The translations under genes were made by a program, and so were the position numbers. The notes beneath the pieces were generated by a model, which was not told the origin of the DNA, did no database searches, and worked only from the letters and a program-made list of their open reading frames with translations. Below, in pieces: positions 1 through 64,000 of a DNA stretch of 64,000 nucleotides. Location: contig NZ_CP127294.1 in NCBI RefSeq assembly GCF_030285625.1, positions 3,792,001 through 3,856,000 of the forward strand, given 5' to 3'. This DNA comes from Amycolatopsis sp. 2-15. GTDB taxonomy: Bacteria > Actinomycetota > Actinomycetes > Mycobacteriales > Pseudonocardiaceae. The stretch's first letter is position 1; each line of letters opens with the position of its first letter.

Positions 1-923
1 ACCTGACGCTGCGGGTCCCGGGCGCCGCCGCACCGGCCCCGGTGCGCAGCTACTCGATCTCGTCCGCGCCGGGCTCCGGCGGCTACCGCATCAGCGTGAA
101 GCGTGAGGGTGTCGCCAGCACGTTCTTGACCACGCAGCTGGCCGCCGGTGCGGTGCTGGACGTTGCCGCGCCGCGGGGCGACTTCGTGCTCGGCGACGGT
201 TCGTCGCCGGTGCTGCTCGTGTCCGCCGGGATCGGGGTGACGCCGGTGCTGGCGATGCTGCACCAGCTGGCCGCGCAGGGCAGCACCCGCGGGGTGTGGT
301 GGATCCACGGCGCGCGCGGGCCGGGGGAGCACCCGCTGGCCACGGAGGCCCGGACGCTGCTCGCCGCGTTGCCCGGCGGCCGCGCGGACATCTTCTACAG
401 CGCGGCGACGGCGGAGGAACGTGCCTCGGCCGGCGCCCACGAAGGCCGGCTGACCAAAGACGCGCTGGTGGAGCTGGGCGTGCCCGCCGATGCGTCGGCG
501 TACCTCTGCGGCCCGGTGGCGTTCATGACGGACATGACCGCCGCGCTCACCGCCGCGGGTCTGGATTCGGCCCGCATCCACAGCGAGCTGTTCGGCGCGC
601 TGGACGCCATCAACCCCGGCCTCGTCGGCCAGACCACGCGTCCGCCGCACGTGCCGGAGGGGTCGCCCGGGACCGGGCCGACCGTCACGTTCGCGCGCAG
701 CGGCATCTCGGCCCCGTTCCCCGGCGGCAGCCTGCTGGAGCTGGCCGAGGCGTGCGACGTGCCCGCGCGCTGGAGCTGCCGCAGCGGCGTCTGCCACACG
801 TGCGTGACGCCGGTGCTCTCCGGTTCCGTCGACTACTCGCCCGCGCCGCTGGAGCCGCCCGCCCCGGGGCAGGCGCTGGTGTGCTGCGCCGCGCCGCACA
901 CCGACCTCGTCCTTGACATGTAA
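1..923 (+). CDS. FNR/[2Fe-2S] ferredoxin oxidoreductase (5' partial)
   Basis: The 5' end lies outside the window; the frame is open from base 3 and about 306 residues are visible. What remains is a flavin-reductase (FNR) module with an NAD-binding start (SAGIGVTPVLAML) and a CGPVAFM motif, then a plant-type ferredoxin domain with the ligand pattern CRSGVCHTC plus a later Cys near ALVCCAAP. This order is that of phthalate-dioxygenase-reductase-like proteins, passing electrons from NAD(P)H through flavin to the iron-sulfur cluster. The linker (IHSELFGAL then TGPTVTFARSG) resembles proteins that carry an N-terminal MOSC domain, so a fusion is likely but not visible. Its TAA stop begins a short tandem repeat. 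The electron acceptor is unknown. Confidence 0.88.
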   Translation, partial: LTLRVPGAAAPAPVRSYSISSAPGSGGYRISVKREGVASTFLTTQLAAGAVLDVAAPRGDFVLGDGSSPVLLVSAGIGVTPVLAMLHQLAAQGSTRGVWWIHGARGPGEHPLATEARTLLAALPGGRADIFYSAATAEERASAGAHEGRLTKDALVELGVPADASAYLCGPVAFMTDMTAALTAAGLDSARIHSELFGALDAINPGLVGQTTRPPHVPEGSPGTGPTVTFARSGISAPFPGGSLLELAEACDVPARWSCRSGVCHTCVTPVLSGSVDYSPAPLEPPAPGQALVCCAAPHTDLVLDM

Positions 924-969
924 TCCCGTGCTCGACGTAATCCCGTGCTCGACGTAATCCCGTGCTCGA
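921..969. repeat. three tandem 17-bp direct repeats spanning a stop codon
   Basis: The unit taatcccgtgctcgacg occurs at 921-937 and 938-954, and its first 15 bases recur at 955-969. The first base triplet of copy 1 is the TAA stop of the upstream oxidoreductase, and copy 3 runs into the ribosome-binding site of the next gene. The copies are identical, so the duplication is recent or maintained by slippage. Confidence 0.95.
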
Positions 970-982
970 AAGGAACACCACG

Positions 983-1411
983 ATGAACTGGGCTCTCGAG
1001 GTCCTCACCCTGGCCGTCGGCGACGTCGACAAATCGCTGAAGTTCTACACCGACCAGGTCGGGTTCTCCCTCGACGTCGACTACCACCCGCAGGACGGCT
1101 ACCGCGTCGTCCAGCTGACCCCGCCCGGCTCCGCCTGCTCCGTCCAGTTCGGCACCGGCCTGACCGACGCCGCCCCCGGCTCGGCGCGCACCACCTACCT
1201 CGTCGTCACCGACCTCGAAGCCGCCCGCAGCGAGCTCTCCGGGCGCGGTGTCCCCGTCGGCGACTTCCGGCGCAAGGCCAACCTCGCCGACTGGCAGGGC
1301 GACTGGGCCCCCGGCCTCGACGCCGACCGTCGCGACTACGCGAGCGCCTTCGACTTCGCGGACCCGGACGGGAACACGTGGGTGGTGCAGGAGATCGGGT
1401 ACCGCGCCTGA
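983..1411 (+). CDS. VOC (glyoxalase/bleomycin-resistance) family protein
   Basis: A 142-residue protein with the paired beta-alpha-beta-beta-beta modules of the vicinal oxygen chelate fold. The N-terminal module begins LEVLTLAVGDVDKSLKFY and has FYTDQVGFSLD; the C-terminal module ends in FADPDGNTWVVQEI, where the acidic and Gln/Glu residues are usual metal-ligand positions. The ATG at 983 is preferred over an upstream GTG at 962 because AAAGGA lies just before it and the family fold starts there. Members are dioxygenases, isomerases or binding proteins; the substrate cannot be read from sequence. It follows the ferredoxin-reductase gene and may be co-transcribed with it. Confidence 0.88.
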   Translation: MNWALEVLTLAVGDVDKSLKFYTDQVGFSLDVDYHPQDGYRVVQLTPPGSACSVQFGTGLTDAAPGSARTTYLVVTDLEAARSELSGRGVPVGDFRRKANLADWQGDWAPGLDADRRDYASAFDFADPDGNTWVVQEIGYRA

Positions 1412-1424
1412 CGAGATCGGCGGG

Positions 1425-1487
1425 TGTGCGGAAACTGCCGGGGGATGTGCGGAAACTGCCGCCGGGTGTTCGGGAAGTTACTGTGCG
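1425..1487. repeat. three 21-bp period repeats upstream of the FGE gene
   Basis: tgtgcggaaactgccg occurs at 1425-1440 and 1446-1461, and a decayed copy (tgttcgggaagttactg) starts at 1467, so the period is 21 bp. They fill most of the gap between the VOC gene and the next start. Two helical turns per repeat would put copies on the same DNA face, so they could be protein-binding iterons, but no regulator is evident. Confidence 0.8.
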
Positions 1488-1507
1488 GGTGAGGAGGTCC
1501 CCATCCC

Positions 1508-2386
1508 GTGTCCGATTGCTGTCCGCCTTCGCGCTTTTCGTACCATCCCGTGGCCACTGAGGTTCCGGCGGGGCCCGCGACCAACGCCGACGGGTTGATC
1601 ACCCTGCCCGGCGGTGGCTTCCGGATGGGGACCGACGACGCCGACGGCTTCCCCGACGACCGGGAAGGCCCGGTGCGGGAAGTCACGGTGGCGCCGTTCG
1701 CCATCGACGCCCACGCCGTGACCAACGCCCGCTTCGCCGAGTTCGTCGACGCCACCGGCCACCGGACCGAGGCCGAGGACTTCGGCTGGACCTACGTGTT
1801 CGCGAAGTTCGTCCCCGGCGCGCTGCGCAAGATCTCGCCGCGGCCGGAGCAGACGCCGTGGTGGTGCGGGGTCGCGGGCGCGTACTGGCGGGCGCCGGAA
1901 GGACCGCACAGCAGTGTCGAGGACCGGTGGGACCACCCCGTGGTCCACGTGTCCTGGAACGACGCCCTGGCCTACTGCGCGTGGGCCGGGCGTCGGCTCC
2001 CGACCGAGGCCGAATGGGAGTACGCGGCGCGCGGCGGGCTGGACCAGGCGCGGTTCCCGTGGGGCGACGAGCTCACCCCCGGCGGCGAGCACCGGTGCAA
2101 CATCTGGCAGGGCCGTTTCCCCGTGCACAACACCGAGGAAGACGGCCACGTCGGCACCGCACCCGTGGATGCGTTCTGGCCCAACGGGTTCGGGCTGTAC
2201 AACGTCTCCGGCAACGTCTGGGAGTGGTGCGCCGACCGGTTCGACCCCGCCAACCGGTCCATGCGGGGTGGGTCCTACCTGTGCCACGAGTCCTACTGCA
2301 ACCGCTACCGCGTCGCCGCGCGCACGGGCAATACACCCGATTCTTCCAGTGGCAACACGGGTTTCCGCACCGCCGCCGACGTCTGA
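1508..2386 (+). CDS. formylglycine-generating enzyme (SUMF1/FGE family)
   Basis: A 292-residue copper-dependent oxidase that converts the Cys of CxPxR motifs in sulfatases to C-alpha-formylglycine. Family features are all present: LPGGGFRMG near residues 33-41, HPVVHVSWNDALAYC, RLPTEAEWEYAARGG near 163-177, NVWEWC, and RGGSYLCHESYCNRYRVAAR with the catalytic pair Cys259 and Cys264 (spacing five, as in Streptomyces and human enzymes). The catalytic pair distinguishes it from FGE-like proteins such as EgtB-type relatives. GTG at 1508 follows GAGGAGG. No sulfatase gene lies in the window, so its client is encoded elsewhere. The N-terminus has an extra Cys-Cys pair of unknown meaning. Confidence 0.93.
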   Translation: MSDCCPPSRFSYHPVATEVPAGPATNADGLITLPGGGFRMGTDDADGFPDDREGPVREVTVAPFAIDAHAVTNARFAEFVDATGHRTEAEDFGWTYVFAKFVPGALRKISPRPEQTPWWCGVAGAYWRAPEGPHSSVEDRWDHPVVHVSWNDALAYCAWAGRRLPTEAEWEYAARGGLDQARFPWGDELTPGGEHRCNIWQGRFPVHNTEEDGHVGTAPVDAFWPNGFGLYNVSGNVWEWCADRFDPANRSMRGGSYLCHESYCNRYRVAARTGNTPDSSSGNTGFRTAADV

Positions 2387-2387
2387 G

Positions 2388-2912
2388 TCAGGACTCGAGG
2401 TACGCCAGCACGTCGGCGGGCGCGGCGGCGAAGTGGACGAGGTCGTCGAGGGGGAGCGGCAGGAAACCGTCGTCCTCCATGCGGCGCAGCTGCAGGATGA
2501 GGCCGTCGTAGAAGCCGTCGGTGTTGAGCAGCACGATCGGCTTGTGGTGCAGCCCGTGCTTCTTGAGTTCGAGGACCTCGGTGACCTCGTCGAGCGTGCC
2601 GAGACCGCCGGCCAGCACGACCACGGCTTCGGACCGCGAGAGCAGCAGCGCCTTGCGTTCGGCGAGGTCGGCGGTGATCACCATCTCGTCGGCGTCTTCG
2701 CGGGCGGCGTCGCGCAGCAGCTCGACCGAGATGCCGACGAGGCGTCCGCCCGACGCCCGCACGCCGTCGGCGACGACCTTCATCAGACCGCTGTCGGAGC
2801 CGCCCCACACCAGCGTGTGGCCGCCTTTGCCGACGAGCCCGGCGAAGTCGCGCGCGGGCCCGGTGTAGCGCTCTTCGAGGTCGGCGGCGGAGAGGAAGAC
2901 GCAGATGTTCAT
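2388..2912 (-). CDS. LOG family protein (nucleoside-5'-monophosphate phosphoribohydrolase-like)
   Basis: A 174-residue Rossmann-like protein of the lysine-decarboxylase-like/LOG family. It has VWGGSDSGLMKVVADGV near residues 38-54 and the signature GGLGTLDEVTEVLEL with its catalytic Glu. Members hydrolyse cytokinin or AMP riboside phosphates to base and ribose-5-phosphate; in bacteria most natural substrates are unknown. It starts 16 bases after the stop of the racemase-like gene on the same strand, so it is the last gene of that operon. Start ATG at 2912 is taken because the family fold begins with MNICVF. Confidence 0.87.
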   Translation of the reverse strand: MNICVFLSAADLEERYTGPARDFAGLVGKGGHTLVWGGSDSGLMKVVADGVRASGGRLVGISVELLRDAAREDADEMVITADLAERKALLLSRSEAVVVLAGGLGTLDEVTEVLELKKHGLHHKPIVLLNTDGFYDGLILQLRRMEDDGFLPLPLDDLVHFAAAPADVLAYLES

Positions 2913-2928
2913 GGCCGGACTATAAAGC

Positions 2929-4011
2929 TCAGCCCACGCGGTACCGCGCGACCGCTTCGGTGTCCCACTCCAGACCGTTGCCGGGGCGGTCGGGTGGTGT
3001 CGCGTGGCCGTCGATGATCCGCAGCGGCTCGCGCAGGACCGGGGCGGCCCAGTCGACGTATTCCAGCCAGTGCGCGGTCGGCGTCGCGGCCAGCAGGTGG
3101 GCGCTGACCTCGGGGAACAGGTGCGACGACAGGGGGATGCCGCGGGTGTCGGCCAAGGCGGCGGCGTCGCGCCAGCCCGTGACGCCGCCGATGCGGTCGA
3201 GGTCGGGCATGACCAGGTCGCTCGCGTCGTGCTCCAGCGCGATGGCCAGCGCGCGCGGGCCGGCGAAGTTCTCGCCGATCTGCACGGGGGTGCGCAGGGT
3301 TGCGGTGAGCTGGGCGTTGGCCGCGTAGTCGTCGTGGCGCACCGGTTCTTCGAACCAGGACAGGCCTTCGCCATCCAGCGCGCCGCAGCGGGTGAGGGCG
3401 TCGGGGAGGTCGAGGGCCTGGTTGTAGTCGGCCATGACCTCGATGCCGGGGCCCACCGCCGCGCGGACGGCGCGCACGGCGGCCAGGTCGTCGGCCGGCG
3501 CGCGACCGAGCCGCATCTTGACCGCGCGGAAGCCTTCGGCCACGAGTTCCCGGGCTTCGGCGGCCGCGGCCGCCGGTTCGATCAGGCCGAGGCCGTTGCT
3601 GTTGTACGCGGGTATCGGCTTCAGCGGCGCGCCGAGTAGCCGCGCCAGGGGCAGGCCCGCGGCGATGGCCAGCGCGTCCCAGCACGCGGTGTCCACGAGC
3701 GACACCACTGCGGCGACGAGCCCGCGCACACCGAGCAGCTTGAACCTCGCCTCGAGCGTCGACCGCGCGGCCGCCGGATCAGCTGGGGTGCCGGCCAAGG
3801 CCTCGTGCACATCGCGAACCAGCGCGGCCGCGGCGTGCCCGGCGGATTCGAGGTAGCAGAACGAATACGCCCGCCCGGTCACGCCTTCCTCGGTGCGCAG
3901 ATCGAGCAGGAGCAGCGGCGCCGCCGTGACGCGCGCGGCGCTGGTCCCGAGCGGCCGGCGCATCGGCACCAGCACGAGCGTGGCGTCGACCGAGCGGACC
4001 GTGAGGCTCAT
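2929..4011 (-). CDS. mandelate racemase/muconate lactonizing enzyme family protein
   Basis: A 360-residue enolase-superfamily enzyme of the mandelate racemase subgroup. Visible metal ligands are the Asp in MADYNQ, a Glu in WFEEPV and the Glu in IGENFAG; the acid/base His of SSHLFPE and the Glu of HWLEYVD match the racemase dyad region, with an Asp in VMPDLDRIGG. The C-terminal stretch from SSHLF to HWLE is very close to Pseudomonas mandelate racemase. The usual KxK motif is KMR here (residues about 165-167), so the second catalytic Lys is replaced by Arg, which argues against simple racemase chemistry. It overlaps the upstream ketopantoate-reductase-like gene by ATGA, implying coupled translation. 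The substrate is probably a hydroxy acid or sugar acid. Confidence 0.86.
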   Translation of the reverse strand: MSLTVRSVDATLVLVPMRRPLGTSAARVTAAPLLLLDLRTEEGVTGRAYSFCYLESAGHAAAALVRDVHEALAGTPADPAAARSTLEARFKLLGVRGLVAAVVSLVDTACWDALAIAAGLPLARLLGAPLKPIPAYNSNGLGLIEPAAAAAEARELVAEGFRAVKMRLGRAPADDLAAVRAVRAAVGPGIEVMADYNQALDLPDALTRCGALDGEGLSWFEEPVRHDDYAANAQLTATLRTPVQIGENFAGPRALAIALEHDASDLVMPDLDRIGGVTGWRDAAALADTRGIPLSSHLFPEVSAHLLAATPTAHWLEYVDWAAPVLREPLRIIDGHATPPDRPGNGLEWDTEAVARYRVG

Positions 4012-4931
4012 CGGTCGTGGCCTTCGCTGTGCACGGCGAGGATGTCGGTGATGGCGCGGTTGCACGGCGTCGGCACGCCCAGCGCTTTGCCGCGCTCGAC
4101 GACGTCGCCGCTGAGCCACGTGACCTCGAGCCGGTTGCCGCGTTCGAGGTCGTGGTGCATCGAGGACGTCATGCCTTCGGGCACGCCGTCGGTGAAGGCG
4201 AGCCGGTCGTCGGCGTAGTCGGCGGGCAGCGCCACGCCCTGGGCGCGGGCGACCTCGACGACCTCGGCCATCACGTCGTGCAGGAACGCCCGCGAACGCG
4301 GGTTGGCCCGGATCGGGCCGATCGTGGTGCGCGCGGTGCTCGTGGTGCCGGAAAGACCGACCAGGAACACGAACTTCTCCCAGATCGTCTGTTCGATGCC
4401 GGTGCTGATCTCCACATCGATGTTGCTTTCCGCGCACGCGTCGTGAAACTTCTGAACCCGCGCCGAGGTGGTGCCGTCGTACTCGCCGAACACCAGCTTC
4501 TGCAGCGTGCCCGTGTGCCGGATGACGCCCGGCTCGGCGATCGTCGCGGCGATGTAGCAAACGCCGCCGATCACGTGCTCGGGCCCGAGCACGCGGCGCA
4601 GGATGTCGTCCTTGACCACGCCGTTCTGGAACGACACCACGGCCGTCTGCTCGGTGAGCAGCGGTTTGATCAGCTCCGCGGACGCCTCGGTGTCCCACAG
4701 CTTCACGCCGAACAACACGAGATCGGCGGGCGCGAGCCGCGTCGGGTCGTCGGTCACGTCGATCTTCGGCAGGTGCACGTCGCCGACCGGGCTTTCGACC
4801 TTCAACCCGTTGGCGCGCAACGCTTCCAGGTGCTTGCCGCGCGCGATGAAGCTCACGTCGTGGCCGCCCTGGGCCAGCCGTGCCCCGAAGTAGCCGCCCA
4901 CTCCGCCGGTGCCCATCACCACGACCCGCAT
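4008..4931 (-). CDS. 2-dehydropantoate 2-reductase (ApbA/PanE) family
   Basis: A 307-residue NADPH-dependent reductase. The N-terminal Rossmann start is MGTGGVGGYFGARLAQGGHD (residues 6-25); the helical C-terminal domain includes the EKFVFLVGLSG region carrying the conserved Lys of this family. PanE reduces ketopantoate in pantothenate synthesis, but operon partners (a racemase-like enolase enzyme and a LOG protein) and the divergent TetR suggest a catabolic 2-oxo or 2-hydroxy acid role instead. Start ATG at 4931. Its stop overlaps the next start by four bases. Confidence 0.85.
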   Translation of the reverse strand: MRVVVMGTGGVGGYFGARLAQGGHDVSFIARGKHLEALRANGLKVESPVGDVHLPKIDVTDDPTRLAPADLVLFGVKLWDTEASAELIKPLLTEQTAVVSFQNGVVKDDILRRVLGPEHVIGGVCYIAATIAEPGVIRHTGTLQKLVFGEYDGTTSARVQKFHDACAESNIDVEISTGIEQTIWEKFVFLVGLSGTTSTARTTIGPIRANPRSRAFLHDVMAEVVEVARAQGVALPADYADDRLAFTDGVPEGMTSSMHHDLERGNRLEVTWLSGDVVERGKALGVPTPCNRAITDILAVHSEGHDR

Positions 4932-4955
4932 GAGATCCCCTTAGTTGATCGATCG

Positions 4956-4975
4956 TCCAAGTTACGTGCCTTGGA
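4956..4975. promoter_or_regulatory. candidate TetR operator in divergent promoter
   Basis: Inverted repeat TCCAAG-N8-CTTGGA lies in the 104-base gap between the ketopantoate-reductase-like operon and the TetR gene, next to a GATCGATC palindrome at 4948-4955. Position and symmetry suit an operator shared by both directions; binding is inferred. Confidence 0.5.
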
Positions 4976-5035
4976 GTTCTACCACGCTGGATCAGCGGTG
5001 TCGATATTCTTGAACGCTTACTCTACTATTACGGC

Positions 5036-5635
5036 GTGGGACGCACACGCACCTTCGACGTCGACGAAGCCCTCGGCGTCGCCCTGGACACCTTCTGGCA
5101 GCGCGGCTACGACGCCACGTCGATCCAGGCGCTGTGCCAGGCCATGGACATCCAGCCCGGCAGCGTCTACGCCGCGTTCGGAAACAAACACGCCCTGTTC
5201 GTCGCCGCACTCCGCTCCTACGCGGCAACCGTGTCCGCCGAGGCCGTCGAGCGGCTCAACGTCGCCCCAAGCGGGATGCAAGGCCTGCGCGACTACTTCG
5301 CCCACCTCGTCGACGCGATGGTCGACGGCCGCCGCCGCTGGGGCTGCCTCGTCACAAACTCGCTCGTCGAACTCACCGACCGGGACCCGGCGCTGGCCGC
5401 GATGTTCGAACAACACCTCGCCAACCTCCGCACCAGCTTCGCCGGCGCCCTCACCCGCGCCCGCGCCGCCGGCGAGCTCCGCCCGGGCGCCGGACCCGAG
5501 TCCGCGCCCCTGCTCGTGGCCGTCGTGCAGGGCCTGAACGTGCTCGCCAAGACCCGCCCGGGCCGCGCCACCCTGCAGTCCATCGCGGACAGCGCGCTCG
5601 CCGGCCTGGCCGCGGAGGCGCCCACCTCGGTCTGA
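5036..5635 (+). CDS. TetR family transcriptional regulator
   Basis: A 199-residue regulator. The N-terminal helix-turn-helix is typical (ALDTFWQRGYDATSIQAL then MDIQPGSVYAAFGNK, residues about 16-55); the rest is the all-helical ligand-binding and dimer domain. It is divergent from the ketopantoate-reductase/racemase/LOG operon across 104 bases holding an inverted repeat, so it most likely represses that operon and itself. GTG start at 5036 has no strong ribosome-binding site, so a leaderless transcript is possible. Confidence 0.88.
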   Translation: MGRTRTFDVDEALGVALDTFWQRGYDATSIQALCQAMDIQPGSVYAAFGNKHALFVAALRSYAATVSAEAVERLNVAPSGMQGLRDYFAHLVDAMVDGRRRWGCLVTNSLVELTDRDPALAAMFEQHLANLRTSFAGALTRARAAGELRPGAGPESAPLLVAVVQGLNVLAKTRPGRATLQSIADSALAGLAAEAPTSV

Positions 5636-5684
5636 GGCGCTCCGCCTTCCCCTCGTGACGGCGCCCACTCGAAGGGGGCAAACC

Positions 5685-5711
5685 TGTCACATCCGGCATC
5701 GCTGTCTTGTC
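5685..5711 (+). promoter_or_regulatory. ECF-type promoter TGTCACA-N13-TCTTGTC (copy 1)
   Basis: TGTCACA at 5685-5691, 13 bases, then TCTTGTC at 5705-5711, 34 bases before the ATG of the NDH-2-like gene. The same arrangement with the same spacing occurs before the SDR gene at 7159 and, on the minus strand, before the cupin pair. The -35 half matches the published ECF41 consensus (TGTCACA). Confidence 0.72.
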
Positions 5712-5744
5712 TCTCTTGTGCAGGGCGAGAGAACGAGGAGCGAA

Positions 5745-7064
5745 ATGCGCAGGATCCTGGTGGTCGGCGGCGGGTATGCGGGTTTCTACGCGGCCTGGGG
5801 ACTCGAGAAGCGGTTGCGGCCTTCGGAGGCGGAGCTCACTGTCGTGGACCCGCGGCCGTACATGACCTACCAGCCGTTCCTGCCCGAGGTCACGGCCGGT
5901 TCGATCGAGGCGCGCCACGCGGCGGTGTCGCTGCGGCGGCACCTCAAGCGCACGCGGATCGTGGCCGGCGCGGTGACGGAGATCGACCACGCGAACCGCC
6001 ATGTGGTCGTGCGGCCGGCCGAGGGCCCGGAGTTCGAGCTCGAGTACGACGAGATCGTGGTGACGGCCGGCGCCGTCACCCGCAAGTTCCCGATCCCCGG
6101 CATCACCGAGGAAGCGATCGGGATGAAGCACATGGAAGAGGCCGTCGCGATCCGCGACCGGCTGCTGACGTCGTTCGACCGCGCGTCGGCGCTCGAGCCG
6201 GGGCCGGCGCGGCGGAAGCTGCTCACGGTGACGTTCGTCGGCGGCGGTTTCTCGGGCGTCGAGGGCTTCGCGGAGCTGCTGTCGCTGGCGACGGCGCTGC
6301 TGAAGCCGTACCCGGAGATCAGCCGCGACGAGCTGAGCTTCCACCTCGTGGAGGCGCAGGGCCGGATCCTGCCCGAGGTCACCGACAAGCCGGGGCGCTG
6401 GGTGGTCCGCTCGCTCGAAGAGCGCGGCGCCCACGTGCACCTCAACACGCAGCTGCGATCGGCCGTCGACGGGCACGTGGTGCTCTCGACGGGCGAGGAG
6501 TTCGATTCCGCGCTCATCGTGTGGACGGCGGGCAACGCCGCCAACCCCGTGGTGCACAACCACACCGACCTGCCGATCGACGAGCGCGGCTTGCTGCTCG
6601 TGCGCGCCGACCTGCGGGTGGGCACCGAGACGGACCCGGTGCCGGGTGCGTGGGGCGCGGGTGACGACGCCGCGGTGCCGGACCTCGCGTCGCCCGTTCC
6701 GGGGGCGCGGACGGTGCCGAACGCACAACACGCGGTTCGCCAGGGCAAGCTGCTTGCTCGAAACCTCACAGCGCACGTTCGCGGTCGCGCACCGAAGCCG
6801 TACGTCCACCACGGGCTGGGTTCGGTCGCGACGCTGGGCATCGGCAAGGGCATCTTCCAGTACCGCCGGATCGTGATCACGGGCCTGCTCGCGTGGCTGA
6901 TGCACCGCGGGTACCACGTGCTGGCCGTGCCGAGCTGGGAACGCAAGGTGCGCGTGCTCGCGATCTGGCTCACGGCGGCGTTCTTCGGCCGCGACATCGT
7001 GTCGCTCGCTTCGGTCGAGCACCCGCGCGACGCGTTCGTCTCCGGAGGCGACCCGATCAGGTGA
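5745..7064 (+). CDS. NAD(P)/FAD-dependent oxidoreductase (NDH-2-like)
   Basis: A 439-residue pyridine nucleotide-disulfide-type flavoprotein. The FAD-binding start is ILVVGGGYAGFYAAWGLEK (residues 4-22), the second dinucleotide site is TFVGGGFSGVEGFAELL, and a GAGDDAAVPDL motif near the C-terminus contacts FAD. The last ~60 residues hold hydrophobic stretches (VITGLLAWLMHRGYH, LAIWLTAAFFG) like the membrane-anchoring tail of type II NADH dehydrogenases, so it probably feeds electrons from NADH to quinone. The ATG at 5745 has GAGGAG upstream; in-frame codons before it lack homology. Its own ECF-like promoter lies at 5685. It is one of the oxidoreductase class often linked to ECF41 sigma factors. 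Confidence 0.85.
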   Translation: MRRILVVGGGYAGFYAAWGLEKRLRPSEAELTVVDPRPYMTYQPFLPEVTAGSIEARHAAVSLRRHLKRTRIVAGAVTEIDHANRHVVVRPAEGPEFELEYDEIVVTAGAVTRKFPIPGITEEAIGMKHMEEAVAIRDRLLTSFDRASALEPGPARRKLLTVTFVGGGFSGVEGFAELLSLATALLKPYPEISRDELSFHLVEAQGRILPEVTDKPGRWVVRSLEERGAHVHLNTQLRSAVDGHVVLSTGEEFDSALIVWTAGNAANPVVHNHTDLPIDERGLLLVRADLRVGTETDPVPGAWGAGDDAAVPDLASPVPGARTVPNAQHAVRQGKLLARNLTAHVRGRAPKPYVHHGLGSVATLGIGKGIFQYRRIVITGLLAWLMHRGYHVLAVPSWERKVRVLAIWLTAAFFGRDIVSLASVEHPRDAFVSGGDPIR

Positions 7065-7077
7065 TTCGCGGCGGCGC

Positions 7078-7104
7078 TGTCACAGATCCGCGGTCCGTCT
7101 TGTC
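7078..7104 (+). promoter_or_regulatory. ECF-type promoter TGTCACA-N13-TCTTGTC (copy 2)
   Basis: TGTCACA at 7078-7084 and TCTTGTC at 7098-7104, separated by exactly 13 bases, 55 bases before the SDR gene. Identical half-sites and spacing to the elements at 5685 and 10599. It would drive the SDR and the flavoprotein behind it. Confidence 0.72.
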
Positions 7105-7158
7105 CTGGCTGGTGCGAAGTCCCCGGGCCTGCCGGGGACACTCAGCGAAAGGCGCATC

Positions 7159-7914
7159 ATGAGGATTGTCGTCATCGGCGGTACCGGCCTGATCGGCTCG
7201 CGGGTCGTGAGCCTGCTGGAGGAGCACGGCCACGAGGCGGTGCCGGCGTCGCCGACCTCCGGGGTCAACACCGTGACCGGCGAAGGCGTCAAGGAAGTGC
7301 TGCAGGGCGCCGACGTGGTGGTGGACGTGTCGAACTCGCCGTCGTTCGCCGACGACGACGTGATGGCGTTCTTCCGCGCCGCCACCACGAACCTGACCGG
7401 CGCCGCCAAGGACGCCGGCGTAGGCCACTACGTCGCGTTGTCGGTGATCGGCAGCGACCGCCTGCTCGAGTCGGGCTATCTGCGGGCGAAGGTCGCCCAG
7501 GAAGAGCTGATCAAGGACTCCGGCCTGCCCTACTCCATCGTGCGGGCCACGCAGTTCTTCGAGTTCGTCGGCGCGATCGCCGACGGCGGCACCGAGGGCA
7601 ACGTCGTCAAGCTCCCCGACGCGGGCATCCAGCCGATCGCGGCCTCCGAGGTTTCCGGCGCGGTCGCGAAGGTTGCCGCCGGCGCGCCGCTGGGCGGTAT
7701 GACCGAGATCGGCGGCCCCGAGATCTTCACGATGGAGAACTGGGTGCGCGAGGCCCTGGCCTTCCGCAACGACCCGCGTGAGGTCACCGTCGACCCCGAG
7801 GCCCGTTACTTCGGCGAGAAGCCGGGCCCGAGGGGCCTGCTGCCCGACGAGGGGGCCCAGCTCGGGCAGATCAAGTTCGCGGACTGGCTCCCGGCCAACC
7901 CGCCCAGGAAGTGA
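7159..7914 (+). CDS. NmrA-like SDR, NAD(P)H-binding protein
   Basis: A 251-residue atypical short-chain dehydrogenase. It has the NmrA-type Rossmann start VVIGGTGLIGSRVV (residues 4-17) and the HYVALSVIGSDRLLESGYLRAK segment that replaces the usual YxxxK. Such proteins bind NAD(P) and act either as reductases/epimerases or as redox sensors. It has its own ECF-like promoter, and a flavoprotein gene follows after 60 bases, probably in the same transcript. Epimerase-like proteins of this kind are one of the three typical neighbours of ECF41 sigma genes. Confidence 0.85.
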   Translation: MRIVVIGGTGLIGSRVVSLLEEHGHEAVPASPTSGVNTVTGEGVKEVLQGADVVVDVSNSPSFADDDVMAFFRAATTNLTGAAKDAGVGHYVALSVIGSDRLLESGYLRAKVAQEELIKDSGLPYSIVRATQFFEFVGAIADGGTEGNVVKLPDAGIQPIAASEVSGAVAKVAAGAPLGGMTEIGGPEIFTMENWVREALAFRNDPREVTVDPEARYFGEKPGPRGLLPDEGAQLGQIKFADWLPANPPRK

Positions 7915-7974
7915 TTCCTTGCGCGGGTGGTCCCGTTCCGGTGCCACCCGCGCATCCCGTCAGGAGGGAATTCG

Positions 7975-9699
7975 ATGACAGAACAGCAGGTCGCGACGTC
8001 GGTACTGGTGATCGGCACGGGCGGGTCCGGGTTGCGCGCCGCGATCGAGCTGGCCGAGCGGGGCGTCGACGTGCTCGTGGTCGGCAAGCGGTCCAAAGGC
8101 GACGCCCACACCACGTTGGCCGCCGGCGGCATCAACGCGGCGCTGGCGACGATGGACCCGCAGGACAGCTGGCAGCAGCACGCCGCCGACACCATCAAGG
8201 AGAGCTATCTGCTGGCGCACCCCGACACGGTGCGGGTCGTCACGCAGAACGCCGCACGCGGCATCGAGGACCTCGAACGCTGGGGCATGCCCTTCGCCCG
8301 CGAGGCCGACGGCCGCATCTCCCAGCGGTTCTTCGGTGCGCACACCTACCGGCGCACCGCGTTCGCGGGTGACTACACCGGACTGGAGATCCAGCGCACG
8401 CTCGTGAACCGCGCGGCGCAGCTCGACGTGCGGATGCTCGAGAACGTCTACATCACGAGAATCCTGGTGCAGGACAACGTGGTCTTCGGCGCGTACGGCT
8501 TCGACCTCGACAACGGCACCCGCTACGTGATCCACGCCGACTCGGTGATCCTGGCCGCCGGCGGGCACACCCGCATCTGGCGCCGCACGTCTTCGCGGCG
8601 CGACGAGAACACGGGCGACTCGTTCCGGCTCGCCGTGCTGGCCGGCGGCCGCATCCGGGACCCGGAGCTGGTGCAGTTCCACCCGTCCGGGTTGCTGGAG
8701 CCGGAAAACGCGGCGGGCACGCTCGTGTCGGAAGCCGCTCGCGGTGAGGGCGGCCAGCTGCGCAACGCGCTGGGCGAGCGGTTCATGGAGCGCTACGACC
8801 CGGAGCGGATGGAACTGTCCACACGCGACCGGGTGGCTTTGGCCGCGTACACCGAAATCAAGGCGGGCCGCGGCACGCCGAATGGTGGCGTGTGGCTCGA
8901 CGTTTCGCACCTGCCGCGTGAGACGATCATGCAGCGGCTGCCGCGCGTCTACCAGACGTTGCTGGAACTGCAGATGCTGGACATCACGAAGAGCCCGATC
9001 GAGATCGCGCCCACCGCGCACTACTCGATGGGCGGTGTCTGGGTGCGGTCGTCCGACCACGGTACGGGCGTCGAAGGCCTGTACGCGATCGGCGAGGCCG
9101 CGAGCGGCCTGCACGGCGCCAACCGGCTCGGCGGCAACTCGCTGATCGAGCTGCTGGTGTACGGCCGGATCGTCGGCGAGGCGGCGGCGGAGTACTCGGC
9201 TTCTCTTTCCGCGCAACGGCGTTCCGCCGGCGCGCTCGCGGAGGCTCGCGGTGAAGTCGACGAGCTGCTGGCGGCCGAGGGCCCGGAGAACGTGCGGGCC
9301 CTGCAGCGTTCCTTGCGCAACACGATGACCGAGCACGCGGGTGTCGTCCGGGACGAGAAGGGTCTGCTCGCGGGACTGTCCGAACTGGACGCGCTCGAGG
9401 AGCGGATGAAGAACGTCGGGGTCCACCCGGATCTGGCCGGGTTCCAGGACCTCGCGCACGCGTTCGACCTGAAGTCCTCGGCGTTGGCCTGCCGGGCGAC
9501 GCTGGAGGCGGCGGTGGAACGGCGCGAGACGCGGGGCTGCCACAACCGCTCGGACTACCCGGAGCTGGACGAGTCGATGCGGGTGAACCTCGTGTGGTCC
9601 GGGCGTGGGCGGATCGAACGGGAAGCGTTGCCACCGGTGCCTGCGGAGATCGCCGCGTTGATGCGGGAGGTTTCCTCGGAAGGGAAACTGGTCGAGTGA
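7975..9699 (+). CDS. FAD-binding flavoprotein, fumarate reductase/L-aspartate oxidase type
   Basis: A 574-residue flavoprotein. FAD-binding elements are VLVIGTGGSGLRAAIELAE (residues 10-28), TTLAAGGINAAL, and the catalytic-domain signature HPTG-like QFHPSGL plus HYSMGGVWV and GEAASGLHGANRLGGNSL. The helical C-terminal domain carries RSDYPELD. These are the hallmarks of succinate dehydrogenase/fumarate reductase flavoprotein subunits and L-aspartate oxidase (NadB). No iron-sulfur or membrane subunit and no nadA/nadC lies nearby, so a stand-alone oxidase or reductase is more likely. The ATG at 7975 has AGGAGGG upstream. A strong terminator follows at once. Confidence 0.85.
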   Translation: MTEQQVATSVLVIGTGGSGLRAAIELAERGVDVLVVGKRSKGDAHTTLAAGGINAALATMDPQDSWQQHAADTIKESYLLAHPDTVRVVTQNAARGIEDLERWGMPFAREADGRISQRFFGAHTYRRTAFAGDYTGLEIQRTLVNRAAQLDVRMLENVYITRILVQDNVVFGAYGFDLDNGTRYVIHADSVILAAGGHTRIWRRTSSRRDENTGDSFRLAVLAGGRIRDPELVQFHPSGLLEPENAAGTLVSEAARGEGGQLRNALGERFMERYDPERMELSTRDRVALAAYTEIKAGRGTPNGGVWLDVSHLPRETIMQRLPRVYQTLLELQMLDITKSPIEIAPTAHYSMGGVWVRSSDHGTGVEGLYAIGEAASGLHGANRLGGNSLIELLVYGRIVGEAAAEYSASLSAQRRSAGALAEARGEVDELLAAEGPENVRALQRSLRNTMTEHAGVVRDEKGLLAGLSELDALEERMKNVGVHPDLAGFQDLAHAFDLKSSALACRATLEAAVERRETRGCHNRSDYPELDESMRVNLVWSGRGRIEREALPPVPAEIAALMREVSSEGKLVE

Positions 9700-9700
9700 C

Positions 9701-9735
9701 AAAGGGGGCTCTCCCTGGTTGGGAGAGCCCCCTTT
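9701..9735. terminator. bidirectional Rho-independent terminator
   Basis: A perfect 15-bp stem (9701-9715 with 9721-9735, loop TGGTT) has A-rich and T-rich ends, so it works both ways. It ends the flavoprotein transcript and the convergent cupin transcript, whose stop codon is only three bases away. Confidence 0.93.
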
Positions 9736-9737
9736 TC

Positions 9738-10067
9738 TCATCGGGGTTGCACGACGTTCGTGAACAGGATCGCCGCGTCGGTCTCGGCTTCGATGCGGTG
9801 CCGGTGCTCGGGGAGCACGAGGAAGTCGCCGGGTGCCGCGCGTTGGCTTTCGGCGCCGGTGACCAGGCGGATGTGCCCGTGCAGGACGAGCACGGTGGTC
9901 TCGCCACCGTGGTGTTCGTGTTCGTGCAGGTGTTCGCCTTCGCACAGTGCCATCACAGTCTGGCGCAGGGCATGCTCGTGTCCACCGTGGACGGTCACCG
10001 CGCTGCGCCCGGAGGACGCCTGCGCCGCGAGCCCGGCCTGGGTCTCGGCGAGGGTGATCAGGTTCAT
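9738..10067 (-). CDS. small cupin-domain protein
   Basis: A 109-residue single-domain cupin. Motif 1 is present as LHEHEHHGGETTVLVLHG, giving several His plus a Glu for metal binding; motif 2 is PGDFLVLPEHRHRIEA. The function of stand-alone cupins of this size (dioxygenase, isomerase or sensor) cannot be told. The ATG at 10067 has AAGGAG upstream. It is the second gene of a two-cupin operon (50-base gap) driven by an ECF-like promoter. Confidence 0.85.
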   Translation of the reverse strand: MNLITLAETQAGLAAQASSGRSAVTVHGGHEHALRQTVMALCEGEHLHEHEHHGGETTVLVLHGHIRLVTGAESQRAAPGDFLVLPEHRHRIEAETDAAILFTNVVQPR

Positions 10068-10117
10068 GATGCTCCTTGCGGAGGGGGCCGGCCTTCCGGG
10101 CCGGTCCCCGTTCCGGG

Positions 10118-10552
10118 TCACGGCCGGGGCGCTCGCAGGTGCTCGCGCTGCTCGAGTTCCTCGTCGCTCACCGGGATGAGCATCGGCTGTCCCGGCGCGC
10201 AGAACATCGTGACGACGAACTGGGACTCGGCGTCGTCGAGGTTGTTGCCGTCCTGGTAGTGGATCACGTCGAACCCGGGCTCCCAGAACGCTTCCCCGGC
10301 CTTCACGACGCGCTCCGGGTCGCCTTCGAGCTCGAAGATGATCTCGCCCTTGAGCACATAGCCGAACGCCGGCCCGGAATGCCGGTGCGGCGGCGCCCCG
10401 TCACTCCCCGGCGGCAACGTGACCAGGATTGTCATCGGCACGGCCCCCTCGGGCGCCGCAGGCGCTCCCTCCGCGGTCGCCACCAGCTCGATCTTCGGCG
10501 GCGGCGCGCTCGACTTCGGGTTCCGCAGGTGGTGCGAATGTTCCACGCTCAT
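10118..10552 (-). CDS. cupin-domain protein
   Basis: A 144-residue cupin. Motif 1 is PPHRHSGPAFGYVLKGE (two His and a later Glu position), motif 2 is AGEAFWEPGFDVIHYQDG. The N-terminal 20 residues are His-rich and precede the barrel. It resembles small quercetinase-like or anti-sigma ChrR-type cupins in length, but no clear assignment can be made. First gene of the cupin pair; its promoter carries the TGTCACA-N13-TCTTGTC element. Divergent from the IclR gene. Confidence 0.85.
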   Translation of the reverse strand: MSVEHSHHLRNPKSSAPPPKIELVATAEGAPAAPEGAVPMTILVTLPPGSDGAPPHRHSGPAFGYVLKGEIIFELEGDPERVVKAGEAFWEPGFDVIHYQDGNNLDDAESQFVVTMFCAPGQPMLIPVSDEELEQREHLRAPRP

Positions 10553-10598
10553 GAGCTTCCTTCACGGACCTGGTGTCGGTTGTCCTTTCGTGAGCTGA

Positions 10599-10625
10599 GA
10601 CAAGACGTGGCTGCTATCTGTGACA
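10599..10625 (-). promoter_or_regulatory. ECF-type promoter TGTCACA-N13-TCTTGTC (copy 3)
   Basis: Read on the minus strand, TGTCACA covers 10625-10619 and TCTTGTC 10605-10599, with the same 13-base spacer, 46 bases before the cupin start. Third copy of the element shared with the genes at 5745 and 7159. Confidence 0.72.
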
Positions 10626-10730
10626 GCGATCCTAGGTGGGTTTCCGGCCAGGAGCGGTGCGACGGGCGACAGCCGATGTCCGCGAACGAACACCTTGTGC
10701 GCTCGGTGGAGATCGGCGAACACTCGGATG

Positions 10731-10751
10731 GTGTCCCGCAGAACCGGACAC
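10731..10751. promoter_or_regulatory. candidate IclR operator
   Basis: Inverted repeat GTGTCC-N9-GGACAC sits 40 bases before the IclR start in the divergent gap with the cupin genes. The symmetry and place suit autoregulation; this is inference. Confidence 0.4.
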
Positions 10752-10791
10752 TTGCCGGTCAAAACGCCGACGTCCGACCTATCGTGGGCGG

Positions 10792-11571
10792 ATGGATGAA
10801 ACGCGCGGTGGCGTGGCGTCGGTGGTGAAGGCGTGCAAGGTGCTACGCGCCTTCTCGCCCACAGTGGGTGTCCTGTCCGTCCGGCAGGTCTCGGCCCGCG
10901 CGGACATCCCGCGCAGCACCGCCCACGAGCTGTGCCGCACCCTCGTCGCCGAGGGAATGCTGGAGGATTCGGGCAACGGCTACCAGCTCGGCCCGCTGCT
11001 GCTGGAGCTCGCCGGCCAGATCATCGAACGCACCGGCCTCGTCCGCGCGACCGAGGGCATCCTCGACCGCCTGGTCCGCGCGCCCGAACAGGAGGCGCAC
11101 CTGGGCCAGCTCACGCAGGGCTGGGTCGTCTACCTCGACGGCAACGCCAGCACCTGCAAGGTCCCGATGCACAACCGCGTCGGCCAGCGCGCGCCCGCGC
11201 ACCTCACCGGGTGCGGCAAGGCGGCGCTGTCGTGGCTGCCGTTCGACAAGGTCGTGGCCCACGTCGAGAAGTGCTGCGCGGAGAGCTCGACGCCGCCGCC
11301 CGACCTCGACGAGCTCGAAGCCGAGCTCGTCCGCGCGCGCCACGACGGGTTCCTGGTGTCGAAGTCGTTCCAGAAGGACCGGATGTCCGTCGCGGCGGCG
11401 ATCTTCGACGCGTCGGGCCACGCGGTCGGCGGCGTCTCGCTGGCCGGGCCCGCGACGATGTTCACCACGGCCGTCGTGGCGTCGGTCCGCGCGTCGGTGA
11501 CCAACGCGGCCGGCCTCATCAGCGCGCGGCTCATCAACGAGCCGGCGCGCTGGGCGAGTACTCCGCGCTGA
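10792..11571 (+). CDS. IclR family transcriptional regulator
   Basis: A 259-residue regulator with an N-terminal winged helix (VVKACKVLRAFS, then VSARADIPRSTAHELCRTLV, residues about 11-60) and the C-terminal GAF-like effector domain typical of IclR (LTGCGKAALSW; SVAAAIFDASGHAVGGVSLAGP). It is divergent from the cupin operon across 239 bases containing an inverted repeat, and it stands before an unrelated LacI gene. Effectors of this family are small aromatic or organic acids; the target here is uncertain. Start ATG at 10792; no strong ribosome-binding site. Confidence 0.9.
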   Translation: MDETRGGVASVVKACKVLRAFSPTVGVLSVRQVSARADIPRSTAHELCRTLVAEGMLEDSGNGYQLGPLLLELAGQIIERTGLVRATEGILDRLVRAPEQEAHLGQLTQGWVVYLDGNASTCKVPMHNRVGQRAPAHLTGCGKAALSWLPFDKVVAHVEKCCAESSTPPPDLDELEAELVRARHDGFLVSKSFQKDRMSVAAAIFDASGHAVGGVSLAGPATMFTTAVVASVRASVTNAAGLISARLINEPARWASTPR

Positions 11572-11585
11572 CTGCGCCACCTGAC

Positions 11586-11599
11586 TACAATCGTTTGCA
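11586..11599. promoter_or_regulatory. LacI-type operator upstream of lacI-like gene
   Basis: tacaatcgtttgca is a near-perfect palindrome with the central CG typical of LacI/GalR operators (TGCAAnCGnTTGYA read on the other strand). It lies 100 bases before the LacI start. A related site precedes the SDR gene downstream. Confidence 0.65.
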
Positions 11600-11698
11600 G
11601 ACCAAGACTCCGGTACGGGCGCCTGTCGAGTCAAGGCCGGCGCGGAAATCGCACCCGAAATGGGCGGGCCGCCCGGCGCCTCTGCGTATACTGCCGTC

Positions 11699-12724
11699 GT
11701 GCGAAGAGCGACCTTGAAGGACGTGGCCGCGCGCGCCGGGGTCCACGTCGCGACCGCGTCGAGGGCCCTCAACGAGACCAGCCGCCACCTGGTGAACAGT
11801 GCGACGCTCGACCGCGTGCTCCGGGCCGCCACCGAACTCGGCTACTCCGGCAACCTCAGCGCCCGCACGCTCCGCACCGCCCGGTCGATGGCGATCGGCA
11901 TCCTGCTCCCGGACCTGACCAACCCGATCTTCCCGCCGATCGTGCGCGGCGCCGAGGACATCCTGCGCGAACGCGGCTACAGCACGTGGATCGCCAACAC
12001 CGACGACGACCCGAAGATCACGGCCGCGTCGATCGAGGCGTTCCTCTCCCGTGGGGTCGACGGGTTCATCTCCGCCGGGTCGCGCCTGCACGACGACACG
12101 GCCGAGCAGATGGCCGGGCAGGGCCACCCGCTCGTACTGGTCAACCGCACCGTCGACCGTCGCGACATCCCGTCGGTCACGGCCGACGACGACCACGGCG
12201 TCCGCCTCGCGCTCAGCCATTTCGTGGAGCTGGGCCACCGCAAGATCGTCCACCTGGCCGGCCCGCAGGATCTGTCGACCGGTGTGCACCGCAAGCGTGC
12301 CTTCGTGCAGGGCCTCGCCGACCACGGCCTCGACCGCGAGCCCGAACGCGTGGCGCAGTGCGACGCGTGGTCGCAACGCGAGGGTCACCGTGTCCTCAGT
12401 GGACTCCTGCGCGACGAGAACATCGAGTTCACCGCGATCGTCGCCGGAAACGACCTGATCGCTCTCGGCTGTTACGACGCGTTGCGCGAACACGGGATGA
12501 CGTGCCCGCACGACGTGAGCATCATCGGATTCAACGACACCCCGTTCATGGACCACGTTTCCCCGCCGATGACGACCATCCGCATTCCGCAGTACGACTT
12601 GGGTCGCGAAGCCGCGAAACTTCTGGTCGACAACCTGGAAAACCCCGAACAGGGGCCGCGATCGATCGTGCTGCCGGTCGAGCTGGTCAACCGGCGTTCC
12701 ACGGCGCCTTTGCGCACGAACTGA
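11699..12724 (+). CDS. LacI family transcriptional regulator
   Basis: A 341-residue LacI/GalR regulator. The headpiece is ATLKDVAARAGVHVATASRAL (from residue 4) with the hinge SARTLRTARS, then a periplasmic-binding-protein-like core starting AIGILLPDLTNPIFPPIV, with the DGFISAGS and NDLIALGCYDALREHG segments. GTG at 11699 is the start because it opens directly on the headpiece. Two LacI-type palindromes, one upstream of this gene and one between it and the next SDR gene, suggest that it represses itself and that SDR. The ligand is probably a sugar or related polyol. Confidence 0.92.
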   Translation: MRRATLKDVAARAGVHVATASRALNETSRHLVNSATLDRVLRAATELGYSGNLSARTLRTARSMAIGILLPDLTNPIFPPIVRGAEDILRERGYSTWIANTDDDPKITAASIEAFLSRGVDGFISAGSRLHDDTAEQMAGQGHPLVLVNRTVDRRDIPSVTADDDHGVRLALSHFVELGHRKIVHLAGPQDLSTGVHRKRAFVQGLADHGLDREPERVAQCDAWSQREGHRVLSGLLRDENIEFTAIVAGNDLIALGCYDALREHGMTCPHDVSIIGFNDTPFMDHVSPPMTTIRIPQYDLGREAAKLLVDNLENPEQGPRSIVLPVELVNRRSTAPLRTN

Positions 12725-12749
12725 CGCGAATTGCCGTTGGCCTTTCCAT

Positions 12750-12763
12750 TGTGAACGATTGCA
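12750..12763. promoter_or_regulatory. second LacI-type operator, upstream of the SDR gene
   Basis: tgtgaacgattgca is a CG-centred imperfect palindrome of the same class as the site at 11586, 83 bases before the SDR start. The two sites share the core AACGATTG on one strand. Confidence 0.6.
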
Positions 12764-12845
12764 GCCGGGTATTCGGCGGCTCTCGGCTTGGCGCCCTGTC
12801 TAGGCTTCTCCCGAGAAGAACGACCGACGCTCGAGGGAGTCTCCG

Positions 12846-13619
12846 ATGGACCTGCTGTTGCGCGGCAAGACGGCGCTCGTCACCGGTGCGAGCCGGGGGA
12901 TCGGGCTGGCGGTGACGCGGGCGCTGGTCGGGGAGGGCGTTCAGGTCGTCGCGGCGGCGCGCAACGTCGGCGGGGACCTGGGGGAACTGCCCGTCGAGAC
13001 CGTGGCGGTCGACCTCGGCACTCCGGACGGCGCGGCGCGGGTGGTCGAGGAGGCCGTGGCGCGCGTGGGCGGGATCGACATCCTGGTCAACAACGTCGGC
13101 GCCGTGCAGCCCCGGCCCGACGGCTTCACGTCTGTCACCGACGAAGACTGGCTGGCGACGTTGAACCTCGACTTCATGTCGGCTGTGCGCACCACGCGGG
13201 CGGCGCTGCCGTCGCTGCTGGAGCGGACCGGCGCGATCGTCACGGTGTGCTCGGTCAACGCGACCTTGCCCGACCCGCTGGTGATCGACTACAGCGCGGC
13301 GAAGGCGGCGTGCCTCAGCTTTTTCAAGTCCCTGTCGAAGGAAGTCGGCGCGCGCGGAGTCCGCGTGAACACGGTCAGCCCCGGCCCGGTCGCCACGGAC
13401 CTGTGGCTGGGCAAGGGTGGTGTCGCCGAGACGGTCGGGGGTGCTGTCGGCGCGGAGCCCGGCAACGTCGCGGCGAAGGCGGCCGCCGACTCCGTGACCG
13501 GCCGGTTCACGCGGCCCGAGGAGGTCGCGGACCTGGTGACGTTCCTGGCCAGTGGCCGCGTCGGCAACCTCACGGGCGCGGACATCATCCTCGACGGCGG
13601 GATGACGCAGACGATCTAG
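12846..13619 (+). CDS. SDR family oxidoreductase
   Basis: A 257-residue classical short-chain dehydrogenase. TGASRGIG at residues 14-21 binds NAD(P), NNVG follows near 80, the catalytic Ser lies in CSVNATLPDP and the YxxxK in DYSAAKAA. The C-terminal ADIILDGGMTQT is the usual tail. It closely follows the LacI gene, with a LacI-type palindrome in the gap, so it is likely the regulated enzyme, perhaps acting on a sugar or polyol. A GAGGGAGT stretch lies before ATG 12846. Confidence 0.9.
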   Translation: MDLLLRGKTALVTGASRGIGLAVTRALVGEGVQVVAAARNVGGDLGELPVETVAVDLGTPDGAARVVEEAVARVGGIDILVNNVGAVQPRPDGFTSVTDEDWLATLNLDFMSAVRTTRAALPSLLERTGAIVTVCSVNATLPDPLVIDYSAAKAACLSFFKSLSKEVGARGVRVNTVSPGPVATDLWLGKGGVAETVGGAVGAEPGNVAAKAAADSVTGRFTRPEEVADLVTFLASGRVGNLTGADIILDGGMTQTI

Positions 13620-13650
13620 ACCCCGTCTGACCTGGCGTAACATCCCGTTG

Positions 13651-14292
13651 ATGACACCCGAGGAGCACCTGCGCGACGCCGACCCGGTCCTCGGCCGGGT
13701 CATGGACCAGATGGTCGGGCCTCCGCCCCGGCTGCCGCCCGACCCCGCGCTGGCCGGCGACCCGGACATTCCGAAGGACAACTACGGCGTGCTCGTGCGC
13801 GCGATCGTCAGCCAGAACATCTCGATCCACTCGTCGCGAGCCATCTTCCGCAAGCTGAAGGACCGCTTCGGCGGCCGGCTGCCGACGCCGGAGGAGCTGC
13901 TGGCCGACGACCCCGAGCAGCTGCGCCCGGCCGCCGGGTTGTCTCGCGCGAAGACGGTGTCGTTGCGCTCGCTCGCCGACTGCATCCTGGCGGGCCGCCT
14001 CGACCTCGACGCGTTGAACGAGCTGCCCGACGACGAGGTCATCGGGCAGCTCGACGTGGTCAAGGGCATCGGCGTGTGGACCGCGCAGATGTTCCTGATG
14101 TTCCATCTGCACCGTCCTGACGTGCTGCCGACCGGGGACCTCGAGCTGCGCCGCAGCGTCGAGCGGGCCTACGGGCTGGCCGCCCGGCCGACGCCGGCGG
14201 AGCTCACGCGGCTGGCCGAGCCGTGGCGGCCGTACCGCACGCTGGCGTGCCTGTACCTCTGGCAACTGGCCGAGCAGGCGCCGCGGTTGTGA
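13651..14292 (+). CDS. DNA-3-methyladenine glycosylase 2 family (HhH-GPD)
   Basis: A 213-residue base-excision glycosylase of the AlkA/HhH-GPD superfamily. The helix-hairpin-helix is the LDVVKGIGVWTAQMF segment, followed by the Gly/Pro-rich loop and catalytic Asp in VLPTGDLELR. It lacks the C-terminal Cys cluster of endonuclease III, so it should remove alkylated bases without an iron-sulfur cluster. Residues 45-60 (YGVLVRAIVSQNIS) match the first helices of the fold. ATG 13651 is taken over the adjoining TTG. Followed by the UBP zinc-finger gene after 44 bases. Confidence 0.9.
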   Translation: MTPEEHLRDADPVLGRVMDQMVGPPPRLPPDPALAGDPDIPKDNYGVLVRAIVSQNISIHSSRAIFRKLKDRFGGRLPTPEELLADDPEQLRPAAGLSRAKTVSLRSLADCILAGRLDLDALNELPDDEVIGQLDVVKGIGVWTAQMFLMFHLHRPDVLPTGDLELRRSVERAYGLAARPTPAELTRLAEPWRPYRTLACLYLWQLAEQAPRL

Positions 14293-14336
14293 TTAAGCTG
14301 GTGCCACAGGACTTTTCGCGCAAAGGAGAAAAACAC

Positions 14337-14684
14337 GTGGAGGGTGTCGACCCCGCGGTGGCGCCGAGCGGCAACGGCTGCGCCGACTGTGATGCGGCCA
14401 GTCCGCAGGGCTGGTGGTTCCACCTGCGCCGCTGCGCGCAGTGCGGCCACATCGGCTGCTGCGACTCGTCGCCCGGCCAGCACGCCAGTGCGCACGCCGC
14501 CTCGTCCGGCCACCGCATCGTCCGCAGCTTCGAGCCGGGCGAGGAGTGGTTCTGGGACTACGCCGAGGAAGTGATGTACGAACGCGGCCCCGAGCTGGCC
14601 GCCCCGACCCACCACCCGCTCACGCAGGCCGCCCCCGGCCCGGCCGACCGCCTGCCGGCGGACTGGGCCAACCAGCTTCACTGA
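14337..14684 (+). CDS. UBP-type zinc finger protein
   Basis: A 115-residue protein that is almost entirely a ZnF-UBP domain. Ligand positions are CADCD near residue 15, CAQCGHIGCCDSS near 33-45, then His residues in QHASAHAASSGHRIVRSF. In eukaryotes this fold binds ubiquitin C-termini; bacteria keep many stand-alone copies of unknown role. The segment EEWFWDYAEEVMYE after the finger is typical of the actinobacterial group. GTG at 14337 is chosen because AAAGGAG lies ten bases before it. A perfect hairpin follows the stop. Confidence 0.85.
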   Translation: MEGVDPAVAPSGNGCADCDAASPQGWWFHLRRCAQCGHIGCCDSSPGQHASAHAASSGHRIVRSFEPGEEWFWDYAEEVMYERGPELAAPTHHPLTQAAPGPADRLPADWANQLH

Positions 14685-14691
14685 CCCGGCT

Positions 14692-14729
14692 CCGGGCGGC
14701 CCGGCCATGGTGACGGCCGGGCCGCCCGG
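14692..14729. terminator. GC-rich hairpin terminator
   Basis: A perfect 15-bp stem (14692-14706 with 14715-14729, 8-base loop) lies just after the zinc-finger stop. It lacks a T-run, as is common for actinobacterial hairpins. Confidence 0.75.
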
Positions 14730-14752
14730 GCGGGCACAGTACCTTCGACACC

Positions 14753-16396
14753 ATGACCAGCTCACGTCCGAATCCCACCGACGTCGCGGGTGCGTTGTTC
14801 GATTTCGCACTTCGGCCCTCACAGGTGCAGGCGGCCGACGCGGTCGCGGCGGGGCAGGACACGTTGGCCGTGCTGCCCACGGGCAGCGGGAAAAGCGCCA
14901 TCTACCAGGTCGCCGGCCTCGCCCGCGGTGGGTTGACGCTGGTGATTTCGCCGCTCATCGCGTTGCAGCGCGACCAGCTCCGGTCCATCGCGGGACGCCC
15001 GTACGGCGACCGCACCATCAACGCCGAGCTCCTCAACTCCAGCCAGAAGGTCCACGAACGCCGGGAGACGCTGGCGCGGCTGGAGAAGGGCGAGCTGGAC
15101 TTCGTCTTCCTGGGCCCCGAGCAGCTCTCGAACGCCGAGACGCGTGCGGCGATCACCAATGTCACGTTGTTCGTGGTGGATGAAGCACATTTGGTGAGCG
15201 AATGGGGACAGGAGTTCCGCCCCGAGTACCTGCGGCTCACCGACGCGATCGCCGAGTTCGGCCGGCCGCCGGTCCTCGCGCTCACGGCTACGGCGTCGCC
15301 GCCCGTGCAGGCGGACATCACGCGCCGGCTGGGGATGCGCGACGCGCAGCTGGTGGTCGCCGACTTCGACCGGCCCAACATTTCGCTCTCGATGCGCCCG
15401 ACGCAGCCCAGCAAACCGGAGGCGCGGGCCGTCGACGACCGGTGCGTCGACGTCCTCATCCAGCACGACACCCCGGCACTCGTCTACGCGCTCACCCATG
15501 CCCGCTGCGAGGCCCTCGCCGACCGCCTGCGCCTCGACGCCTTCCGCTCGGCGCCGTACCACGGCGGCATGACGGCTGCCGCCCGCGCGCAGGTGCAGGA
15601 CGACTTCTTCGCGGGGAAGCTGGACGTCGTCGTGGCCACGAGCGCGTTCGGGATGGGGATCGACAAGCCCGACATCCGCACGGTCGTGCACGCCGGTGTG
15701 CCCGCGAGCATCGACGATTACTACCAGGAGATCGGCCGCGCCGGCCGGGACGGGGAGCCGGCCGTGGCAGTCCTCGTGCACGACCCGCGGACCATCCGCA
15801 TCCCGCGCCTGCTCGCCGCCCGCACCCATCTCGGCGAGGAGACCGTGCACCTGGTCGTCGACGCGGTCGAGAACTCGCCCCGGCAGGCGACGCTCACCGA
15901 ACTGACCGCCAGCGCCGGGGTGCCCGCCCACGCCGTCGAGCGGGTGGTCAACGAGCTGGTGGAGCTGGGTTTCGTGGGCGTCACGGGATCCGGCCACCAC
16001 CGCGTGGTGGAATGCGAACAGGAACTTACACCACCAGCCGAGCTCGCCGACCAGCTCGTGGACCTCGACCGGCGCCGGCAGGCCGTGCTCACCAGCCGGA
16101 TCGAGGCCGCTCGCGGGTACGCCGAAAGCACGCGGTGTCGCCGTGCGGAACTTCTCGCCTACTTCGGTGAGAACTACACACCGCCCTGTGAAAACTGCGA
16201 CAACGACCGTGCGGCGCACACCACCGAACACCAGCGCGCCGACGTCTCCGGCGGTGCTCCCGTGCACCACCGCCTGTGGGGAGACGGGCAACTGTTGTCC
16301 CAGGATGAACACGAGTTGCTCGTTTACTTTCCCAGCGTGGGCTACAAGCACCTGACCGCGTCGACGATCTCGTCCGGCATCCTCCAGCCGCGCTGA
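14753..16396 (+). CDS. recQ: RecQ-family ATP-dependent DNA helicase
   Basis: A 547-residue superfamily 2 helicase. Walker A is LPTGSGKS (residues 41-48), motif II is the DEAH box at 143-146 (VVDEAHLVSEWG, the RecQ form), motif III is LALTATA, and motifs V-VI are TSAFGMGIDKPDIR and QEIGRAGRDG. The C-terminal zinc-binding set is CRRAELLAYFGENYTPPCENCDN. It ends with a short SH3-like piece (HHRLWGDGQLLSQDEHELLVYF) seen in shorter actinobacterial RecQ proteins; there is no HRDC domain. It unwinds 3'-to-5' duplex or branched DNA in repair and recombination. Confidence 0.92.
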   Translation: MTSSRPNPTDVAGALFDFALRPSQVQAADAVAAGQDTLAVLPTGSGKSAIYQVAGLARGGLTLVISPLIALQRDQLRSIAGRPYGDRTINAELLNSSQKVHERRETLARLEKGELDFVFLGPEQLSNAETRAAITNVTLFVVDEAHLVSEWGQEFRPEYLRLTDAIAEFGRPPVLALTATASPPVQADITRRLGMRDAQLVVADFDRPNISLSMRPTQPSKPEARAVDDRCVDVLIQHDTPALVYALTHARCEALADRLRLDAFRSAPYHGGMTAAARAQVQDDFFAGKLDVVVATSAFGMGIDKPDIRTVVHAGVPASIDDYYQEIGRAGRDGEPAVAVLVHDPRTIRIPRLLAARTHLGEETVHLVVDAVENSPRQATLTELTASAGVPAHAVERVVNELVELGFVGVTGSGHHRVVECEQELTPPAELADQLVDLDRRRQAVLTSRIEAARGYAESTRCRRAELLAYFGENYTPPCENCDNDRAAHTTEHQRADVSGGAPVHHRLWGDGQLLSQDEHELLVYFPSVGYKHLTASTISSGILQPR

Positions 16397-16473
16397 ACAA
16401 CCGCGCGCGGGCTCGCCTGGTAACTTCCCGACTCGGGCGCGAGACTGGGTGCGCCCGGAGAGAGGAGCCGTCC

Positions 16474-16896
16474 GTGGACGACGACATCGAGGACAACGCC
16501 GACACCGGCGTGCTCGACCCTGAAGACACGCTCGAGGACGGCGATCCGTACGACGAGGGCTACTCGCCGCCGGAGAAGCCGTTCGAGGTCGACGAGTTCG
16601 GCACCACACCCGAGGAAGAGCGCGAAGGCGAAAGCTGGGAGGGCCGCCTCGCCCGCGAGGTGCCCGACCTGCAGCCCGAGGAGGGCGACGACCTCGGCGA
16701 CAGCGAGGACACCGACGGCGAACTCATCGACGGCGAACTCGGCGACTTCCGCGCAGGCCGCCTCGTCGCCGCCGACGAAGGCTCCGGCGAAGACTCCGAC
16801 GACGAGCTCTACGCCTCGGACGTCGGCATCGACGGCGGCGCCGCCTCCGCGGAGGAAGCCGCCGTCCACGTGGTCGACGACCCCGAGGGCTACTGA
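16474..16896 (+). CDS. acidic protein, DUF5709-like
   Basis: A 140-residue, strongly acidic, low-complexity protein rich in Asp, Glu and Gly. It contains DTGVLDPEDTLEDG and a SPPEKPF segment followed by EREGESWEGRLAREVPD, which is the arrangement of the actinobacterial DUF5709 family. No function is known; it is probably cytosolic and largely disordered. GTG at 16474 follows GAGAGGAG. It stands alone after recQ. Confidence 0.8.
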   Translation: MDDDIEDNADTGVLDPEDTLEDGDPYDEGYSPPEKPFEVDEFGTTPEEEREGESWEGRLAREVPDLQPEEGDDLGDSEDTDGELIDGELGDFRAGRLVAADEGSGEDSDDELYASDVGIDGGAASAEEAAVHVVDDPEGY

Positions 16897-17218
16897 GCAC
16901 CGCCGAGCACCGCTGAGGTCAAGGTGGTGCGGGACTTCCCGTACCACCCCCTCCGGCTGACTCCGCCTGACATCGGCTGACGCGGGTCCGCACAGCGAGG
17001 CCACCCGGACCTCGGACCGGCACGTGGCGCCGGGGAGATCGCGCCGCCTCTTCGCAGGGTCCCGACGCGCACCCGCCACTCGACCACATTCCGCGAGCGG
17101 CGAGCGACCTGGCTCGGAGGCGCGGGGGAGTGGGCGCGGCTGTTTCGCTGACGTTTGTCGTTGACCTCGTCGCTCGGTCGGATTCCGCGAGCGGGCAACA
17201 GCCGCAAAAACCTAGGAG
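16897..17218. other. intergenic region, 322 bases, no gene seen
   Basis: No credible coding frame is seen. It begins with a hairpin (16923-16948) that would end the upstream transcript; the rest is GC-rich DNA with a short CCGCGAGCGG element seen twice (near 17093 and 17186). No promoter can be assigned because the next gene points leftwards. Confidence 0.6.
16923..16948 (+). terminator. hairpin terminator candidate
   Basis: A 10-bp stem with one G-U pair (16923-16932 with 16939-16948, 6-base loop) lies 27 bases after the DUF5709 gene and is followed by a C-rich stretch. Confidence 0.55.
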
Positions 17219-17506
17219 TCACGCGTTCCGCGCGATCTCCTCCAGCCAGCCGGTCACCTTCGCGCAGATCGTGGCCTCGCCGCCGCGCGTGTGTTCCACC
17301 AGTTTGTCCTGCGACCACAGCATGGCGGCGATCACACCGTGGCGCACCGGCGTCAGGCCGATCTGCCAGGGGCCGTGGTGCCACTCCGCCGTGCTCCACT
17401 GGCCGGTCGTCGGACTGCGCTCGAGGGTCCAGGCGGGGCCGGCGGCCAGTTCGGCCACCGTTTTCGGGGCTCGCCACTGCCGCACGGGGTTGCTGTCGGT
17501 GCTCAT
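17219..17506 (-). CDS. hypothetical protein, 95 aa
   Basis: No family is recognised. The protein is 95 residues, Trp-rich (six Trp), begins MSTDSNPVRQW and ends in an amphipathic helix LVEHTRGGEATICAKVTGWL. There is no signal peptide or membrane segment. Codon use is like the neighbours (strong GC at third positions), which supports a real gene. It lies behind the LysR gene on the same strand, 113 bases away, with no sign of coupling. Confidence 0.6.
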   Translation of the reverse strand: MSTDSNPVRQWRAPKTVAELAAGPAWTLERSPTTGQWSTAEWHHGPWQIGLTPVRHGVIAAMLWSQDKLVEHTRGGEATICAKVTGWLEEIARNA

Positions 17507-17619
17507 CGGGGTCCCTCGGGGTGCGCAGGAACGGGGTCGTGTCGCGAGAGCGGCGGTCCGGCCGCGAGAGCGGGAAGTCAGCGCACGGCGGCAACCCTTT
17601 CGTTCAACTCCCGTTCACT

Positions 17620-18507
17620 TTAGCGGCCCGTGAGGTGTGTTTGCGCATACTTCCGGAAAGCGGCGACGAGGCGGCTGCGGTCGTCGGCGCGGGTGGCGAG
17701 CACGACGTGCGCCGGTTCGACGTCCTCCAGGACCACGGAGGTGAGGTCGGGACGCAGGAGACGCACATCGTGACCTGCGGAGATGGCCACGGCCTGACCG
17801 GCCGCGACGAGCTCGAACTTGTCCTCCAGCGCTTCGATCACGGGCCCGTCGGGCGCCGGCCGGCCGTCGGGCCGCGGTTCGATGCGCCAGTACGCGCTCC
17901 ACGCCGGATCGGAATCACGCACGCGGGGCAGCGGTTCGTCGGCGATGTCGTTGATGCTCACCGACTCCTTGCCCGCCAGCCGGTGATCGAGTGGGAGAAT
18001 AACCACACGCGGCTGGTCGTAAAGCACCGTGACGTGGAGGCCTTCGGTCGCGAACGGCAGCCGGCTCACGACGACGTCCACACGATGCTCCAGCAGCGAA
18101 GTCGGCACGTCGTCGAACGCGACGTGCAGCGTCTGCACGTCGGCGTCCGGGTGTCGGTGGCGCATCTCCCGGACGGCGGGCGTGACGATGAGCCCGCCCG
18201 AGTACCCGACGGCCAGCCGGCTGGGCTGCGCGGCGGCCCGCGTGCGCGCGATGGCCTGCGCCGCGGTGCGCAGCAATGCCTTCGCCTGCGGCAGGAACAC
18301 CTCACCCGCCTCCGTGAGCCGGCTGCCCTGCGGCGTGCGGTCCAGCAGTCGCGCACCGAGCTGCTGCTCGAGCCGGCGGATCTGGCGGCTCAGCGAAGGC
18401 TGGGTCACGTGCAAGGCCTCGGCAGCGCGGCCGAAGTGCTTGTGCTCCGCGACGACCGTGAAGCAGTGCACCAGCCGGAGGTCGAGGTCGACCGGATGTT
18501 CGGGCAC
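17620..18507 (-). CDS. LysR family transcriptional regulator
   Basis: A 295-residue LysR regulator. The winged helix-turn-helix is DLRLVHCFTVVAEHKHFGRA then LHVTQPSLSRQIRRLEQQLG (residues 8-50). The effector domain begins LAVGYSGGLIVTPAV and shows the type 2 periplasmic-binding fold. GTG start at 18507. Divergent from an SDR gene across 125 bases containing a palindrome, so that SDR-LLM pair is the likely target. The co-inducer is unknown. Confidence 0.9.
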   Translation of the reverse strand: MPEHPVDLDLRLVHCFTVVAEHKHFGRAAEALHVTQPSLSRQIRRLEQQLGARLLDRTPQGSRLTEAGEVFLPQAKALLRTAAQAIARTRAAAQPSRLAVGYSGGLIVTPAVREMRHRHPDADVQTLHVAFDDVPTSLLEHRVDVVVSRLPFATEGLHVTVLYDQPRVVILPLDHRLAGKESVSINDIADEPLPRVRDSDPAWSAYWRIEPRPDGRPAPDGPVIEALEDKFELVAAGQAVAISAGHDVRLLRPDLTSVVLEDVEPAHVVLATRADDRSRLVAAFRKYAQTHLTGR

Positions 18508-18538
18508 GGTGTGATTCTACCTGTGGTGATGCACAAAG

Positions 18539-18554
18539 CGTATTGCGCGATACG
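18539..18554. promoter_or_regulatory. candidate LysR binding site
   Basis: Inverted repeat CGTAT-N6-ATACG in the LysR/SDR divergent gap. It fits the interrupted-dyad T-N11-A type of LysR sites and lies 79 bases before the SDR start. Confidence 0.55.
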
Positions 18555-18632
18555 AAGGTTTCATTGGCCGATGCGCGGGACCCGACGGCAGGGTGGAAGG
18601 ACCAAAACATCCCTTGTTTGAGGAGCAACACC

Positions 18633-19529
18633 ATGCGTGTGTTTGTCACCGGCGCGACCGGGTTCGTCGGCTCCGCCGTCGTGTGTGAGCTGCTCGGCGC
18701 CGGCCATCAGGTGCTCGGGCTGGCGCGCTCCGACGCGTCGGCCGCCAAGCTGACCGCGGCCGGCGCCGAGGCCCACCGCGGCAGCCTCGAAGACCTCGAC
18801 AGCCTGCGCACCGGCGCCGCCGCGGCCGACGGCGTGGTCCACACCGCGTTCGTCCACGACTTCGGCGACTTCGAGCGCTCCGTCGGCACCGACCGCCTCG
18901 CGATCGAGACGATCGGCGAGGCCCTGGCCGGAACCGGCCGCCCGTTCGTGATCAGCTCCGGCACCCCGGCCACTCCCTGCGGCGTGGCGACCGAGGACAC
19001 CATCCCCGAAGGCGGCAGCCTCGCGGCCGGCCGGTTCGCGTCCGAAGAGATCGTGGTTTCCTTGGCAATGCGGGGAGTCCGCGGCTCTGTCGTGCGGTTG
19101 CCACGGTCGGTCCACAGCGACGAGGACCGCCACGGCTTCGTCCCCTTGCTCATCGAGACCGCCGGCACCCGCGGGGTCTCGGCTTACCCCGGCGACGGCG
19201 CGAACCGGTGGCCCGCCGTCCACTGCCTGGACGCCGCACGGCTCTACCGCCTGGCTCTCGAACACGCCCCGGCCGGCACGCGCCTGCACGCCGTCGGCGA
19301 CGAGGGCATCCCCGTGCGCGAGATCGCCGAGCGCATCGGCAAGCACCTCGGCCTGCCGATCGAGTCCGTCCCGGGCGATCAGGCGGCCGAGCACTTCAGC
19401 TGGCTGGGCCCGATCTTCGCCGCGGACATGCCGGCCTCGAGCGCCCGCACCCAGGACCAGTTCGACTGGCAGCCAACGCATCCCGGACTGCTGTCCGATT
19501 TGGACGCCGGCCACTACTTCGCCCGCTGA
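18633..19529 (+). CDS. NAD-dependent epimerase/dehydratase-type SDR
   Basis: A 298-residue extended SDR. TGATGFVGSAVV at residues 6-17 binds NAD(P); VHTAFVHDFGDF and the SSGTPATPCG region follow, but the usual YxxxK is not obvious, as in the YwnB/NmrA-like atypical subgroup. The C-terminal domain includes GDEGIPVREIAERIGKHLGLP, typical of the family. The ATG at 18633 has GAGGAG upstream. Its stop shares one base with the start of the LLM gene (TGATG), so the two are translationally coupled and probably act on one substrate. Confidence 0.85.
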   Translation: MRVFVTGATGFVGSAVVCELLGAGHQVLGLARSDASAAKLTAAGAEAHRGSLEDLDSLRTGAAAADGVVHTAFVHDFGDFERSVGTDRLAIETIGEALAGTGRPFVISSGTPATPCGVATEDTIPEGGSLAAGRFASEEIVVSLAMRGVRGSVVRLPRSVHSDEDRHGFVPLLIETAGTRGVSAYPGDGANRWPAVHCLDAARLYRLALEHAPAGTRLHAVGDEGIPVREIAERIGKHLGLPIESVPGDQAAEHFSWLGPIFAADMPASSARTQDQFDWQPTHPGLLSDLDAGHYFAR

Positions 19530-20383
19530 TGGCCACGTTCGAAGCCGGCCCGGTCGGTGTCTGCCTTCCGGTCACCTTCACCAGCGCGCCATCCGCCGAC
19601 GACCAGCGCACCGCTGTGCGCCGTCTGGAGCGCGCCGGCTACCACGCGGCGTGGACCAACGAGGTCATCGGCAAGGACGCCCTCGCCCAGCTGGCGGTGC
19701 TCCTCGGCGCCACCGAGACCTTGGCGTTCGGCACCTGCGTCGCCAACATCTGGGCCCGGGCGCCCCAGACCGCGCACGCCGCCGCTTCCTTCCTGGCGCA
19801 GGCTTTCCCGGGTCGGTTCACGCTCGGTCTCGGCGTCGGATGCCCGCAGCAGGCGTCGAGTGTGGACCGCCCTTTCGGGACTCCTCTGGCGACCATGCGG
19901 TCCTATGTGGAAGGCATGGCAGCGGAAACCCGGCCACCCGCGCCGGACGCCCCGTACCCGCTCATCCTGGGCGCCAACGGCCCCAAGATGCTCTCCCTCG
20001 CCGCCGACGTCGCCGACGGCGCACTCCCCGCCGGCCTGCCTCCGCAGCACACGGCTCTCGCCCGGCGAGCATTGGGCCCGGACAAACTCCTGGTCGTGGC
20101 GCTGTCGATCGCGGACTCGTTCGAGACGGCCCGCCAAACCGTGTCGAACTGGCTCAGCCGCCCCGCTTTTCGGGCAACACTCACGGACCTCGGCTACCCC
20201 GCCGAGCCCACCGACGACCTGGTCCGGACCCTCGTCGCCTTCGATGGCCCGGACCACGTCACCGCCACCGTCCAAGCGCACCTCGACGCCGGCGCCGACC
20301 ACGTCACCCTGCTTTCCCCGGTGGGCACGGAGTTCGGCCCGGGCATCGACCACCTCGTGGCGCTCGCCCCGGCGCTGCGCTGA
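19529..20383 (+). CDS. LLM class (F420/flavin-dependent) oxidoreductase
   Basis: A 284-residue bacterial luciferase-like TIM-barrel protein. It shows ERAGYHAAWTNEV near residue 35, LGATETLAFGTCVANIWAR near 55-75, and FTLGLGVGCPQQ then PYPLILGANGPKMLSLAADVADG, the flavin-phosphate-binding region. Many actinobacterial members use F420. It is coupled to the SDR gene by a TGATG overlap. Its stop codon directly abuts the stop of the convergent lipoprotein gene, with no base between. Confidence 0.86.
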   Translation: MATFEAGPVGVCLPVTFTSAPSADDQRTAVRRLERAGYHAAWTNEVIGKDALAQLAVLLGATETLAFGTCVANIWARAPQTAHAAASFLAQAFPGRFTLGLGVGCPQQASSVDRPFGTPLATMRSYVEGMAAETRPPAPDAPYPLILGANGPKMLSLAADVADGALPAGLPPQHTALARRALGPDKLLVVALSIADSFETARQTVSNWLSRPAFRATLTDLGYPAEPTDDLVRTLVAFDGPDHVTATVQAHLDAGADHVTLLSPVGTEFGPGIDHLVALAPALR

Positions 20384-20977
20384 TCACAACCTCCCGGCGA
20401 CCGTCTTCGCCAGCGCGGCGTAACCGTCGAGAAACGCGTCGCTGGGAGCGCGGCGGAATGCCAACTGGGCGATCCGGATCAGCCCGTGACTCCGTTTGGC
20501 GATGGTGATGGTGGTCGTGCCTTGGGCGGTGGCGCAGTAAACGGCGTCGTCGGTGAGCGGCTTTGGCTCGTCGGCGCAGCCTCGAGCCGAACCCCGGAAA
20601 GCAGCATCCGGCGAGTCGAACCCCGGCGCATCGCCGACGCCCAGCTCCACCAAAGCCGCGTGGGAATCGAGGGCGCGGTGATACGAACAGGCGTATAGGG
20701 TGACACCGCTCTGCGTTTCAGGTTCTTCCTCGATGCTTTCGAAGCTGTTGCCGTCCGCGAGCTCATGCTGGACTTCGCCAGAGTCCAGGAACGGGCACGC
20801 CGCACTGAGCCGCTCGGGCGACGCCGCCGCCACGAACGACGTCGTCGTGGGTCCGTCCACTGTCGTCGCCGCACCGCCGGCAGCACACCCCGCGGCGGCC
20901 ACTCCCACAAAAACGACGGCGACAAGTCTTCCGGGCCAACGTGTGGCCTTTTCCGTCGAACCAGACCGGGTGCTCAT
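20384..20977 (-). CDS. secreted lipoprotein of unknown function
   Basis: A 197-residue protein. The N-terminus has positive charges, a hydrophobic stretch LVAVVFVGVAAAGC and a lipobox ending in Cys (AAGC near residue 31), so it is exported and lipid-anchored. The mature part opens with SAACPFLDSGEVQHEL and has further Cys residues (YACSYH, RGCADEP, VYCATA), probably in two disulfides. The layout recalls actinobacterial DUF2020/DUF3558-type lipoproteins, but I cannot assign a family. The ATG at 20977 is chosen because it opens the signal peptide; the frame stays open further upstream without a sensible start. Confidence 0.7.
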   Translation of the reverse strand: MSTRSGSTEKATRWPGRLVAVVFVGVAAAGCAAGGAATTVDGPTTTSFVAAASPERLSAACPFLDSGEVQHELADGNSFESIEEEPETQSGVTLYACSYHRALDSHAALVELGVGDAPGFDSPDAAFRGSARGCADEPKPLTDDAVYCATAQGTTTITIAKRSHGLIRIAQLAFRRAPSDAFLDGYAALAKTVAGRL

Positions 20978-21176
20978 CGCCCGATCACAACCGCTCGGTG
21001 AGGGTTTCGGCCACGCGTCACCGGCCTGTCGTTCACCACCGAATCCGCCCGGGAGCTCCTCGGCGCGGTCCTCCTCGACCAGATCCTGTCGATCGGCACC
21101 GGGTGCGCCCACGAAATCGCGTTGCGGCGCGGTTTCCGTGACCGTCCAGTATCTCACCGCGAAATTGGAGTGACCC

Positions 21177-21201
21177 CCCCGGGCCGGCGACAGGCCCGGG
21201 G
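21177..21201 (-). terminator. hairpin terminator candidate for the protease gene
   Basis: A perfect 9-bp GC stem (21177-21185 with 21193-21201, 7-base loop) lies 15 bases beyond the protease stop on the minus strand. Confidence 0.6.
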
Positions 21202-21215
21202 CCACCCCGCTCATC

Positions 21216-22709
21216 TCAAGCCTTCGGTTTCGTCAACCCACACCCTGCCAACGAAAGATCCACCGTCGACCCAGCCCCGAGACACGCCGGAATCTCGGCG
21301 GTCTGCTGCCCGTAAGACCGGCCCATGTGGACGGTGACCACACCGTTCTCGTCGACCTCGCACGGATTGTCCACAGTGCATACCTGGCCCAAGTCGTTGG
21401 ACGTGTTGTGGATGCCCACGACCTGGCCGGTGTGCGGGTCGAGCACGGGTGAGCCGGAATCGCCGCTGCCGGGGGTGCAGTCTTCGCTGTACTGGATCGC
21501 ATTGTGCTGCGTGTAGCCGCCCTCGCGGAGTTCAGGGACGATGTTCGCAACCGAACACGCCCAGGTCTTCCCGTGCGTGCCCGAAAGCACGTCGAGCTGG
21601 TCGGCTTGCTGGGGTTCGCGCGTGCCGAGTTCGAAGACCTTCGCGCCAGCGGCGAGCTGCGCGTAGGTCTTGTCCACTTGGTACAGGGCGACGTCGGTGC
21701 CGGTCATGGTGGCGTACAACAGCTTCGTGGTGTGCAGGGTCGCCTTGATCCCGCCCGACGCGGACAGCACCGCGGCGTCGCGGGCCTCCGCGCGCTCGGT
21801 CACCGCCGAGCCCACGGCGGGGTGGTCGCCGGCGATGCAGTGGCCGTTGGTCAGCAGCAGGCCGGGGTCGTCCGGACCGGCGCCGGCCTTGCGGACCAGT
21901 GACCCCGCGCACGAGCCCAGGTTCACGGCGCCCTCGAGCGTCGGGTGGCGTTCCGCGATGGTCTCGCGCACCCAGTCGGCATACGCGGGCACGTTCGTGT
22001 AGATCCCCGGCCCGTTGTCACCACCGCTGACGACACCCGCCAACGTCCACGCGCCGCCTTCCTTCACGAGCGCCGGGCCGCCGGAGTCCATGTTGGTGGG
22101 GCCCACCTTGCCGTCGAGTGCGCCGATGCACAGGTCGCTGAGCGAAACCAGACAGGTCGATGTTGGTTGGACAACAGTGTCGGCCTCGCGCAGGTGGTCG
22201 GGGTAACACTGCGGCGCGGCCTGGTCGCAGGTCATGCCCCAGCCCATGATGCGCGCGCCGGTGCCCGGCGCCGGGGCCTTCGCGCTGATCTTGATCGGTG
22301 CGGCCTTCGCCGGGTGTGCCAGCTTCAGCAGCGCGATGTCCTTGCCGAAGATGTGCGGAAGGGTGCCGTTCGACCGCCGCACGAACTTCTCGACCGCGAT
22401 CACCTCACCGCCGGACGACGCGCTCACCGATCCCAGCCGCACCGACCAGTCGTGCGGGTAGCCGACCTGGGTCTCGAGATCGTTGCGGGCGCAGTGCGAC
22501 GCCGTCACCACCCATTGCGGCGCGACCAGCGTCACCCCGCACACATGCCCATCGGGCCGGGGCGAGTCGGCCGGCCGGTTCAGCGACCCGGTGAACGGAT
22601 ACGCACGCGGAGATGGGGCTCCGCCGACAATCGCTGTTGCCGGAGCAACACCCAACGCGGTCACGGACAACGCGGCCGCCACGACGGCCAGCACACTTCG
22701 GAGTTTCAA
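21216..22709 (-). CDS. secreted protein with two trypsin-like (S1) protease domains
   Basis: A 497-residue exported protein. A signal peptide (LAVVAAALSVTALG, cleaved near ATA) is followed at once by IVGG, the mature trypsin N-terminus, so there is no propeptide. Domain 1 has the triad in VTASHC, DIALLK and NMDSGGP; the residue before the Asp is Met where trypsins have Gly193. Domain 2 is a second, diverged S1 domain with LLTNGHC, GTDVALYQ and GSGDSGSP. Both triads are complete. The TTG at 22709 is chosen because GAGGGAG lies six bases before it; a GTG at 22724 is an alternative. The substrate is unknown. Confidence 0.85.
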   Translation of the reverse strand: MKLRSVLAVVAAALSVTALGVAPATAIVGGAPSPRAYPFTGSLNRPADSPRPDGHVCGVTLVAPQWVVTASHCARNDLETQVGYPHDWSVRLGSVSASSGGEVIAVEKFVRRSNGTLPHIFGKDIALLKLAHPAKAAPIKISAKAPAPGTGARIMGWGMTCDQAAPQCYPDHLREADTVVQPTSTCLVSLSDLCIGALDGKVGPTNMDSGGPALVKEGGAWTLAGVVSGGDNGPGIYTNVPAYADWVRETIAERHPTLEGAVNLGSCAGSLVRKAGAGPDDPGLLLTNGHCIAGDHPAVGSAVTERAEARDAAVLSASGGIKATLHTTKLLYATMTGTDVALYQVDKTYAQLAAGAKVFELGTREPQQADQLDVLSGTHGKTWACSVANIVPELREGGYTQHNAIQYSEDCTPGSGDSGSPVLDPHTGQVVGIHNTSNDLGQVCTVDNPCEVDENGVVTVHMGRSYGQQTAEIPACLGAGSTVDLSLAGCGLTKPKA

Positions 22710-22785
22710 CGGGCTCCCTCTCACCTGTGGATCACAGAACCCGCTCAGACTCCTCACCCTGTGTGCGCGCACCTCGACCGGAACG

Positions 22786-23515
22786 TCACGATCCTGTGAC
22801 AGCGCCCCAGAACTGCTGCAGCACCGACACGACGCGACCGGTCCGGTCGTACATCCACCAGTGCCCCATCCCGTCCAGGAGCTCGACGCGCGCTCCCAGC
22901 CGGGCAGCCACATCCCGCGAGCGCATCTCGTCGTCCACGCGGTCGGCTGTCGGCACGAGGATCAGCCCGGGCGCCGACGTGCGCGAAGGTGCCCACGAAG
23001 CCGCGACGTTCGGCACCGCCGAGCGGTACAGCCCCAGAATGCCCCGGCTCATGTCCTCGTCGAGCGCGGCGGCCATCTCCGCCGCGGCCGCCGCAGGCAC
23101 GCCGTTGCCCAGCATCAACGACTCCCCGGGATCGGCCTCCCTCCGGTGGCGCAGGGAGTCCTCGCCATCGCCCGGAGAAATGAGCGTCGTCGCCCACGGG
23201 TGCCACGCGTAATCCGGGTGGAACACACTCCCGACGTCCGCGACCCAGCTGCGCGGCGGCACCTCGCCGAGCGTCGCCACCCGGAGTGTCGGCAGCGCAC
23301 CCCAGTCGTGCCCGACGAGGTCGATCGGCTCGGTGATCTTCGCCAGCTCCTCCGCCAGCCATGCGGCGTACGCGTCCTTTGCCGGGGTGAATCCCGCCGG
23401 CAGCGCCGCACCGAACCCCGGCAACGCCAGTGCCACCGACGGCCCCGCCCACGGCCTCCCGCAGGCCGTCCCAGATCACGGCCGTCTCCGGAACTCCGTG
23501 GACGAACACTCGCAT
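22786..23515 (-). pseudogene. alpha/beta hydrolase, frameshifted
   Basis: Two overlapping frames together make one alpha/beta hydrolase of about 242 residues. The start (ATG 23515) gives MRVFVHGVPETAVIWDGL, a typical first strand and oxyanion His-Gly; the fold continues only in another frame with ALALPGFGAALPAGF, the nucleophile-elbow-like region DLVGHDWGALPT (Asp is the likely nucleophile, as in haloalkane dehalogenase and epoxide hydrolase relatives) and the His-bearing GMGHWWMYD. The frames join at the G/C run 23443-23450, and removing one base would restore the gene. Either a sequencing or assembly error or a recent null allele. Confidence 0.8.
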
Positions 23516-23553
23516 GTTGTCCTCCTCACCCAGGCTGTCGCTTTACGGCCACG

Positions 23554-24384
23554 CTAGCCCGGCGCCCACGGCAGCACGGCTCCGTAGCGGATCAACTGGC
23601 CGTAGTGATCGGGGTCGGTGGGTGAAAGGGCAAGGTCGAGGAGCGGTACCGCCGCTGTCGCCGGCGTGGGCGCCGTGCTGACGTCCCACCACAGCGCTGA
23701 GGTCGGCGTGTTCATCATCCCCGGGCACACCGCCGCGAGCAGGATCCCGCGCTCCGCGTCGCCGGCCAGGCGCGTCGAGGCGAGCGCGCGCACTGCCGCC
23801 ACCTGCCCGATCTTCGAGGGGATGTTCACGAACCCTGGCCACGCACCGCCGCGGGCGCTGCCGTCCGCGACCGCGTCGCGCCAGTTCGCGACAGTCTTGT
23901 CGACGTCGTCCAGTGAGGTCAGGGCGTCGAAGCGATCGTGCAGTACTGGCGCCAGGTAGTGCAGGGTGCCGAGCGAGCTGGCGACGACGAGCAGCTTGCC
24001 GCCGTCCCGCAGCAGCGGGGCGAACGCCCGCATCACCCTCGTGGTGCCGAAGTTGTTGACATCCGTATAGGGGCCCACGATCTCCCGCGGGTCGTCGTCG
24101 GGGCCGACGCGCATCACAGCGTTGCCGAACACGACATCGACTCCGCCGTGGCGTTCGCTCAACACCGTGGCGAGCCGGGTGACGGACGCGGGATCGGCCA
24201 CGTCGAGCAGTTCACTTCGGACAGTCGCCCCGCCCGCGGGCAGTGACTCCACAGCCTCACCGATCCGGCCGAGATCCCGTCCCGTGAGGTAGACAGTGTC
24301 CTGCGTGGACAGACGCTGCGCGAGCCCCTCGACGAGCGCCAGGCCCAACCCTTGTGTGGCCCCGGTGACCACTGCGACGGTCAT
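23554..24384 (-). CDS. SDR family oxidoreductase (carbonyl reductase-like)
   Basis: A 276-residue short-chain dehydrogenase. TGATQGLGLALVEGLAQ (residues 8-24) binds the cofactor, GNAV replaces the usual NNAG, and the catalytic Ser sits in VVASSLGTLH. The stretch from PVLHDRFDALTSLDDVD to FVNIPSKIGQVA shows the inserted segment of animal and plant carbonyl reductases (SPR/CBR type), with IPSKIG in place of YxxxK. Its start overlaps the upstream SDR stop by ATGA. Second gene of a two-SDR operon. Confidence 0.85.
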   Translation of the reverse strand: MTVAVVTGATQGLGLALVEGLAQRLSTQDTVYLTGRDLGRIGEAVESLPAGGATVRSELLDVADPASVTRLATVLSERHGGVDVVFGNAVMRVGPDDDPREIVGPYTDVNNFGTTRVMRAFAPLLRDGGKLLVVASSLGTLHYLAPVLHDRFDALTSLDDVDKTVANWRDAVADGSARGGAWPGFVNIPSKIGQVAAVRALASTRLAGDAERGILLAAVCPGMMNTPTSALWWDVSTAPTPATAAVPLLDLALSPTDPDHYGQLIRYGAVLPWAPG

Positions 24385-25310
24385 GCTCGCACCAGATCTT
24401 CCGTGAGGTTCCACAGCCGCGCGGCACCGTCGGGGTCGAGGGCGTAACGCGCGACACCGTGCAACTGTGGCGCTTCCCCGCGCCGGTCGATGGTCGGCGT
24501 CTCCGCACAGTCCACAAAGTACCGTCCGCCGATGCCTTCCAGCAGGGGAGATGTGGCGACCAGCACCGACGTCGCCGCACCCTGTTCCGGGGTCTTCATC
24601 AGTTCGGGCGGGACGGTCCCGCTGCCGCGGCCACTCGTGTGGCGCTGAAGGTTGGTGAAGATCCCGCCCGGCATGACGGCGTTGGCCGTGATTCCGTCCC
24701 GAGCCCAGCGACGCGTGGCCTCGACGGCGAACAGCACGTTGGCCGTTTTGGACTGTCCGTAAGCGAGCCAGGGGTCGTAGCGGCGGAAGGCGAAGTTCAC
24801 GTCGTCGAACACCACGGGCGAGAGCTGGTGTCCGCTCGAGCTGACCACGACCACGCGGGCCGAGCCGTCGGCGGCCAGCGCGGGGTACAGTCCGGTGGCG
24901 AGCAGGAAGTGTCCGATGTGGTTGGTCGCGAACTGCCACTCCCACCCCTGCTCGGTGTACTGGTCGGGGCTCGCCATCACGCCGGCGTTGGCGACGAGGA
25001 CGTGCAGCGGACCGTCCCAAGCAGACGTGAAGGCGGCGATCGAGGCCGGGTCGGTGAGGTCCAGCTCCGCGACGCGCACCGCGGTGCTGCCGGTGCTCGC
25101 GGTGATGTCCTTCGCCGTGCGCTCGCCGGCGGCGACGTCGCGGACGGCGAGGGTCACCTCGGCGCCGGTCGAGGCCAGGGCGCGAGCGGTCTCCACTCCG
25201 ATCCCGGACGACGCCCCGGTCACCACCGCGCGTCGCCCGCGGAGCTCGATGCTTTCGGCCACTTCCGCCGCCGTGCTGGCGAAGCCGAAGGGGGTCTGGA
25301 TCAAAGTCAT
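24381..25310 (-). CDS. SDR family oxidoreductase (retinol dehydrogenase/WW-oxidoreductase-like)
   Basis: A 309-residue classical SDR. TGASSGIGVETARAL (residues 33-47) is the cofactor site, ANAGVM follows near residue 108, catalytic Ser is in VVVSSSGH, and the YxxxK is AYGQSKTAN. The N-terminal 25 residues before the Rossmann fold and the C-terminal length match the WWOX/retinol-dehydrogenase-like bacterial group. First gene of the two-SDR operon and divergent from the LysR gene at 25381, its likely regulator. Confidence 0.9.
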   Translation of the reverse strand: MTLIQTPFGFASTAAEVAESIELRGRRAVVTGASSGIGVETARALASTGAEVTLAVRDVAAGERTAKDITASTGSTAVRVAELDLTDPASIAAFTSAWDGPLHVLVANAGVMASPDQYTEQGWEWQFATNHIGHFLLATGLYPALAADGSARVVVVSSSGHQLSPVVFDDVNFAFRRYDPWLAYGQSKTANVLFAVEATRRWARDGITANAVMPGGIFTNLQRHTSGRGSGTVPPELMKTPEQGAATSVLVATSPLLEGIGGRYFVDCAETPTIDRRGEAPQLHGVARYALDPDGAARLWNLTEDLVRA

Positions 25311-25380
25311 ACTTTCACGCTAGGTAGGCACGGAGCATGCTGCCAGCGAAAGTTCGTCAAGTCTGGTATGCGTAACTGTC

Positions 25381-26301
25381 ATGGCCTTCACCGACGCGTC
25401 GCTCACTGCGCTGCGGGTGTTCCGTGAGGTGGCCGAGCGGGGCTCGTTCACCGCCGCGGCCGCCGCCCTTGGCTACACTCAGTCTGCCGTCTCCCGCCAG
25501 ATCGCGTCGCTGGAGCGCGCCGCGGGCACCTCACTGGTAGAACGCCGCCACGACGGTGTGCGCCTCACCGCCGCCGGGCGACTGGTCGTGCGCCGCGCCG
25601 CGACCGTCGTCGACGAGGTGGACGCCGCGGCCCGCGACCTCGTCGGCCTGCCCGACGGCCACGGCAGCGTCCGGCTCGGCTGGTTCGCCAGCGCCGGTGC
25701 GGCCCTGGTGCCCCGCGCCCTGGCGGAGCTGCGCCGCACGCACCCGGGCATCACCGTGACCACGCGCGAAGGCAGCACCCCCGCGCTGGTCCGCGCACTG
25801 CGCGCGGGCACGCTGGACCTGGCGCTGATCGCGTCGGCGCCGCCGTTCCGGCCGCCCGACAGCGAAACCCCGGCGCTGCAGGTGCAGACCCTCTCCGAGC
25901 GCAGCCTGTGCGTCGCCGTGCCAACCACCCACCCGCTCGCGCGCGGCGAGTTCATCGACGTCGCCGACCTGTCCGGCCAGCGCTGGATCGCCGGCTCGCG
26001 CAACGAGCACGTCATGGGCGTCTGGCCCGGCCTCGACGAGCGCCCCGACATCGCCCACACCGCGCGCGACTGGCTCGCCAAGCTCCACCTCGTCGCCGCC
26101 GGGTTTGGCATCACGACCGCGCCCGCCGCGCTCACCCCGGTGCTCCCGCCCGGCGTCCGTGTCCTCCCCGTCCGCGGCGGGCCCTCCGAACGGCGGCGCA
26201 TCTTGCTCGCCCGCCTGCCGGGCCGCCCGTCGGACGCCACGGCCCGTTTGGCGGAGGCGTTCCGAGCGGCGGCGTTGGAAGATAAGGGTGCGGGGCTCTG
26301 A
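25381..26301 (+). CDS. LysR family transcriptional regulator
   Basis: A 306-residue LysR regulator. The helix-turn-helix is ALRVFREVAERGSFTAAA then LGYTQSAVSRQIASLERAAG (residues 10-48); the effector domain starts GSVRLGWFASAGAALVP. The 70-base divergent gap to the two-SDR operon implies control of it. The effector is unknown. ATG 25381 lies close to the probable transcription start, and no clear ribosome-binding site is seen. Confidence 0.9.
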   Translation: MAFTDASLTALRVFREVAERGSFTAAAAALGYTQSAVSRQIASLERAAGTSLVERRHDGVRLTAAGRLVVRRAATVVDEVDAAARDLVGLPDGHGSVRLGWFASAGAALVPRALAELRRTHPGITVTTREGSTPALVRALRAGTLDLALIASAPPFRPPDSETPALQVQTLSERSLCVAVPTTHPLARGEFIDVADLSGQRWIAGSRNEHVMGVWPGLDERPDIAHTARDWLAKLHLVAAGFGITTAPAALTPVLPPGVRVLPVRGGPSERRRILLARLPGRPSDATARLAEAFRAAALEDKGAGL

Positions 26302-26384
26302 CGGTGAAGGCCGTTTGCCGCTACCTTGAGCAGGCCCGGTCGCCGGGTGGCGCGCGGGATGTTCGGGGAAGGACACACCGAACA

Positions 26385-26637
26385 GTGGCGAGCCTCAAGG
26401 TCACCTACGACGCTGAAGCGAATGCGGCGTGATCCCAGCGGTGTGGGCAGCACGATCAACCTCGACTTCCTGGCGGACGGTCGTGTCCTGGGCGTCGAGG
26501 TGCTGGACGCCCAGGGCAAACTTCCCCAGTTTCTGCTCGACGGCTGTTCGATGGCACTCAATGGATGCACATACCGTCCACACGGTCATCACTTTGTGTA
26601 CTCATGCGCGAGAACGCACACTCAGGTCCCGTCGTGA
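26385..26637 (+). pseudogene. DUF2283 remnant
   Basis: GTG 26385 opens SLKVTYDAEANAA, the start of small DUF2283 proteins, and hits TGA at 26430. The family's second half, INLDFLADGRVLGVEVLDA, follows in another frame from 26456. The middle (the usual AYIYL segment) is lost, so this is a frameshifted or deleted copy. Its normal role is unknown. Confidence 0.65.
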
Positions 26638-26790
26638 TCAACTCCTGTGACTACGATCTCACTGGATATGCGAATCCGGCCACGGGTGCGTCGCCAAAGC
26701 GCCAACCCTGATCGTCGACGCACAGTTCTCCCTGGTCAAGGCAGTGCCGAGGTCACGACGCCTTGCTCAGATGAGCACTTCGGTTCACTT

Positions 26791-26822
26791 GAACGTGTCC
26801 AGTCCCTAGTCTGGACTTGTTC
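26791..26822. promoter_or_regulatory. large dyad before the Fur gene (candidate Fur/CatR operator)
   Basis: GAAC-N2-GTCCAG-N8-CTGGAC-N2-GTTC is a 32-bp interrupted palindrome ending 25 bases before the Fur ATG. Fur-family regulators linked to catalases often control their own promoter, so this is the natural site. It also contains a TTG that would be an implausible start, supporting the ATG at 26847. Confidence 0.68.
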
Positions 26823-26846
26823 CAGAAAACGTGGTCTGATGCCCTC

Positions 26847-27266
26847 ATGTCGGCCACCGATCCTGCGGAGCGCCTGCGGGGTGTCTCACTGCGGGTCACC
26901 AAGCAGCGGACCGCTGTGCTGCACGCGGTGGCGCAGCGACCCCACGCGGATGTCGAGGCGGTGGTCCGAGCAGTGCGCTCGGAGCTCGGCGCGGTGTCGA
27001 CGCAGGCGGTGTACGACATCCTCGCCGCGTTGGGGGAAGTGGGGCTCGTGCGGCGCATCGAGCCGGCCGGGTCGCCGGCGCGGTTCGAGATGCGCACGGG
27101 CGACAACCACCACCACGTGGTGTGCCGCCGCTGCGGTGCGGTCGCCGACGTCGACTGCGCCGTGGGGGAGCGGCCTTGTCTGACGCCGGCGGCCACCAAC
27201 GGGTTCGTCGTCGACGAAGCCGAAGTGACGTACTGGGGCCTGTGCCCTTCCTGCAACGAAAACTGA
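26847..27266 (+). CDS. Fur family transcriptional regulator (FurA/CatR-like)
   Basis: A 139-residue Fur protein. The winged helix includes [13 protein letters not shown] and [22 protein letters not shown] (residues 18-72); the regulatory site has [19 protein letters not shown] with clustered His, and the second CxxC is in LCPSCNEN, giving a structural zinc site. The catalase gene starts 25 bases downstream, so the pair is an operon, as furA-katG in mycobacteria and catR-catA in Streptomyces. It probably derepresses catalase upon peroxide. Confidence 0.91.
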
Positions 27267-27291
27267 CTGTCCACCACCTGAAGGAGATGAA

Positions 27292-28758
27292 GTGGCTTTC
27301 GAGGAGAACACCAAACCGCTGACGACGGCGGCGGGTGCGCCGGTCGTGGACAACCAGAACAGCGTCACCGCCGGCCCGCGCGGCCCGGTGCTGTTGCAGG
27401 ACCTGTGGCTCATCGAGAAGCTGGCGCACTTCGACCGCGAGGTCATCCCGGAGCGGCGCATGCACGCCAAGGGCTCCGGCGCGTGGGGTACCTTCCGCGT
27501 CACGCACGACATTTCGCAGTACACGAAGGCCGCGATCTTCGCCAAGGTGGGCAACGAGTGCGAAATGTTCGCGCGGTTCTCGAGCGTCGCGGGTGAGCGC
27601 GGCGCGGCCGACGCCGAGCGGGACATTCGCGGTTTCGCCCTGCGGTTCTACACCGAAGAGGGCAACTGGGACGTCGTCGGCAACAACACGCCGGTGTTCT
27701 TCCACCGCGACCCGCTGAAGTTCCCTGATCTCAACCGCGCGGTGAAGCGTGACCCGCGCACCAACTTGCGTGACCCGGAGAACAACTGGGGTTACTGGAC
27801 GAACCTGCCCGAGGCGCTGCACCAGGTCACGATCATCATGACCGACCGCGGCATCCCCAAGTCGTTCCGGCACATGCACGGCTTCGGCTCGCACACCTAC
27901 AGCTTGATCAACGCGGCGGGCGAGCGGAACTGGGTCAAGTTCCACTTCCGCACCCAGCAGGGCATCGAGAACCTGACCGACGAGGAAGCCGGCGCCGTCA
28001 TCGCCGCCGACCGCGAGTCGAACCAGCGCGACCTCTTCGACGCCATCGAGCGCGGCGACTTCCCGAAGTGGAAGCTGTTCGTGCAGGTCATGCCCGAGGC
28101 CGACGCGGCGACGTACCGTTTCCACCCGTTCGACCTGACGAAGGTGTGGAGCAAGAAGGACTACCCGCTGATCGAGGTCGGCGAGTTCGAGCTCAACCGC
28201 AACCCGGACAACTACTTCCAGGACGTCGAGCAGGCCGCCTTCACCCCGGCCAACCTGATCCCCGGCATCTCGTTCAGCCCGGACAAGATGCTGCAGGGCC
28301 GCCTGTTCTCCTACGGCGACGCCGCCCGTTACCGCGTCGGCGTGAACCACCACCAGATCCCGGTCAACTACCCGCGCGGCGCCAAGGTGGTCAACACCTA
28401 CCACCGCGACGGCGCCATGCGCGTCGACGGCAACCAGGGCGGCGTCCCGGGCGTCGAGCCGAACAACTTCGGCCGCTGGCAGGAACAGCCCGCCTACGCC
28501 GACCCGGCGCAGGCCGTCGGCTCGACCGCGGACCACTTCAACTTCCGCGAAGACGACGACGACTACTTCACCCAGCCGGGCAACCTGTTCCGCCTGCTGT
28601 CCGCGGACGAACAGCAGCGCCTGTTCGAGAACACGGCGCGCGCGATCAAGGGTGCGCGCAAGGAAACCGTCCAGCGGCACATCGACAACTGCACCAAGGC
28701 CGACCCGGCCTACGGTGAGGGTGTGCAGAAGGCCTGCGAGGCCTTGGGCGCTCTGTAA
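27292..28758 (+). CDS. monofunctional heme catalase
   Basis: A 488-residue small-subunit catalase that converts hydrogen peroxide to water and oxygen. The active-site His lies in [12 protein letters not shown] (about residue 57), the Asn in [13 protein letters not shown], and the proximal heme Tyr in [12 protein letters not shown] near residue 338. Length and the lack of a flavodoxin-like C-terminal domain put it in clade 3. GTG 27292 has AAGGAGATG upstream. Co-transcribed with the Fur gene; an ankyrin protein gene converges on it. Confidence 0.96.
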
Positions 28759-28774
28759 GTCCTTTGTGGCCGTT

Positions 28775-28805
28775 TGCCCCCGTTGCTGTTGCCGCGACGG
28801 GGGCA
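28775..28805. terminator. terminator between catalase and ankyrin genes
   Basis: A 9-bp stem TGCCCCCGT/ACGGGGGCA (28775-28783 with 28797-28805) with a T-rich tail on the plus strand. It lies between convergent genes and can serve both. Confidence 0.75.
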
Positions 28806-28814
28806 CGGTTGTTT

Positions 28815-29186
28815 CTACAGGCTCTGCCCGAACATCTTCGCGGCTTCCCGCGCGCTCGGTGTTCCGGCGTCAAGATCGGCCCCCGCCTTCTTCAATGCGG
28901 CGACGATTTCCGTCTCGCCCTTGAACAACGCGCCTGCGATCGGCGACTGGTTGCGGGCGTTGCAGATGTCGGGATCGGCGCCGTGCTGCAGCAGATAGTC
29001 GACGGTCTCGCCGCGCCCGTGGTAGGCGGCGAGCATGAGGAGTGAATTGCCGGCCTCGTCGAGGGAGTTGACGTCCAGGCCGTGCTCGATGAACTCCGCG
29101 AGCTCTTTGGTGTTGCCTTCTCGCGCGAGGTCCGCCATGACGGTGCGGGCTCGTTTTCGGAGGTCTTCGTTTTCGTCAGCGGGCAT
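28815..29186 (-). CDS. ankyrin repeat protein
   Basis: A 123-residue protein with about three ankyrin repeats: TKELAEFIEHGLDVNSLDE, NSLLMLAAYHGRGETVDYLL and NQSPIAGALFKGETEIVAAL. Such domains bind proteins. In Pseudomonas aeruginosa an ankyrin protein (AnkB) beside katB is needed for full catalase activity, so its place next to a catalase here is suggestive. It is convergent, not co-transcribed. Its upstream gap is relatively AT-rich and holds its promoter. Confidence 0.88.
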   Translation of the reverse strand: MPADENEDLRKRARTVMADLAREGNTKELAEFIEHGLDVNSLDEAGNSLLMLAAYHGRGETVDYLLQHGADPDICNARNQSPIAGALFKGETEIVAALKKAGADLDAGTPSAREAAKMFGQSL

Positions 29187-29282
29187 GGTGGAATTTTAGC
29201 ATCGGTTAATTGTTGTTCAAGCCGACCTTCGATGCGTTTTGACTATTGGACGGCCTTCGGAAATGGTCCTGATCTCCCACTA

Positions 29283-29314
29283 CGGGGCCGCGCACAAATG
29301 AGTGCGCGGCCCCG
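29283..29314 (-). terminator. hairpin terminator of the LLM gene
   Basis: A perfect 13-bp stem (29283-29295 with 29302-29314, loop AAATGA) starts eight bases after the LLM stop on the minus strand. Confidence 0.8.
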
Positions 29315-29322
29315 GTGAAAGA

Positions 29323-30162
29323 TCAGCGCAGCGGTTCGAGCGCCTTCGCCAGCGGTTCCAGCACCGCGGGGGTGTGGGGCGGCGGCAGGTAGACGATCGC
29401 CAGGTCGAGGCCGGCCTCGCCGAGAGCCTCGGCCTGCTTGGCGACCGCGGCGTAGTCCAGGTCGGGCTCGAGGCGCACGTGCGAGGACAGCGTGATCTCG
29501 CTCGGGTCGCGGCCGATGTCGGCGCAGTGGCGGTGCAGGACGTCGCGCTTGTGGGCGAACTGCTCGGGCGTGCCGCCGGTGAAGTTCCAGTGGTCGGCGT
29601 ACTTCGCCGCCGTGCGCAGCGTGCGCTTTTCGCCGCTGCCGCCGATGCAGATGGGCGGGTGGGGCTTCTGGACGCCCTTGGGTTCGTTGCGGGCGTCGGT
29701 GAGCTGGTAGTGCGTGCCCTTGAAGGTGGTGGTTTCCTGCGTCAGCAGACTCAGGAGGACCTCGCAGCCTTCCTCGAACCGGTCGCTGCGTTCCTTGAGC
29801 GTGCCCAGCTCCATGCCGTACGCGCCGGACTCCTCTTCATTCCAACCGGCGCCGATGCCGATCTCCAGGCGCCCCCCGGACACGATGTCGAGCGTCGCGG
29901 CCATGTTCGCGAGCAGCGCGGGGTGGCGGTAGTGCATGCCACTGACGAGCGTGCCCAGGCGCAGCCGCTTGGTGGCCTGCGCGAGCGCGGTCAGGGTGAC
30001 CCAGCCCTCCATGCAGGGGCCGGTCGAATCGGAGAAAATGGGATAGAAGTGGTCGAACGTCCAGCCGGATTCGAACAGCTCGATCTCGTCGGCCGCCTGC
30101 CAGACCGCGAGCATGTCCTCCCAGACGGTGTTCTGGGGCGAAGTCTTGATGGCGAATCGCAT
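29323..30162 (-). CDS. LLM class F420-dependent oxidoreductase
   Basis: A 279-residue luciferase-like monooxygenase. GWTFDHFYPI near residue 33 carries the Asp-His typical of F420-dependent members, then RLRLGTLVSGMHYRHPALLANMAATLD, RLEIGIGAGWNEEE, and PPICIGGSGEKRTLRTAAKYADHWN for cofactor phosphate binding. These match the F420-dependent LLM subgroup (TIGR03560-like). The substrate is unknown. It lies 170 bases behind the FMN reductase gene on the same strand, with a hairpin between them, so it probably has its own promoter. ATG at 30162 opens MRFAIKTSPQ. Confidence 0.87.
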   Translation of the reverse strand: MRFAIKTSPQNTVWEDMLAVWQAADEIELFESGWTFDHFYPIFSDSTGPCMEGWVTLTALAQATKRLRLGTLVSGMHYRHPALLANMAATLDIVSGGRLEIGIGAGWNEEESGAYGMELGTLKERSDRFEEGCEVLLSLLTQETTTFKGTHYQLTDARNEPKGVQKPHPPICIGGSGEKRTLRTAAKYADHWNFTGGTPEQFAHKRDVLHRHCADIGRDPSEITLSSHVRLEPDLDYAAVAKQAEALGEAGLDLAIVYLPPPHTPAVLEPLAKALEPLR

Positions 30163-30260
30163 GGTGGTGAGCGTAAACCTGGAGTAACCCCAGCTGCCAA
30201 CACCGCTGCCACGCCTCCGTGGCCGCTCACGGTTGGACTGAACGCGTGAGCCCAAGCCGG

Positions 30261-30272
30261 CACTGATCAGTG
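30261..30272. promoter_or_regulatory. perfect 12-bp palindrome
   Basis: CACTGATCAGTG lies 99 bases before the LLM start, between that gene and the FMN reductase hairpin. A possible operator for an unidentified regulator. Confidence 0.35.
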
Positions 30273-30285
30273 CTTTGTGGACGGA

Positions 30286-30320
30286 GGGCACCACGCCGGT
30301 GAAATTCCGGTGCGGTGCCC
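30286..30320 (-). terminator. hairpin behind the FMN reductase gene
   Basis: A 14-bp stem with two mismatches (30286-30299 with 30307-30320, 7-base loop), 12 bases beyond the FMN reductase stop. Confidence 0.6.
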
Positions 30321-30332
30321 ACCGGCAAAGCC

Positions 30333-30896
30333 TCAGTCCCGGATCGCCTTCAGAGCGCCGGACCACGTCTCCAGCTGCGTGAACAGGGTGTTGGCCGCAT
30401 CGTCGTGCAGGGCGGCCGGGGTGAAGGACGCGAAGTTCTCGAAGTCCGTGAACAGCGAGAACGACAGCTGCTGGCGCACGTGGGCGATCTGGAGCTCGCT
30501 GCAGATGGCGCGCAGGTGCTCGATCGCGCGGGCGCCGCCGAGTGACCCGTAGGACACGAAGGCCGCCGCCTTGTTGTTCCACTCCGCGTAGAGGTAGTCG
30601 ATGGCGTTCTTCAGGACGGCGGACGTCGAGTGGTTGTACTCGGGAGTCACGAAGACGAAGCCGTCGTAGGAGTCGATCTTCGCGGCCCACGCCTTGGTGT
30701 GCTCGCCGGCGTACTGGCCGAGGGTGGGCGGCAGGGCCTCGTCGAGGTGGGGCAGCGGGAACTCGGCCAGGTCGACGAGCTCGTAGTCCGCGCCGGTGCG
30801 GGCCTTGGCCTTGGCGAAGACCCAGTCGGCGACCTGCTTGCCGTTGCGTCCCGGGCGGGTGCTGCCGAGGATGACGGCGATCTTCAGGTTACTCAC
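30333..30896 (-). CDS. NADPH-dependent FMN reductase
   Basis: A 187-residue flavodoxin-fold reductase. The FMN phosphate loop is GSTRPGRNGKQVADWV (residues 11-26), and VTPEYNHSTSAVLKNAIDYLY contacts the isoalloxazine ring. It reduces FMN or quinones with NADPH and would supply reduced flavin to luciferase-like enzymes, several of which lie next to it. Divergent from the MarR gene; the gap contains two MarR boxes and a consensus TTGACA -35 on this strand. GTG start at 30896 with GGAAGGA upstream. Confidence 0.9.
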   Translation of the reverse strand: MSNLKIAVILGSTRPGRNGKQVADWVFAKAKARTGADYELVDLAEFPLPHLDEALPPTLGQYAGEHTKAWAAKIDSYDGFVFVTPEYNHSTSAVLKNAIDYLYAEWNNKAAAFVSYGSLGGARAIEHLRAICSELQIAHVRQQLSFSLFTDFENFASFTPAALHDDAANTLFTQLETWSGALKAIRD

Positions 30897-30918
30897 GTGT
30901 GCCGGTTCCTTCCGGAGT

Positions 30919-30972
30919 TGACTTGAATGTTCATGTCAAATACTGAACACCCGAACTTGAACATTCAAGTCA
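30919..30972. promoter_or_regulatory. paired MarR operators in divergent promoter
   Basis: Two boxes of the form ACTTGAA-N2-TTCAAGT: 30921-30936 (one mismatch) and 30955-30970 (perfect), centres 34 bp apart. Together they form a 15-bp inverted repeat, 30919-30933 with 30958-30972. The second box covers a TTGAAC -35 of the MarR promoter, whose TAGACT -10 (30978-30983) lies seven bases before the MarR ATG, so that mRNA is probably leaderless. The first box overlaps the -35 of the FMN reductase promoter (TGTCAA at 30934-30939 on the plus strand). Confidence 0.82.
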
Positions 30973-30990
30973 CGCGCTAGACTGGGACGC

Positions 30991-31464
30991 ATGACACACC
31001 GGCAGGCCGCCCCACGGTGGCTCGACTCCGAAGAGCTGCAGACGTGGCGCTCGTTCACGTACCTGCTGCACCGGCTGCCGACCGAGCTGGAGAAGCAGCT
31101 GCGGGAAGACGCCCAGCTCAGCTATGTCGAGTACTACGCGCTTGCAGCGCTGTCGGAGGCACCGGGCCGGCGGATGCGGCTGAGTGAGCTGGCGATCCTG
31201 ACCAACGCCGAGCTTTCCCGCCTGTCGCACCTCATCAGCCGGCTCCAGAAGCGCGGCTTCCTCTACCGCGAGCCCGACCCCGAGGACGGCCGCTACACCC
31301 ACGCCGTGCTCACCGAATCCGGCTACGCGCACGTGCTCGAGTCCGCCCCCGGCCACGTCGAGCGCGTGCGCGAACTCGTGTACGACGTGCTGTCCGAAAC
31401 GGAGCTGCGCGCCCTCCGCACAGCCGCCGACAAGATCACCCGGCGCATCGAAGCCGATGACTGA
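30991..31464 (+). CDS. MarR family transcriptional regulator
   Basis: A 157-residue MarR protein. The winged helix-turn-helix spans RMRLSELAILTNAELSRLSHLISRLQKRGFL with the wing REPDPEDGRYTHAVLTESG (residues 63-112). Dimer helices lie at both ends. Two matching operators in the divergent promoter imply control of itself, the LLM operon downstream and the FMN reductase. The likely signal is a phenolic, quinone or other electrophile. Its stop overlaps the first in-frame codons of the next gene. Confidence 0.91.
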   Translation: MTHRQAAPRWLDSEELQTWRSFTYLLHRLPTELEKQLREDAQLSYVEYYALAALSEAPGRRMRLSELAILTNAELSRLSHLISRLQKRGFLYREPDPEDGRYTHAVLTESGYAHVLESAPGHVERVRELVYDVLSETELRALRTAADKITRRIEADD

Positions 31465-31489
31465 AGGTCTCCATGAGAGGGAGCGGCAG

Positions 31490-32572
31490 GTGGCCGCCGT
31501 GCCGACGCATCCTGATGGCATGACGAAGAACCCCGGATTCGAGTTCGGGCTGAACTCCTTCGGCGAAGTCGTCACCGACGGAGCGCGCACGCTGAGCGAC
31601 GCGGAGACTGTCCGCCTGCTCGTCGACGAGGCCCGCCTCGCCGAAGAAGCCGGCCTCGACGTCTTCAGCGTCGGCGAGCACTACCGCGAAGGCCACAACG
31701 ACAGCGCGACGCCGGTGCTCCTGGCGGCCATCGCGACGGCGACCGAGCGCATCAAGCTCGGAACCTCCGTCACGGTCCTGAGCACCAACGACCCCGTCCG
31801 CCTCTACCACGACTTCTCCACCGTGGACGCCGTCTCCAACGGCCGTGCGCAGCTCGTGCTGGGGCGGGCGTCGGCGACGGAGTCGTTCCCGTTGTTCGGA
31901 TACGACCTCGCCGACTACGAGCACCTGTTCGAAGAGAAACTCGAACTGTTCATGCGTTTACAACGCGAGGAGTCCGTGACGTGGTCGGGCACCGTGCGCG
32001 CGCCGCTGGTGGACCAGACACTGCACCCACGGATGCGCCCGGGCGGGATCCCGACGTGGATCGGTGTGGGTGGCAGCCCGGATTCTGTCGTGCGGGCGGC
32101 GAAGTACGGGCTTCCGCTGATGCTGGCGATCATCGGCGGCCGGCCGCAGCGGTTCGCCGGGCACGTGGAGCTTTACCACCGCGCTTTGGCGCAATTCGAA
32201 CAGCCGGTGTTGTCCGTCGGACAGCACTCGCTCGGCTTGATCGCGGATACCGACGCCGAAGCCGTCGAGACGTGGTGGGAGTACTGGCAGCCGGTGGTCG
32301 CGAACCTCGCGGCCGAGCGCGGCTTCTACAAGCCGGACCGCCGTCGCTACCTGGCGGAGATCGAGGGCGGCGCGCTGTTCGTCGGCTCGCCGGACACCGT
32401 CGCGCGCAAGATCGCGACCGTGGCGGGTGATCTACGCCTCAACCGTTTCGACCTGAAGTACGACATCATGCACCTGCCCCGTGAAGCTCGCGCCCGGTCG
32501 ATCGAGCTGTTCGGCCGCGAGGTCGCACCGCGGGTTCGCGAACTGCTCACGAAGGCGCCTTCCCATGTCTGA
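31490..32572 (+). CDS. LLM class flavin/F420-dependent oxidoreductase (copy A)
   Basis: About 360 residues of luciferase-like fold: FEFGLNSFGEV at the start of the barrel, GLDVFSVGEHYREGH with the conserved His, ERIKLGTSVTVLSTNDPVRLY, and TWIGVGGSPDSVVRAAKYGLPL in the cofactor-binding region. It is 40-50% similar by eye to the next gene (shared [11 protein letters not shown]), so the pair is a tandem duplication. GTG 31490 is chosen for the GAGGGAG six bases before it; ATG 31457 or 31520 are alternatives. The next gene overlaps its end by eight bases. Confidence 0.88.
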   Translation: MAAVPTHPDGMTKNPGFEFGLNSFGEVVTDGARTLSDAETVRLLVDEARLAEEAGLDVFSVGEHYREGHNDSATPVLLAAIATATERIKLGTSVTVLSTNDPVRLYHDFSTVDAVSNGRAQLVLGRASATESFPLFGYDLADYEHLFEEKLELFMRLQREESVTWSGTVRAPLVDQTLHPRMRPGGIPTWIGVGGSPDSVVRAAKYGLPLMLAIIGGRPQRFAGHVELYHRALAQFEQPVLSVGQHSLGLIADTDAEAVETWWEYWQPVVANLAAERGFYKPDRRRYLAEIEGGALFVGSPDTVARKIATVAGDLRLNRFDLKYDIMHLPREARARSIELFGREVAPRVRELLTKAPSHV

Positions 32573-33602
32573 CCTGGTTTTCGGCCTCGACACCTTCGGC
32601 GACGTCCCGGAGGACGACGCCGGCGCGCCGATGTCCTACGCCGCCGCGATCCGGCACGTGCTCGACGAGGCCGTGCTCGCCGACGAGATCGGTGTGGACG
32701 TGATCGCGCTCGGTGAGCACCACCGGCCGGAGTACTCGATCACCACGCCGGAGACGGTGCTGGCGGGCATCGCCACGCGCACGTCGCGGATCCACCTGTC
32801 CTCGGGGGTGACCGTGTTGAGTTCCGACGATCCCGTGCGCGTTTTCCAACGTTTCGCGACCGTCGACGCACTCTCCAACGGCCGTGCGGAGATCATTCTC
32901 GGACGTGGTTCGTTCACGGAGTCGTTCCCGTTGTTCGGATATGACCTCTCCGACTACGACAAGTTGTTCGAAGAGAAAATCGACCTGTTCGTTCAGTTAC
33001 TCGATGAGAAGCCCGTGACGTGGAGCGGAACGCTCCGCCCGGCGCTGGACGCGGCCGACGTGTTGCCCAAGACGGAGTCGGGCCGCCTGACGACGTGGGT
33101 CGGCGTCGGCGGGTCGCCCCAGTCGGTGATCCGCACCGCCCACTACGGGCTGCCGCTGATGCTCGCGATCATCGGCGGGCCGGCGAAGCGGTTCGCGCCG
33201 TACGTGGACCTCTATCGCCGCGCCGCCGCGGAGTTCGGCACGACCGCGCACCCGGTCGGCATGCACTCGCCCGGCTTCATCGCCGACACCGACGAGGAAG
33301 CGCGCGAGCTGTACTGGCCGCGCTACCGCGTGATCCGCGACCGCATCGGCCGGCTGCGTGGGTGGCCGCCGATCCAGCGCGCCGAGTACGACAGCGAAAT
33401 CGAGCACGGCTCGATGTACATCGGCTCGCCGGAAACGGTCGCGCGCAAGATCGCCGGCGCGGTGAAGGACCTGGACGTCGGCCGGTTCGACCTCATCTAC
33501 TCCAGCGGTTCGCAGCCGGCGAGCGCGCGGATGCACGCGGTGGAGCTGTACGGCACGAAGGTGATCCCGATGGTCCGGGACCTGCTGGCGGAGGGGAAAT
33601 GA
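32565..33602 (+). CDS. LLM class flavin/F420-dependent oxidoreductase (copy B)
   Basis: A 345-residue paralogue of the upstream gene. The same landmarks occur: [68 protein letters not shown] and [23 protein letters not shown]. Overlaps at both ends (8 bases with copy A, ATGA with the next gene) show a tightly coupled operon. The substrate is unknown; two paralogues may form a heteromer, as LuxA/LuxB do, or differ in substrate. Confidence 0.9.
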
Positions 33603-34273
33603 CGCAGACGCTGGGCATCCTCGGCGCGGGCAAGGTCGGCACGGTCCTCGCGCGCCTCGCGGTGGCGGCCGGCTACCGCGTGCTGATCGCGGGCTCGGAC
33701 GCGCCGGAGAAGATCGCGCTCACCGTGGAGGTCCTCGCCCCGGGCGCCGTCGCCACAACGCCGGCCGAGGCCGCTGCGGCTGACGTCGTGATCCTGGCGC
33801 TGCCGCTGGGCAAGTACCGCAGCATCCCCGCGGCGGAGCTGGACGGCAAGCTCGTGATCGACGCCATGAACTACTGGTGGGAAGTGGACGGTCGCCGCGC
33901 CGACCTGGAGGTCTCCACGAGCGAGACGGTGCAGAAGTTCCTGCCCGGCGCGCGCGTCGTGAAAGCCTTCAACCACATGGGTTACCACGACCTCGAAGAG
34001 GAGTCCCGCCCCGCCGGCACGCCCGGCCGCAAGGCCATCGCCATCGTCGGCGACGACCCCGCGGACGTGGCCGAAGTGTCCACTGTGGTCGATGCGCTCG
34101 GCTTCGACCCCGTGCCCGCCGGCGGCCTGGCCGAGGGCGTGCGCCTGGAGCCGGGCGCGGAAACGTTCGGGGCGAATGTCGAGGCCGCGGAGCTGCGGGC
34201 GATGCTGGAGCGGTTCCCGGAGTCGGAACGCGGTCGCGCCCTCAGCGAACGGCTGGTGGCGGAGTCGAACTAG
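33599..34273 (+). CDS. NADPH:F420 reductase-like NAD(P)-binding protein
   Basis: A 224-residue Rossmann protein. [23 protein letters not shown] (residues 4-26) and [17 protein letters not shown] match the F420-dependent NADP reductase (Fno) family, as does [29 protein letters not shown] near residue 123. Fno passes hydride between F420H2 and NADP. Its coupling (ATGA overlap) to two LLM genes suggests that it recycles the cofactor they use and argues that they are F420-dependent. Last gene of the MarR operon. Confidence 0.85.
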
Positions 34274-34427
34274 ACGGCGCCTCCGCGAGCCCGATGTGGC
34301 CGGCGCCCAGGGTGTCTGGGGACCCCGGGTGTGTCGCTGTATCGAGAACACGCCGACCGGGCGGGACTTGCGGGGCCAATCCCTCAGGCGGCTCGGCTGT
34401 GGCTTTGGCGTGGTGCGACGGGGGCCG

Positions 34428-34431
34428 TTAG
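34428..34431. repeat. TTAG target-site duplication, left copy
   Basis: TTAG directly precedes the left end of the IS; the right copy is 35782-35785. Four bases with the YTAR pattern is what IS701 elements generate. Confidence 0.85.
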
Positions 34432-34469
34432 TACTGCAACGGCAGTTGCTGGCGTTGTGGTAGATCATC

Positions 34470-35606
34470 GTGGTGGTGGTCGATGTGGTGATGGATCAGC
34501 TGGGTCGGGTGCATGAGCGGATCTCTGGCCGGTTCGCGCGGTCGGAGCCGCGGGCTCGGGCGCGGGAGTATGTGTCCGGGTTGGTCGCTGGTTTGGAGCG
34601 GAAGAATGGGTGGACGCTGGCCGAGCAGGCCGGTGAGATGTCGCCGGATGGGATGCAGCGGCTGCTGCGCTGGGCGGACTGGGACATCGACGGCGTCCGC
34701 GATGACGTTCGCGACTACGTCATCGAGCACCTCGGCGAGCCCGGTGGCGTGCTGATCGTGGACGACACCGGGTTCCTGAAGAAAGGCGTCCGCTCGGCCG
34801 GTGTGCAGCGGCAGTATTCGGGAACGGCGGGCCGGATCGAGAACTGCCAGATCGGCACGTTCCTGGCCTATGCCGGTGCTCGCGGGCATGCGCTGATCGA
34901 TCGGGAGCTGTATCTGCCCGAGCCCTGGATCGCGGACCGGGATCGGTGCCGGCGGGCGGGGATCCCGGAAGGGGCCGAGTTCGAGACCAAGCCGCGCCAG
35001 GCCATGGCGATGTTGGCCCGGGCCTTCGCCGCGCAGGTGCCGTTCGCCTGGGTCACCGCCGATGAGGCCTACGGGCAGGTCAAGTACCTGCGGCTGTGGC
35101 TGGAAGCCCACGACGCCGCACACGTGCTGGCCACCAAGGTCAACGACACCCTGGTCACCACCGGCGGCACCGAGACCCGCGCCGACGAGCTGATCGCGGA
35201 CCTGCCAGCCAGGGCGTGGCGGCGGTTGTCGGTCGGGGCCGGGGCGCACGGGCCACGGGAGTACGACTGGGCGCGGGTACCGATCCGGATCGGCTGGCAG
35301 CCCGGGCGCGGGCACTGGCTGCTCGCCCGCCGCAAGGTCACCGATCCGACGGAGATCGCCTACTACGTCTGCTACGGACCCCGCCGCTCGACGCTGCTGG
35401 ACCTGGCCTGGATCGCCGGGACTCGCTGGCGGATCGAGGAATGCTTCCAGCAGGCCAAAAACGAAGCCGGACTCGATCAGTATCAGGTCCGGTCTTGGCG
35501 AGCGTGGTATGCCCACATCACCCTGTCCATGCTCGCCCACGCCTGGCTCGCCGTCTCCCGATCCCTTGTCACAAAAGGGGAACCGGAGCCGACGAGCCGG
35601 GCATGA
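34470..35606 (+). CDS. IS701-family transposase (main frame)
   Basis: A 378-residue DDE transposase with an RNase H fold. VLIVDDTGFLKKG near residue 95 carries the first catalytic Asp, FAWVTADEAYGQVKYLR near 195 the second, and RWRIEECFQQAKNEAGLDQYQVRSW near 320 the Glu. The usual C-terminus is not in this frame: after VTKG it runs into a stop at 35604, while the family tail follows in the -1 frame. GTG at 34470 is the longest start; ATG 34491 is an alternative. Confidence 0.9.
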   Translation: MVVVDVVMDQLGRVHERISGRFARSEPRARAREYVSGLVAGLERKNGWTLAEQAGEMSPDGMQRLLRWADWDIDGVRDDVRDYVIEHLGEPGGVLIVDDTGFLKKGVRSAGVQRQYSGTAGRIENCQIGTFLAYAGARGHALIDRELYLPEPWIADRDRCRRAGIPEGAEFETKPRQAMAMLARAFAAQVPFAWVTADEAYGQVKYLRLWLEAHDAAHVLATKVNDTLVTTGGTETRADELIADLPARAWRRLSVGAGAHGPREYDWARVPIRIGWQPGRGHWLLARRKVTDPTEIAYYVCYGPRRSTLLDLAWIAGTRWRIEECFQQAKNEAGLDQYQVRSWRAWYAHITLSMLAHAWLAVSRSLVTKGEPEPTSRA

Positions 35607-35767
35607 TCGGATTCACGCTACCGGAGATCCGGCGCCTGCTTACCAAGCTGGTCTTGCGTGTCGCCGACGCCGCCAACCACGTCTGGGCCTGGTCCCGCTT
35701 CCGCCGCCGACGACAACACCAAGCCCGGCTCAGCCACTACAAACGACGCGGCTACCCACTCGCCTAA
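35576..35767 (+). CDS. IS701 transposase C-terminal segment in the -1 frame
   Basis: From the run AAAAGGGG (35573-35580) the -1 frame reads about 63 residues (GADEPGMIGFTLPEIRRLL then a basic tail), the conserved end of IS701 transposases. Joining the frames gives a protein of about 432 residues, near the family norm. Either ribosomes slip at the A-run or one base is missing. Its TAA lies inside the right terminal repeat. Confidence 0.7.
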   Translation, partial: RGTGADEPGMIGFTLPEIRRLLTKLVLRVADAANHVWAWSRFRRRRQHQARLSHYKRRGYPLA

Positions 35768-35781
35768 CTGCCGTTGCAGTA

Positions 35782-35785
35782 TTAG
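35782..35785. repeat. TTAG target-site duplication, right copy
   Basis: Matches the TTAG at 34428-34431 on the other side of the element. Confidence 0.85.
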
Positions 35786-36093
35786 AAGCAGTGCGACTCA
35801 CTCAGTGCCGGTGAACGCTGCCACGGTGTCCGGCAACGTTGGGTCCCGCTGATGCCGGGACCTGTGGCGCTGGGGCCGTTTCCGCCGGCGGCTCGGCGAC
35901 GGCATCGGCGTGCTGTGGCCGTAAACCCGGCGGAACTGGCGCGGCTTACTCGGTGCTGGTGAACGTCGCCGCGGCGTCCGGCGATGTTGGGTCCCGCCGA
36001 TACCGGGACCTGCGGCGCGGGGGCCGGTTCCGCCGACAGGTCGGCCAAGGCATTGGCATGCCGGGGCGGTAAAGCCGACGGAACCGATCCCAC

Positions 36094-37215
36094 TCACTCG
36101 GCGCCGGTGAACATGGCGACCAGGTCGCGGGCCGAGGTGCTGCCGGCGAAGAGCTGCTGCATCTCGGCGCCTTCAGCGGCGACCGCTTGGCTGCGGGGGA
36201 ACATTTCGTGTTCGTATTCGGACAAGGCTTTCTCGACGTTGCCCGAGTGGGCGGCGAGTGCCTGCGCAAGCCGGGCGGCGTCGAGCATGGCGAGGTTGGC
36301 GCCTTCGCCGTTGGGGGGCATGAGGTGGGCGGCGTCGCCGATGAGGGTGACGCCGGGGACGCGGTCCCAGTGGTGGTCGTGGGGCAGGGTGAAGTGGGGG
36401 CGGAGAAGGGGAGCGGTGTCGCCGTCGGTGATGAGGGCGGTGAGTTCCGGGGCCCAGCCGTCGAATTCGCGGGCGATGCGCGCGGCCGTCGCGGCGGTGT
36501 CGGTGAAGTCGATGGCGGCGAACCACTCCTGGGGCCGGGTGAGGACGACGTAGGTGTGCAGCGTGTCGCCGCTTTCCCGGTGTGCGTGGATCTCCCGGCC
36601 GGGCGCGGGTGCGATGAGCGACCCGCCGCCGACGGCCTTCGCGGCCGCCGGGTGGCGGGTGTCGGCGTTGTGGAGGTAGATCTCGACGAACGAGGTGCCG
36701 GCGTACTCGGGGACGGCGGACGACAGCAGCGGTCGGACGCGGGACCACGCGCCGTCGGCGCCGACCAGGAGGTCGCTTACGACAACGCTGCCGTCGGTGA
36801 AGCTGACTTCGTGGCGGCCGTCGCCCAAGGAGCGCGCGTCGGCGACCTTGGCGCCCCAGCGAACGGTGCCGGCGGGGAGCGAGTCGAGCAGCAGCTGCCG
36901 TAGCTCTCCGCGTTGGACTTCGGGCCGGCCTCCGGTGCCGTCGTCGGGTTGGTCGAGCAGGACGGTCCCGTCGGGATCGAGGACCCGCATCTGCTGACGG
37001 CCGTCGAGGATCAGACCGGAGAACTCGGCCATGAGCTCGGCGGCTTCGAGGGCGATCTGGCCGTTGTAGTCGTGGATGTCGAGCATCCCGCCCTGAGCTC
37101 GCGCACCAGGAGACGCTTCGGCTTCGTAGACCGTGGCGGGAATGCCGTGAACGTGCAGGACGCGGGCGAGAGTGAGGCCGCCGAGGCCGGCGCCGATGAT
37201 CGTGACGGTGTTCAT
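36094..37215 (-). CDS. FAD-dependent monooxygenase, TetX-like
   Basis: A 373-residue class A flavoprotein hydroxylase. IIGAGLGGLTLARVLHVHGI (residues 6-25) binds FAD, DLLVGADGAWSRVR is the DG motif near 150, and GVTLIGDAAHLMPPNGEGANLAMLDA near 290 is the GD motif. GGMLDIHDYNGQIALEAAELM and HLMPP place it with the TetX-type tetracycline-modifying subfamily, though many relatives act on other aromatic or polyketide substrates. Divergent TetR with a double operator implies substrate induction. Its last bases coincide with the start of a repeat unit of the neighbouring array. Confidence 0.9.
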   Translation of the reverse strand: MNTVTIIGAGLGGLTLARVLHVHGIPATVYEAEASPGARAQGGMLDIHDYNGQIALEAAELMAEFSGLILDGRQQMRVLDPDGTVLLDQPDDGTGGRPEVQRGELRQLLLDSLPAGTVRWGAKVADARSLGDGRHEVSFTDGSVVVSDLLVGADGAWSRVRPLLSSAVPEYAGTSFVEIYLHNADTRHPAAAKAVGGGSLIAPAPGREIHAHRESGDTLHTYVVLTRPQEWFAAIDFTDTAATAARIAREFDGWAPELTALITDGDTAPLLRPHFTLPHDHHWDRVPGVTLIGDAAHLMPPNGEGANLAMLDAARLAQALAAHSGNVEKALSEYEHEMFPRSQAVAAEGAEMQQLFAGSTSARDLVAMFTGAE

Positions 37216-37237
37216 GGTGACTCCTCAGAAAGTGGAC

Positions 37238-37271
37238 TGGAACGCTGTTCCAATATTGGAACGGCATTCCA
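37238..37271. promoter_or_regulatory. double TetR operator
   Basis: Two 15-bp boxes, TGGAACGCTGTTCCA (37238-37252) and TGGAACGGCATTCCA (37257-37271), spaced by ATAT, themselves form a larger palindrome centred on CCAATATTGG. They fill most of the 75-base gap between the divergent monooxygenase and TetR genes. Confidence 0.85.
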
Positions 37272-37290
37272 GATGTGTCAAGATGGCCGC

Positions 37291-37974
37291 ATGGTTGCAC
37301 GGACCGGCCGAGCTCAGCGGCGTACCGAGGCGCTCTCCCGTGAGCGCATCACCGAGGCCGCCGTCGAGCTGCTCGACGCGTCCGGCGAGGGCGGGCTGAC
37401 GTTCCGGGCGCTGAGCGAGCGCCTCGCCACCGGGCCCGGGGCGATCTACTGGCACGTCGCGAACAAGGGCGAGCTACTCGAGGCCGCGACCGACGCCGTT
37501 GTCGCCGCCGCGCTGGCCGAGCCCGCCGAAGCCGCCGGCTCGCCGCGGGACGAGATCCGCGCCGTCGCGCTGGGCCTGTTCACCGCGGTCGCCGAGCACC
37601 CGTGGCTGGCCACGCAGGTGTCGCTGCAGCTGTCGCACGGTCCGACGAAATCGGTGCCCCTGCGGATCTTCGAGGGCATCGGCCGGCACGTCGGCGCGCT
37701 GGGTGTGCCCGAGGACAGCTGGTTCACCGTGGCGTCGGCGCTGATGCACTACATCCTCGGCTCCGCCGCGCAGAACGCTTCGAACGCCCGCGTCGCCGGG
37801 TCAGTGGTGGACCGGGCGGAGTTCCTCGACGAGGTGTCGGCGGCTTGGGAAAAGCTCGACCCGGACGACTACCCGTTCACCCGGGCCGTCGCCCGCCAGG
37901 CGCGCGAGCACGACGACCGCGAGCAGTTCCTCGCCGGGATCGACCTCATCCTCGCCGGGATTCACGCCCGGTGA
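37291..37974 (+). CDS. TetR family regulator
   Basis: A 227-residue TetR protein. DNA-binding helices are RITEAAVELLDASGEGGLTFRAL then RLATGPGAIYWHVANKGELLEAA (residues 19-66), with the AIYWH/F signature of the class close to TetR itself; the rest is a TetR C-terminal domain. It faces the TetX-like gene across a double operator and should repress both. The 3' end overlaps the convergent MFS gene by 29 bases. Confidence 0.92.
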   Translation: MVARTGRAQRRTEALSRERITEAAVELLDASGEGGLTFRALSERLATGPGAIYWHVANKGELLEAATDAVVAAALAEPAEAAGSPRDEIRAVALGLFTAVAEHPWLATQVSLQLSHGPTKSVPLRIFEGIGRHVGALGVPEDSWFTVASALMHYILGSAAQNASNARVAGSVVDRAEFLDEVSAAWEKLDPDDYPFTRAVARQAREHDDREQFLAGIDLILAGIHAR

Positions 37975-39325
37975 CGGCGTTTCCCGCGTTGTGGGGCAGC
38001 CGGATCGCGGCGGCGAGCGGGATCGCCAGCAGGACGGCCAGCAGCGCCAGCGCCACGCGGAACGGGCCGGGCGCGTCGGAGGTGACCAGGCCGCCGGCGC
38101 GGATGAGCAGGGCACCGATGGCCACGCCCAAGCCCGCGCCGAGTTCCTGCAGCGTCGAGAGCAGGGTGTTGGCGTGGTTCATGAGGGGCTCGTCGACGTC
38201 GGCGAAGGCGACGCTGTTGTAGGCGGTGAAGCCGGTGGAGCGGGAGATGCCGCTGACGAGGAGCAGGGCGAGCAGCACGGGTAGCGGGGTGCCGGCCCGC
38301 ACGAAGGCCAGGCCGACGAGCCCGGCCGCGCCGATGAGGATCGACGCGAGCAGCACCGTGCGGATGCCGAAGCGGCGCATGAGAGGGGTGGTGGCGGGTT
38401 TGATGCCGACGTTGCCCACGAAAAGTGCGATCACCACCAAGCCGGCGCGCGCGGGGGTCCAGCCGAAGCCGAGCTGGAAAAGCAGCGGGAGGACGAAGGG
38501 GATGGCGGTGATCACGCCCCGGTAGACGGAGCCCGTGGCGGCGGTGATGCGGTAGGTCGCGATGCGGAGGATTCGCAGGTCGAGCAAGGGATTCGGCGTG
38601 CGCAGCAGGTGCCTGGTCGCCGAGCCGAGGCCGACGACGGCCACGACCAGCGCCACCGCCGTTCCCGGGCCGAAGCCCGAGCCGAGGACTTCGAGGGCGA
38701 CGACCAGCGCGGCGGTGCCGACGGCCACCCACCCGAACCCGACGCGGTCGAACGGCGCCGGCCGCTCCGCGCGCAGATCCGGCACGATCGCCCACGCCAC
38801 GGCCAGCGCGGCGATGCCGAGGGGCAGGTTGATCACGAAGATCCACCGCCACGACGCGTATTGCGCCAGCAGCCCGCCGGCGACCGGCGCCACCACGGGC
38901 GCGAGCAACGCGGGCCACGTCAGGTAGGCGACGGCTTTGACCAGATCTTTTTTGGGTGTGGCCCGCAGGACCACCAGCCGGCCGACGGGCACCATCATCG
39001 CGCCGCCGACGCCCTGCACGACCCGCGCTGTTGTCAGCAGCACAAGGTTTGGTGCGAGTGCGCACGCCAATGATGAAAGTGTGAACAGGATCAGTGCGGT
39101 CGCGAACACGCGGCGCGCGCCGAAGCGGCCGGTGAGCCAGCCGCTGATCGGGATGAGCACGCCGAGGGTCAGGACATAGGCCGTGATGGTCACGTTGACG
39201 TCCACCGAGCGCACCCCGAGGTCGGCCGCCATGAGCGGCGCCGCGGGCGCGATGATCGTGGCGTCGACGATCTCCATGAAGAACGTGGCGGCCACCAGCA
39301 GCGCCAACCCCCGCCGAAACCCCAT
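37946..39325 (-). CDS. MFS drug/proton antiporter, DHA2 type
   Basis: A 459-residue membrane transporter with about 14 hydrophobic segments. Motif A is GWLTGRFGARRVF near residue 65, motif C-like GPxxGG is APVVAPVAGGLL near 145, and WRWIFVINLPLGI after segment 6 is the DHA2 signature. The N-terminus GLALLVAATFFMEIVDATIIAPAAP has the conserved Asp for proton coupling. ATG at 39325 opens the first helix. It is convergent with the TetR gene, so shared regulation is not implied, though a drug-related role next to a TetX-like gene is plausible. Confidence 0.9.
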   Translation of the reverse strand: MGFRRGLALLVAATFFMEIVDATIIAPAAPLMAADLGVRSVDVNVTITAYVLTLGVLIPISGWLTGRFGARRVFATALILFTLSSLACALAPNLVLLTTARVVQGVGGAMMVPVGRLVVLRATPKKDLVKAVAYLTWPALLAPVVAPVAGGLLAQYASWRWIFVINLPLGIAALAVAWAIVPDLRAERPAPFDRVGFGWVAVGTAALVVALEVLGSGFGPGTAVALVVAVVGLGSATRHLLRTPNPLLDLRILRIATYRITAATGSVYRGVITAIPFVLPLLFQLGFGWTPARAGLVVIALFVGNVGIKPATTPLMRRFGIRTVLLASILIGAAGLVGLAFVRAGTPLPVLLALLLVSGISRSTGFTAYNSVAFADVDEPLMNHANTLLSTLQELGAGLGVAIGALLIRAGGLVTSDAPGPFRVALALLAVLLAIPLAAAIRLPHNAGNAVTGRESRRG

Positions 39326-39609
39326 GACGGTCGACCCTACTGGCCTGGTCGGGCCGGCCGGGTGGTCGCGATGGGGATCACATCGGGGTGGCGCCGGGGA
39401 GGGCACCGTCACCGGCCACGGGGGCCGCCGCGCGCCCGTCACCGTCAGCGGCACCCCGAACCTCTGCCGGCGCACGCAGACCCCGAACCTCCACGCCGGC
39501 CGGAGACCGGACTCGTTCACCTCCGACTCAGCCAGGGCCAGCGCCACCCGGCAGTGCCGGCCTGGCGATGCTTCAACTCCTTCGGATCGGGGTATGAGGA
39601 CGCTGGATC

Positions 39610-40053
39610 ATGCCGAAGTTCGGAGAAGGAGCACTGACCGCTGGTGGATTGTCCCGTGCGCTCGAACCGGACGCGGCGATGACGGCGCTGCCGCTGACCG
39701 GCGCCGGCGGCGAGCTGCACCAGGTGCGGTGCTGGGCGCGCGAGCACCTGCTCGACGTCGATGCCGACGTGCTGATCGACGTCGTCCAGGTCGTCGACGA
39801 GCTGGCCACCAACGCGCTCTCCCACGGCGGCCCGCCGCAGTGCGTGCGGCTGCTGCGGTTGCCCGGTCGGGTCCGCGTCGAGGTCGACGACAGCACCCCG
39901 GTCCGTGCGGCGCCGCGGCCGCCGGACAACAAGGGTGGCCGCGGCCTGCACCTCATCGCCGCCCTGTGTGTCGCGTGGGGCCAGCAGGTCACGGCGACCG
40001 GGAAGACCGTGTGGGCCGAGCTCGTGGAGTCGGGCAACAGCACCGGTTCGTGA
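39610..40053 (+). CDS. HATPase_c ATP-binding protein (anti-sigma factor/RsbW-like)
   Basis: A 147-residue single-domain GHKL ATPase. The N-box is VVDELATNALSHGG (residues about 60-73), and the G-box is NKGGRGLHLIAAL near 107-119. Stand-alone domains of this kind in actinobacteria act as anti-sigma or serine kinase regulators, often paired with ANTAR or STAS partners. An ANTAR gene follows after 59 bases. GAGGA lies nine bases before ATG 39610; ATG 39679 is an alternative. Confidence 0.86.
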   Translation: MPKFGEGALTAGGLSRALEPDAAMTALPLTGAGGELHQVRCWAREHLLDVDADVLIDVVQVVDELATNALSHGGPPQCVRLLRLPGRVRVEVDDSTPVRAAPRPPDNKGGRGLHLIAALCVAWGQQVTATGKTVWAELVESGNSTGS

Positions 40054-40112
40054 GGGTGACCGGCCGCTCCCGGAAGTGGTGTGGTCCCACCATCTTGTGG
40101 TGGAATTTTCCC

Positions 40113-40424
40113 GTGAGTTCTGATCTGGAGCCGGTGGAGCAGGCTGCCAAGGTGGAGCAGCTGGCGGCGGCGCTCGCGACGCGCCCGGTGATCGAGCAGG
40201 CCAAGGGCATGCTCATGTTGGTGCGAAGTTTGACCGACGACGAGGCCTTCGAGGCCCTGCGTGAGGTCTCGCAGCACACGAACGTGAAACTGCATGACGT
40301 CGCCACGGTCGTCGTAGCGAGCGGAACGGGCGCGCAGCCCGAGTTGCCGGCCGAGACGGCCGACGCCGTGCTCGCCGAACTGCGGGCGGGCGTCCTCGGC
40401 AGCGACTTCGGCGCCGAGAGCTGA
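40113..40424 (+). CDS. ANTAR-domain protein
   Basis: A 103-residue protein built round an ANTAR RNA-binding domain: RPVIEQAKGMLMLVRSLTDDEAFEALREVSQHTNVKLHDVA (about residues 27-68) holds the conserved Ala, Lys-Gly, and Ser-Gln positions. ANTAR proteins bind paired RNA hairpins and stop transcription termination. No receiver or GAF domain is fused, so its activity must be set by a partner, perhaps the upstream ATPase. GTG 40113 follows GGTGGA. Confidence 0.88.
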   Translation: MSSDLEPVEQAAKVEQLAAALATRPVIEQAKGMLMLVRSLTDDEAFEALREVSQHTNVKLHDVATVVVASGTGAQPELPAETADAVLAELRAGVLGSDFGAES

Positions 40425-40846
40425 GTCTCGAACGGAACGACCCGCTCACGCCATGACTGCAGTGGCTTGAAGGCTCAAGTCATGCTCGCTAGCGGGAGCG
40501 CGTGTACGCCGCCAAGACGCCAGTCACTTCGCGTGGCCGCGCCGAGCAGCCGGAAGGTGCTGTCCTCAGGCGTGGACTTCGGCGAGCTCGCGCCACTGGA
40601 GACGCTGCTGATGGCCGACACCACGAGTCGCGAGCGCGAAGGTCCCGCTCAAAACCACTGACCACCGCATCTCCGAGATCGCCGCGACGGTGGGGTTCGG
40701 CTCCGCGGTAACCCTGCGCCGCCACTTCGAACGCCAGGTCGGCACCACCGCGGGCAGCTACCGGGCCACCTTCCGCGCCGCGCTCGCCGCGGCCTGACCG
40801 GCGGCTAAGATACGACTGGGATTTCTTCCGACCTCACGGAGGACCG
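40425..40846. other. 422-base region with an AraC remnant
   Basis: From 40425 to about 40600 no gene is seen; a short inverted element (AGTGGCTTGAAGGCTCAAGTCATG) lies near 40459. The part from 40600 to 40797 is the decayed AraC end listed separately. The last 49 bases carry the promoter of the GntR gene. Confidence 0.55.
40600..40797 (+). pseudogene. 3' remnant of an AraC-family (GlxA-like) regulator
   Basis: One frame ending at TGA 40797 reads TTDHRISEIAATVGFGS followed by a LRRHFERQVGTTAGSYRATF segment, the second helix-turn-helix and tail of AraC regulators of the DJ-1/PfpI-AraC type. No upstream DJ-1 or first helix-turn-helix is left. It is a truncated relic. Confidence 0.7.
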
Positions 40847-41515
40847 ATGGCGAGCGAGCGCTTCGGTGCGAAAGATCGCGCGCTCGCGTATGTCAAGGAG
40901 CAGGTGCTGTCCGGCGGGTTCCCGGGCGGCGAGCTGATCAGCGAGGGCGAGGTCGCCGAGGCGCTGGGCATGTCCCGGACGCCGGTGCGCGAGGCGTTCC
41001 TGCGGCTGGAAGGCGAAGGGCTGCTGCGGCTGTACCCGCAGCGTGGCGCGCTCGTCGTGCCGGTGTCGCCAGACGAGGTCCGCGCGGTGCTGGAGGCGCG
41101 GCTCGTGCTGGAGCAGTTCGCGGCCGGCAAGGTCGCGGCCGCGGGGCCGGAGGTGCGCGAAGCCGTCTTCGCGGGCATGGAAGAACAGCGGGCCAAGCAG
41201 CAGGCGGCGGCCGGGCTCGGCGAGTTCCTGGAGGCCGATCGCGCGTTCCACACCGTGCTGGTCGACGCGGCCGCGAACCCGATCCTCGGCTCGGTGTACG
41301 GCTCGCTGCGCGATCGGCAGATGCGGATGGTCGGCGAGTCCACCGTGAGCGGCCGCAGTGGTACACGGAATCGCCTCGACGTGATCCTCGAGGAGCACCA
41401 GGAAATCGCGGAAGCCGTGCGCGCGGGGGACGGCGAACGCGCGTACGAGGCGGTCCGGGCGCATTTGTCCAGCACCCGCCGCGCGCTGGGCGTGACCGAG
41501 GACGCGGGGCTGTAA
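40847..41515 (+). CDS. GntR family regulator, FadR subfamily
   Basis: A 222-residue regulator. The winged helix spans LISEGEVAEALGMSRTPVREAFLRLEGEGLLRLYPQRGALVV (residues 29-70, a canonical GntR head); the C-terminal helical FCD domain has the metal-binding Asp and His positions in ADRAFHTVLVDAA and later EEHQEIAEAV and AHLSST. FadR-type regulators answer to carboxylic acids; E. coli GlcC of the glycolate operon belongs here. With the glcDEF operon downstream, it is the best candidate for its control. Confidence 0.9.
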   Translation: MASERFGAKDRALAYVKEQVLSGGFPGGELISEGEVAEALGMSRTPVREAFLRLEGEGLLRLYPQRGALVVPVSPDEVRAVLEARLVLEQFAAGKVAAAGPEVREAVFAGMEEQRAKQQAAAGLGEFLEADRAFHTVLVDAAANPILGSVYGSLRDRQMRMVGESTVSGRSGTRNRLDVILEEHQEIAEAVRAGDGERAYEAVRAHLSSTRRALGVTEDAGL

Positions 41516-41569
41516 CAGCCCGGCCATTGTTCAACCGGGGCTCAACTGTTCCGGAGTTATCGTGGCTGA

Positions 41570-42256
41570 ATGGCAGGTGACGCGGATCTCGCCCGGATCG
41601 GATTCCTTCTCTCCGACCGAAATCGCGCCGCGATGCTGTTGCTGCTCCTCGACGGACGGCCGCAGCCGGTCTCGGCGTTGATGGCGGAGGTCGGCATCTC
41701 GGCGTCGCTGGCGAGCACCCATCTGCGCAAGCTGAAGGACGGCGGCCTGGTCGTCGTCGAGGTGTCCGGCCGCCAGCGGCTGTACCGGCTCGCGGGCCCC
41801 GTCGCCGACGCGATCGAGGGCCTGTTGCTGCTCGCGCCGCCCGGGCCGGCGAAGTCGTTGCGGCAGGCGACGCGCGGGCGCAAGCTGCGCGAGGCCAGGG
41901 TTTGTTACGACCACCTCGCGGGCAGCGTCGGCGTCGCCATCAACGACGCGTTCCTGGCGAAGGGGTTCCTCGTCGAGGACCACGATTGCTACGGCGTTTC
42001 GGCCACGGGACGCGCCGAGCTGGCGGCGCACGGGATCGACGTCGACAGGTTGCGCGGGCGCGCCCGGCCGTTGGCCCGCCCGTGCATGGACTGGAGCGAA
42101 CGCCGTAACCACCTCGCGGGCAGCCTCGGCGCCGCGGTGAAGAGCCGGCTGCTCGAACTGGGCTGGATCGACCTCCTGGAGGCGAGCCGGGACGTCGATC
42201 TCACCGAGGCCGGGCGGCGCGAGCTGCGCGAGTGGCTGGGCGTCGAGCAGGCGTAA
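41570..42256 (+). CDS. ArsR-type winged-helix regulator
   Basis: A 228-residue protein. The N-terminal winged helix is MLLLLLDGRPQPVSALMAEVGISASLASTHLRKLKDGGLVVVE followed by SGRQRLYRLAG (residues 22-83), the ArsR pattern without metal-site Cys. The C-terminal half (ARVCYDHLAGSVGVAINDA, then MDWSERRNHLAGSLGAAV) contains two similar segments with Cys and His, seen in a subgroup of larger ArsR-like proteins of unknown ligand. The HAD gene begins 30 bases downstream, so the two form an operon. Confidence 0.86.
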   Translation: MAGDADLARIGFLLSDRNRAAMLLLLLDGRPQPVSALMAEVGISASLASTHLRKLKDGGLVVVEVSGRQRLYRLAGPVADAIEGLLLLAPPGPAKSLRQATRGRKLREARVCYDHLAGSVGVAINDAFLAKGFLVEDHDCYGVSATGRAELAAHGIDVDRLRGRARPLARPCMDWSERRNHLAGSLGAAVKSRLLELGWIDLLEASRDVDLTEAGRRELREWLGVEQA

Positions 42257-42286
42257 GTGTTGCTGTTCAACGGAGAACGGAGCGAG

Positions 42287-43033
42287 ATGTTCGATGTCAG
42301 CGAGGTGACGGTGATCGCCGTCGACGTCTTCGGGACCACTGTGGACTGGCGTAGCGGCGTGATCGACGGCGTGGCCGCGATCGCCGGACACCACGAGACC
42401 GAGTTCGACTGCCCCGCGCTCGTGGACGCGTGGCGCGAGCGTTACCTGCCCGCGGTCGGGCAGATCAACCGCGGCGAGCGCGCCTGGGCGAACCTCGACG
42501 CCGTGCACCGCGAGGCGCTCGACGAGTGCCTGGAGGTGTTCGGCGTCGCCGGGAAGTTCGGCGCCGAGGCGCGCGAGCGCATGGTCAGGGCCTGGTACGC
42601 GCTGCCGCCGTGGCCGGACGCCGCCGCGGGCCTGGCCGAGCTGCGCCGCGACTTCGTGGTGGTCGCGCTGTCCAACGGCGGGTTCGCCCAGCTGACCCAC
42701 GTGGTGAAGGGTGCCGGCCTCGGGTTCGACGCGATCCTGTCGGCCGAGAACGTGGGCGCGTACAAGCCGGATCGCCGCGCGTACGTCAATGCGGCGAAGC
42801 TGCTCGACGCCGAGCCTCGCACCATCCTGATGGTCGCCGCCCACACTTGGGACATCCACGGCGCCCGCGACGCGGGGTTCCGCACGACCTTCGTCGAACG
42901 ACCGGGGGAAAAGGGCCCCGACCGGCCCGCCGACGCCGCCGAGACCACGGACTGCGACCTCAGCGCGGTGAGCTTCGCGGACCTCGCCGGCCAGCTGCGC
43001 GGGGCTAGGAAGGGTGTCGACGCAGGTCATTGA
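42287..43033 (+). CDS. HAD hydrolase, haloacid dehalogenase type II-like
   Basis: A 248-residue HAD enzyme. Motif I DVFGTTVDW holds the nucleophilic Asp (about residue 13), motif II is VVALSNGGF, motif III is the Lys of GAYKPDRRAY, and motif IV is MVAAHTWDIHGARDAGF with the distal Asp. The layout fits L-2-haloacid dehalogenases, which turn 2-haloacids to 2-hydroxyacids; chloroacetate or fluoroacetate would give glycolate, the substrate of the next operon. A phosphoglycolate phosphatase-like role is an alternative. ATG 42287 with GGAG-like upstream sequence. Confidence 0.85.
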   Translation: MFDVSEVTVIAVDVFGTTVDWRSGVIDGVAAIAGHHETEFDCPALVDAWRERYLPAVGQINRGERAWANLDAVHREALDECLEVFGVAGKFGAEARERMVRAWYALPPWPDAAAGLAELRRDFVVVALSNGGFAQLTHVVKGAGLGFDAILSAENVGAYKPDRRAYVNAAKLLDAEPRTILMVAAHTWDIHGARDAGFRTTFVERPGEKGPDRPADAAETTDCDLSAVSFADLAGQLRGARKGVDAGH

Positions 43034-43205
43034 ATTTCACCATGCGGAAAATCAATTACACTTGGTGGAAATTTCTGGTCTTCAGCCCTTGTGGCTCGGT
43101 AGGCTGAGAGTTAGCGTTGGACGGGCTACGACTTGTATCTCAGTCATGTTCCAGACCGCCTCCGTGAACCGGGGAGCGCTGGACGAGCTGGTGGAGGTGA
43201 CGACG
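43034..43205. promoter_or_regulatory. AT-rich leader and promoter of the glc operon
   Basis: The first ~50 bases are unusually AT-rich for this DNA and contain GAAATTTC at 43068-43075 within TTGGTGGAAATTTCTGGTC, a plausible GntR/FadR site. The rest up to the GGAGG at 43193-43197 is probably untranslated leader. An in-frame ATG at 43146 could add 20 residues to GlcD but has no good ribosome-binding site. Confidence 0.5.
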
Positions 43206-44654
43206 ATGCCGCAGCGGTTGCACGCCGAGTTCGTCGAAGCCGTGGGGGCTGACGCGGTGGCGTCCGACCCGGTCGCCTTGCGGTCCTACGAATGCGACGG
43301 GCTGACCGGCTTCCGTGTCGTCCCGTCGCTGGTGCTCGTGCCGCGCACGGCGGAGGCGGTCGCCGCGGCCGTGCGGGTTTGCGCGAAGCACGACGTGCCG
43401 TTCGTCGCTCGCGGTGCCGGCAGTGGGCTGTCCGGCGGTGCGCTGCCCGTGGCCGACGGGGTGGTGATCTCGTTGCAGCGGCTGCGGTCCGTCGTCGAGA
43501 TCGACGTGGTGAACCGGCGCGCGATCGTCGAGCCCGGAGTGACCAATGTGGACATCAGCCGGGCGGCGGCGCCGTACGGGCTGTACTTCGCGCCGGACCC
43601 GTCGTCGCAGCAGGTGTGCACGATCGGGGGCAACGTCGCGGAGAACTCCGGCGGCGCGCACTGCCTCAAATACGGCTTCACCGTCCACCACATCCACTCG
43701 GCCGAGGTCGTGCTGCCCGACGGCTCGACCACGGTCCTCGGCGGCGACAGCCCGCAGCTGGGCGGGTACGACCTGCTCGGCGCGTTCATCGGCTCCGAAG
43801 GCACGCTCGGCATCGCCACGCGCATCACCGTGAAACTGCTGGCCAAGCCGGCCGCGGTCAAGACACTCGTGGCCGACTTCCCGTCCGTCGAGCAAGCGGG
43901 CGACACGGTGAGCGCCGTGATCGAGGCCGGCATCGTGCCCGCGGCGGTGGAGATGATGAACGCGCTGGCCATCAAGGCTGTCGAAGCGGCGGTCGACGCC
44001 GGCTACTCGCGCGACGCGGCCGCGGCGCTCGTGGTGGAGCTCGACGGGCCGCAGGCCGAGGTCGACGCGCAGTTCGCGCAGGTGAAGCGGCTGTGCGAGG
44101 AGTTCGGGGCGACGAAGCTGCGCATTCCGGCGAGCGCCGAGGAACGGGCGCTGGTGTGGAAGGGCCGCAAGGCCGCGTTCGCCGCGGTCGGGCGGATCAG
44201 CCCGAATTACTTCGTGCAGGACGGGGTTGTCCCGCGTACGCAGCTGGCGACGGCGCTGACTCGGATCTCCGAACTGGCCGCCGGGGCCGGGCTGCGCGTG
44301 GCGAACGTGTTCCACGCGGGGGACGGGAATCTGCATCCGCTGGTGCTCTACAGCGAGGCCGCCGGCGAGCACGAGCGGGCGGAGACGCTCTCACGGGCCA
44401 TCGCCGAGCTGTGCGTGGACCTGGGTGGCTCGTTGTCCGGGGAGCACGGGATCGGCACGGACAAGGTGTGTTCGATGCCGCGGCAGTTCAGTGAGGACGA
44501 CCTGGCCACGATGGCGCGGTTGCGGCTCGCGTACGACCCCGCGGGGATCTGCAACCCGGGCAAGCTGCTGCCGACGCCGCGGCTGTGCGGGGAACGGCCG
44601 GGCGTCTACCAGCCACATCCCCTCGAAGCCGCCGGCCTGATCGAGCGGATGTGA
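43206..44654 (+). CDS. glcD: glycolate oxidase FAD-linked subunit GlcD
   Basis: A 482-residue FAD-binding PCMH flavoprotein with FAD-oxidase C domain. LVPRTAEAVAAAVRVCAKHDVPFVARGAGSGLSGGALP-type N-terminal binding is followed by the signature TIGGNVAENSGGAHCLKYG (around residues 140-158) and FIGSEGTLGIATRITVKL. The C-terminal VFHAGDGNLHPLVLY and GEHGIGTDK hold catalytic His residues. It oxidises glycolate (or D-lactate) to the 2-oxo acid with GlcE and GlcF. It overlaps glcE by GTGA. GGAGG lies eight bases before ATG 43206. Confidence 0.92.
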   Translation: MPQRLHAEFVEAVGADAVASDPVALRSYECDGLTGFRVVPSLVLVPRTAEAVAAAVRVCAKHDVPFVARGAGSGLSGGALPVADGVVISLQRLRSVVEIDVVNRRAIVEPGVTNVDISRAAAPYGLYFAPDPSSQQVCTIGGNVAENSGGAHCLKYGFTVHHIHSAEVVLPDGSTTVLGGDSPQLGGYDLLGAFIGSEGTLGIATRITVKLLAKPAAVKTLVADFPSVEQAGDTVSAVIEAGIVPAAVEMMNALAIKAVEAAVDAGYSRDAAAALVVELDGPQAEVDAQFAQVKRLCEEFGATKLRIPASAEERALVWKGRKAAFAAVGRISPNYFVQDGVVPRTQLATALTRISELAAGAGLRVANVFHAGDGNLHPLVLYSEAAGEHERAETLSRAIAELCVDLGGSLSGEHGIGTDKVCSMPRQFSEDDLATMARLRLAYDPAGICNPGKLLPTPRLCGERPGVYQPHPLEAAGLIERM

Positions 44655-45808
44655 AGGGCGTGGCTCAGGAAATCTCGTTCACTCCGTCCACTGTGGAGCA
44701 AGTGCGCGCCGCGGTGGCGGACACGCGGGCGAGCCACCCTCGGCTGCTCGTGACCGGTGCGGGGACGGCCTCCGGGTGGGGCGCGCCGGCCGAGCCGGCC
44801 GACGCGGTCATCGACACGACGTCGTTGACCGGGGTGCTGAAATACGCGCCTTCGGATCTGACGATCGCGGTTCGGGCGGGTACGCCGTTCACGACCGTTC
44901 AGGAGACGCTCGCGGAGGCGGGTCAGCGCGTGGTGCTCGACCCGGCTCGCGCCCGGCGGGGCGCCACGATCGGCGGGTTGCTGGCCACGGCCGACGCCGG
45001 GCCCTTGCGCACGGCGTTCGGCAGCCTGCGCGACCTGGTCATCGGGACGACGGTCGTGCTCGGTGACGGCACGGTCGCGCGGTCCGGTGGACACGTGATC
45101 AAGAACGTCGCCGGCTACGACCTGGCGAAGCTGTTCCACGGTTCCCTCGGGACGCTCGGGGTCGTCGCCGAAGTGGTTCTGCGGTCACACCCGCTTCCGC
45201 CCGCGATGTGCACGGTGGCGGTCGAGGCGGGTGCGGTCGAGGCGTTCGACCTGGCCGGCAAGGTCGTCATGACGGGGTTGGAGGCGTCGGCCCTCGAATG
45301 GTCCGGTGGACGGCTGCTGGTGAAGCTCGAAGGGACACCGGAGGGTGTCGAGCAGCGCGAACGTGAGCTGTGCCGGCTTGCGGGCGCCACGGCCCGGGTA
45401 CTCACGGCCGAGGAGGCGGACGCGGCCTGGGCGGGTGTTGCCGCGATCGCGGATGGTGTTCAAGGGACAACAGTTGTGCGAATCGGGACAATGCCTGCCG
45501 CCGGCCCGGTTCTGGTGACGCGGATGGTGGCCGCGGGAGCCGCGGTGGCCAGTTCGATGGCGATCGGCGTCCACACCGTGCGGTTCGCCGGCGGCGACCA
45601 CGACGAACTCCTCACGCAGTTGCACGCGGAGTTCGGCGCGGCCGTGACCGTGCTGCGCCGCGACGGTCTCTCCGCCGACCGCGGATGGGGCCCGCCACCG
45701 GCGCCGGTGCGTGTGCTGCAGGCGATCAAGCGGCAGTTCGACCCGGCCGGACGGTTCGGTGCCGGCCGGTTCTCACCCTGGCTCGAAGACGAGGAGCGTG
45801 CGTCATGA
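44651..45808 (+). CDS. glcE: glycolate oxidase FAD-binding subunit GlcE
   Basis: A 385-residue PCMH-type FAD-binding protein, shorter than GlcD. TRASHPRLLVTGAGTASGWGAPA is the FAD pyrophosphate loop (residues 22-44), ARRGATIGGLLATADAG and GHVIKNVAGYDLAKLFHGSLGTLGVV complete the site. Together with GlcD and GlcF it forms membrane-associated glycolate dehydrogenase. GTG 44651 overlaps the glcD stop; GTG 44660 is an alternative. It overlaps glcF by ATGA. Confidence 0.9.
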   Translation: MKGVAQEISFTPSTVEQVRAAVADTRASHPRLLVTGAGTASGWGAPAEPADAVIDTTSLTGVLKYAPSDLTIAVRAGTPFTTVQETLAEAGQRVVLDPARARRGATIGGLLATADAGPLRTAFGSLRDLVIGTTVVLGDGTVARSGGHVIKNVAGYDLAKLFHGSLGTLGVVAEVVLRSHPLPPAMCTVAVEAGAVEAFDLAGKVVMTGLEASALEWSGGRLLVKLEGTPEGVEQRERELCRLAGATARVLTAEEADAAWAGVAAIADGVQGTTVVRIGTMPAAGPVLVTRMVAAGAAVASSMAIGVHTVRFAGGDHDELLTQLHAEFGAAVTVLRRDGLSADRGWGPPPAPVRVLQAIKRQFDPAGRFGAGRFSPWLEDEERAS

Positions 45809-47121
45809 CCTCGACCCTCGGCAGCTCCTTCGACGAGCACCACCCGCCGAAGCGCGAGCTGCTCGACGACTGCGTCCACTGTGGATTCTGCCTCCCGACC
45901 TGCCCGACGTACGTCGTCACCGGCCAGGAGATGGAATCCCCACGCGGGCGTATCTACCTGATGGACCTGGCCGCCCGGGGCGAGATCGGCGTGGACGAGA
46001 CGTTCGGCCACCACATGGACACCTGCCTCGGCTGCCTGGCGTGCACCACCGCGTGTCCCTCCGGTGTGCAGTACGACAAGCTCATCGAGTCGGTCCGGCC
46101 GCAGGTCGAGCGCCATGTGCCACGCGGCTTCTTCGACAAGGTCTTTCGCGCGTTCGTCTTCTCGCTGTTCCCGTATCCGCGCCGGCTGCGGCTCGCGGCG
46201 TTCGGCGGCCTGCTCTACACCCGGCTGGGCCTGCGCGCGCTCGTCCACCGGCTGGGCATCGTGAAGCTGCTGCCGCCCCGCCTCAGGGCGCTGGAAGCGT
46301 TGCTGCCGCCGGTGACGCTGCGGGCGTTGCTGACGAAGACGCCGGAACGGACCCTCAAGTCGGCCGGCCAAGCGCGGCTGCGCGTGGGGCTGCTCGCCGG
46401 CTGCGCGAACCGCGTGTTCTTCGGTGGCGTCAACGCCGCCACCATCCGGGTGCTCGCCGCCGAGGGCTGCGACGTCTACGTTCCGCAGGACAACCAGTGC
46501 TGCGGTGCGCTGTCCGTCCACGCGGGACAGGAGGAAGACGGCCTCACCCGGGCGAAGGGTACCATCGAGATGTTCGAGCGTTACGACCTCGACGTCGTCG
46601 TCGCCAATGTGGCCGGTTGTGGCTCCACGCTCAAGGAGTACGGCGACCTTCTCGCGGACGTTCCCGAATACGCCGAGCGGGCGCGGACCTTCGCCGCGCG
46701 AGTGCGGGACGTCAACGAGCTGATCGCGGACCTCCCCGCCCGCGCCACCCGGCACCCGATGAAGACCAAGGTCGCGTACCACGACGCCTGCCACCTGGCC
46801 AACGCCCAGGGAATTCGCCGGCAACCGCGCGAACTGCTGGGCAGTATCCCGGAGCTGTCCGTGCACGACATCGCCGAGGCGGAGCTGTGCTGCGGATCGG
46901 CCGGGATCTACAACCTGGTAGAGCCCGAGACGGCCGAAGAACTCGGCCGCCGCAAAGCGAAGCACCTCGCGGACGTCGAACCCGACGTTGTGGCCACCGC
47001 GAACGCCGGTGGCCTGCTGCAGATCCGCCGATTCCTCGACCAGGGGATCCCGGTCGTACACCCGCTCCAGCTGCTCGACGCGTCCATTCGCAACGTCGAT
47101 CCACTCGATACGCGTTCCTGA
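45805..47121 (+). CDS. glcF: glycolate oxidase iron-sulfur subunit GlcF
   Basis: A 438-residue subunit. Two [4Fe-4S] sites occur: CVHCGFCLPTC at residues 23-33 and CLGCLACTTAC at 74-84. Two CCG domains follow, marked by DNQCCGALSVHAG and AELCCGSAGIYNL, with heme- or quinone-linked electron transfer to the membrane chain. The Cys sets are complete. Coupled by ATGA to glcE; 79 bases separate it from glxR. Confidence 0.93.
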   Translation: MTSTLGSSFDEHHPPKRELLDDCVHCGFCLPTCPTYVVTGQEMESPRGRIYLMDLAARGEIGVDETFGHHMDTCLGCLACTTACPSGVQYDKLIESVRPQVERHVPRGFFDKVFRAFVFSLFPYPRRLRLAAFGGLLYTRLGLRALVHRLGIVKLLPPRLRALEALLPPVTLRALLTKTPERTLKSAGQARLRVGLLAGCANRVFFGGVNAATIRVLAAEGCDVYVPQDNQCCGALSVHAGQEEDGLTRAKGTIEMFERYDLDVVVANVAGCGSTLKEYGDLLADVPEYAERARTFAARVRDVNELIADLPARATRHPMKTKVAYHDACHLANAQGIRRQPRELLGSIPELSVHDIAEAELCCGSAGIYNLVEPETAEELGRRKAKHLADVEPDVVATANAGGLLQIRRFLDQGIPVVHPLQLLDASIRNVDPLDTRS

Positions 47122-47200
47122 GGGTCATTTCACCGCACCATTTCTCCACCGCCGGCTTTCCGGTGTTGGTTCAGCGCGCCGATTTCACAGGAGATTTCAC

Positions 47201-48082
47201 ATGAGCACGGTGGGTTTCATCGGCCTGGGCACCATGGGCCTGCCGATGGCCGAGAACCTGGTCAAGGCCGGGTACGACGTCGTCGGCTACAACCGCAGCG
47301 CGAAGCGGGTCGACGCGCTGGTCGCCGCGCGCGGGCGGGGCGCCTCGAGCATCGCCGAAGCGGTCAAGGACTCGGACGTCGTGATCACGGTGGTGCCGGA
47401 CTCGCCGGACGTCGAGGCTGTCGTGATGGGCGAAGGCGGCATTTTCGAGAACTCACACCCCGGTCAGCTGGTCATCGACATGAGCACCATCGAGCCGGCC
47501 ACGGCCCGCGCGGTCGCCGAAGCCGGTGCGAAAGCCGGCGTCCGCGTGCTCGACGCGCCCGTGTCCGGTGGGGAAGCCGGTGCCGTCGAGGGCGTGCTGT
47601 CCATCATGGTCGGTGGCGCCGCCGCGGACTTCGCCGCCGCCAAGCCGGTGCTCGAGGCCGTCGGGCGCACCATCGTGCACGTCGGTCCGCACGGTGCGGG
47701 CCAGACCGTCAAAGCCGCCAACCAGCTCATGGTCGCCGGACACCTGCAGCTGCTCGCCGAGGCGCTCGTGCTCGCCGAAGCGTCCGATGTGGACCCGGTG
47801 GTCGCCGTGGAGGTGCTCGGCGGCGGGCTGGCCGGCAGCACCGTCCTCGACCGCAAGTCGGAGAACATGCTCAAGCGCGATTTCACCGCCGGTTTCCGCC
47901 TCTCCTTGCACCACAAGGACATGGGCATCGTCACCGCGGCCGCACGGGAAGCCGGGGTGGCGATCCCGCTCGGCAGTGCGGTCGCCCAGTTGATCGCCTC
48001 CCTCGTCGCTCGCGGCGACGGCGGGCTCGACCATTCCGGTCTGTTCAAGCTCACCGAAGAGCTCGCCGGCCGGTCCCAGTAG
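47201..48082 (+). CDS. glxR: 2-hydroxy-3-oxopropionate (tartronate semialdehyde) reductase
   Basis: A 293-residue beta-hydroxyacid dehydrogenase. [16 protein letters not shown] at residues 5-20 binds NAD(P)[12 protein letters not shown] at 118-128 is the substrate loop, and Lys171 in GQTVKAANQ is the catalytic base. It reduces tartronate semialdehyde to D-glycerate, the step after Gcl, whose gene follows after 26 bases. CAGGAG lies eight bases before ATG 47201. Confidence 0.93.
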
Positions 48083-48108
48083 GACAGTCACTTGTCAGGA
48101 GTGGACTC

Positions 48109-49878
48109 ATGCCCAGAATGACCGCAGCCGACGCCGCCGTCGCAGTGCTGCGCCGCGAAGGTGTCACAAATGCCTTCGGGTTGCCCGGCGCCGCCATCAA
48201 CCCCTTCTACGCCGCGTTGCGCCGAGACGGAAACGTCGCGCACACGCTGGCCCGCCACGTCGAAGGTGCCTCGCACATGGCCGAGGGCTACACCCGGACC
48301 CAGCCGGGGAACATCGGCGTGTGCATCGGCACCTCGGGCCCGGCGGGCACCGACATGATCACCGGTCTGTACTCCGCCAGCGCGGACTCGATCCCGATCC
48401 TCTGCATCACCGGCCAGGCGCCGGTGGCCAAGCTGCACAAGGAAGACTTCCAGGCTGTCGACATCGCGGCCATCGCGGCCCCGGTCACCAAGTGGGCCGT
48501 GACGGTGATGGAGCCCGCGCAGGTGCCGGGCACGTTCCAGAAGGCGTTCTGGCTCATGCGCACCGGCCGGCCCGGCCCGGTGCTGATCGACCTGCCGATC
48601 GACGTGCAGCTGGCCGAGATCGACTTCGACATCGACTCCTACGAACCCCTGCCCGTCGCGAAACCGGCGGCGACGCGCGCCCAGGTCGACCGGGCGCTGG
48701 ATCTGGTGGGCGCGGCCCAGCGACCGGTGATCGTGGCCGGCGGCGGGATCATCAACGCCGACGGGGCCGACCTGCTGGTCGAGTTCGCCGAGCTGACCGG
48801 CATCCCGGTGATCCCCACGCTCATGGGCTGGGGCACCATCCCCGACGACCACCCGCTGATGGCCGGCATGGCGGGCATCCAGACGAGCCACCGCGGCGCC
48901 AACGCGACCATGCTCGAAGCCGACTGCGTGCTGGGCATCGGCAACCGCTGGGCCAACCGGCACACGGGTGATCTCGACGTCTACCGCGGCGAGCGCACGT
49001 TCGTCCACGTCGACATCGAGCCGACGCAGATCGGCCGTGTGTTCGCGCCGCACTACGGGATCGTGTCCGACGCGAAAGCCGCGCTGGAGCAGTTCGTCGC
49101 GGCGGCCCGGGAGCGACGCGATGCCGGTACGCTGCCGGATCGCGCGACGTGGGCAGCGGATTGCGCGCGCCGCAAGTCCACGATGGAACGCAAGACGCAC
49201 TTCGACGAGGTGCCGATCAAACCGCAGCGCGTCTACGAAGAGATGAACCAGGTGTTCGGAAAGGACACCCGCTACGTCTCGGCCATCGGGCTTTCGCAGA
49301 TCGCCGCGGCGCAGTTCCTGCACGTGTACCGGCCGCGGCACTGGATCAACTGTGGACAGGCCGGGCCACTCGGGTGGACGGTCCCGGCCGCGCTGGGCGT
49401 GGCCACCGCGGACCCGGACGCCGAGGTCGTGGCGATCAGCGGGGACTACGACTTCCAGTTCATGATCGAGGAGCTGGCCGCCGGCGCGCAGTTCAACCGC
49501 CCGTACGTCCACGTGCTGGTCAACAACTCCTACCTCGGCCTGATCCGGCAGGCGCAGCGGGCCTTCGACATGGACTACTGCGTGCAGCTGGGGTTCGAGA
49601 ACGTCAACTCGCCCGAGACGGCCGGCTACGGCGTGGACCACGTGAAGGTGGCCGAGGGCTTGGGCTGCAAGGCCATTCGCGTGCGCCGGCCCGAGGATCT
49701 GCGGGCGGGGCTGGAGAAGGGGCGGCAGCTGGCGGCCGAGTACCGCGTGCCGGTGATCGTCGAGGTGATCCTGGAACGCGTCACGAACATCTCGATGGGT
49801 GCGGACCTCGCTGGCGTGAACGAGTTCGAGCCGCTGGCCGAACGCCCGGAGGACGCGCCGACCGCGCTCACGCACTGA
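48109..49878 (+). CDS. gcl: glyoxylate carboligase
   Basis: A 589-residue thiamine diphosphate enzyme that joins two glyoxylates to tartronate semialdehyde and CO2. It keeps the hallmark Val51 ([15 protein letters not shown]) in place of the catalytic Glu of other ThDP enzymes. [44 protein letters not shown] and the ThDP motif [18 protein letters not shown]...NN are almost as in E. coli. The genes for hydroxypyruvate isomerase and glycerate kinase are absent here. The last gene of the glc operon. Confidence 0.96.
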
Positions 49879-49988
49879 CGCGTCCGAAGTGGAGGGTTCC
49901 GTGCCGTAAGGAATCGGAAACTACTGCCACGCCTTCGTCGGCGATTAGCCTGGTTTCGGTCAGCCCGGCCAAGACGAAGGAAACATTC

Positions 49989-51110
49989 ATGGTGAAACGC
50001 GTGATAGCCGGTGGTCTCGCGGCCGTGGTCGCGGTCGGGCTCGCAGCTTGTTCTTCGGACGAGCCCGCCGCGCCCGCGGCCCCGGGGCCCCGCGCGGTGT
50101 ACGTGACCAATTGGGCGTCCGACACCGTCGCCGAGTTCGGGCTCGATGAAGACGGTGCGCTGAAGACACCGGCGATTTCGCTGCCGGTGGGGAAAGGTGA
50201 CACCCACCCGCAGGCGTCTGTCCGTTCGCGCGACGGGAAATGGCTCTACGTCGGCAACTGGGGCACGCGGGACGTCACTCCATTCCGGATCGAAGTCGAC
50301 GGGCGCTTGACCGCCTTCCCCTCCGCGCACGGTCCGGCACCGGAACCCGTGACCCCGTCCGGCATCGCGCTGAGCCCGGACGGCAAGAACCTCTACACGG
50401 CCAACTTCAGCAACGGCGGCGACGGAACCGTTTCGCACTACCGCGTTTCGGCCGACGGCCTGCCCCACGGCGTCGCGACGATCCCCGCCCACGGCCGCGG
50501 CACGACGGCTTTGGCGGTCTCGCCCGACGGCCGCACGCTCGTCACGGCCAACAGCGCTTCAGGTGACATCTCGACGTTCACCATCGCCGGTGACGGCAGC
50601 CTCACCTGGGTGACGACCGTCGCCACGGGCAAGGGGGCGTTCTTCGCCGCCATCACCCCGGACAGCTCGCACGTCCTCGTCACGAATTCCCTGGCCGACA
50701 GCATCAGCTTCCTCCACTTGGGCGCGAATTCCCGGCCCACGCTGGTCAGCACCGTGCCCAACCCGGCCCACGAGCCCCGCGGCATCGTCCTCACCGCTCA
50801 AGGCGACCGCGCCTACATCGCCAACTTCGCGAACGGCACCGGGCCCGGGCACATCACCACGTTCACGGTGACGGCCACCGGCATCAGCCCGGCAGGCCCG
50901 GCGGTGGCGACCGGCGGCAACGGAGCCGAGGGCATCGCACTGTCCCACGACGGCCGCAGCCTCTACAACGCGAACTTCAACACCAACGGCGACGGAAGTG
51001 TCACGAGTTATCCGCTGGCCGCCGACGGTTCGGTGGGCACCCCGCGGCCGCCGGTACTCACGGGTGGCCGTCAGCCGGACCTGACGAGCATCACCCTACC
51101 GGAGAGCTGA
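49989..51110 (+). CDS. secreted beta-propeller lipoprotein (lactonase-like)
   Basis: A 373-residue protein. The signal peptide VIAGGLAAVVAVGLAAC ends in a lipobox Cys at residue 21. The mature part has seven-bladed 6-phosphogluconolactonase/YVTN-type repeats: AVYVTNWASDTVAEF, WLYVGNWGTRDVTPF, NLYTANFSNGGDGTV, TLVTANSASGDISTF, HVLVTNSLADSISFL and AYIANFANG. It is anchored outside the membrane. A lactonase function cannot be claimed without catalytic residues. AAGGAA precedes ATG 49989. Confidence 0.87.
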   Translation: MVKRVIAGGLAAVVAVGLAACSSDEPAAPAAPGPRAVYVTNWASDTVAEFGLDEDGALKTPAISLPVGKGDTHPQASVRSRDGKWLYVGNWGTRDVTPFRIEVDGRLTAFPSAHGPAPEPVTPSGIALSPDGKNLYTANFSNGGDGTVSHYRVSADGLPHGVATIPAHGRGTTALAVSPDGRTLVTANSASGDISTFTIAGDGSLTWVTTVATGKGAFFAAITPDSSHVLVTNSLADSISFLHLGANSRPTLVSTVPNPAHEPRGIVLTAQGDRAYIANFANGTGPGHITTFTVTATGISPAGPAVATGGNGAEGIALSHDGRSLYNANFNTNGDGSVTSYPLAADGSVGTPRPPVLTGGRQPDLTSITLPES

Positions 51111-51173
51111 CCGGGCCGCCCTCGTTCGTGGCCACGACGGCTTTCCCCCTATCGGTGAGGAATTCGAAAGATC

Positions 51174-51470
51174 TCAGGTGAGCATGTGCATCCCGCCGAA
51201 GAACGCGACGGCGAGGACACCCACGGCGAACCCGACGAACAGCGCCGCGCCGAGCCCCGGCCGCAGCCGCGTGCCCGCGTAGGCCAGGCCCAGCGCGAGG
51301 ATCAGCCACGAGCCGATGAGGGCGACGCCGCTCATCATGGACTCGGCGAAGATGGCGGCGACTCGCGCGCCGGCCGCTACGAACAGGGCGAACCCCGCCG
51401 CTGCGGCCGGGATGACCCACGCTTTGCGGCTCAGGTGCGGTGTGTGGGCGGTTTCCGGTGACCTTTGCAT
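51174..51470 (-). CDS. small membrane protein
   Basis: A 98-residue protein with about three transmembrane segments: WVIPAAAAGFALFVAAGARVAAI, GVALIGSWLILALGLAY and ALFVGFAVGVLAVAFF. The N-terminus is polar and ends with a short HML tail. No family is recognised. AAGGAG lies eight bases before ATG 51470, which decides the start; the frame is open further upstream. Convergent with the beta-propeller gene. Confidence 0.72.
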   Translation of the reverse strand: MQRSPETAHTPHLSRKAWVIPAAAAGFALFVAAGARVAAIFAESMMSGVALIGSWLILALGLAYAGTRLRPGLGAALFVGFAVGVLAVAFFGGMHMLT

Positions 51471-51687
51471 GGCAACGCTCCTTGGCTGGATGACCACTGT
51501 TCGTAGTGTGCCTCGCGTCACGGCAAAGATCCCTTACCGTTGGCTAACGCCGCGTCTGCCTAGTGGTGCGGCCCGAACGAGGAAGACTTCGAGGGCTTGC
51601 TCCTGGCCATTGAGGACGGTGCCGGTTAGGGGTTCGTAATGACCGGGGTGGCCCTGGGATGGCCCAGGCGCTTGTAGCTTCGGGGAC

Positions 51688-52863
51688 GTGGTGTTCCGAC
51701 GTGGTGCCCTTGCTGCCGGTGTGTTCCTTCTCGCTGCCTGCGGCGCTGTTGCGGTCACGCCGGCCGCGCCTCCCTTCGTGTTTCCTCAGGCGTCGGCCGG
51801 TGTCGCGACGTGGACGCCCTGGCCTTCGGCGTTGCACGACGCCAGGCACTCGGGTGCCTCGGCGGTGTCGGGACCGACGCGCGGCACCATCCGCTGGCAA
51901 CGGCGCCTCGAAGGCGCCACGACCCCGGGTCCGGTGGTCGGCGCGGACGGCACCGTGTTCATCGCCTCGAACGGCGGCGTGCTCCACGCCCTCGACCCGG
52001 CCGACGGGCACGACAAGTGGACCTACGACACGAAGGACCCCGTCGGTGGCGACCTGTCGATCTCACCCCTCGTCCTCCGCGACGGCACCATCCTCCTACC
52101 CAGTGGCGAAGACCTGATCGCGTTGTCTCCGTCCGGTCGGCCACTGTGGACGAAAGAGTTCACTTCTCGGGTGACGTCTCCGGTGTCCTTCGACGGGACC
52201 CGGGTCTACGTCGGGACCGGCGACGGCACGGTGTCCGCAGTGGACACCGCGTCCGGTCGCCTCGTGTGGACCGTCGACACCGGAACGACCTCCTACGGCT
52301 CGGTGGTCACCGACGGCCACGGCCGCGTCTACACCACCGCCGACTCGTCGTTGATCGCCCTCGACGACCAAGGCGGCTCCGCCCGCATCGCCTGGCGCGG
52401 CGACCCCCACGACGACATCACCGAGGTCTCCGCGGGCCTCGCTCCGGACGGCACCGTGCTGCTGGGCACCAACGGCCGCGCCGAATGGGCCTACCACCCC
52501 GATGGGAAACTCGCCTGGCAGGCGCCGCGCGTGATCACGTACTCCTCGCCCGTGGTCACCGCCACCGGCCTGGCCTACGTCGCCGACCACAGTGGACAGG
52601 TCCACGTCTTCGACGTCCACACCGGACACGAGACGACCCACTACGGCCCCATCGGCGCCCAGATCTGGAGCTCCACCATCGTCGACCGCACCTACCACCT
52701 CTACTTCGGCGGAGAAAACGGCCACGCTTACGGCTACAACCCCGACGGCACCCGCCTCTTCGACCTCGCCCTCGGCGGCAAGGTGGACAGCTACCCGGCC
52801 CTCACCGGCGACGGCGCGTTGGTGATCGGCAGTCGCGACGGCCTGGTCACCGCCATCGACTGA
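51688..52863 (+). CDS. PQQ-like beta-propeller lipoprotein
   Basis: A 391-residue exported protein. The signal peptide ALAAGVFLLAACG gives a lipobox Cys near residue 18. The mature part is built of PQQ-type blades: GVLHALDPADGHDKWTYDT, DLIALSPSGRPLWTKEF, GTVSAVDTASGRLVWTVDT, SSLIALDDQGG and QVHVFDVHTGHETTHY. Such WD-like propellers bind ligands or scaffold at the surface; no PQQ-dependent catalytic residues are evident. GTG 51688 is the start. Convergent with the dehydrogenase gene, 12 bases apart. Confidence 0.85.
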   Translation: MVFRRGALAAGVFLLAACGAVAVTPAAPPFVFPQASAGVATWTPWPSALHDARHSGASAVSGPTRGTIRWQRRLEGATTPGPVVGADGTVFIASNGGVLHALDPADGHDKWTYDTKDPVGGDLSISPLVLRDGTILLPSGEDLIALSPSGRPLWTKEFTSRVTSPVSFDGTRVYVGTGDGTVSAVDTASGRLVWTVDTGTTSYGSVVTDGHGRVYTTADSSLIALDDQGGSARIAWRGDPHDDITEVSAGLAPDGTVLLGTNGRAEWAYHPDGKLAWQAPRVITYSSPVVTATGLAYVADHSGQVHVFDVHTGHETTHYGPIGAQIWSSTIVDRTYHLYFGGENGHAYGYNPDGTRLFDLALGGKVDSYPALTGDGALVIGSRDGLVTAID

Positions 52864-52875
52864 CCGAGGCTCGGT

Positions 52876-54054
52876 TCAGGCCGGGTACCGGAGCTCGATC
52901 TCGGCCAGCTTGCGGTCCACGACCTGTTGCGCGGCCGCCCTGGGGGACACCGCGGCGGCCTCGGCCTGGGCGAGCAGGTCGGTGATGATGCGGTCCATGG
53001 CTTCGCGGACTTTGGCTTCGGCTTGCTGAGCGTCGGCGTCGATGTCGCCGAAGAGGGTCCACCACCACCAGGCGTTGGTGGCCGAGTTGGCGGCGAAGTC
53101 GGGGATCACGGTGACGCCGCGGGCGGCGAGCGCGGCCTCGGCCCCGGCTGTGGTCGGCATGTTGGCCGCTTCGACGACGAGCTGCGCGGTGACGCGGTGC
53201 TGGTTCGTCTCGTCGAGGCAGTAGGAAACGGCGGCCGGGACGAGGACGTCGCACTCGACGTCGAGCCAGGAGCCCGGCGGGAGTTCGCGGTCGGCCGGGC
53301 GCAGCTGTGTGCGGTCCAGGCCGCCCAGAGGGTCGCGGGTGTGCAGAAGACGTTCGACGTCGAGGCCCTCGGGGTTCGCCACCACGCCGTCGGCGTCGGC
53401 GATGCCCACGACGAGGGCGCCGGCCCGGGCCAGGTAGCGCGCGGTTGCGCCGCCCATCGAACCGAAGCCCTGCACGACGGCCCGGCGCGCCGCGGCCGGC
53501 AGACCGAGCCGGTCCATGGCCGTGAGCGCGGCTTGTGCCACCCCGAGCCCGCCGACGAGCTCGGGCAACGCGACGCCGTCGACTTCGATCGAAAACGCCT
53601 TCGCCAGCCGGGCGCGCGCCTCGTCGGCGTTGTCCAGCAAGGGGTACACCGCCTGCACGGAACTGTCCAAACCGAGCTCCACCACGACCTCGTCGATCGT
53701 CTCCTGCCGGACGCCCAGGTCCTCCCCGGTGGTCCAGTGCCGTTCGACGATCGCGCGCACTGCGGCCAGGAACCGGGTGAGCACGCCGCGGGCGGCGGGG
53801 TCGTGCGGGCTGCAGTCGAGACCGCCCTTGGCACCGCCGAGCGGGATGTAGCGGGCGCCGGGTTCGTAGTGCAGCGCTTCCTTGCGGGTCATGCCCGCCG
53901 CCAGGCCGCGCACTTCGTCCAGCGTGCAGCCTTCGCGCATGCGCAGCCCACCGCTCGCGACGCCGCGGACCAGGCGGTCGACGACCACGAACCCGCGGCG
54001 GCCCGTCTCGGCGTCGGTCCAGGTGATCGAGAGGTGTGGCTCCCGCGCTGTCAT
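52876..54054 (-). CDS. Glu/Leu/Phe/Val-type amino acid dehydrogenase
   Basis: A 392-residue NAD(P)-dependent dehydrogenase. The dimerisation/substrate domain has VASGGLRMREG and RYIPLGGAKGGLD (catalytic Lys near 76), then GEDLGV; the cofactor domain has VVQGFGSMGGATARYLARAGA (about 186-205) and VEAANMPTT. It oxidatively deaminates an amino acid to the 2-oxo acid, or the reverse; substrate preference (Glu versus branched chain) is not decided by visible residues. A TetR gene lies upstream on the same strand with a 13-bp-arm palindrome in the gap, so it is probably controlled by that TetR. Confidence 0.88.
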   Translation of the reverse strand: MTAREPHLSITWTDAETGRRGFVVVDRLVRGVASGGLRMREGCTLDEVRGLAAGMTRKEALHYEPGARYIPLGGAKGGLDCSPHDPAARGVLTRFLAAVRAIVERHWTTGEDLGVRQETIDEVVVELGLDSSVQAVYPLLDNADEARARLAKAFSIEVDGVALPELVGGLGVAQAALTAMDRLGLPAAARRAVVQGFGSMGGATARYLARAGALVVGIADADGVVANPEGLDVERLLHTRDPLGGLDRTQLRPADRELPPGSWLDVECDVLVPAAVSYCLDETNQHRVTAQLVVEAANMPTTAGAEAALAARGVTVIPDFAANSATNAWWWWTLFGDIDADAQQAEAKVREAMDRIITDLLAQAEAAAVSPRAAAQQVVDRKLAEIELRYPA

Positions 54055-54066
54055 GTGTGCCCCGAT

Positions 54067-54102
54067 TCGTTCGCTACTGAATCACCATGCAGTAGCGAAC
54101 GA
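54067..54102. promoter_or_regulatory. large inverted repeat upstream of the dehydrogenase
   Basis: Perfect 13-bp arms, TCGTTCGCTACTG and its complement (54067-54079 with 54090-54102), around 10 bases, fill the gap between the TetR stop and the dehydrogenase start. It may be an operator or a hairpin that ends the TetR transcript. Confidence 0.7.
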
Positions 54103-54109
54103 GCGGTTG

Positions 54110-54706
54110 TCAACGGGCGAGCCCCAGCTCGCGCACGACATGCCGGCGCGCCCACTCCTGCATCCGCTCGCGGTTCTGCACCCCGCCGTGCACCAGGGCC
54201 TGCACGGCGAGGCCGTCGAGGAAAGCGGTGATCCGCCAGGCCGCGCCGCGCGGGTCGGGCGCGGTGAACTCGCCGGCGTGCACGCCGTCCTGGATGATCG
54301 TGACGAGCGCTTCCTTCCAGCGCAGGTCCAGCTCGCGGCCGACCTGCCGGAGCTCGGGTTCGCGCAGCGCCGCCGACCACCCTTCGATCCACAGGCGCCA
54401 CCGCTTCGCCTGCCCCGTCGGCGCGTACCAGTCCAGTGCGGTGCTGAGGCGTTCGGACGCGGTGGCCAGGCCCGCGGTCAGCTGTTCGAGCTTCTCGAGA
54501 TCGCGTTGCGCGGCCCAGGTGAAGGCTTCCGCGATCAGCGCTTCCTTGTTCTTGAAGTGGTAGAGCACCAATGACGTGCTCACCGACAGGTCGGCCGCGA
54601 CGTCGGCCATGCGCACGGCGTGGATTCCGGCCTGCTCGATGTGGCGAACGGTGGCGCGCAGGATCTCGTCCCGGCGCACGGTGGTGTCTTTCCGGCTGCG
54701 GCTCAC
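54110..54706 (-). CDS. TetR family regulator (BetI-like)
   Basis: A 198-residue TetR protein. The helix-turn-helix is EILRATVRHIEQAGIHAVRMADVA then LSVSTSLVLYHFKNKEALIAEA (residues 14-60); the C-terminal domain is of the BetI/TetR_C_6 kind. Upstream lies a palindrome CTGACT-N4-AGTCAG at 54721-54736, a likely autoregulatory site. The dehydrogenase gene follows on the same strand after 55 bases. GTG start at 54706. Confidence 0.89.
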   Translation of the reverse strand: MSRSRKDTTVRRDEILRATVRHIEQAGIHAVRMADVAADLSVSTSLVLYHFKNKEALIAEAFTWAAQRDLEKLEQLTAGLATASERLSTALDWYAPTGQAKRWRLWIEGWSAALREPELRQVGRELDLRWKEALVTIIQDGVHAGEFTAPDPRGAAWRITAFLDGLAVQALVHGGVQNRERMQEWARRHVVRELGLAR

Positions 54707-54720
54707 GGGATGAGCTTATC

Positions 54721-54736
54721 CTGACTTGCCAGTCAG
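54721..54736. promoter_or_regulatory. TetR autoregulatory operator candidate
   Basis: CTGACT-tgcc-AGTCAG lies 14 bases before the TetR start. It differs from the palindrome before the dehydrogenase, so the two sites may bind different proteins. Confidence 0.62.
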
Positions 54737-54743
54737 TAGTGGC

Positions 54744-55396
54744 TCACAGGACACCCGCGCGGAGCGCGAAAGCCACCGCCTGGGTGCGGTTGCGAAGGTT
54801 GAAGCGGCCGATGATCGAGGCCAGGTCCTTCTTCACCGTGCTTTCGGAGTACACGAGGGTTTTGGCGATCTCGCGCGTTTCGACGCCTTCGGCGAGCATG
54901 CGGAGGATCTCGACCTCCCGTGTGGACAGTCCGGGGCCGGTGTAGCCCAATGGTTCCAGGACGTCGCGTTGCAGGCCGCGGATCTGAGCGACGAGGGTGC
55001 CGAGCAGGCGGGGTGACATCACCGCGGAGCCGTTGGCTCCCGAGAGGACCGCGTCGGCGAGGTCGGCGCCGGTGGCGGTGGTGCGGTCGAGAACGGCGAC
55101 GACGCCGTGGCTGACGAGGGAGAGCAGGGAGTGCTCGCGCACGTCGGCGGTGAGCAGGACGATGGGGGCGGTGAGCACGGCCGCGGCCTGAACGCGGCGC
55201 ATCGTGGCCGTGGAGAAGCGGTCGTCGGCGACGACGGTGACGTCGGGGCCGGCTCGTCTCCTGCCGTGCGCGGGGTTTCGACGCCGAGGAGCTTGCGGAT
55301 GCCTTCGGTCGTCAGCGGATCGGGGCCGAAGACCGTGACCGCGACCTCGGTGAGCGACCGGCGCGGCCGGGCCGCGACGGGTGAACTGGACGTCAC
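54744..55396 (-). pseudogene. LuxR-type response regulator, frameshifted
   Basis: The protein is split over two frames. GTG 55396 (GGAGGAGGG upstream) reads VAVTVFGPDPLTTEGIRKLLG, the start of a receiver-like domain; from about 55250 the fold continues in another frame as GPDVTVVADDRFS, IVLLTADVREHSLLSLVSHG and the LuxR helix-turn-helix LSTREVEILRMLAEGVETREIAKTL with VKKDLASIIGRF. A one-base loss in the G/C run near 55249-55252 explains the break. The receiver lacks a phospho-acceptor Asp at the expected place. It is a paralogue of the intact gene at 56978 (same C-terminus QAVAFALRAGVL). Confidence 0.8.
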
Positions 55397-55525
55397 GACG
55401 AATCCCTCCTCCGGTGCCGTTCTCCCACCGAAGATACTGAGCGATTTCGCCGGGAACCGGTTTCGCAAGAGTTCGGTCACATGAGAAATCCGGTGGCCGA
55501 ACCACGAAACGGCGAATGGGTCTCC

Positions 55526-56938
55526 TCAACGCTGGAGAGCGTGCGCGGCCAGCACGTGGGCGACGGTTTCGGTGACCTGGCGGGCAAAGGGGATGTTCAG
55601 CCACTCGTCGGGCACGTGCATGTTCGACTCGGCACCGACCGCGCCCGTGACGAGGAACGCCGCGTCCGGGTAGGCCCGGCCGAGCAGCTGCATGAACGGG
55701 ATCCCGCCGCCCAGGCCCAGAAACTGGTGCGGGGCTTCGAAAACGCCGGATTCGAGTGCGTTGGACAACCACCCCGGCGGCTCGGGCGCGCACCAGCCGT
55801 CCTGGGCCATCAAGTCGGTGATCGTCGCGGAAGCGCCGAACGGCACGTCGGTGGTGGTCACTCGTTCGAGTGCGGCGGCGGCGTCGGCCGCGTCGACGGT
55901 GGGCGGCAGGCGGAAGCTGAGCCGCAGCGAGGTCGAGGCCCGCAGCACCGCGCCGGCTTCGGCCACGTCCGGCAGGCCGGCCGCGCCGGTGACCGACAGT
56001 GTCGGGCGCCAGGTGTTGTTGAGGATGCGCTCGGCCTCGTCGTCGGCGGCGGGCCGGCCGCCGGGGACCAGGGAAAGCGGGTGCAATGTCGAGGTTGGAC
56101 GCAGCTCGGCCAGCCGCTGCGCGTCCGCCACGCGTTCGGGCGGAATCGGCGCGTTCAGCTCCGGCAGCAGGACCCTTCCGGTGGCGGGATCCTCGAGCCG
56201 GTCGAGCAGCAGCCGCAGGACGCGGAACGAGCTGGGGACGACACCGCTGGCGATCCCGGAGTGCACGGCTTCTTCGAGCACGGCGACGGTGAGCGTGGCC
56301 TGGAGGATCCCGCGCAGGCTCCGCGTGACCCACAGCCGTTCGAAGTCACCGCCGCCGGAGTCCAAACAGGTCACGAGGCTCACGCGGCCGAGCCGGTCCG
56401 CCAGGTGGCTGAGGTAGTCCGGCAGGCCGGGGCTGCCGGATTCTTCGCCCGCCTCCAGCACGAGAACCACACGGCAGTGCTCGCCGCCGGCGGCCCGGAC
56501 CGCGGTGACGGCGGTGAGAGCCGCGTAGGGCGCGTAACCGTCGTCCACCGCGCCGCGGCCGTAGAGCCGGTCACCGCGCAGCACCGGCTGCCACGGGCCG
56601 AGCCCTTCGGACCAGCCGTCGGACGGTGGCTGCTTGTCGAGGTGCCCGTAGAGCAGTGCCGTGCCGTCGCCGGACGCTCCCGGCGTGGCGGGGATTTCCG
56701 CGAACAGCAGAGGCGGCACGCCGTCGAGCTCCACGACCTCGACGGTGCTGCCTGCGGGCGCGTTCGCCTCGATCCAGCCGCGGACGTGCTCGACCGCGCG
56801 GCGCAGGTGCCCGCGTTCGCGCCATTGCGCGTCGTACGCGGGAGAGACCGCGGGGATCGCCACGAACTCAGCGAGGCTCGGCAGGACCCGGTCCGCCCAA
56901 GCGGCTTTGACGTGTTGTCGCACCTGTTCGATTTCCAC
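55526..56938 (-). CDS. M20 family metallopeptidase (dipeptidase)
   Basis: A 470-residue zinc peptidase. LLYGHLDKQP holds the first His and catalytic Asp (about residues 95-104), GRGAVDDGYAPYAAL the bridging Asp, and VLEAGEESGSPGL the Glu pair. The lid domain lies between and the C-terminal GAVGAESNMHVPDEWL gives the last ligand His. It would cleave dipeptides or N-acyl amino acids in the cytosol. It sits between two related LuxR regulators on the same strand. GTG start 56938. Confidence 0.9.
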   Translation of the reverse strand: MEIEQVRQHVKAAWADRVLPSLAEFVAIPAVSPAYDAQWRERGHLRRAVEHVRGWIEANAPAGSTVEVVELDGVPPLLFAEIPATPGASGDGTALLYGHLDKQPPSDGWSEGLGPWQPVLRGDRLYGRGAVDDGYAPYAALTAVTAVRAAGGEHCRVVLVLEAGEESGSPGLPDYLSHLADRLGRVSLVTCLDSGGGDFERLWVTRSLRGILQATLTVAVLEEAVHSGIASGVVPSSFRVLRLLLDRLEDPATGRVLLPELNAPIPPERVADAQRLAELRPTSTLHPLSLVPGGRPAADDEAERILNNTWRPTLSVTGAAGLPDVAEAGAVLRASTSLRLSFRLPPTVDAADAAAALERVTTTDVPFGASATITDLMAQDGWCAPEPPGWLSNALESGVFEAPHQFLGLGGGIPFMQLLGRAYPDAAFLVTGAVGAESNMHVPDEWLNIPFARQVTETVAHVLAAHALQR

Positions 56939-56977
56939 CAGTCCGCCCCGTTTCTTCGTGACTACTCGATCAGCGAA

Positions 56978-57664
56978 TCACAACACGCCGGCGCGCAGCG
57001 CGAACGCGACGGCTTGCACGCGGTTGCGGAGCTTGTAGCGGGTGGTGAGGCTGTGCAGGACGTGTTTGATCGTGCTTTCCGAATAAGTCAGCTTCCGGGC
57101 GATCTCGGCGGTTTCCGCCCCGTCGGCCAGGAGCCGCAGCACCTCGACCTCGCGCTCGGTGAGGCCGGCGCTGTTCACGCCCAGGGGACCGAGTGTTTCG
57201 CGCTGCATCCGCCGCACGAGGCCGAAGAGCGTGCCGAGCAGGTCCTGCGACATCACGCTGTGCTGGTGCGCGGCGGCCGACACCGCGGCGGCGAGCTCGG
57301 CGCCGTCGGCCGACTTGCTGTCGACGACGGCGGCCACCCCGTGCTCGATCAACGTGAGTAGCGCGGCTTCCTCGACCCGGGCGGTGAGCAGGACGACCGG
57401 GACACCCGAGGACTGCAGGGCCCGCAGCTCCGCCACCGCCGCGGTGTTCACGTGTGGCGTCGAGAACACGAGGACGTCGGGACGCGAGCCCGAGCGCGCC
57501 CGCACGAGGCCGGCGTGACTTTCGAGGACCAGCCGCAGGCCCGTGGCGCTGAGGGTGTCCGTGGCTTCCACCCGGACCGAAACCTGCTGGGCGACCCGCG
57601 GCCGGAGCGCGACGGGGTGGGATCCCGGGACGGGGGGCCGGGGCCGGACCGCAACGTGTTCCAT
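56978..57664 (-). CDS. LuxR-type response regulator with degenerate receiver
   Basis: A 228-residue regulator. The N-terminal receiver-like half has VRVEATDTLSATGLRLVLESH and RPDVLVFSTPHV, where Ser stands in place of the phospho-Asp, then VPVVLLTARVEEAALLTLIEHGVAAVVD. The C-terminal LuxR domain is LTEREVEVLRLLADGAETAEIARKL with STIKHVLHSLTTRYKLRNR (about residues 163-215). It cannot be phosphorylated in the usual way and is thus an atypical, perhaps ligand-controlled regulator. A frameshifted paralogue lies beyond the M20 gene; gcvH is divergent. Confidence 0.88.
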   Translation of the reverse strand: MEHVAVRPRPPVPGSHPVALRPRVAQQVSVRVEATDTLSATGLRLVLESHAGLVRARSGSRPDVLVFSTPHVNTAAVAELRALQSSGVPVVLLTARVEEAALLTLIEHGVAAVVDSKSADGAELAAAVSAAAHQHSVMSQDLLGTLFGLVRRMQRETLGPLGVNSAGLTEREVEVLRLLADGAETAEIARKLTYSESTIKHVLHSLTTRYKLRNRVQAVAFALRAGVL

Positions 57665-57947
57665 GGTGCTCTTTCCTTGCCTGTCTCGTCAGCCGGAGCC
57701 GGTGGGGGACGCGGGTGTGCTCCTGGTGCTTCTCCAGCATGCCTCGGGCGCGTTGGTCCGGCATTGAGGAAAGCTTTATCGCGCGCGGCGATCACCCGCG
57801 CACCGTCGGTGTCATTCGTTCTTCGGTGGCCGAGCCTCGGAAAGACTCATACGACGACCCCGTCGCGGCGGTCGGGGACGATCTACGCTCGTCCGGCGAG
57901 CAGCAGTGAACCGCAACCCGTCCGCCCGCGAAAGGTGTGGCACCGAA

Positions 57948-58328
57948 ATGGCCGAAGTGGACCCCGAGGTCGAGTACACGGTCACCCACCAGTGGGTGCG
58001 GCGGCTGCCGGACAACTCCGCACGCGTCGGCGTCAGCGACTTCGCCCAGGAGGAGCTGGGCGACATCATTTCCGTGTCCCTGCCGGCGGTGGGTGCCGAG
58101 GTCGTGGCGGGCGAGCCGTTCGGCGAGGTCGAGTCGACGAAGAGCGTGGCGGAGGTCTACGCACCGGTGCCCGGGGTGGTCACCGCGGTCAACGGCCTGC
58201 TCGCCGACAGCCCGGAGGTCGTCAACGACGACCCGTACGGCGACGGCTGGCTCATCACCGTCGACGTGCGGGCCGGGGAGACGAAGCTGTTGGGCGCACC
58301 GGATTACCGGACCTTCACCGAGGGCTGA
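57948..58328 (+). CDS. gcvH: glycine cleavage system H protein
   Basis: A 126-residue lipoyl carrier. YTVTHQWVR, VGVSDFAQEELGDIISVSLP and the lipoylation site GEVESTKSVAEVYAP with Lys65 match GcvH; the tail GDGWLITV is also usual. It shuttles the aminomethyl group from the P to the T protein. No gcvP, gcvT or lipoyl synthase gene is nearby, so it is either a second, free-standing copy or a donor to another lipoylation relay. ATG 57948 opens the fold. Its 3' end overlaps the convergent hydrolase by 25 bases. Confidence 0.92.
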   Translation: MAEVDPEVEYTVTHQWVRRLPDNSARVGVSDFAQEELGDIISVSLPAVGAEVVAGEPFGEVESTKSVAEVYAPVPGVVTAVNGLLADSPEVVNDDPYGDGWLITVDVRAGETKLLGAPDYRTFTEG

Positions 58329-59473
58329 GCCACGCGGGCGAGGCAGGCGTAGGTCGCTTCGACCAGTGCCATCTTGCGCGGGTCGTCGCGGGGGTGGGAG
58401 CCCATCCGGTTCATCACGTACCCGAAGCCGACGCCGTTCTCCGGGTCGGCGAACCCAGTCGAGCCACCGAATCCGTCGTGGCCGAAGCCGCGGGGGTTGG
58501 GGCCGAAACTGAGCTGGTCGCCGCCGAGGGTGAAACCGAGGCCGAACTCGTTGTCCAGGCACATGACCAGGTCGCGGCAGCGGCCCTGACCGGTGCGGCC
58601 GAGCTCGATGGTTTCGTGCCGGAGCAGCCGTTCCGAACCATCGGCGAGGGCGCCGTAGATCGTGGCCAGGCCGTGGGCGGTGCCGTGCCCGTTGGCCGCC
58701 GGTACCTCCGCGACGCGCCAGCGGGTGAGGTTCGCCGTGCGGCCCAGCGGAAGGGGGTTGGCGAGCGCCGCCAGCGTCGCGCGGTCCGGCACGACAGTCC
58801 TTTCCGGACCTGCGGTCGGCTCCACCATCGTGGAGCAGCGGGTGAGGTCGTCGCGGCTCACTCCGATGTGGACGTCCACGTTGAGCGGTTGCGCCACGTT
58901 GGCCCGGAAGAACTCGCCGACAGTCTGCCCGGTGATCCGGCGGATCACCTCACCGACGAGGAAACCGTAGGACAGCGCGTGGTACCCGCTCGCCGAACCC
59001 GGTTCGAACAGCGGCTCCTGCGCGGACAGGAGCAGGGTCATCTTCGTCCAGTCGAGCAGGTCGTCGATCTGCAGCGGATGCTCGGGCGCGACCCCGGTGA
59101 CGCCGGAGCGGTGCGAAAGCAGCCACCGGACCGGGATGTCGGCCTTGCCCGAGGCGGCGAACTCGGGCCAGTAGCGGGCGACCGGCGCGTCGAGGTCGAG
59201 GTCGCCGCTTTCCACGAGCTGCAACGCGCACAGTGCGACCAGGCCCTTGGTGCTCGACCACAGGTTGGTCAGGGTCGGGCGCCGCCACGGAGCCCGGCGC
59301 TCCTCGTCCGCCCAGCCGCCCCACAGGTCGACCACGGCCCGGCCGCGTACCACGACGGTAACGGCCGCGCCCAGCTCGTCACGCTCGCTGAAGTTCTCGC
59401 GGAAAGCCTGGGCCACCGGCTCGAAACCTTCGGCGGTCTCACCGTGGAGGGGTGCGGGGGACGAGAGGGGCAT
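58304..59473 (-). CDS. serine hydrolase, class C beta-lactamase/EstB family
   Basis: A 389-residue serine hydrolase. SxxK is NLWSSTKG (Ser near 73), the Tyr of the YxN position is in GYHALSYG near 165, and the third element is GHDGFGGSTGFADPENGVGFGYVMNRMG. These place it with family VIII esterases/beta-lactamase-like proteins (EstB, LACTB type). No signal peptide is seen, so it is cytosolic and more likely an esterase than an antibiotic hydrolase. ATG 59473 start. Confidence 0.88.
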   Translation of the reverse strand: MPLSSPAPLHGETAEGFEPVAQAFRENFSERDELGAAVTVVVRGRAVVDLWGGWADEERRAPWRRPTLTNLWSSTKGLVALCALQLVESGDLDLDAPVARYWPEFAASGKADIPVRWLLSHRSGVTGVAPEHPLQIDDLLDWTKMTLLLSAQEPLFEPGSASGYHALSYGFLVGEVIRRITGQTVGEFFRANVAQPLNVDVHIGVSRDDLTRCSTMVEPTAGPERTVVPDRATLAALANPLPLGRTANLTRWRVAEVPAANGHGTAHGLATIYGALADGSERLLRHETIELGRTGQGRCRDLVMCLDNEFGLGFTLGGDQLSFGPNPRGFGHDGFGGSTGFADPENGVGFGYVMNRMGSHPRDDPRKMALVEATYACLARVAQPSVKVR

Positions 59474-59602
59474 CGGGCTTTCCTTAGGTCGAGGCGAAGT
59501 CGCCGGACGCGCTGGTGGCGGCCCGGCGAAGCCGATTCTCCCCGGCCGTGCGGCGGGAAAACTCGGAGTTGGCCGGAAAGGCGGGAAACGTCGCCCGCTC
59601 GA

Positions 59603-62371
59603 TCACGCGGTCTCCCGCAGGAGTTCGTCGAGCGCGCGCCGGGCTTGCCGCCCGTCGTGCTCGCGGTGTTGCTGATGGTAGAGATCCACCGCCTGGCGCA
59701 GGCTTTTCACCGCGAGGTCGTGGCGGCCCAGCTTCTCGTAGGCGGCGCCGAGCGTGAGCAGGGTGTCCGGAATGGAGAACATCTCGTCCCCGAACAGCGC
59801 CAGCGCTTCCTCGAGGTAGGCGATGGCCCGGTCCAGATTGCCGAGGCCGAGGTGGATGGTTCCGAGCGTGTCCAAAATGGCCGGCCGGATGTTGTTCATG
59901 CGGGCCTCGTCGGCCAGCGCGAGCGTGTTCTCCGAGATTTCCAGCGCCTTTTCGTGCTGGTTCTCCAGCTGCAGCGCCCACGCCAGGTGGTTGCCCACCC
60001 ACGCCCGGATCGCCGGGGGCAGCCCGGTGGCCAGCTGCCACGCCTCCGTGCTCAGCTCGACGGCCTCGGCGATCCGCCCCGCGCGCACGGAGATCTCGGA
60101 CCACGCGTTGAGGCTGAGCACGCGCTGCGACACGTCCCCGAGTTCCTCGGCGATGGTCAGTGCCACCTCGACGTGCTGGACGGCTTCCTCGTGGCGGCCG
60201 GTGCGGGTGAGCGCCTGCGCGATCACGCGGTGCGCCAGGCATTCGGAGCCGCGGTCCCCGAGGATCTGCGCGGCCGCCAGGCCGTCTCGCCAGATGCCGA
60301 TGGCTTGATGCGCGTCGCCCTGGGTGGCGTAGAGCGAGCTGCTGCCCCACGCCAGCTGCCACACGATCTTGTGCCACTCACGTGCTGTCGCCACGAATCG
60401 GACGGCGCCGATGTTCTCGGCCTCCGTGTTCACCCACCGCTTGGCCTCGGTGCCGTCGCGCAGCGGCACCGGCGTGCATCCCGCGGGCAGCGGCACGGGG
60501 GTGATGGGCGGGCGCCCGGCGTCGGCGAGGGTGACCGCGTGAACCAGGGTGTGGAGGTAAAAGCACGTGAGACGGTGGAGCGCGGACGTGATTTGTTCGT
60601 TGTCGCGCGAAAGCTGTGCGAGTTCTCGCGCGTACGCACGCACCAGGTCGTGGAGGCGGAAGCGGCCCGGCTCGTGTTGCTGGACCAACGAAGCGCGTTC
60701 GAGAACTCGCAACGCGGTCCGCGTCGCCGCGTAGGTCCTGCCCGCGAGTGACGCCGCGGCGTCGAGGGAGATGTCCGGGCCGGGCACGAGACCGAGCAGC
60801 GTGAACAGCTCCGCGGGCTCGCCCGCCAGCGCCGCCAGTGACGTCCGCAGCACCGCCCGGATGCCGAGGTCGGTGCCGATTTCCAGCGCGTTGAGGGTGG
60901 AGCCCGAGTCGACGAGCTCGTCGGCCAGCGCGGTGAGCGCGAACTCGGGGTGCTCCTGCGCCCGGCCGACGACGATGCTCAGGGCCAGCGGCAGGCCCCC
61001 GCACGCGTCGGCGAGCCGAGTGACGGCGGCCGGTTCCGCCGCTGTTCGCGAAGGGCCCAGCCGCGAGACGAGCAGCTGCCGAGCCGCGGCGCCGTCGAGG
61101 ACGTCAAGGGAGATGAGGTCGGCGTGGTGGCTGGAGACCAACGTGGTCAGCCGGTTGCGGCTCGTGACCACCACCGGGCACTGCGGGGTGCCCGGCAGCA
61201 GCGGGGTGACCTGGTCGGCGTCGAGCGCGTTGTCGATGACGACCAGCAGGCGTTTGTCCGCCACCAGGCTGCGGTAGAGACCGCTCATCGCGGCGAGGTC
61301 CTGCGGGACGGCCGCCGGTTTCACGCCGAGCGCGGAGAGGAACGCGCGCACGGCGGTCTCCGGTGGCACGCGGTCCCCGGACGGCGCGAACCCGCGCAGG
61401 TCCACGAACAGCTGCCCGTCGGGGTAGCGGCCGGCGTGGTCGTGCGCCCAGCGCAGCGCGAGACAGGTCTTGCCGACTCCGCCGGGGCCGACGATCACCG
61501 ACACCGGGGCGTCCGCCAGTGCCGAGAGCTCCCGGTCCCGCCCGGTGAACGCGCGGGGCGGCGCCGGCAGCTGCCGCGGAACCGGCGGTGGCAGGCCGGG
61601 ATCGTCGTCCGCCGGACCGGGACGCGAGAGGTGATCGTCCACAGTGGTCTCGTCCCGCAGGATCGCCTGGTACACGGCCCTGAGCGCGGGACCGGGATCC
61701 ACGCCCAGCTCCTCGGCCAGCAGCGTTTTCACCTTCTGGAAGTGCCGCAGCGCGTCGGCTTGGCGGCCGGTGCGGTGCAACGCGACCATCAGCTGTCCGG
61801 CGAGCCGTTCGTCGTACGGATGGTGCTCGGCCCGGCTGGTGAGCGTCGGCAGCACCTGCGCGTGGCGGCCGAGCTCGAGCTGCAGGTCCGTTCTGGCCAG
61901 CAGCACTTCCTCGCGCTCGGCCCGCAGCGCGGTGCGGAACTCCCGCAGCCACGGGCTGTCCAGGCCCGCGAACGGTTCGCCCCGCCACAGGTCCAGCGCT
62001 TCGTCGTAGAACCCGACCTGCTCCTCGGCGTCCGCCGAGCGGCGGGCGAGCCAGATCAGCCGCCGGAAGCGTTGGACGTCGACGTGGTCGGGCTCGACGT
62101 CGAGCACGTAACCGTGGCCCCGGCGCACGATCTGGTGTTCACCCGCCAGCGCCGTGCGCAGCCGGGTGAAGTAGCTGTGCACCATGCCCCGCGCGCTGCC
62201 CGGTGCTTCGTCGCCCCACACGCGGACCACGAGGTCGTCGAGCGAGACCGGCTGGCCGGCTTCGAGCAGCAGCGCCACCAGGATGGCGCGCGGCCCCGCC
62301 GGACCGATCGGCTGGGGCTCCTCGCCCCGGACCACCTCGACGTTGCCCAGGAGCCGGAAGCCGAGAGACAT
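59603..62371 (-). CDS. AfsR/SARP family regulator (BTAD, NB-ARC, TPR)
   Basis: A 922-residue cluster-regulator type protein. An OmpR-like winged helix occupies residues 1-92 (PVSLDDLVVRVWGDEAPGSARG, YFTRLRTAL), then a bacterial transcriptional activation domain (about 97-240). The NB-ARC ATPase has Walker A GPGGVGKT at 295-302, a Walker B-like RLLVVIDNALD and CGGLPLAL (GxP motif). The last ~280 residues are TPR helices (for example HQAIGIWRDGLAAAQILGDRG, RAIAYLEEALALFGDE). AfsR-type proteins integrate signals through ATP binding and activate secondary-metabolite genes. The divergent MFS exporter is the nearest candidate target. Confidence 0.93.
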   Translation of the reverse strand: MSLGFRLLGNVEVVRGEEPQPIGPAGPRAILVALLLEAGQPVSLDDLVVRVWGDEAPGSARGMVHSYFTRLRTALAGEHQIVRRGHGYVLDVEPDHVDVQRFRRLIWLARRSADAEEQVGFYDEALDLWRGEPFAGLDSPWLREFRTALRAEREEVLLARTDLQLELGRHAQVLPTLTSRAEHHPYDERLAGQLMVALHRTGRQADALRHFQKVKTLLAEELGVDPGPALRAVYQAILRDETTVDDHLSRPGPADDDPGLPPPVPRQLPAPPRAFTGRDRELSALADAPVSVIVGPGGVGKTCLALRWAHDHAGRYPDGQLFVDLRGFAPSGDRVPPETAVRAFLSALGVKPAAVPQDLAAMSGLYRSLVADKRLLVVIDNALDADQVTPLLPGTPQCPVVVTSRNRLTTLVSSHHADLISLDVLDGAAARQLLVSRLGPSRTAAEPAAVTRLADACGGLPLALSIVVGRAQEHPEFALTALADELVDSGSTLNALEIGTDLGIRAVLRTSLAALAGEPAELFTLLGLVPGPDISLDAAASLAGRTYAATRTALRVLERASLVQQHEPGRFRLHDLVRAYARELAQLSRDNEQITSALHRLTCFYLHTLVHAVTLADAGRPPITPVPLPAGCTPVPLRDGTEAKRWVNTEAENIGAVRFVATAREWHKIVWQLAWGSSSLYATQGDAHQAIGIWRDGLAAAQILGDRGSECLAHRVIAQALTRTGRHEEAVQHVEVALTIAEELGDVSQRVLSLNAWSEISVRAGRIAEAVELSTEAWQLATGLPPAIRAWVGNHLAWALQLENQHEKALEISENTLALADEARMNNIRPAILDTLGTIHLGLGNLDRAIAYLEEALALFGDEMFSIPDTLLTLGAAYEKLGRHDLAVKSLRQAVDLYHQQHREHDGRQARRALDELLRETA

Positions 62372-62501
62372 CTGAGACCACCTCTGACCCGCTCCGCGCG
62401 AACATTCGCCGCATCTTAAGCACGGTCGTCGAATGTCTCACCCGACAGGTAACCGCGTCCCGCATTCTAGTTCCGCGCCGCCGATGAATTCGGATCCGGA
62501 A

Positions 62502-62522
62502 TCCTTATCATTCGATTAAGGA
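62502..62522. promoter_or_regulatory. inverted repeat in the SARP/MFS divergent gap
   Basis: TCCTTA-N9-TAAGGA lies 76 bases before the MFS start within an unusually AT-rich stretch (GGAATCCTTATCATTCGATT). A possible operator or SARP-linked promoter. Confidence 0.45.
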
Positions 62523-62597
62523 ATGCGCCGCGTCGCGCCGCACGGATTCGGTCGCGGCGGCTACATTCGCGGGGAGACTCGCGAAAGGAGCCCTGAC

Positions 62598-63944
62598 ATG
62601 GCCGCACGAGCCCGGACCGTGGGCTTCACCGGCATCTGCCTGGGGTACTTCGCGATCATCCTCGACGGCAGCGTGCTCAACATCGCGGTGCCCGCGCTGC
62701 GCGACGACCTGAAGACGTCCCTGGCCTCGGTCCAGTGGGTGATCAACGCGTACACGCTGTGCCTCGCCGCGCTGCTGCTCACGGCGGGTGCGCTGGGCGA
62801 CCGCTGGGGCCTGCGCCGGTGTTTCCTCTGGGGCACCACGATCTTCACCGCCGCGTCGCTGGCCTGCTCGCTCGCGCCGTCGGTGCACGTCCTCATCGCG
62901 GCCCGCGTAGTACAGGGCGGGGGCGCGGCGGCCCTGCTGCCGGCGACGCTCGCGCTGATCCGCACGCTGTTCTCCGACGAGGCCGAACGCGCCCGCGCCA
63001 CGGCCATCTGGGTGTCCACCGGCGCGATCTCCACCGCGGTCGGGCCGATGGTCGGCGGGCTGCTGATCGACGCGTTCGGCTGGCGCAGCATCTTCCTGAT
63101 CAACCTGCCCATCGGCGTCGCCGCGATCCTGCTGGCCCGGGCGGGAATCACGGAGGCGCCGCGCCACGAGCGCAAGGTCGACCACGCCGGGCAGCTCACG
63201 GCGGTGGCGACGCTGGGGCTGATCACCGCGGGCGTGATCGTGAGCGGCAGCGCCGGCTGGAGTTCCCCGCTCAGCCTCGGCCTGCTGGCCGGTGGCCTCC
63301 TGTCCGCTGCGGCGTTCTGGCTGGTCGAACGCAGCGTGGCGCAGCCGATGCTGCCGAGGGGCTTCTTCTCGGTCCGGGTGCGCTCGGTCGCGGTGGCGAG
63401 CGCGGCGTTCATGGGGTTTCTGTTCTACGGCACGCTTTTCGTGATGTCGCTGTACTTCCAGCAGGCGCGCGGCTGGTCGGCGGGCGAGGCCGGGATCGCG
63501 CTCCTGCCGCTCACGGTCGGGTCGACGATCGGCTCGCTCGTGGTCTACCGGCCGCTGTCCCGGCGGTTCGGCAACTCCGTGGCACTGCTGGCCGGCTTCG
63601 CCTGCTGCGCGTCCGGCGTCGCGGTGCTGTTGATCTTCACTTCGGCCACGGCGTACGTGCCGGTCGCGGCCGGCTTGCTGCTGGTCGGGGTGTCGAGCAC
63701 GATCGCGTTCTCCGCGCTCACGTCGCTGCTGGTCCCGAGCGTGCCGGTGCACCAGTCGGGCGTCGCGTCCGGCGTGCAGAACACGAGCCGGCAGTCGGGC
63801 GCGCTGATGTCGGTGGCCGTGCTCGGCGCGGTCCTGAACACGGCGGCGTTCACGGCTCGGCTGCCGATCGCGTTGAGCGTGCTCGCCGCGGTGGTGGTGC
63901 TCGCGCTCGTCTCGGCCGGGTTCGCGACGCGGCCCGCCCGCTGA
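62598..63944 (+). CDS. MFS transporter, DHA2 (EmrB/QacA-like) type
   Basis: A 448-residue membrane protein with some 13-14 hydrophobic segments. ICLGYFAIILDGSVLNIAVPAL gives the first helix with its conserved Asp; TAGALGDRWGLRRCF is motif A near residue 60; GPMVGGLLIDAFGWRSIFLINLPIG is motif C followed by the DHA2 signature. It should export a drug or metabolite in exchange for protons. ATG 62598 has GAAAGGAG upstream. Divergent from the SARP gene. Confidence 0.91.
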   Translation: MAARARTVGFTGICLGYFAIILDGSVLNIAVPALRDDLKTSLASVQWVINAYTLCLAALLLTAGALGDRWGLRRCFLWGTTIFTAASLACSLAPSVHVLIAARVVQGGGAAALLPATLALIRTLFSDEAERARATAIWVSTGAISTAVGPMVGGLLIDAFGWRSIFLINLPIGVAAILLARAGITEAPRHERKVDHAGQLTAVATLGLITAGVIVSGSAGWSSPLSLGLLAGGLLSAAAFWLVERSVAQPMLPRGFFSVRVRSVAVASAAFMGFLFYGTLFVMSLYFQQARGWSAGEAGIALLPLTVGSTIGSLVVYRPLSRRFGNSVALLAGFACCASGVAVLLIFTSATAYVPVAAGLLLVGVSSTIAFSALTSLLVPSVPVHQSGVASGVQNTSRQSGALMSVAVLGAVLNTAAFTARLPIALSVLAAVVVLALVSAGFATRPAR

Positions 63945-64000
63945 TCCATTGTCCGTTCGAGCAGCGAAATCGGTCCGTGCGATCAAGATCGGCGTGGGAC

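Follow-up and report, generated by a model that had tools for sequence, protein, structure and literature searches.

A predicted ECF41-type regulon in Amycolatopsis sp. 2-15, with a candidate sigma factor gene megabases away from its promoters

Background

The window, a stretch of 64,000 nucleotides of Amycolatopsis sp. 2-15 (contig NZ_CP127294.1, positions 3,792,001 to 3,856,000), contains three pairs of boxes, TGTCACA and TCTTGTC, all with the same 13-base spacing. The original prediction saw in them a redox regulon of about 5 kb, controlled by an ECF41-like sigma factor encoded elsewhere. The locus thus raises two questions: are these sites promoters, and which protein reads them?

The closest known systems are those of Ecf41Bli and Ecf41Rsp, cited here from the available text of PMC3426412: both have sigma-2 and sigma-4 domains followed by a C-terminal extension, a WLPEP motif, promoters with a TGTCACA -35 box and a spacer of 16 ± 1, and targets among oxidoreductase and NmrA/epimerase genes. 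Each is reported there with a single target gene or operon. The same source notes cupins adjoining four ECF41 genes, and orphan sigma factors as common in actinobacteria.

Results

Four exact copies of a two-box motif

The predicted identity of the spacings stands: the three copies of TGTCACA-N13-TCTTGTC in the window are exact (Table 1), and none occurs in any of 100 shuffles. When up to three mismatches are allowed, the window holds four matches against 2.37 expected, so that only the exact form is informative. The genome-wide scan that had been proposed bears the motif out: the 10.05-Mb genome contains four exact copies and none of the reversed pattern, used as a control, and every copy lies 33 to 54 nucleotides upstream of a start codon (33, 54, 46 and 46 nucleotides from the end of the site to the ATG). 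The fourth copy, at 7.876 Mb, is upstream of a ferritin-like gene, 4.07 Mb from the window sites: the idea of a regulon survives, and its proposed size of 5 kb does not, since the predicted regulon includes this distant unit.

The motif can be refined to TGTCACA, 11 bases, and a right box YGTCTTGTC or, read as an ECF41 promoter, TGTCACA-N16-TGTC. The sites have the -35 box and the 16 ± 1 spacer of ECF41 promoters; they do not have the CGTC -10 box. The general pattern TGTCACA-N11..19-CGTC matches 23 times genome-wide, compared with 17 for its control, and a regulon is therefore not definable from it alone. With one mismatch, the refined pattern has 28 sites, four of them exact, against 14 for the control. 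Among the 24 inexact ones, one is the CGTC promoter following the paralogous sigma factor L008, another is some 3 kb away from the sigma factor L007, and a third is upstream of a second cupin-like gene; the others are indistinguishable from chance. A looser site, at 7871977 on the minus strand, was dropped, as no convincing gene lies downstream.

Table 1. Promoter sites, genes and sigma factors discussed in the text. Positions are those of the window, except for the two sigma factor genes, given in genome coordinates.
Feature	Position	Strand	Details
TetR gene	5036-5635		flanks the cluster
Promoter of NDH-2-like gene	5685..5711	+	exact match; -35 TGTCACA 5685-5691; extended box TGTCTTGTC 5703-5711; -10 TGTC 5708-5711
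NDH-2-like pyridine nucleotide-disulphide oxidoreductase	5745..7064	+	439 aa; ATG start; Pyr_redox_2 1.8e-36
Promoter of SDR-flavoprotein pair	7078..7104	+	exact match; -35 7078-7084; box CGTCTTGTC 7096-7104; -10 TGTC 7101-7104
NmrA/NAD_binding_10-type SDR	7159..7914	+	251 aa; NAD_binding_10 5.1e-12, NmrA 3.7e-07
FAD_binding_2/Succ_DH_flav_C flavoprotein	7975..9699	+	574 aa; domain matches; starts 60 nt past the SDR
Small cupin-like protein, second of pair	9738..10067	-	109 aa; Cupin_2 1.3e-05, 25.3 bits, below the Pfam cut-off of 27.2
Cupin, first of pair	10118..10552	-	144 aa; Cupin_2 1.4e-12
Promoter of cupin pair	10599..10625	-	exact match; -35 10625-10619; box CGTCTTGTC 10607-10599; -10 TGTC 10602-10599
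IclR gene	10792-11571		flanks the cluster
ECF41 sigma gene	7930512-7931399	-	candidate reader of the sites; 4.1 Mb from the window
L007, ECF41-like sister paralogue	4823985-4824815		

Domain searches agree with the predicted identities of the genes: an oxidoreductase, an NmrA/epimerase-like SDR, a flavoprotein and cupins. By sequence, the best solved relative of the NDH-2-like protein is a non-electrogenic NADH:ubiquinone reductase (1.8e-33); the first cupin has no PDB match at E 0.001. The SDR is of the class called epimerase among the neighbours of ECF41 genes, and it presumably forms one operon with the flavoprotein gene.

A candidate sigma factor at 7.93 Mb

As had been predicted for the regulator, none of the 55 matches to TIGR02957 in the genome is inside the window. 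The candidate reader, at 7.93 Mb, matches Sigma70_r2 (5.8e-14), Sigma70_r4_2 (6.8e-15) and TIGR02957 (328.4 bits, above the cut-off of 323.25), and its match to SigJ of M. tuberculosis (PDB 5xe7), named as an ECF41 factor in the available text of PMC8999054, spans residues 3-250 (3.7e-43). Its SnoaL_2 match is weak (1e-04, 23.3 bits, below Pfam's 27); the C-terminal SnoaL-like extension is counted as present on the TIGR02957 score and on the match to SigJ up to residue 250. The linker reads YVGPWLPEP, and the protein has the end motif NPGKL, which is NPDKL with D replaced by G; WLPEP and an NPDKL-like end are the ECF41 motifs defined in PMC3426412 and PMC7730460.

In its own genome, the sigma gene sits between UvrA-like and lysozyme-like genes, and no promoter site is seen in the 220 nucleotides upstream of its aligned start. 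It adjoins neither a COE gene nor any gene of the regulon, so that the link between sigma factor and regulon rests on orthology. A COE neighbour is no strict requirement for an ECF41 factor, because about one third of ECF41 genes lack one (PMC3426412).

Neighbourhood and co-occurrence in relatives

In 25 of the 29 loci of relatives, fetched with 1.5-kb flanks, the orthologue of the sigma gene adjoins homologues of the regulon genes, and the same promoter type is found upstream of SDR genes adjoining it. Among 80 genomes of the genus, the exact motif is present in 10 (16 sites), and its control in none. In raw genome counts, not corrected for kinship, the refined promoter is present in all 34 genomes with an intact sigma orthologue (70 sites, control 20), in all four with a broken copy (9 sites, control 3), and in 13 of the 42 where the orthologue is absent (14 sites, control 28), absences that are soft, like those of L007 below, since 31 first-look candidates were scored per genome. 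Chance matches do occur: 19 of the 34 genomes with an intact orthologue also contain the reversed control, and the count of up to seven matches in one relative, G029, includes chance.

Further away, the strict motif is found within 1.3 kb of a member of the clade in Lentzea, Allokutzneria, Leifsonia, Glycomyces, Streptomyces, Actinophytocola and Actinoallomurus, among the matches listed. The scan of contigs of other genomes returned at least 119 stretches, and a locus was used only if it held a sigma factor or homologous genes; with about 15.5 specified bases in the motif, many of the matches, including some in gut bacteria, seem to be random. Among the genomes of the genus, the match before a FadD-like gene in G004 was attributed to chance: it lacks the YGTC extension, and no sigma orthologue was found in that genome.

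The first base of the -10 box and residue 60

The original prediction had remarked that the -10 box reads TGTC and not CGTC, and this extends to the clade: in its 33 distinct promoters, the first base of the -10 box is always T or G, and never C. Many promoters of orthologues have CGGTC instead of TTGTC, and six of the 33 have TGTCACG as -35 box. That this box may mark a subgroup holds up, but it is not unique to this one: the same YGTCTTGTC is used by another ECF41 clade, to which none of the paralogues of this genome belongs, and the -10 box of the B. licheniformis factor is TGTT (PMC3426412).

Across ECF41 sigma factors, this base goes with residue 60, in region 2.4: with Asp, all 18 sites that have a spacer of 16 show C; with Asn, 32 of 34 show T or G. 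Among sigma factors picked for a nearby TTGTC promoter, 28 of 29 have Asn, and the remaining one is not an ECF41 factor. Four independent Asp/Asn switches out of four agree with the base change (p 0.125). The 7.93-Mb sigma factor has Asn60 in the aligned fragment, or Asn73 if the start is the ATG giving MEESGSATL; SigJ differs from it by an Asp at the aligned position. The -10 box of the SigJ promoter is CGTC. Residue 60 is aligned with N92 of sigma-H (the numbering of the PDB chain is shifted by two). N92 makes contact with base pair 1 of the GTT -10 box (PMC6411747), next to the pair of interest: the covarying base here comes just before that GT, and the available text of PMC6411747 describes no Asp/Asn switch for it.

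One residue of the sigma factor thus appears to set which promoter letter is read. It is not the sole determinant: factors with Thr pair with G in this clade but with C in a different one, and GGTC, at spacer 17, is the box of one factor with Asp.

Other readers, operators and relics

The four sites, three in the window and one at 7.876 Mb, are best read as promoters used by RNA polymerase with the 7.93-Mb ECF41 sigma factor, a reading drawn from sequence comparison to which we give a probability of about nine in ten. The central claim of the original prediction, an ECF41-type regulon with a distant sigma factor, is supported by orthologue neighbourhood, co-occurrence and phylogeny.

Could another ECF41-like factor read the sites, alone or by cross-talk? 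The sister paralogue L007 is the natural suspect: it is sister to the whole clade, it has Thr at residue 60, and an SDR-like gene some 3 kb away from it has a TGTCACG-N16-GGTC site 61 nucleotides upstream. Two other paralogues, as read here, also have non-C boxes, L011 with TGTTCAGTC and L013 with GGTT at spacer 15. However, the regulon genes in the fetched loci adjoin sigma factors of the L006 clade, not L007 types; orthologues of L007 (77% or more) are found in 4 of 80 genomes, and of the nine with a strict YGTCTTGTC three have one and six do not; and other paralogues have CATC (L005), CGTC (L008 and L012) or CGTT (L010). We consider such a reader very improbable.

Still less credit goes to the possibility that a transcription factor binds the sites as its operators, for example the TetR or IclR regulator, whose genes flank the cluster. 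TGTC is present in both boxes, but the two boxes make no inverted repeat, the -35 box and 16-base spacer are those of the ECF41 promoters of B. licheniformis and R. sphaeroides (PMC3426412), and the -10 base changes together with a residue of the sigma factor.

The comparison with relatives shows promoters that are largely kept. The NDH-2-like gene has the exact motif before its orthologues in G059, G055 and G070, and a TGCCTTGTC variant in G066; the cupin promoter is exact in G059 and has one -35 mismatch in G055; the SDR promoter has C for T in the box in both. Least probable of all is that the promoters are relics of a sigma factor that moved out of the cluster, to its place with UvrA-like and lysozyme-like genes on either side, and has ceased to drive it: they are exact here and mostly retained in G059 and G055, two genomes whose sigma gene is likewise distant from the cluster, and the fourth promoter, that of the ferritin-like gene, is exact in G059.

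Discussion

With the 7.93-Mb sigma factor as reader, the sigma-4 domain would read the TGTCACA -35 box and the sigma-2 domain the -10 box, where Asn60 would fit T or G over C at the first base. The fused SnoaL-like domain and the WLPEP linker would keep the factor inactive until a signal, probably a small molecule, arrives. Six genes in four units would then be co-expressed: the NDH-2-like gene, the SDR and flavoprotein genes, the two cupin genes and the ferritin-like gene, with a putative role in redox or oxidative chemistry. The sigma gene, which in this lineage lies away from the cluster, would retain control over it.

Such an arrangement differs from those of Ecf41Bli and Ecf41Rsp: four units are predicted instead of a single target, in two places and with the sigma factor in trans, and the first -10 base is T or G, though the TGTT of Ecf41Bli also begins with T.

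On the residue-base correlation, we incline, with some reserve, to a wider hypothesis: the region-2.4 residue of ECF41 factors would write the first -10 letter, Asp giving C and Asn a keto base, T or G, and Asp/Asn changes would have repeatedly split specificity, so that some ten ECF41 paralogues can operate in parallel in one genome, together with a multi-unit regulon whose sigma factor is megabases off. The principle, that few sigma residues set promoter letters, is that of the large-scale ECF residue-base pairs of Todor et al. 2020, as cited in the available text of PMC11588781. The Asp/Asn rule itself was not found in the literature searched, which says little, as the search was narrow.

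An orphan ECF41 sigma factor thus gains a conserved, predicted multi-gene redox regulon, and with it comes a route to finding others. If true, the Asp/Asn rule would pair orphan ECF41 sigma factors with their targets from sequence; as a hypothesis of one residue and one base, it would contribute to explaining how a single cell keeps a large number of similar sigma factors insulated from each other.

The shared motif and its predicted targets

The original prediction held that three transcription units of the window share TGTCACA-N13-TCTTGTC and form an ECF41-like regulon: all three sites are exact and stand at the predicted positions. When the window sequence is shuffled 100 times, the exact motif never occurs; with three mismatches allowed, the window has no excess (4 matches versus 2.37 expected). 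The genome-wide scan then proposed, on a single contig of 10.05 Mb of which the window is bases 3792001-3856000, finds the exact motif four times and its reversed form not once. From site end to ATG, the four copies measure 33, 54, 46 and 46 nt. For the NDH-2-like gene, the longest ORF begins at a GTG that precedes the promoter; the likely start codon is an ATG downstream of it. A one-mismatch site (locus L253), with box GTGGCTTGTC, lies 82 or 139 nt before the candidate starts of a second cupin-1-like gene (63%), possibly a fifth target.

Across the genus, the exact motif is found at 16 sites in 10 of 80 genomes (control, 0), before NDH-2-like genes (4), SDR genes (4), the first cupin (2), ferritin-like genes (2), an animal-haem-peroxidase-like gene (PF03098; 2), a 72-aa ORF (1) and a FadD-like gene (1), the last named by reading and its site being without the YGTC extension. 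The 72-aa ORF, in locus L042 of genome G029, starts 47 nt downstream of the motif; a peroxidase-like gene that has the same promoter lies some 3 kb away. Among the matches listed in named genomes, flavoprotein, SDR, cupin and ferritin-like genes cluster with the motif in Kribbella (L072), as do ferritin-like, peroxidase, SDR and cupin genes in an Acidobacteriaceae MAG (L073). The predicted targets are enzymes that depend on flavin, NAD(P), haem or a metal.

The consensus in relatives is TGTCAC(A/G)-N11-(mostly Y)G(T/C)C(mostly Y)(T/G)GTC. When the first -10 base and the base preceding it are left unconstrained, the following GTC being obligatory, 33 distinct sites have T (18) or G (15) as first base, and never C or A. 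The spacer from TGTCACA to the -10 is 16. According to PMC3426412, the ECF41 promoter of B. licheniformis and R. sphaeroides is TGTCACA-n16-CGTC, and TGTT is the -10 of the B. licheniformis promoter: the -35 and the spacer are thus alike, but here the C of CGTC is replaced.

Coordinates of promoters, sigma genes and associated features
Feature	Position	Strand	Remark
Exact site	5685-5711 (window)	+	NDH-2-like gene
Exact site	7078-7104 (window)	+	SDR and flavoprotein
Exact site	10625-10599 (window)	-	cupin pair
Fourth exact site	7876264-7876238	-	precedes ferritin-like (PF12902) gene, 350-aa product
NDH-2-like gene	5655-7064 (window)		likely ATG at 5745
One-mismatch site, L253	G000:C1:7360853-7360879	+	upstream of second cupin-1-like gene
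L006, ECF41-type sigma gene	7930512-7931399	-	
L005, paralogue	G000:C1:4151731-4152561		divergent promoters at L005:2417(+) and 2416(-)
Related sigma, match to residue 195	L262:6862-7446		near ferritin-like or cupin genes
Related sigma, match to residue 195	L263:11669-11085	-	near ferritin-like or cupin genes
Separate SnoaL-like stretch	L270:9080-9415		
Separate SnoaL-like stretch	L272:11691-12023		
Separate SnoaL-like stretch	L264:11284-10946	-	
Separate SnoaL-like stretch	L180:11351-10941	-	
Second ECF41 clade	L075, L078, L079, L086, L096, L105, L106, L111, L122-L125, L127, L145, L150, L155, L161, L171		

A candidate sigma factor

TIGR02957 has 55 matches in the genome, 2 of them above cut-off and none inside the window. 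The best 11 of the 55 (L005-L015) were taken further; the tree places L015 outside the ECF41 clade. By sequence comparison, L006 is the orthologue of the sigmas that adjoin these redox genes in other genomes. Of the genus's 80 genomes, 34 have a match to L006 at 58% identity or more; the next matches are at 50%, save for a 61% fragment in G067. In 25 of 29 such loci retrieved from relatives, the 1.5-kb flanks of the orthologue contain an SDR, NDH-2-like, flavoprotein, cupin or ferritin-like homologue.

The other four loci are L181, L182, L184 and L208. L181 (G059) and L182 (G055) are 96% and 82% identical to L006. The distance of L006 is 4.13 Mb to the window sites and 54 kb to the ferritin-like site, and its neighbours are UvrA-like and lysozyme-like genes (names assigned by reading translations). 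In G059 and G055 too, the regulon-gene clusters are megabases distant from the sigma. In L198 and L199 the sigma is within or adjoining the cluster; these two are sister to L006, L181 and L182 in one tree (support 91/90, not starred), and not in another.

Beside the sigma of several relatives lies a separate SnoaL-like stretch that matches only the ECF41 C-terminal extension, at about 35-40%, possibly a detached regulator domain.

The 80 genomes were split by sigma status and searched with the refined pattern TGTCACR-N12-GYCYKGTC. Each of the 34 genomes with an intact sigma has at least one match (70 in all; control, 20 in 19 genomes), and the four with a broken sigma have 9 (control, 3); the 42 with neither have 14, in 13 genomes (control, 28 in 25). 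Counting broken as present, the comparison is 38/38 versus 13/42 (Fisher p = 9e-12, uncorrected for relatedness). The only site of G060 and the one of G079 are not beside the sigma. The sigma is present in 9/9 genomes having the strict form, a YGTCTTGTC box; orthologues of the sister paralogue L007 (at least 77% identical; next best 54%) are present in 4/80, including 3 of these 9. G008, scored as having none, and G078, scored as broken, hold, close to cupin or ferritin-like genes, a related sigma that is matched no further than residue 195.

In G020 (L268) and G045 (L267), a broken sigma is accompanied by only a partial match to the neighbouring SDR, as if, from their sequences, both were decaying as one unit.

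Residue 60 and the first base of the -10

Beside the genome's own paralogues we read the -10s CATC (L005), CGTC (L008, L012), CGTT (L010), AGTC (L011) and, at spacer 15, GGTT (L013); for L007, GGTC lies 3 kb away. Residue 60, in region 2.4, is Asn in L006 and Asp in L008, L010 and L012. At L005 the CATC promoters form a divergent TGTCACR-N16-CATC pair, and this -10 type is also read in several relatives.

Loci were then chosen, ignoring the promoter, for their resemblance to L006 (within the genus), L012, L008 or L011, and every TGTCACR followed by NRTY at spacer 15-17 and preceding an ORF start was read. Among 126 loci the sigma could be placed in 123, of which 72 have at least one candidate site: 86 sites, versus 5 with the -35 reversed. 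At spacer 16 (75 sites), Asp goes with CGTC (17) and CGTT (1), and Asn with TGTC (18), GGTC (13), GGTT, CGTC and CATC (1 each); Thr has GGTC (8) in the L006 clade, and CGTC (6) and CATC (1) in an L005-like clade, Ser CGTC (3) and CATC (1), Gly CATC (2) and Ala CATC (2). Other spacers give Asp CGTC (6) and GGTC (1), Thr GGTC (2), Asn GGTT (1) and Ser CATC (1); the Asp with GGTC, L345, is a counterexample to the rule.

On a tree of 66 sigmas, with 3 labels added by hand and L309 left out as mixed, the residue must change four times among the 47 Asp/Asn rows, and the -10 class also four times. All four independent Asp/Asn pairs are concordant (sign test p = 0.125); with Asn against all other residues, 4 of 7 independent pairs are concordant, none is opposed and 3 show no -10 difference. 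Conversely, among the matches listed in named genomes, 28 of 29 sigmas picked solely because their locus has a YGTCTTGTC site (at most 1.4 kb away) have Asn60, the rows being related and the counts not independent. The exception, with Thr60, falls outside the ECF41 clade, and its locus also has an Asn60 sigma.

A second ECF41 clade comprises 18 rows among the matches listed and no paralogue of the own genome; it has the same TGTCACA-N11-YGTCTTGTC promoter, often some 1 kb before the sigma gene begins.

Proposed mechanism

Residue 60 of L006 aligns with N92 of sigma-H, which, according to PMC6411747, hydrogen-bonds the template C of the -11 G:C pair; that pair adjoins, and is not, the base that covaries here. 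We infer a hydrogen-bond basis for the rule: Asp60 would accept a bond from the amino group of cytosine, and Asn60 would donate one to T or G at the keto oxygen, hence C with Asp and T or G with Asn. Regulation of L006 is presumably as in other ECF41 sigmas: the C-terminal SnoaL-like domain would inhibit through contact with a linker motif, and a conformational change, likely driven by a small molecule, would activate, as PMC8999054 describes for ECF41 inhibition and proposes for activation. PMC8103513 connects some ECF41 members with oxidative stress.

The ECF41-regulon reading is supported and extended. The system is a variant of the known ECF41 system, and the residue-60 rule is the part most deserving a test.
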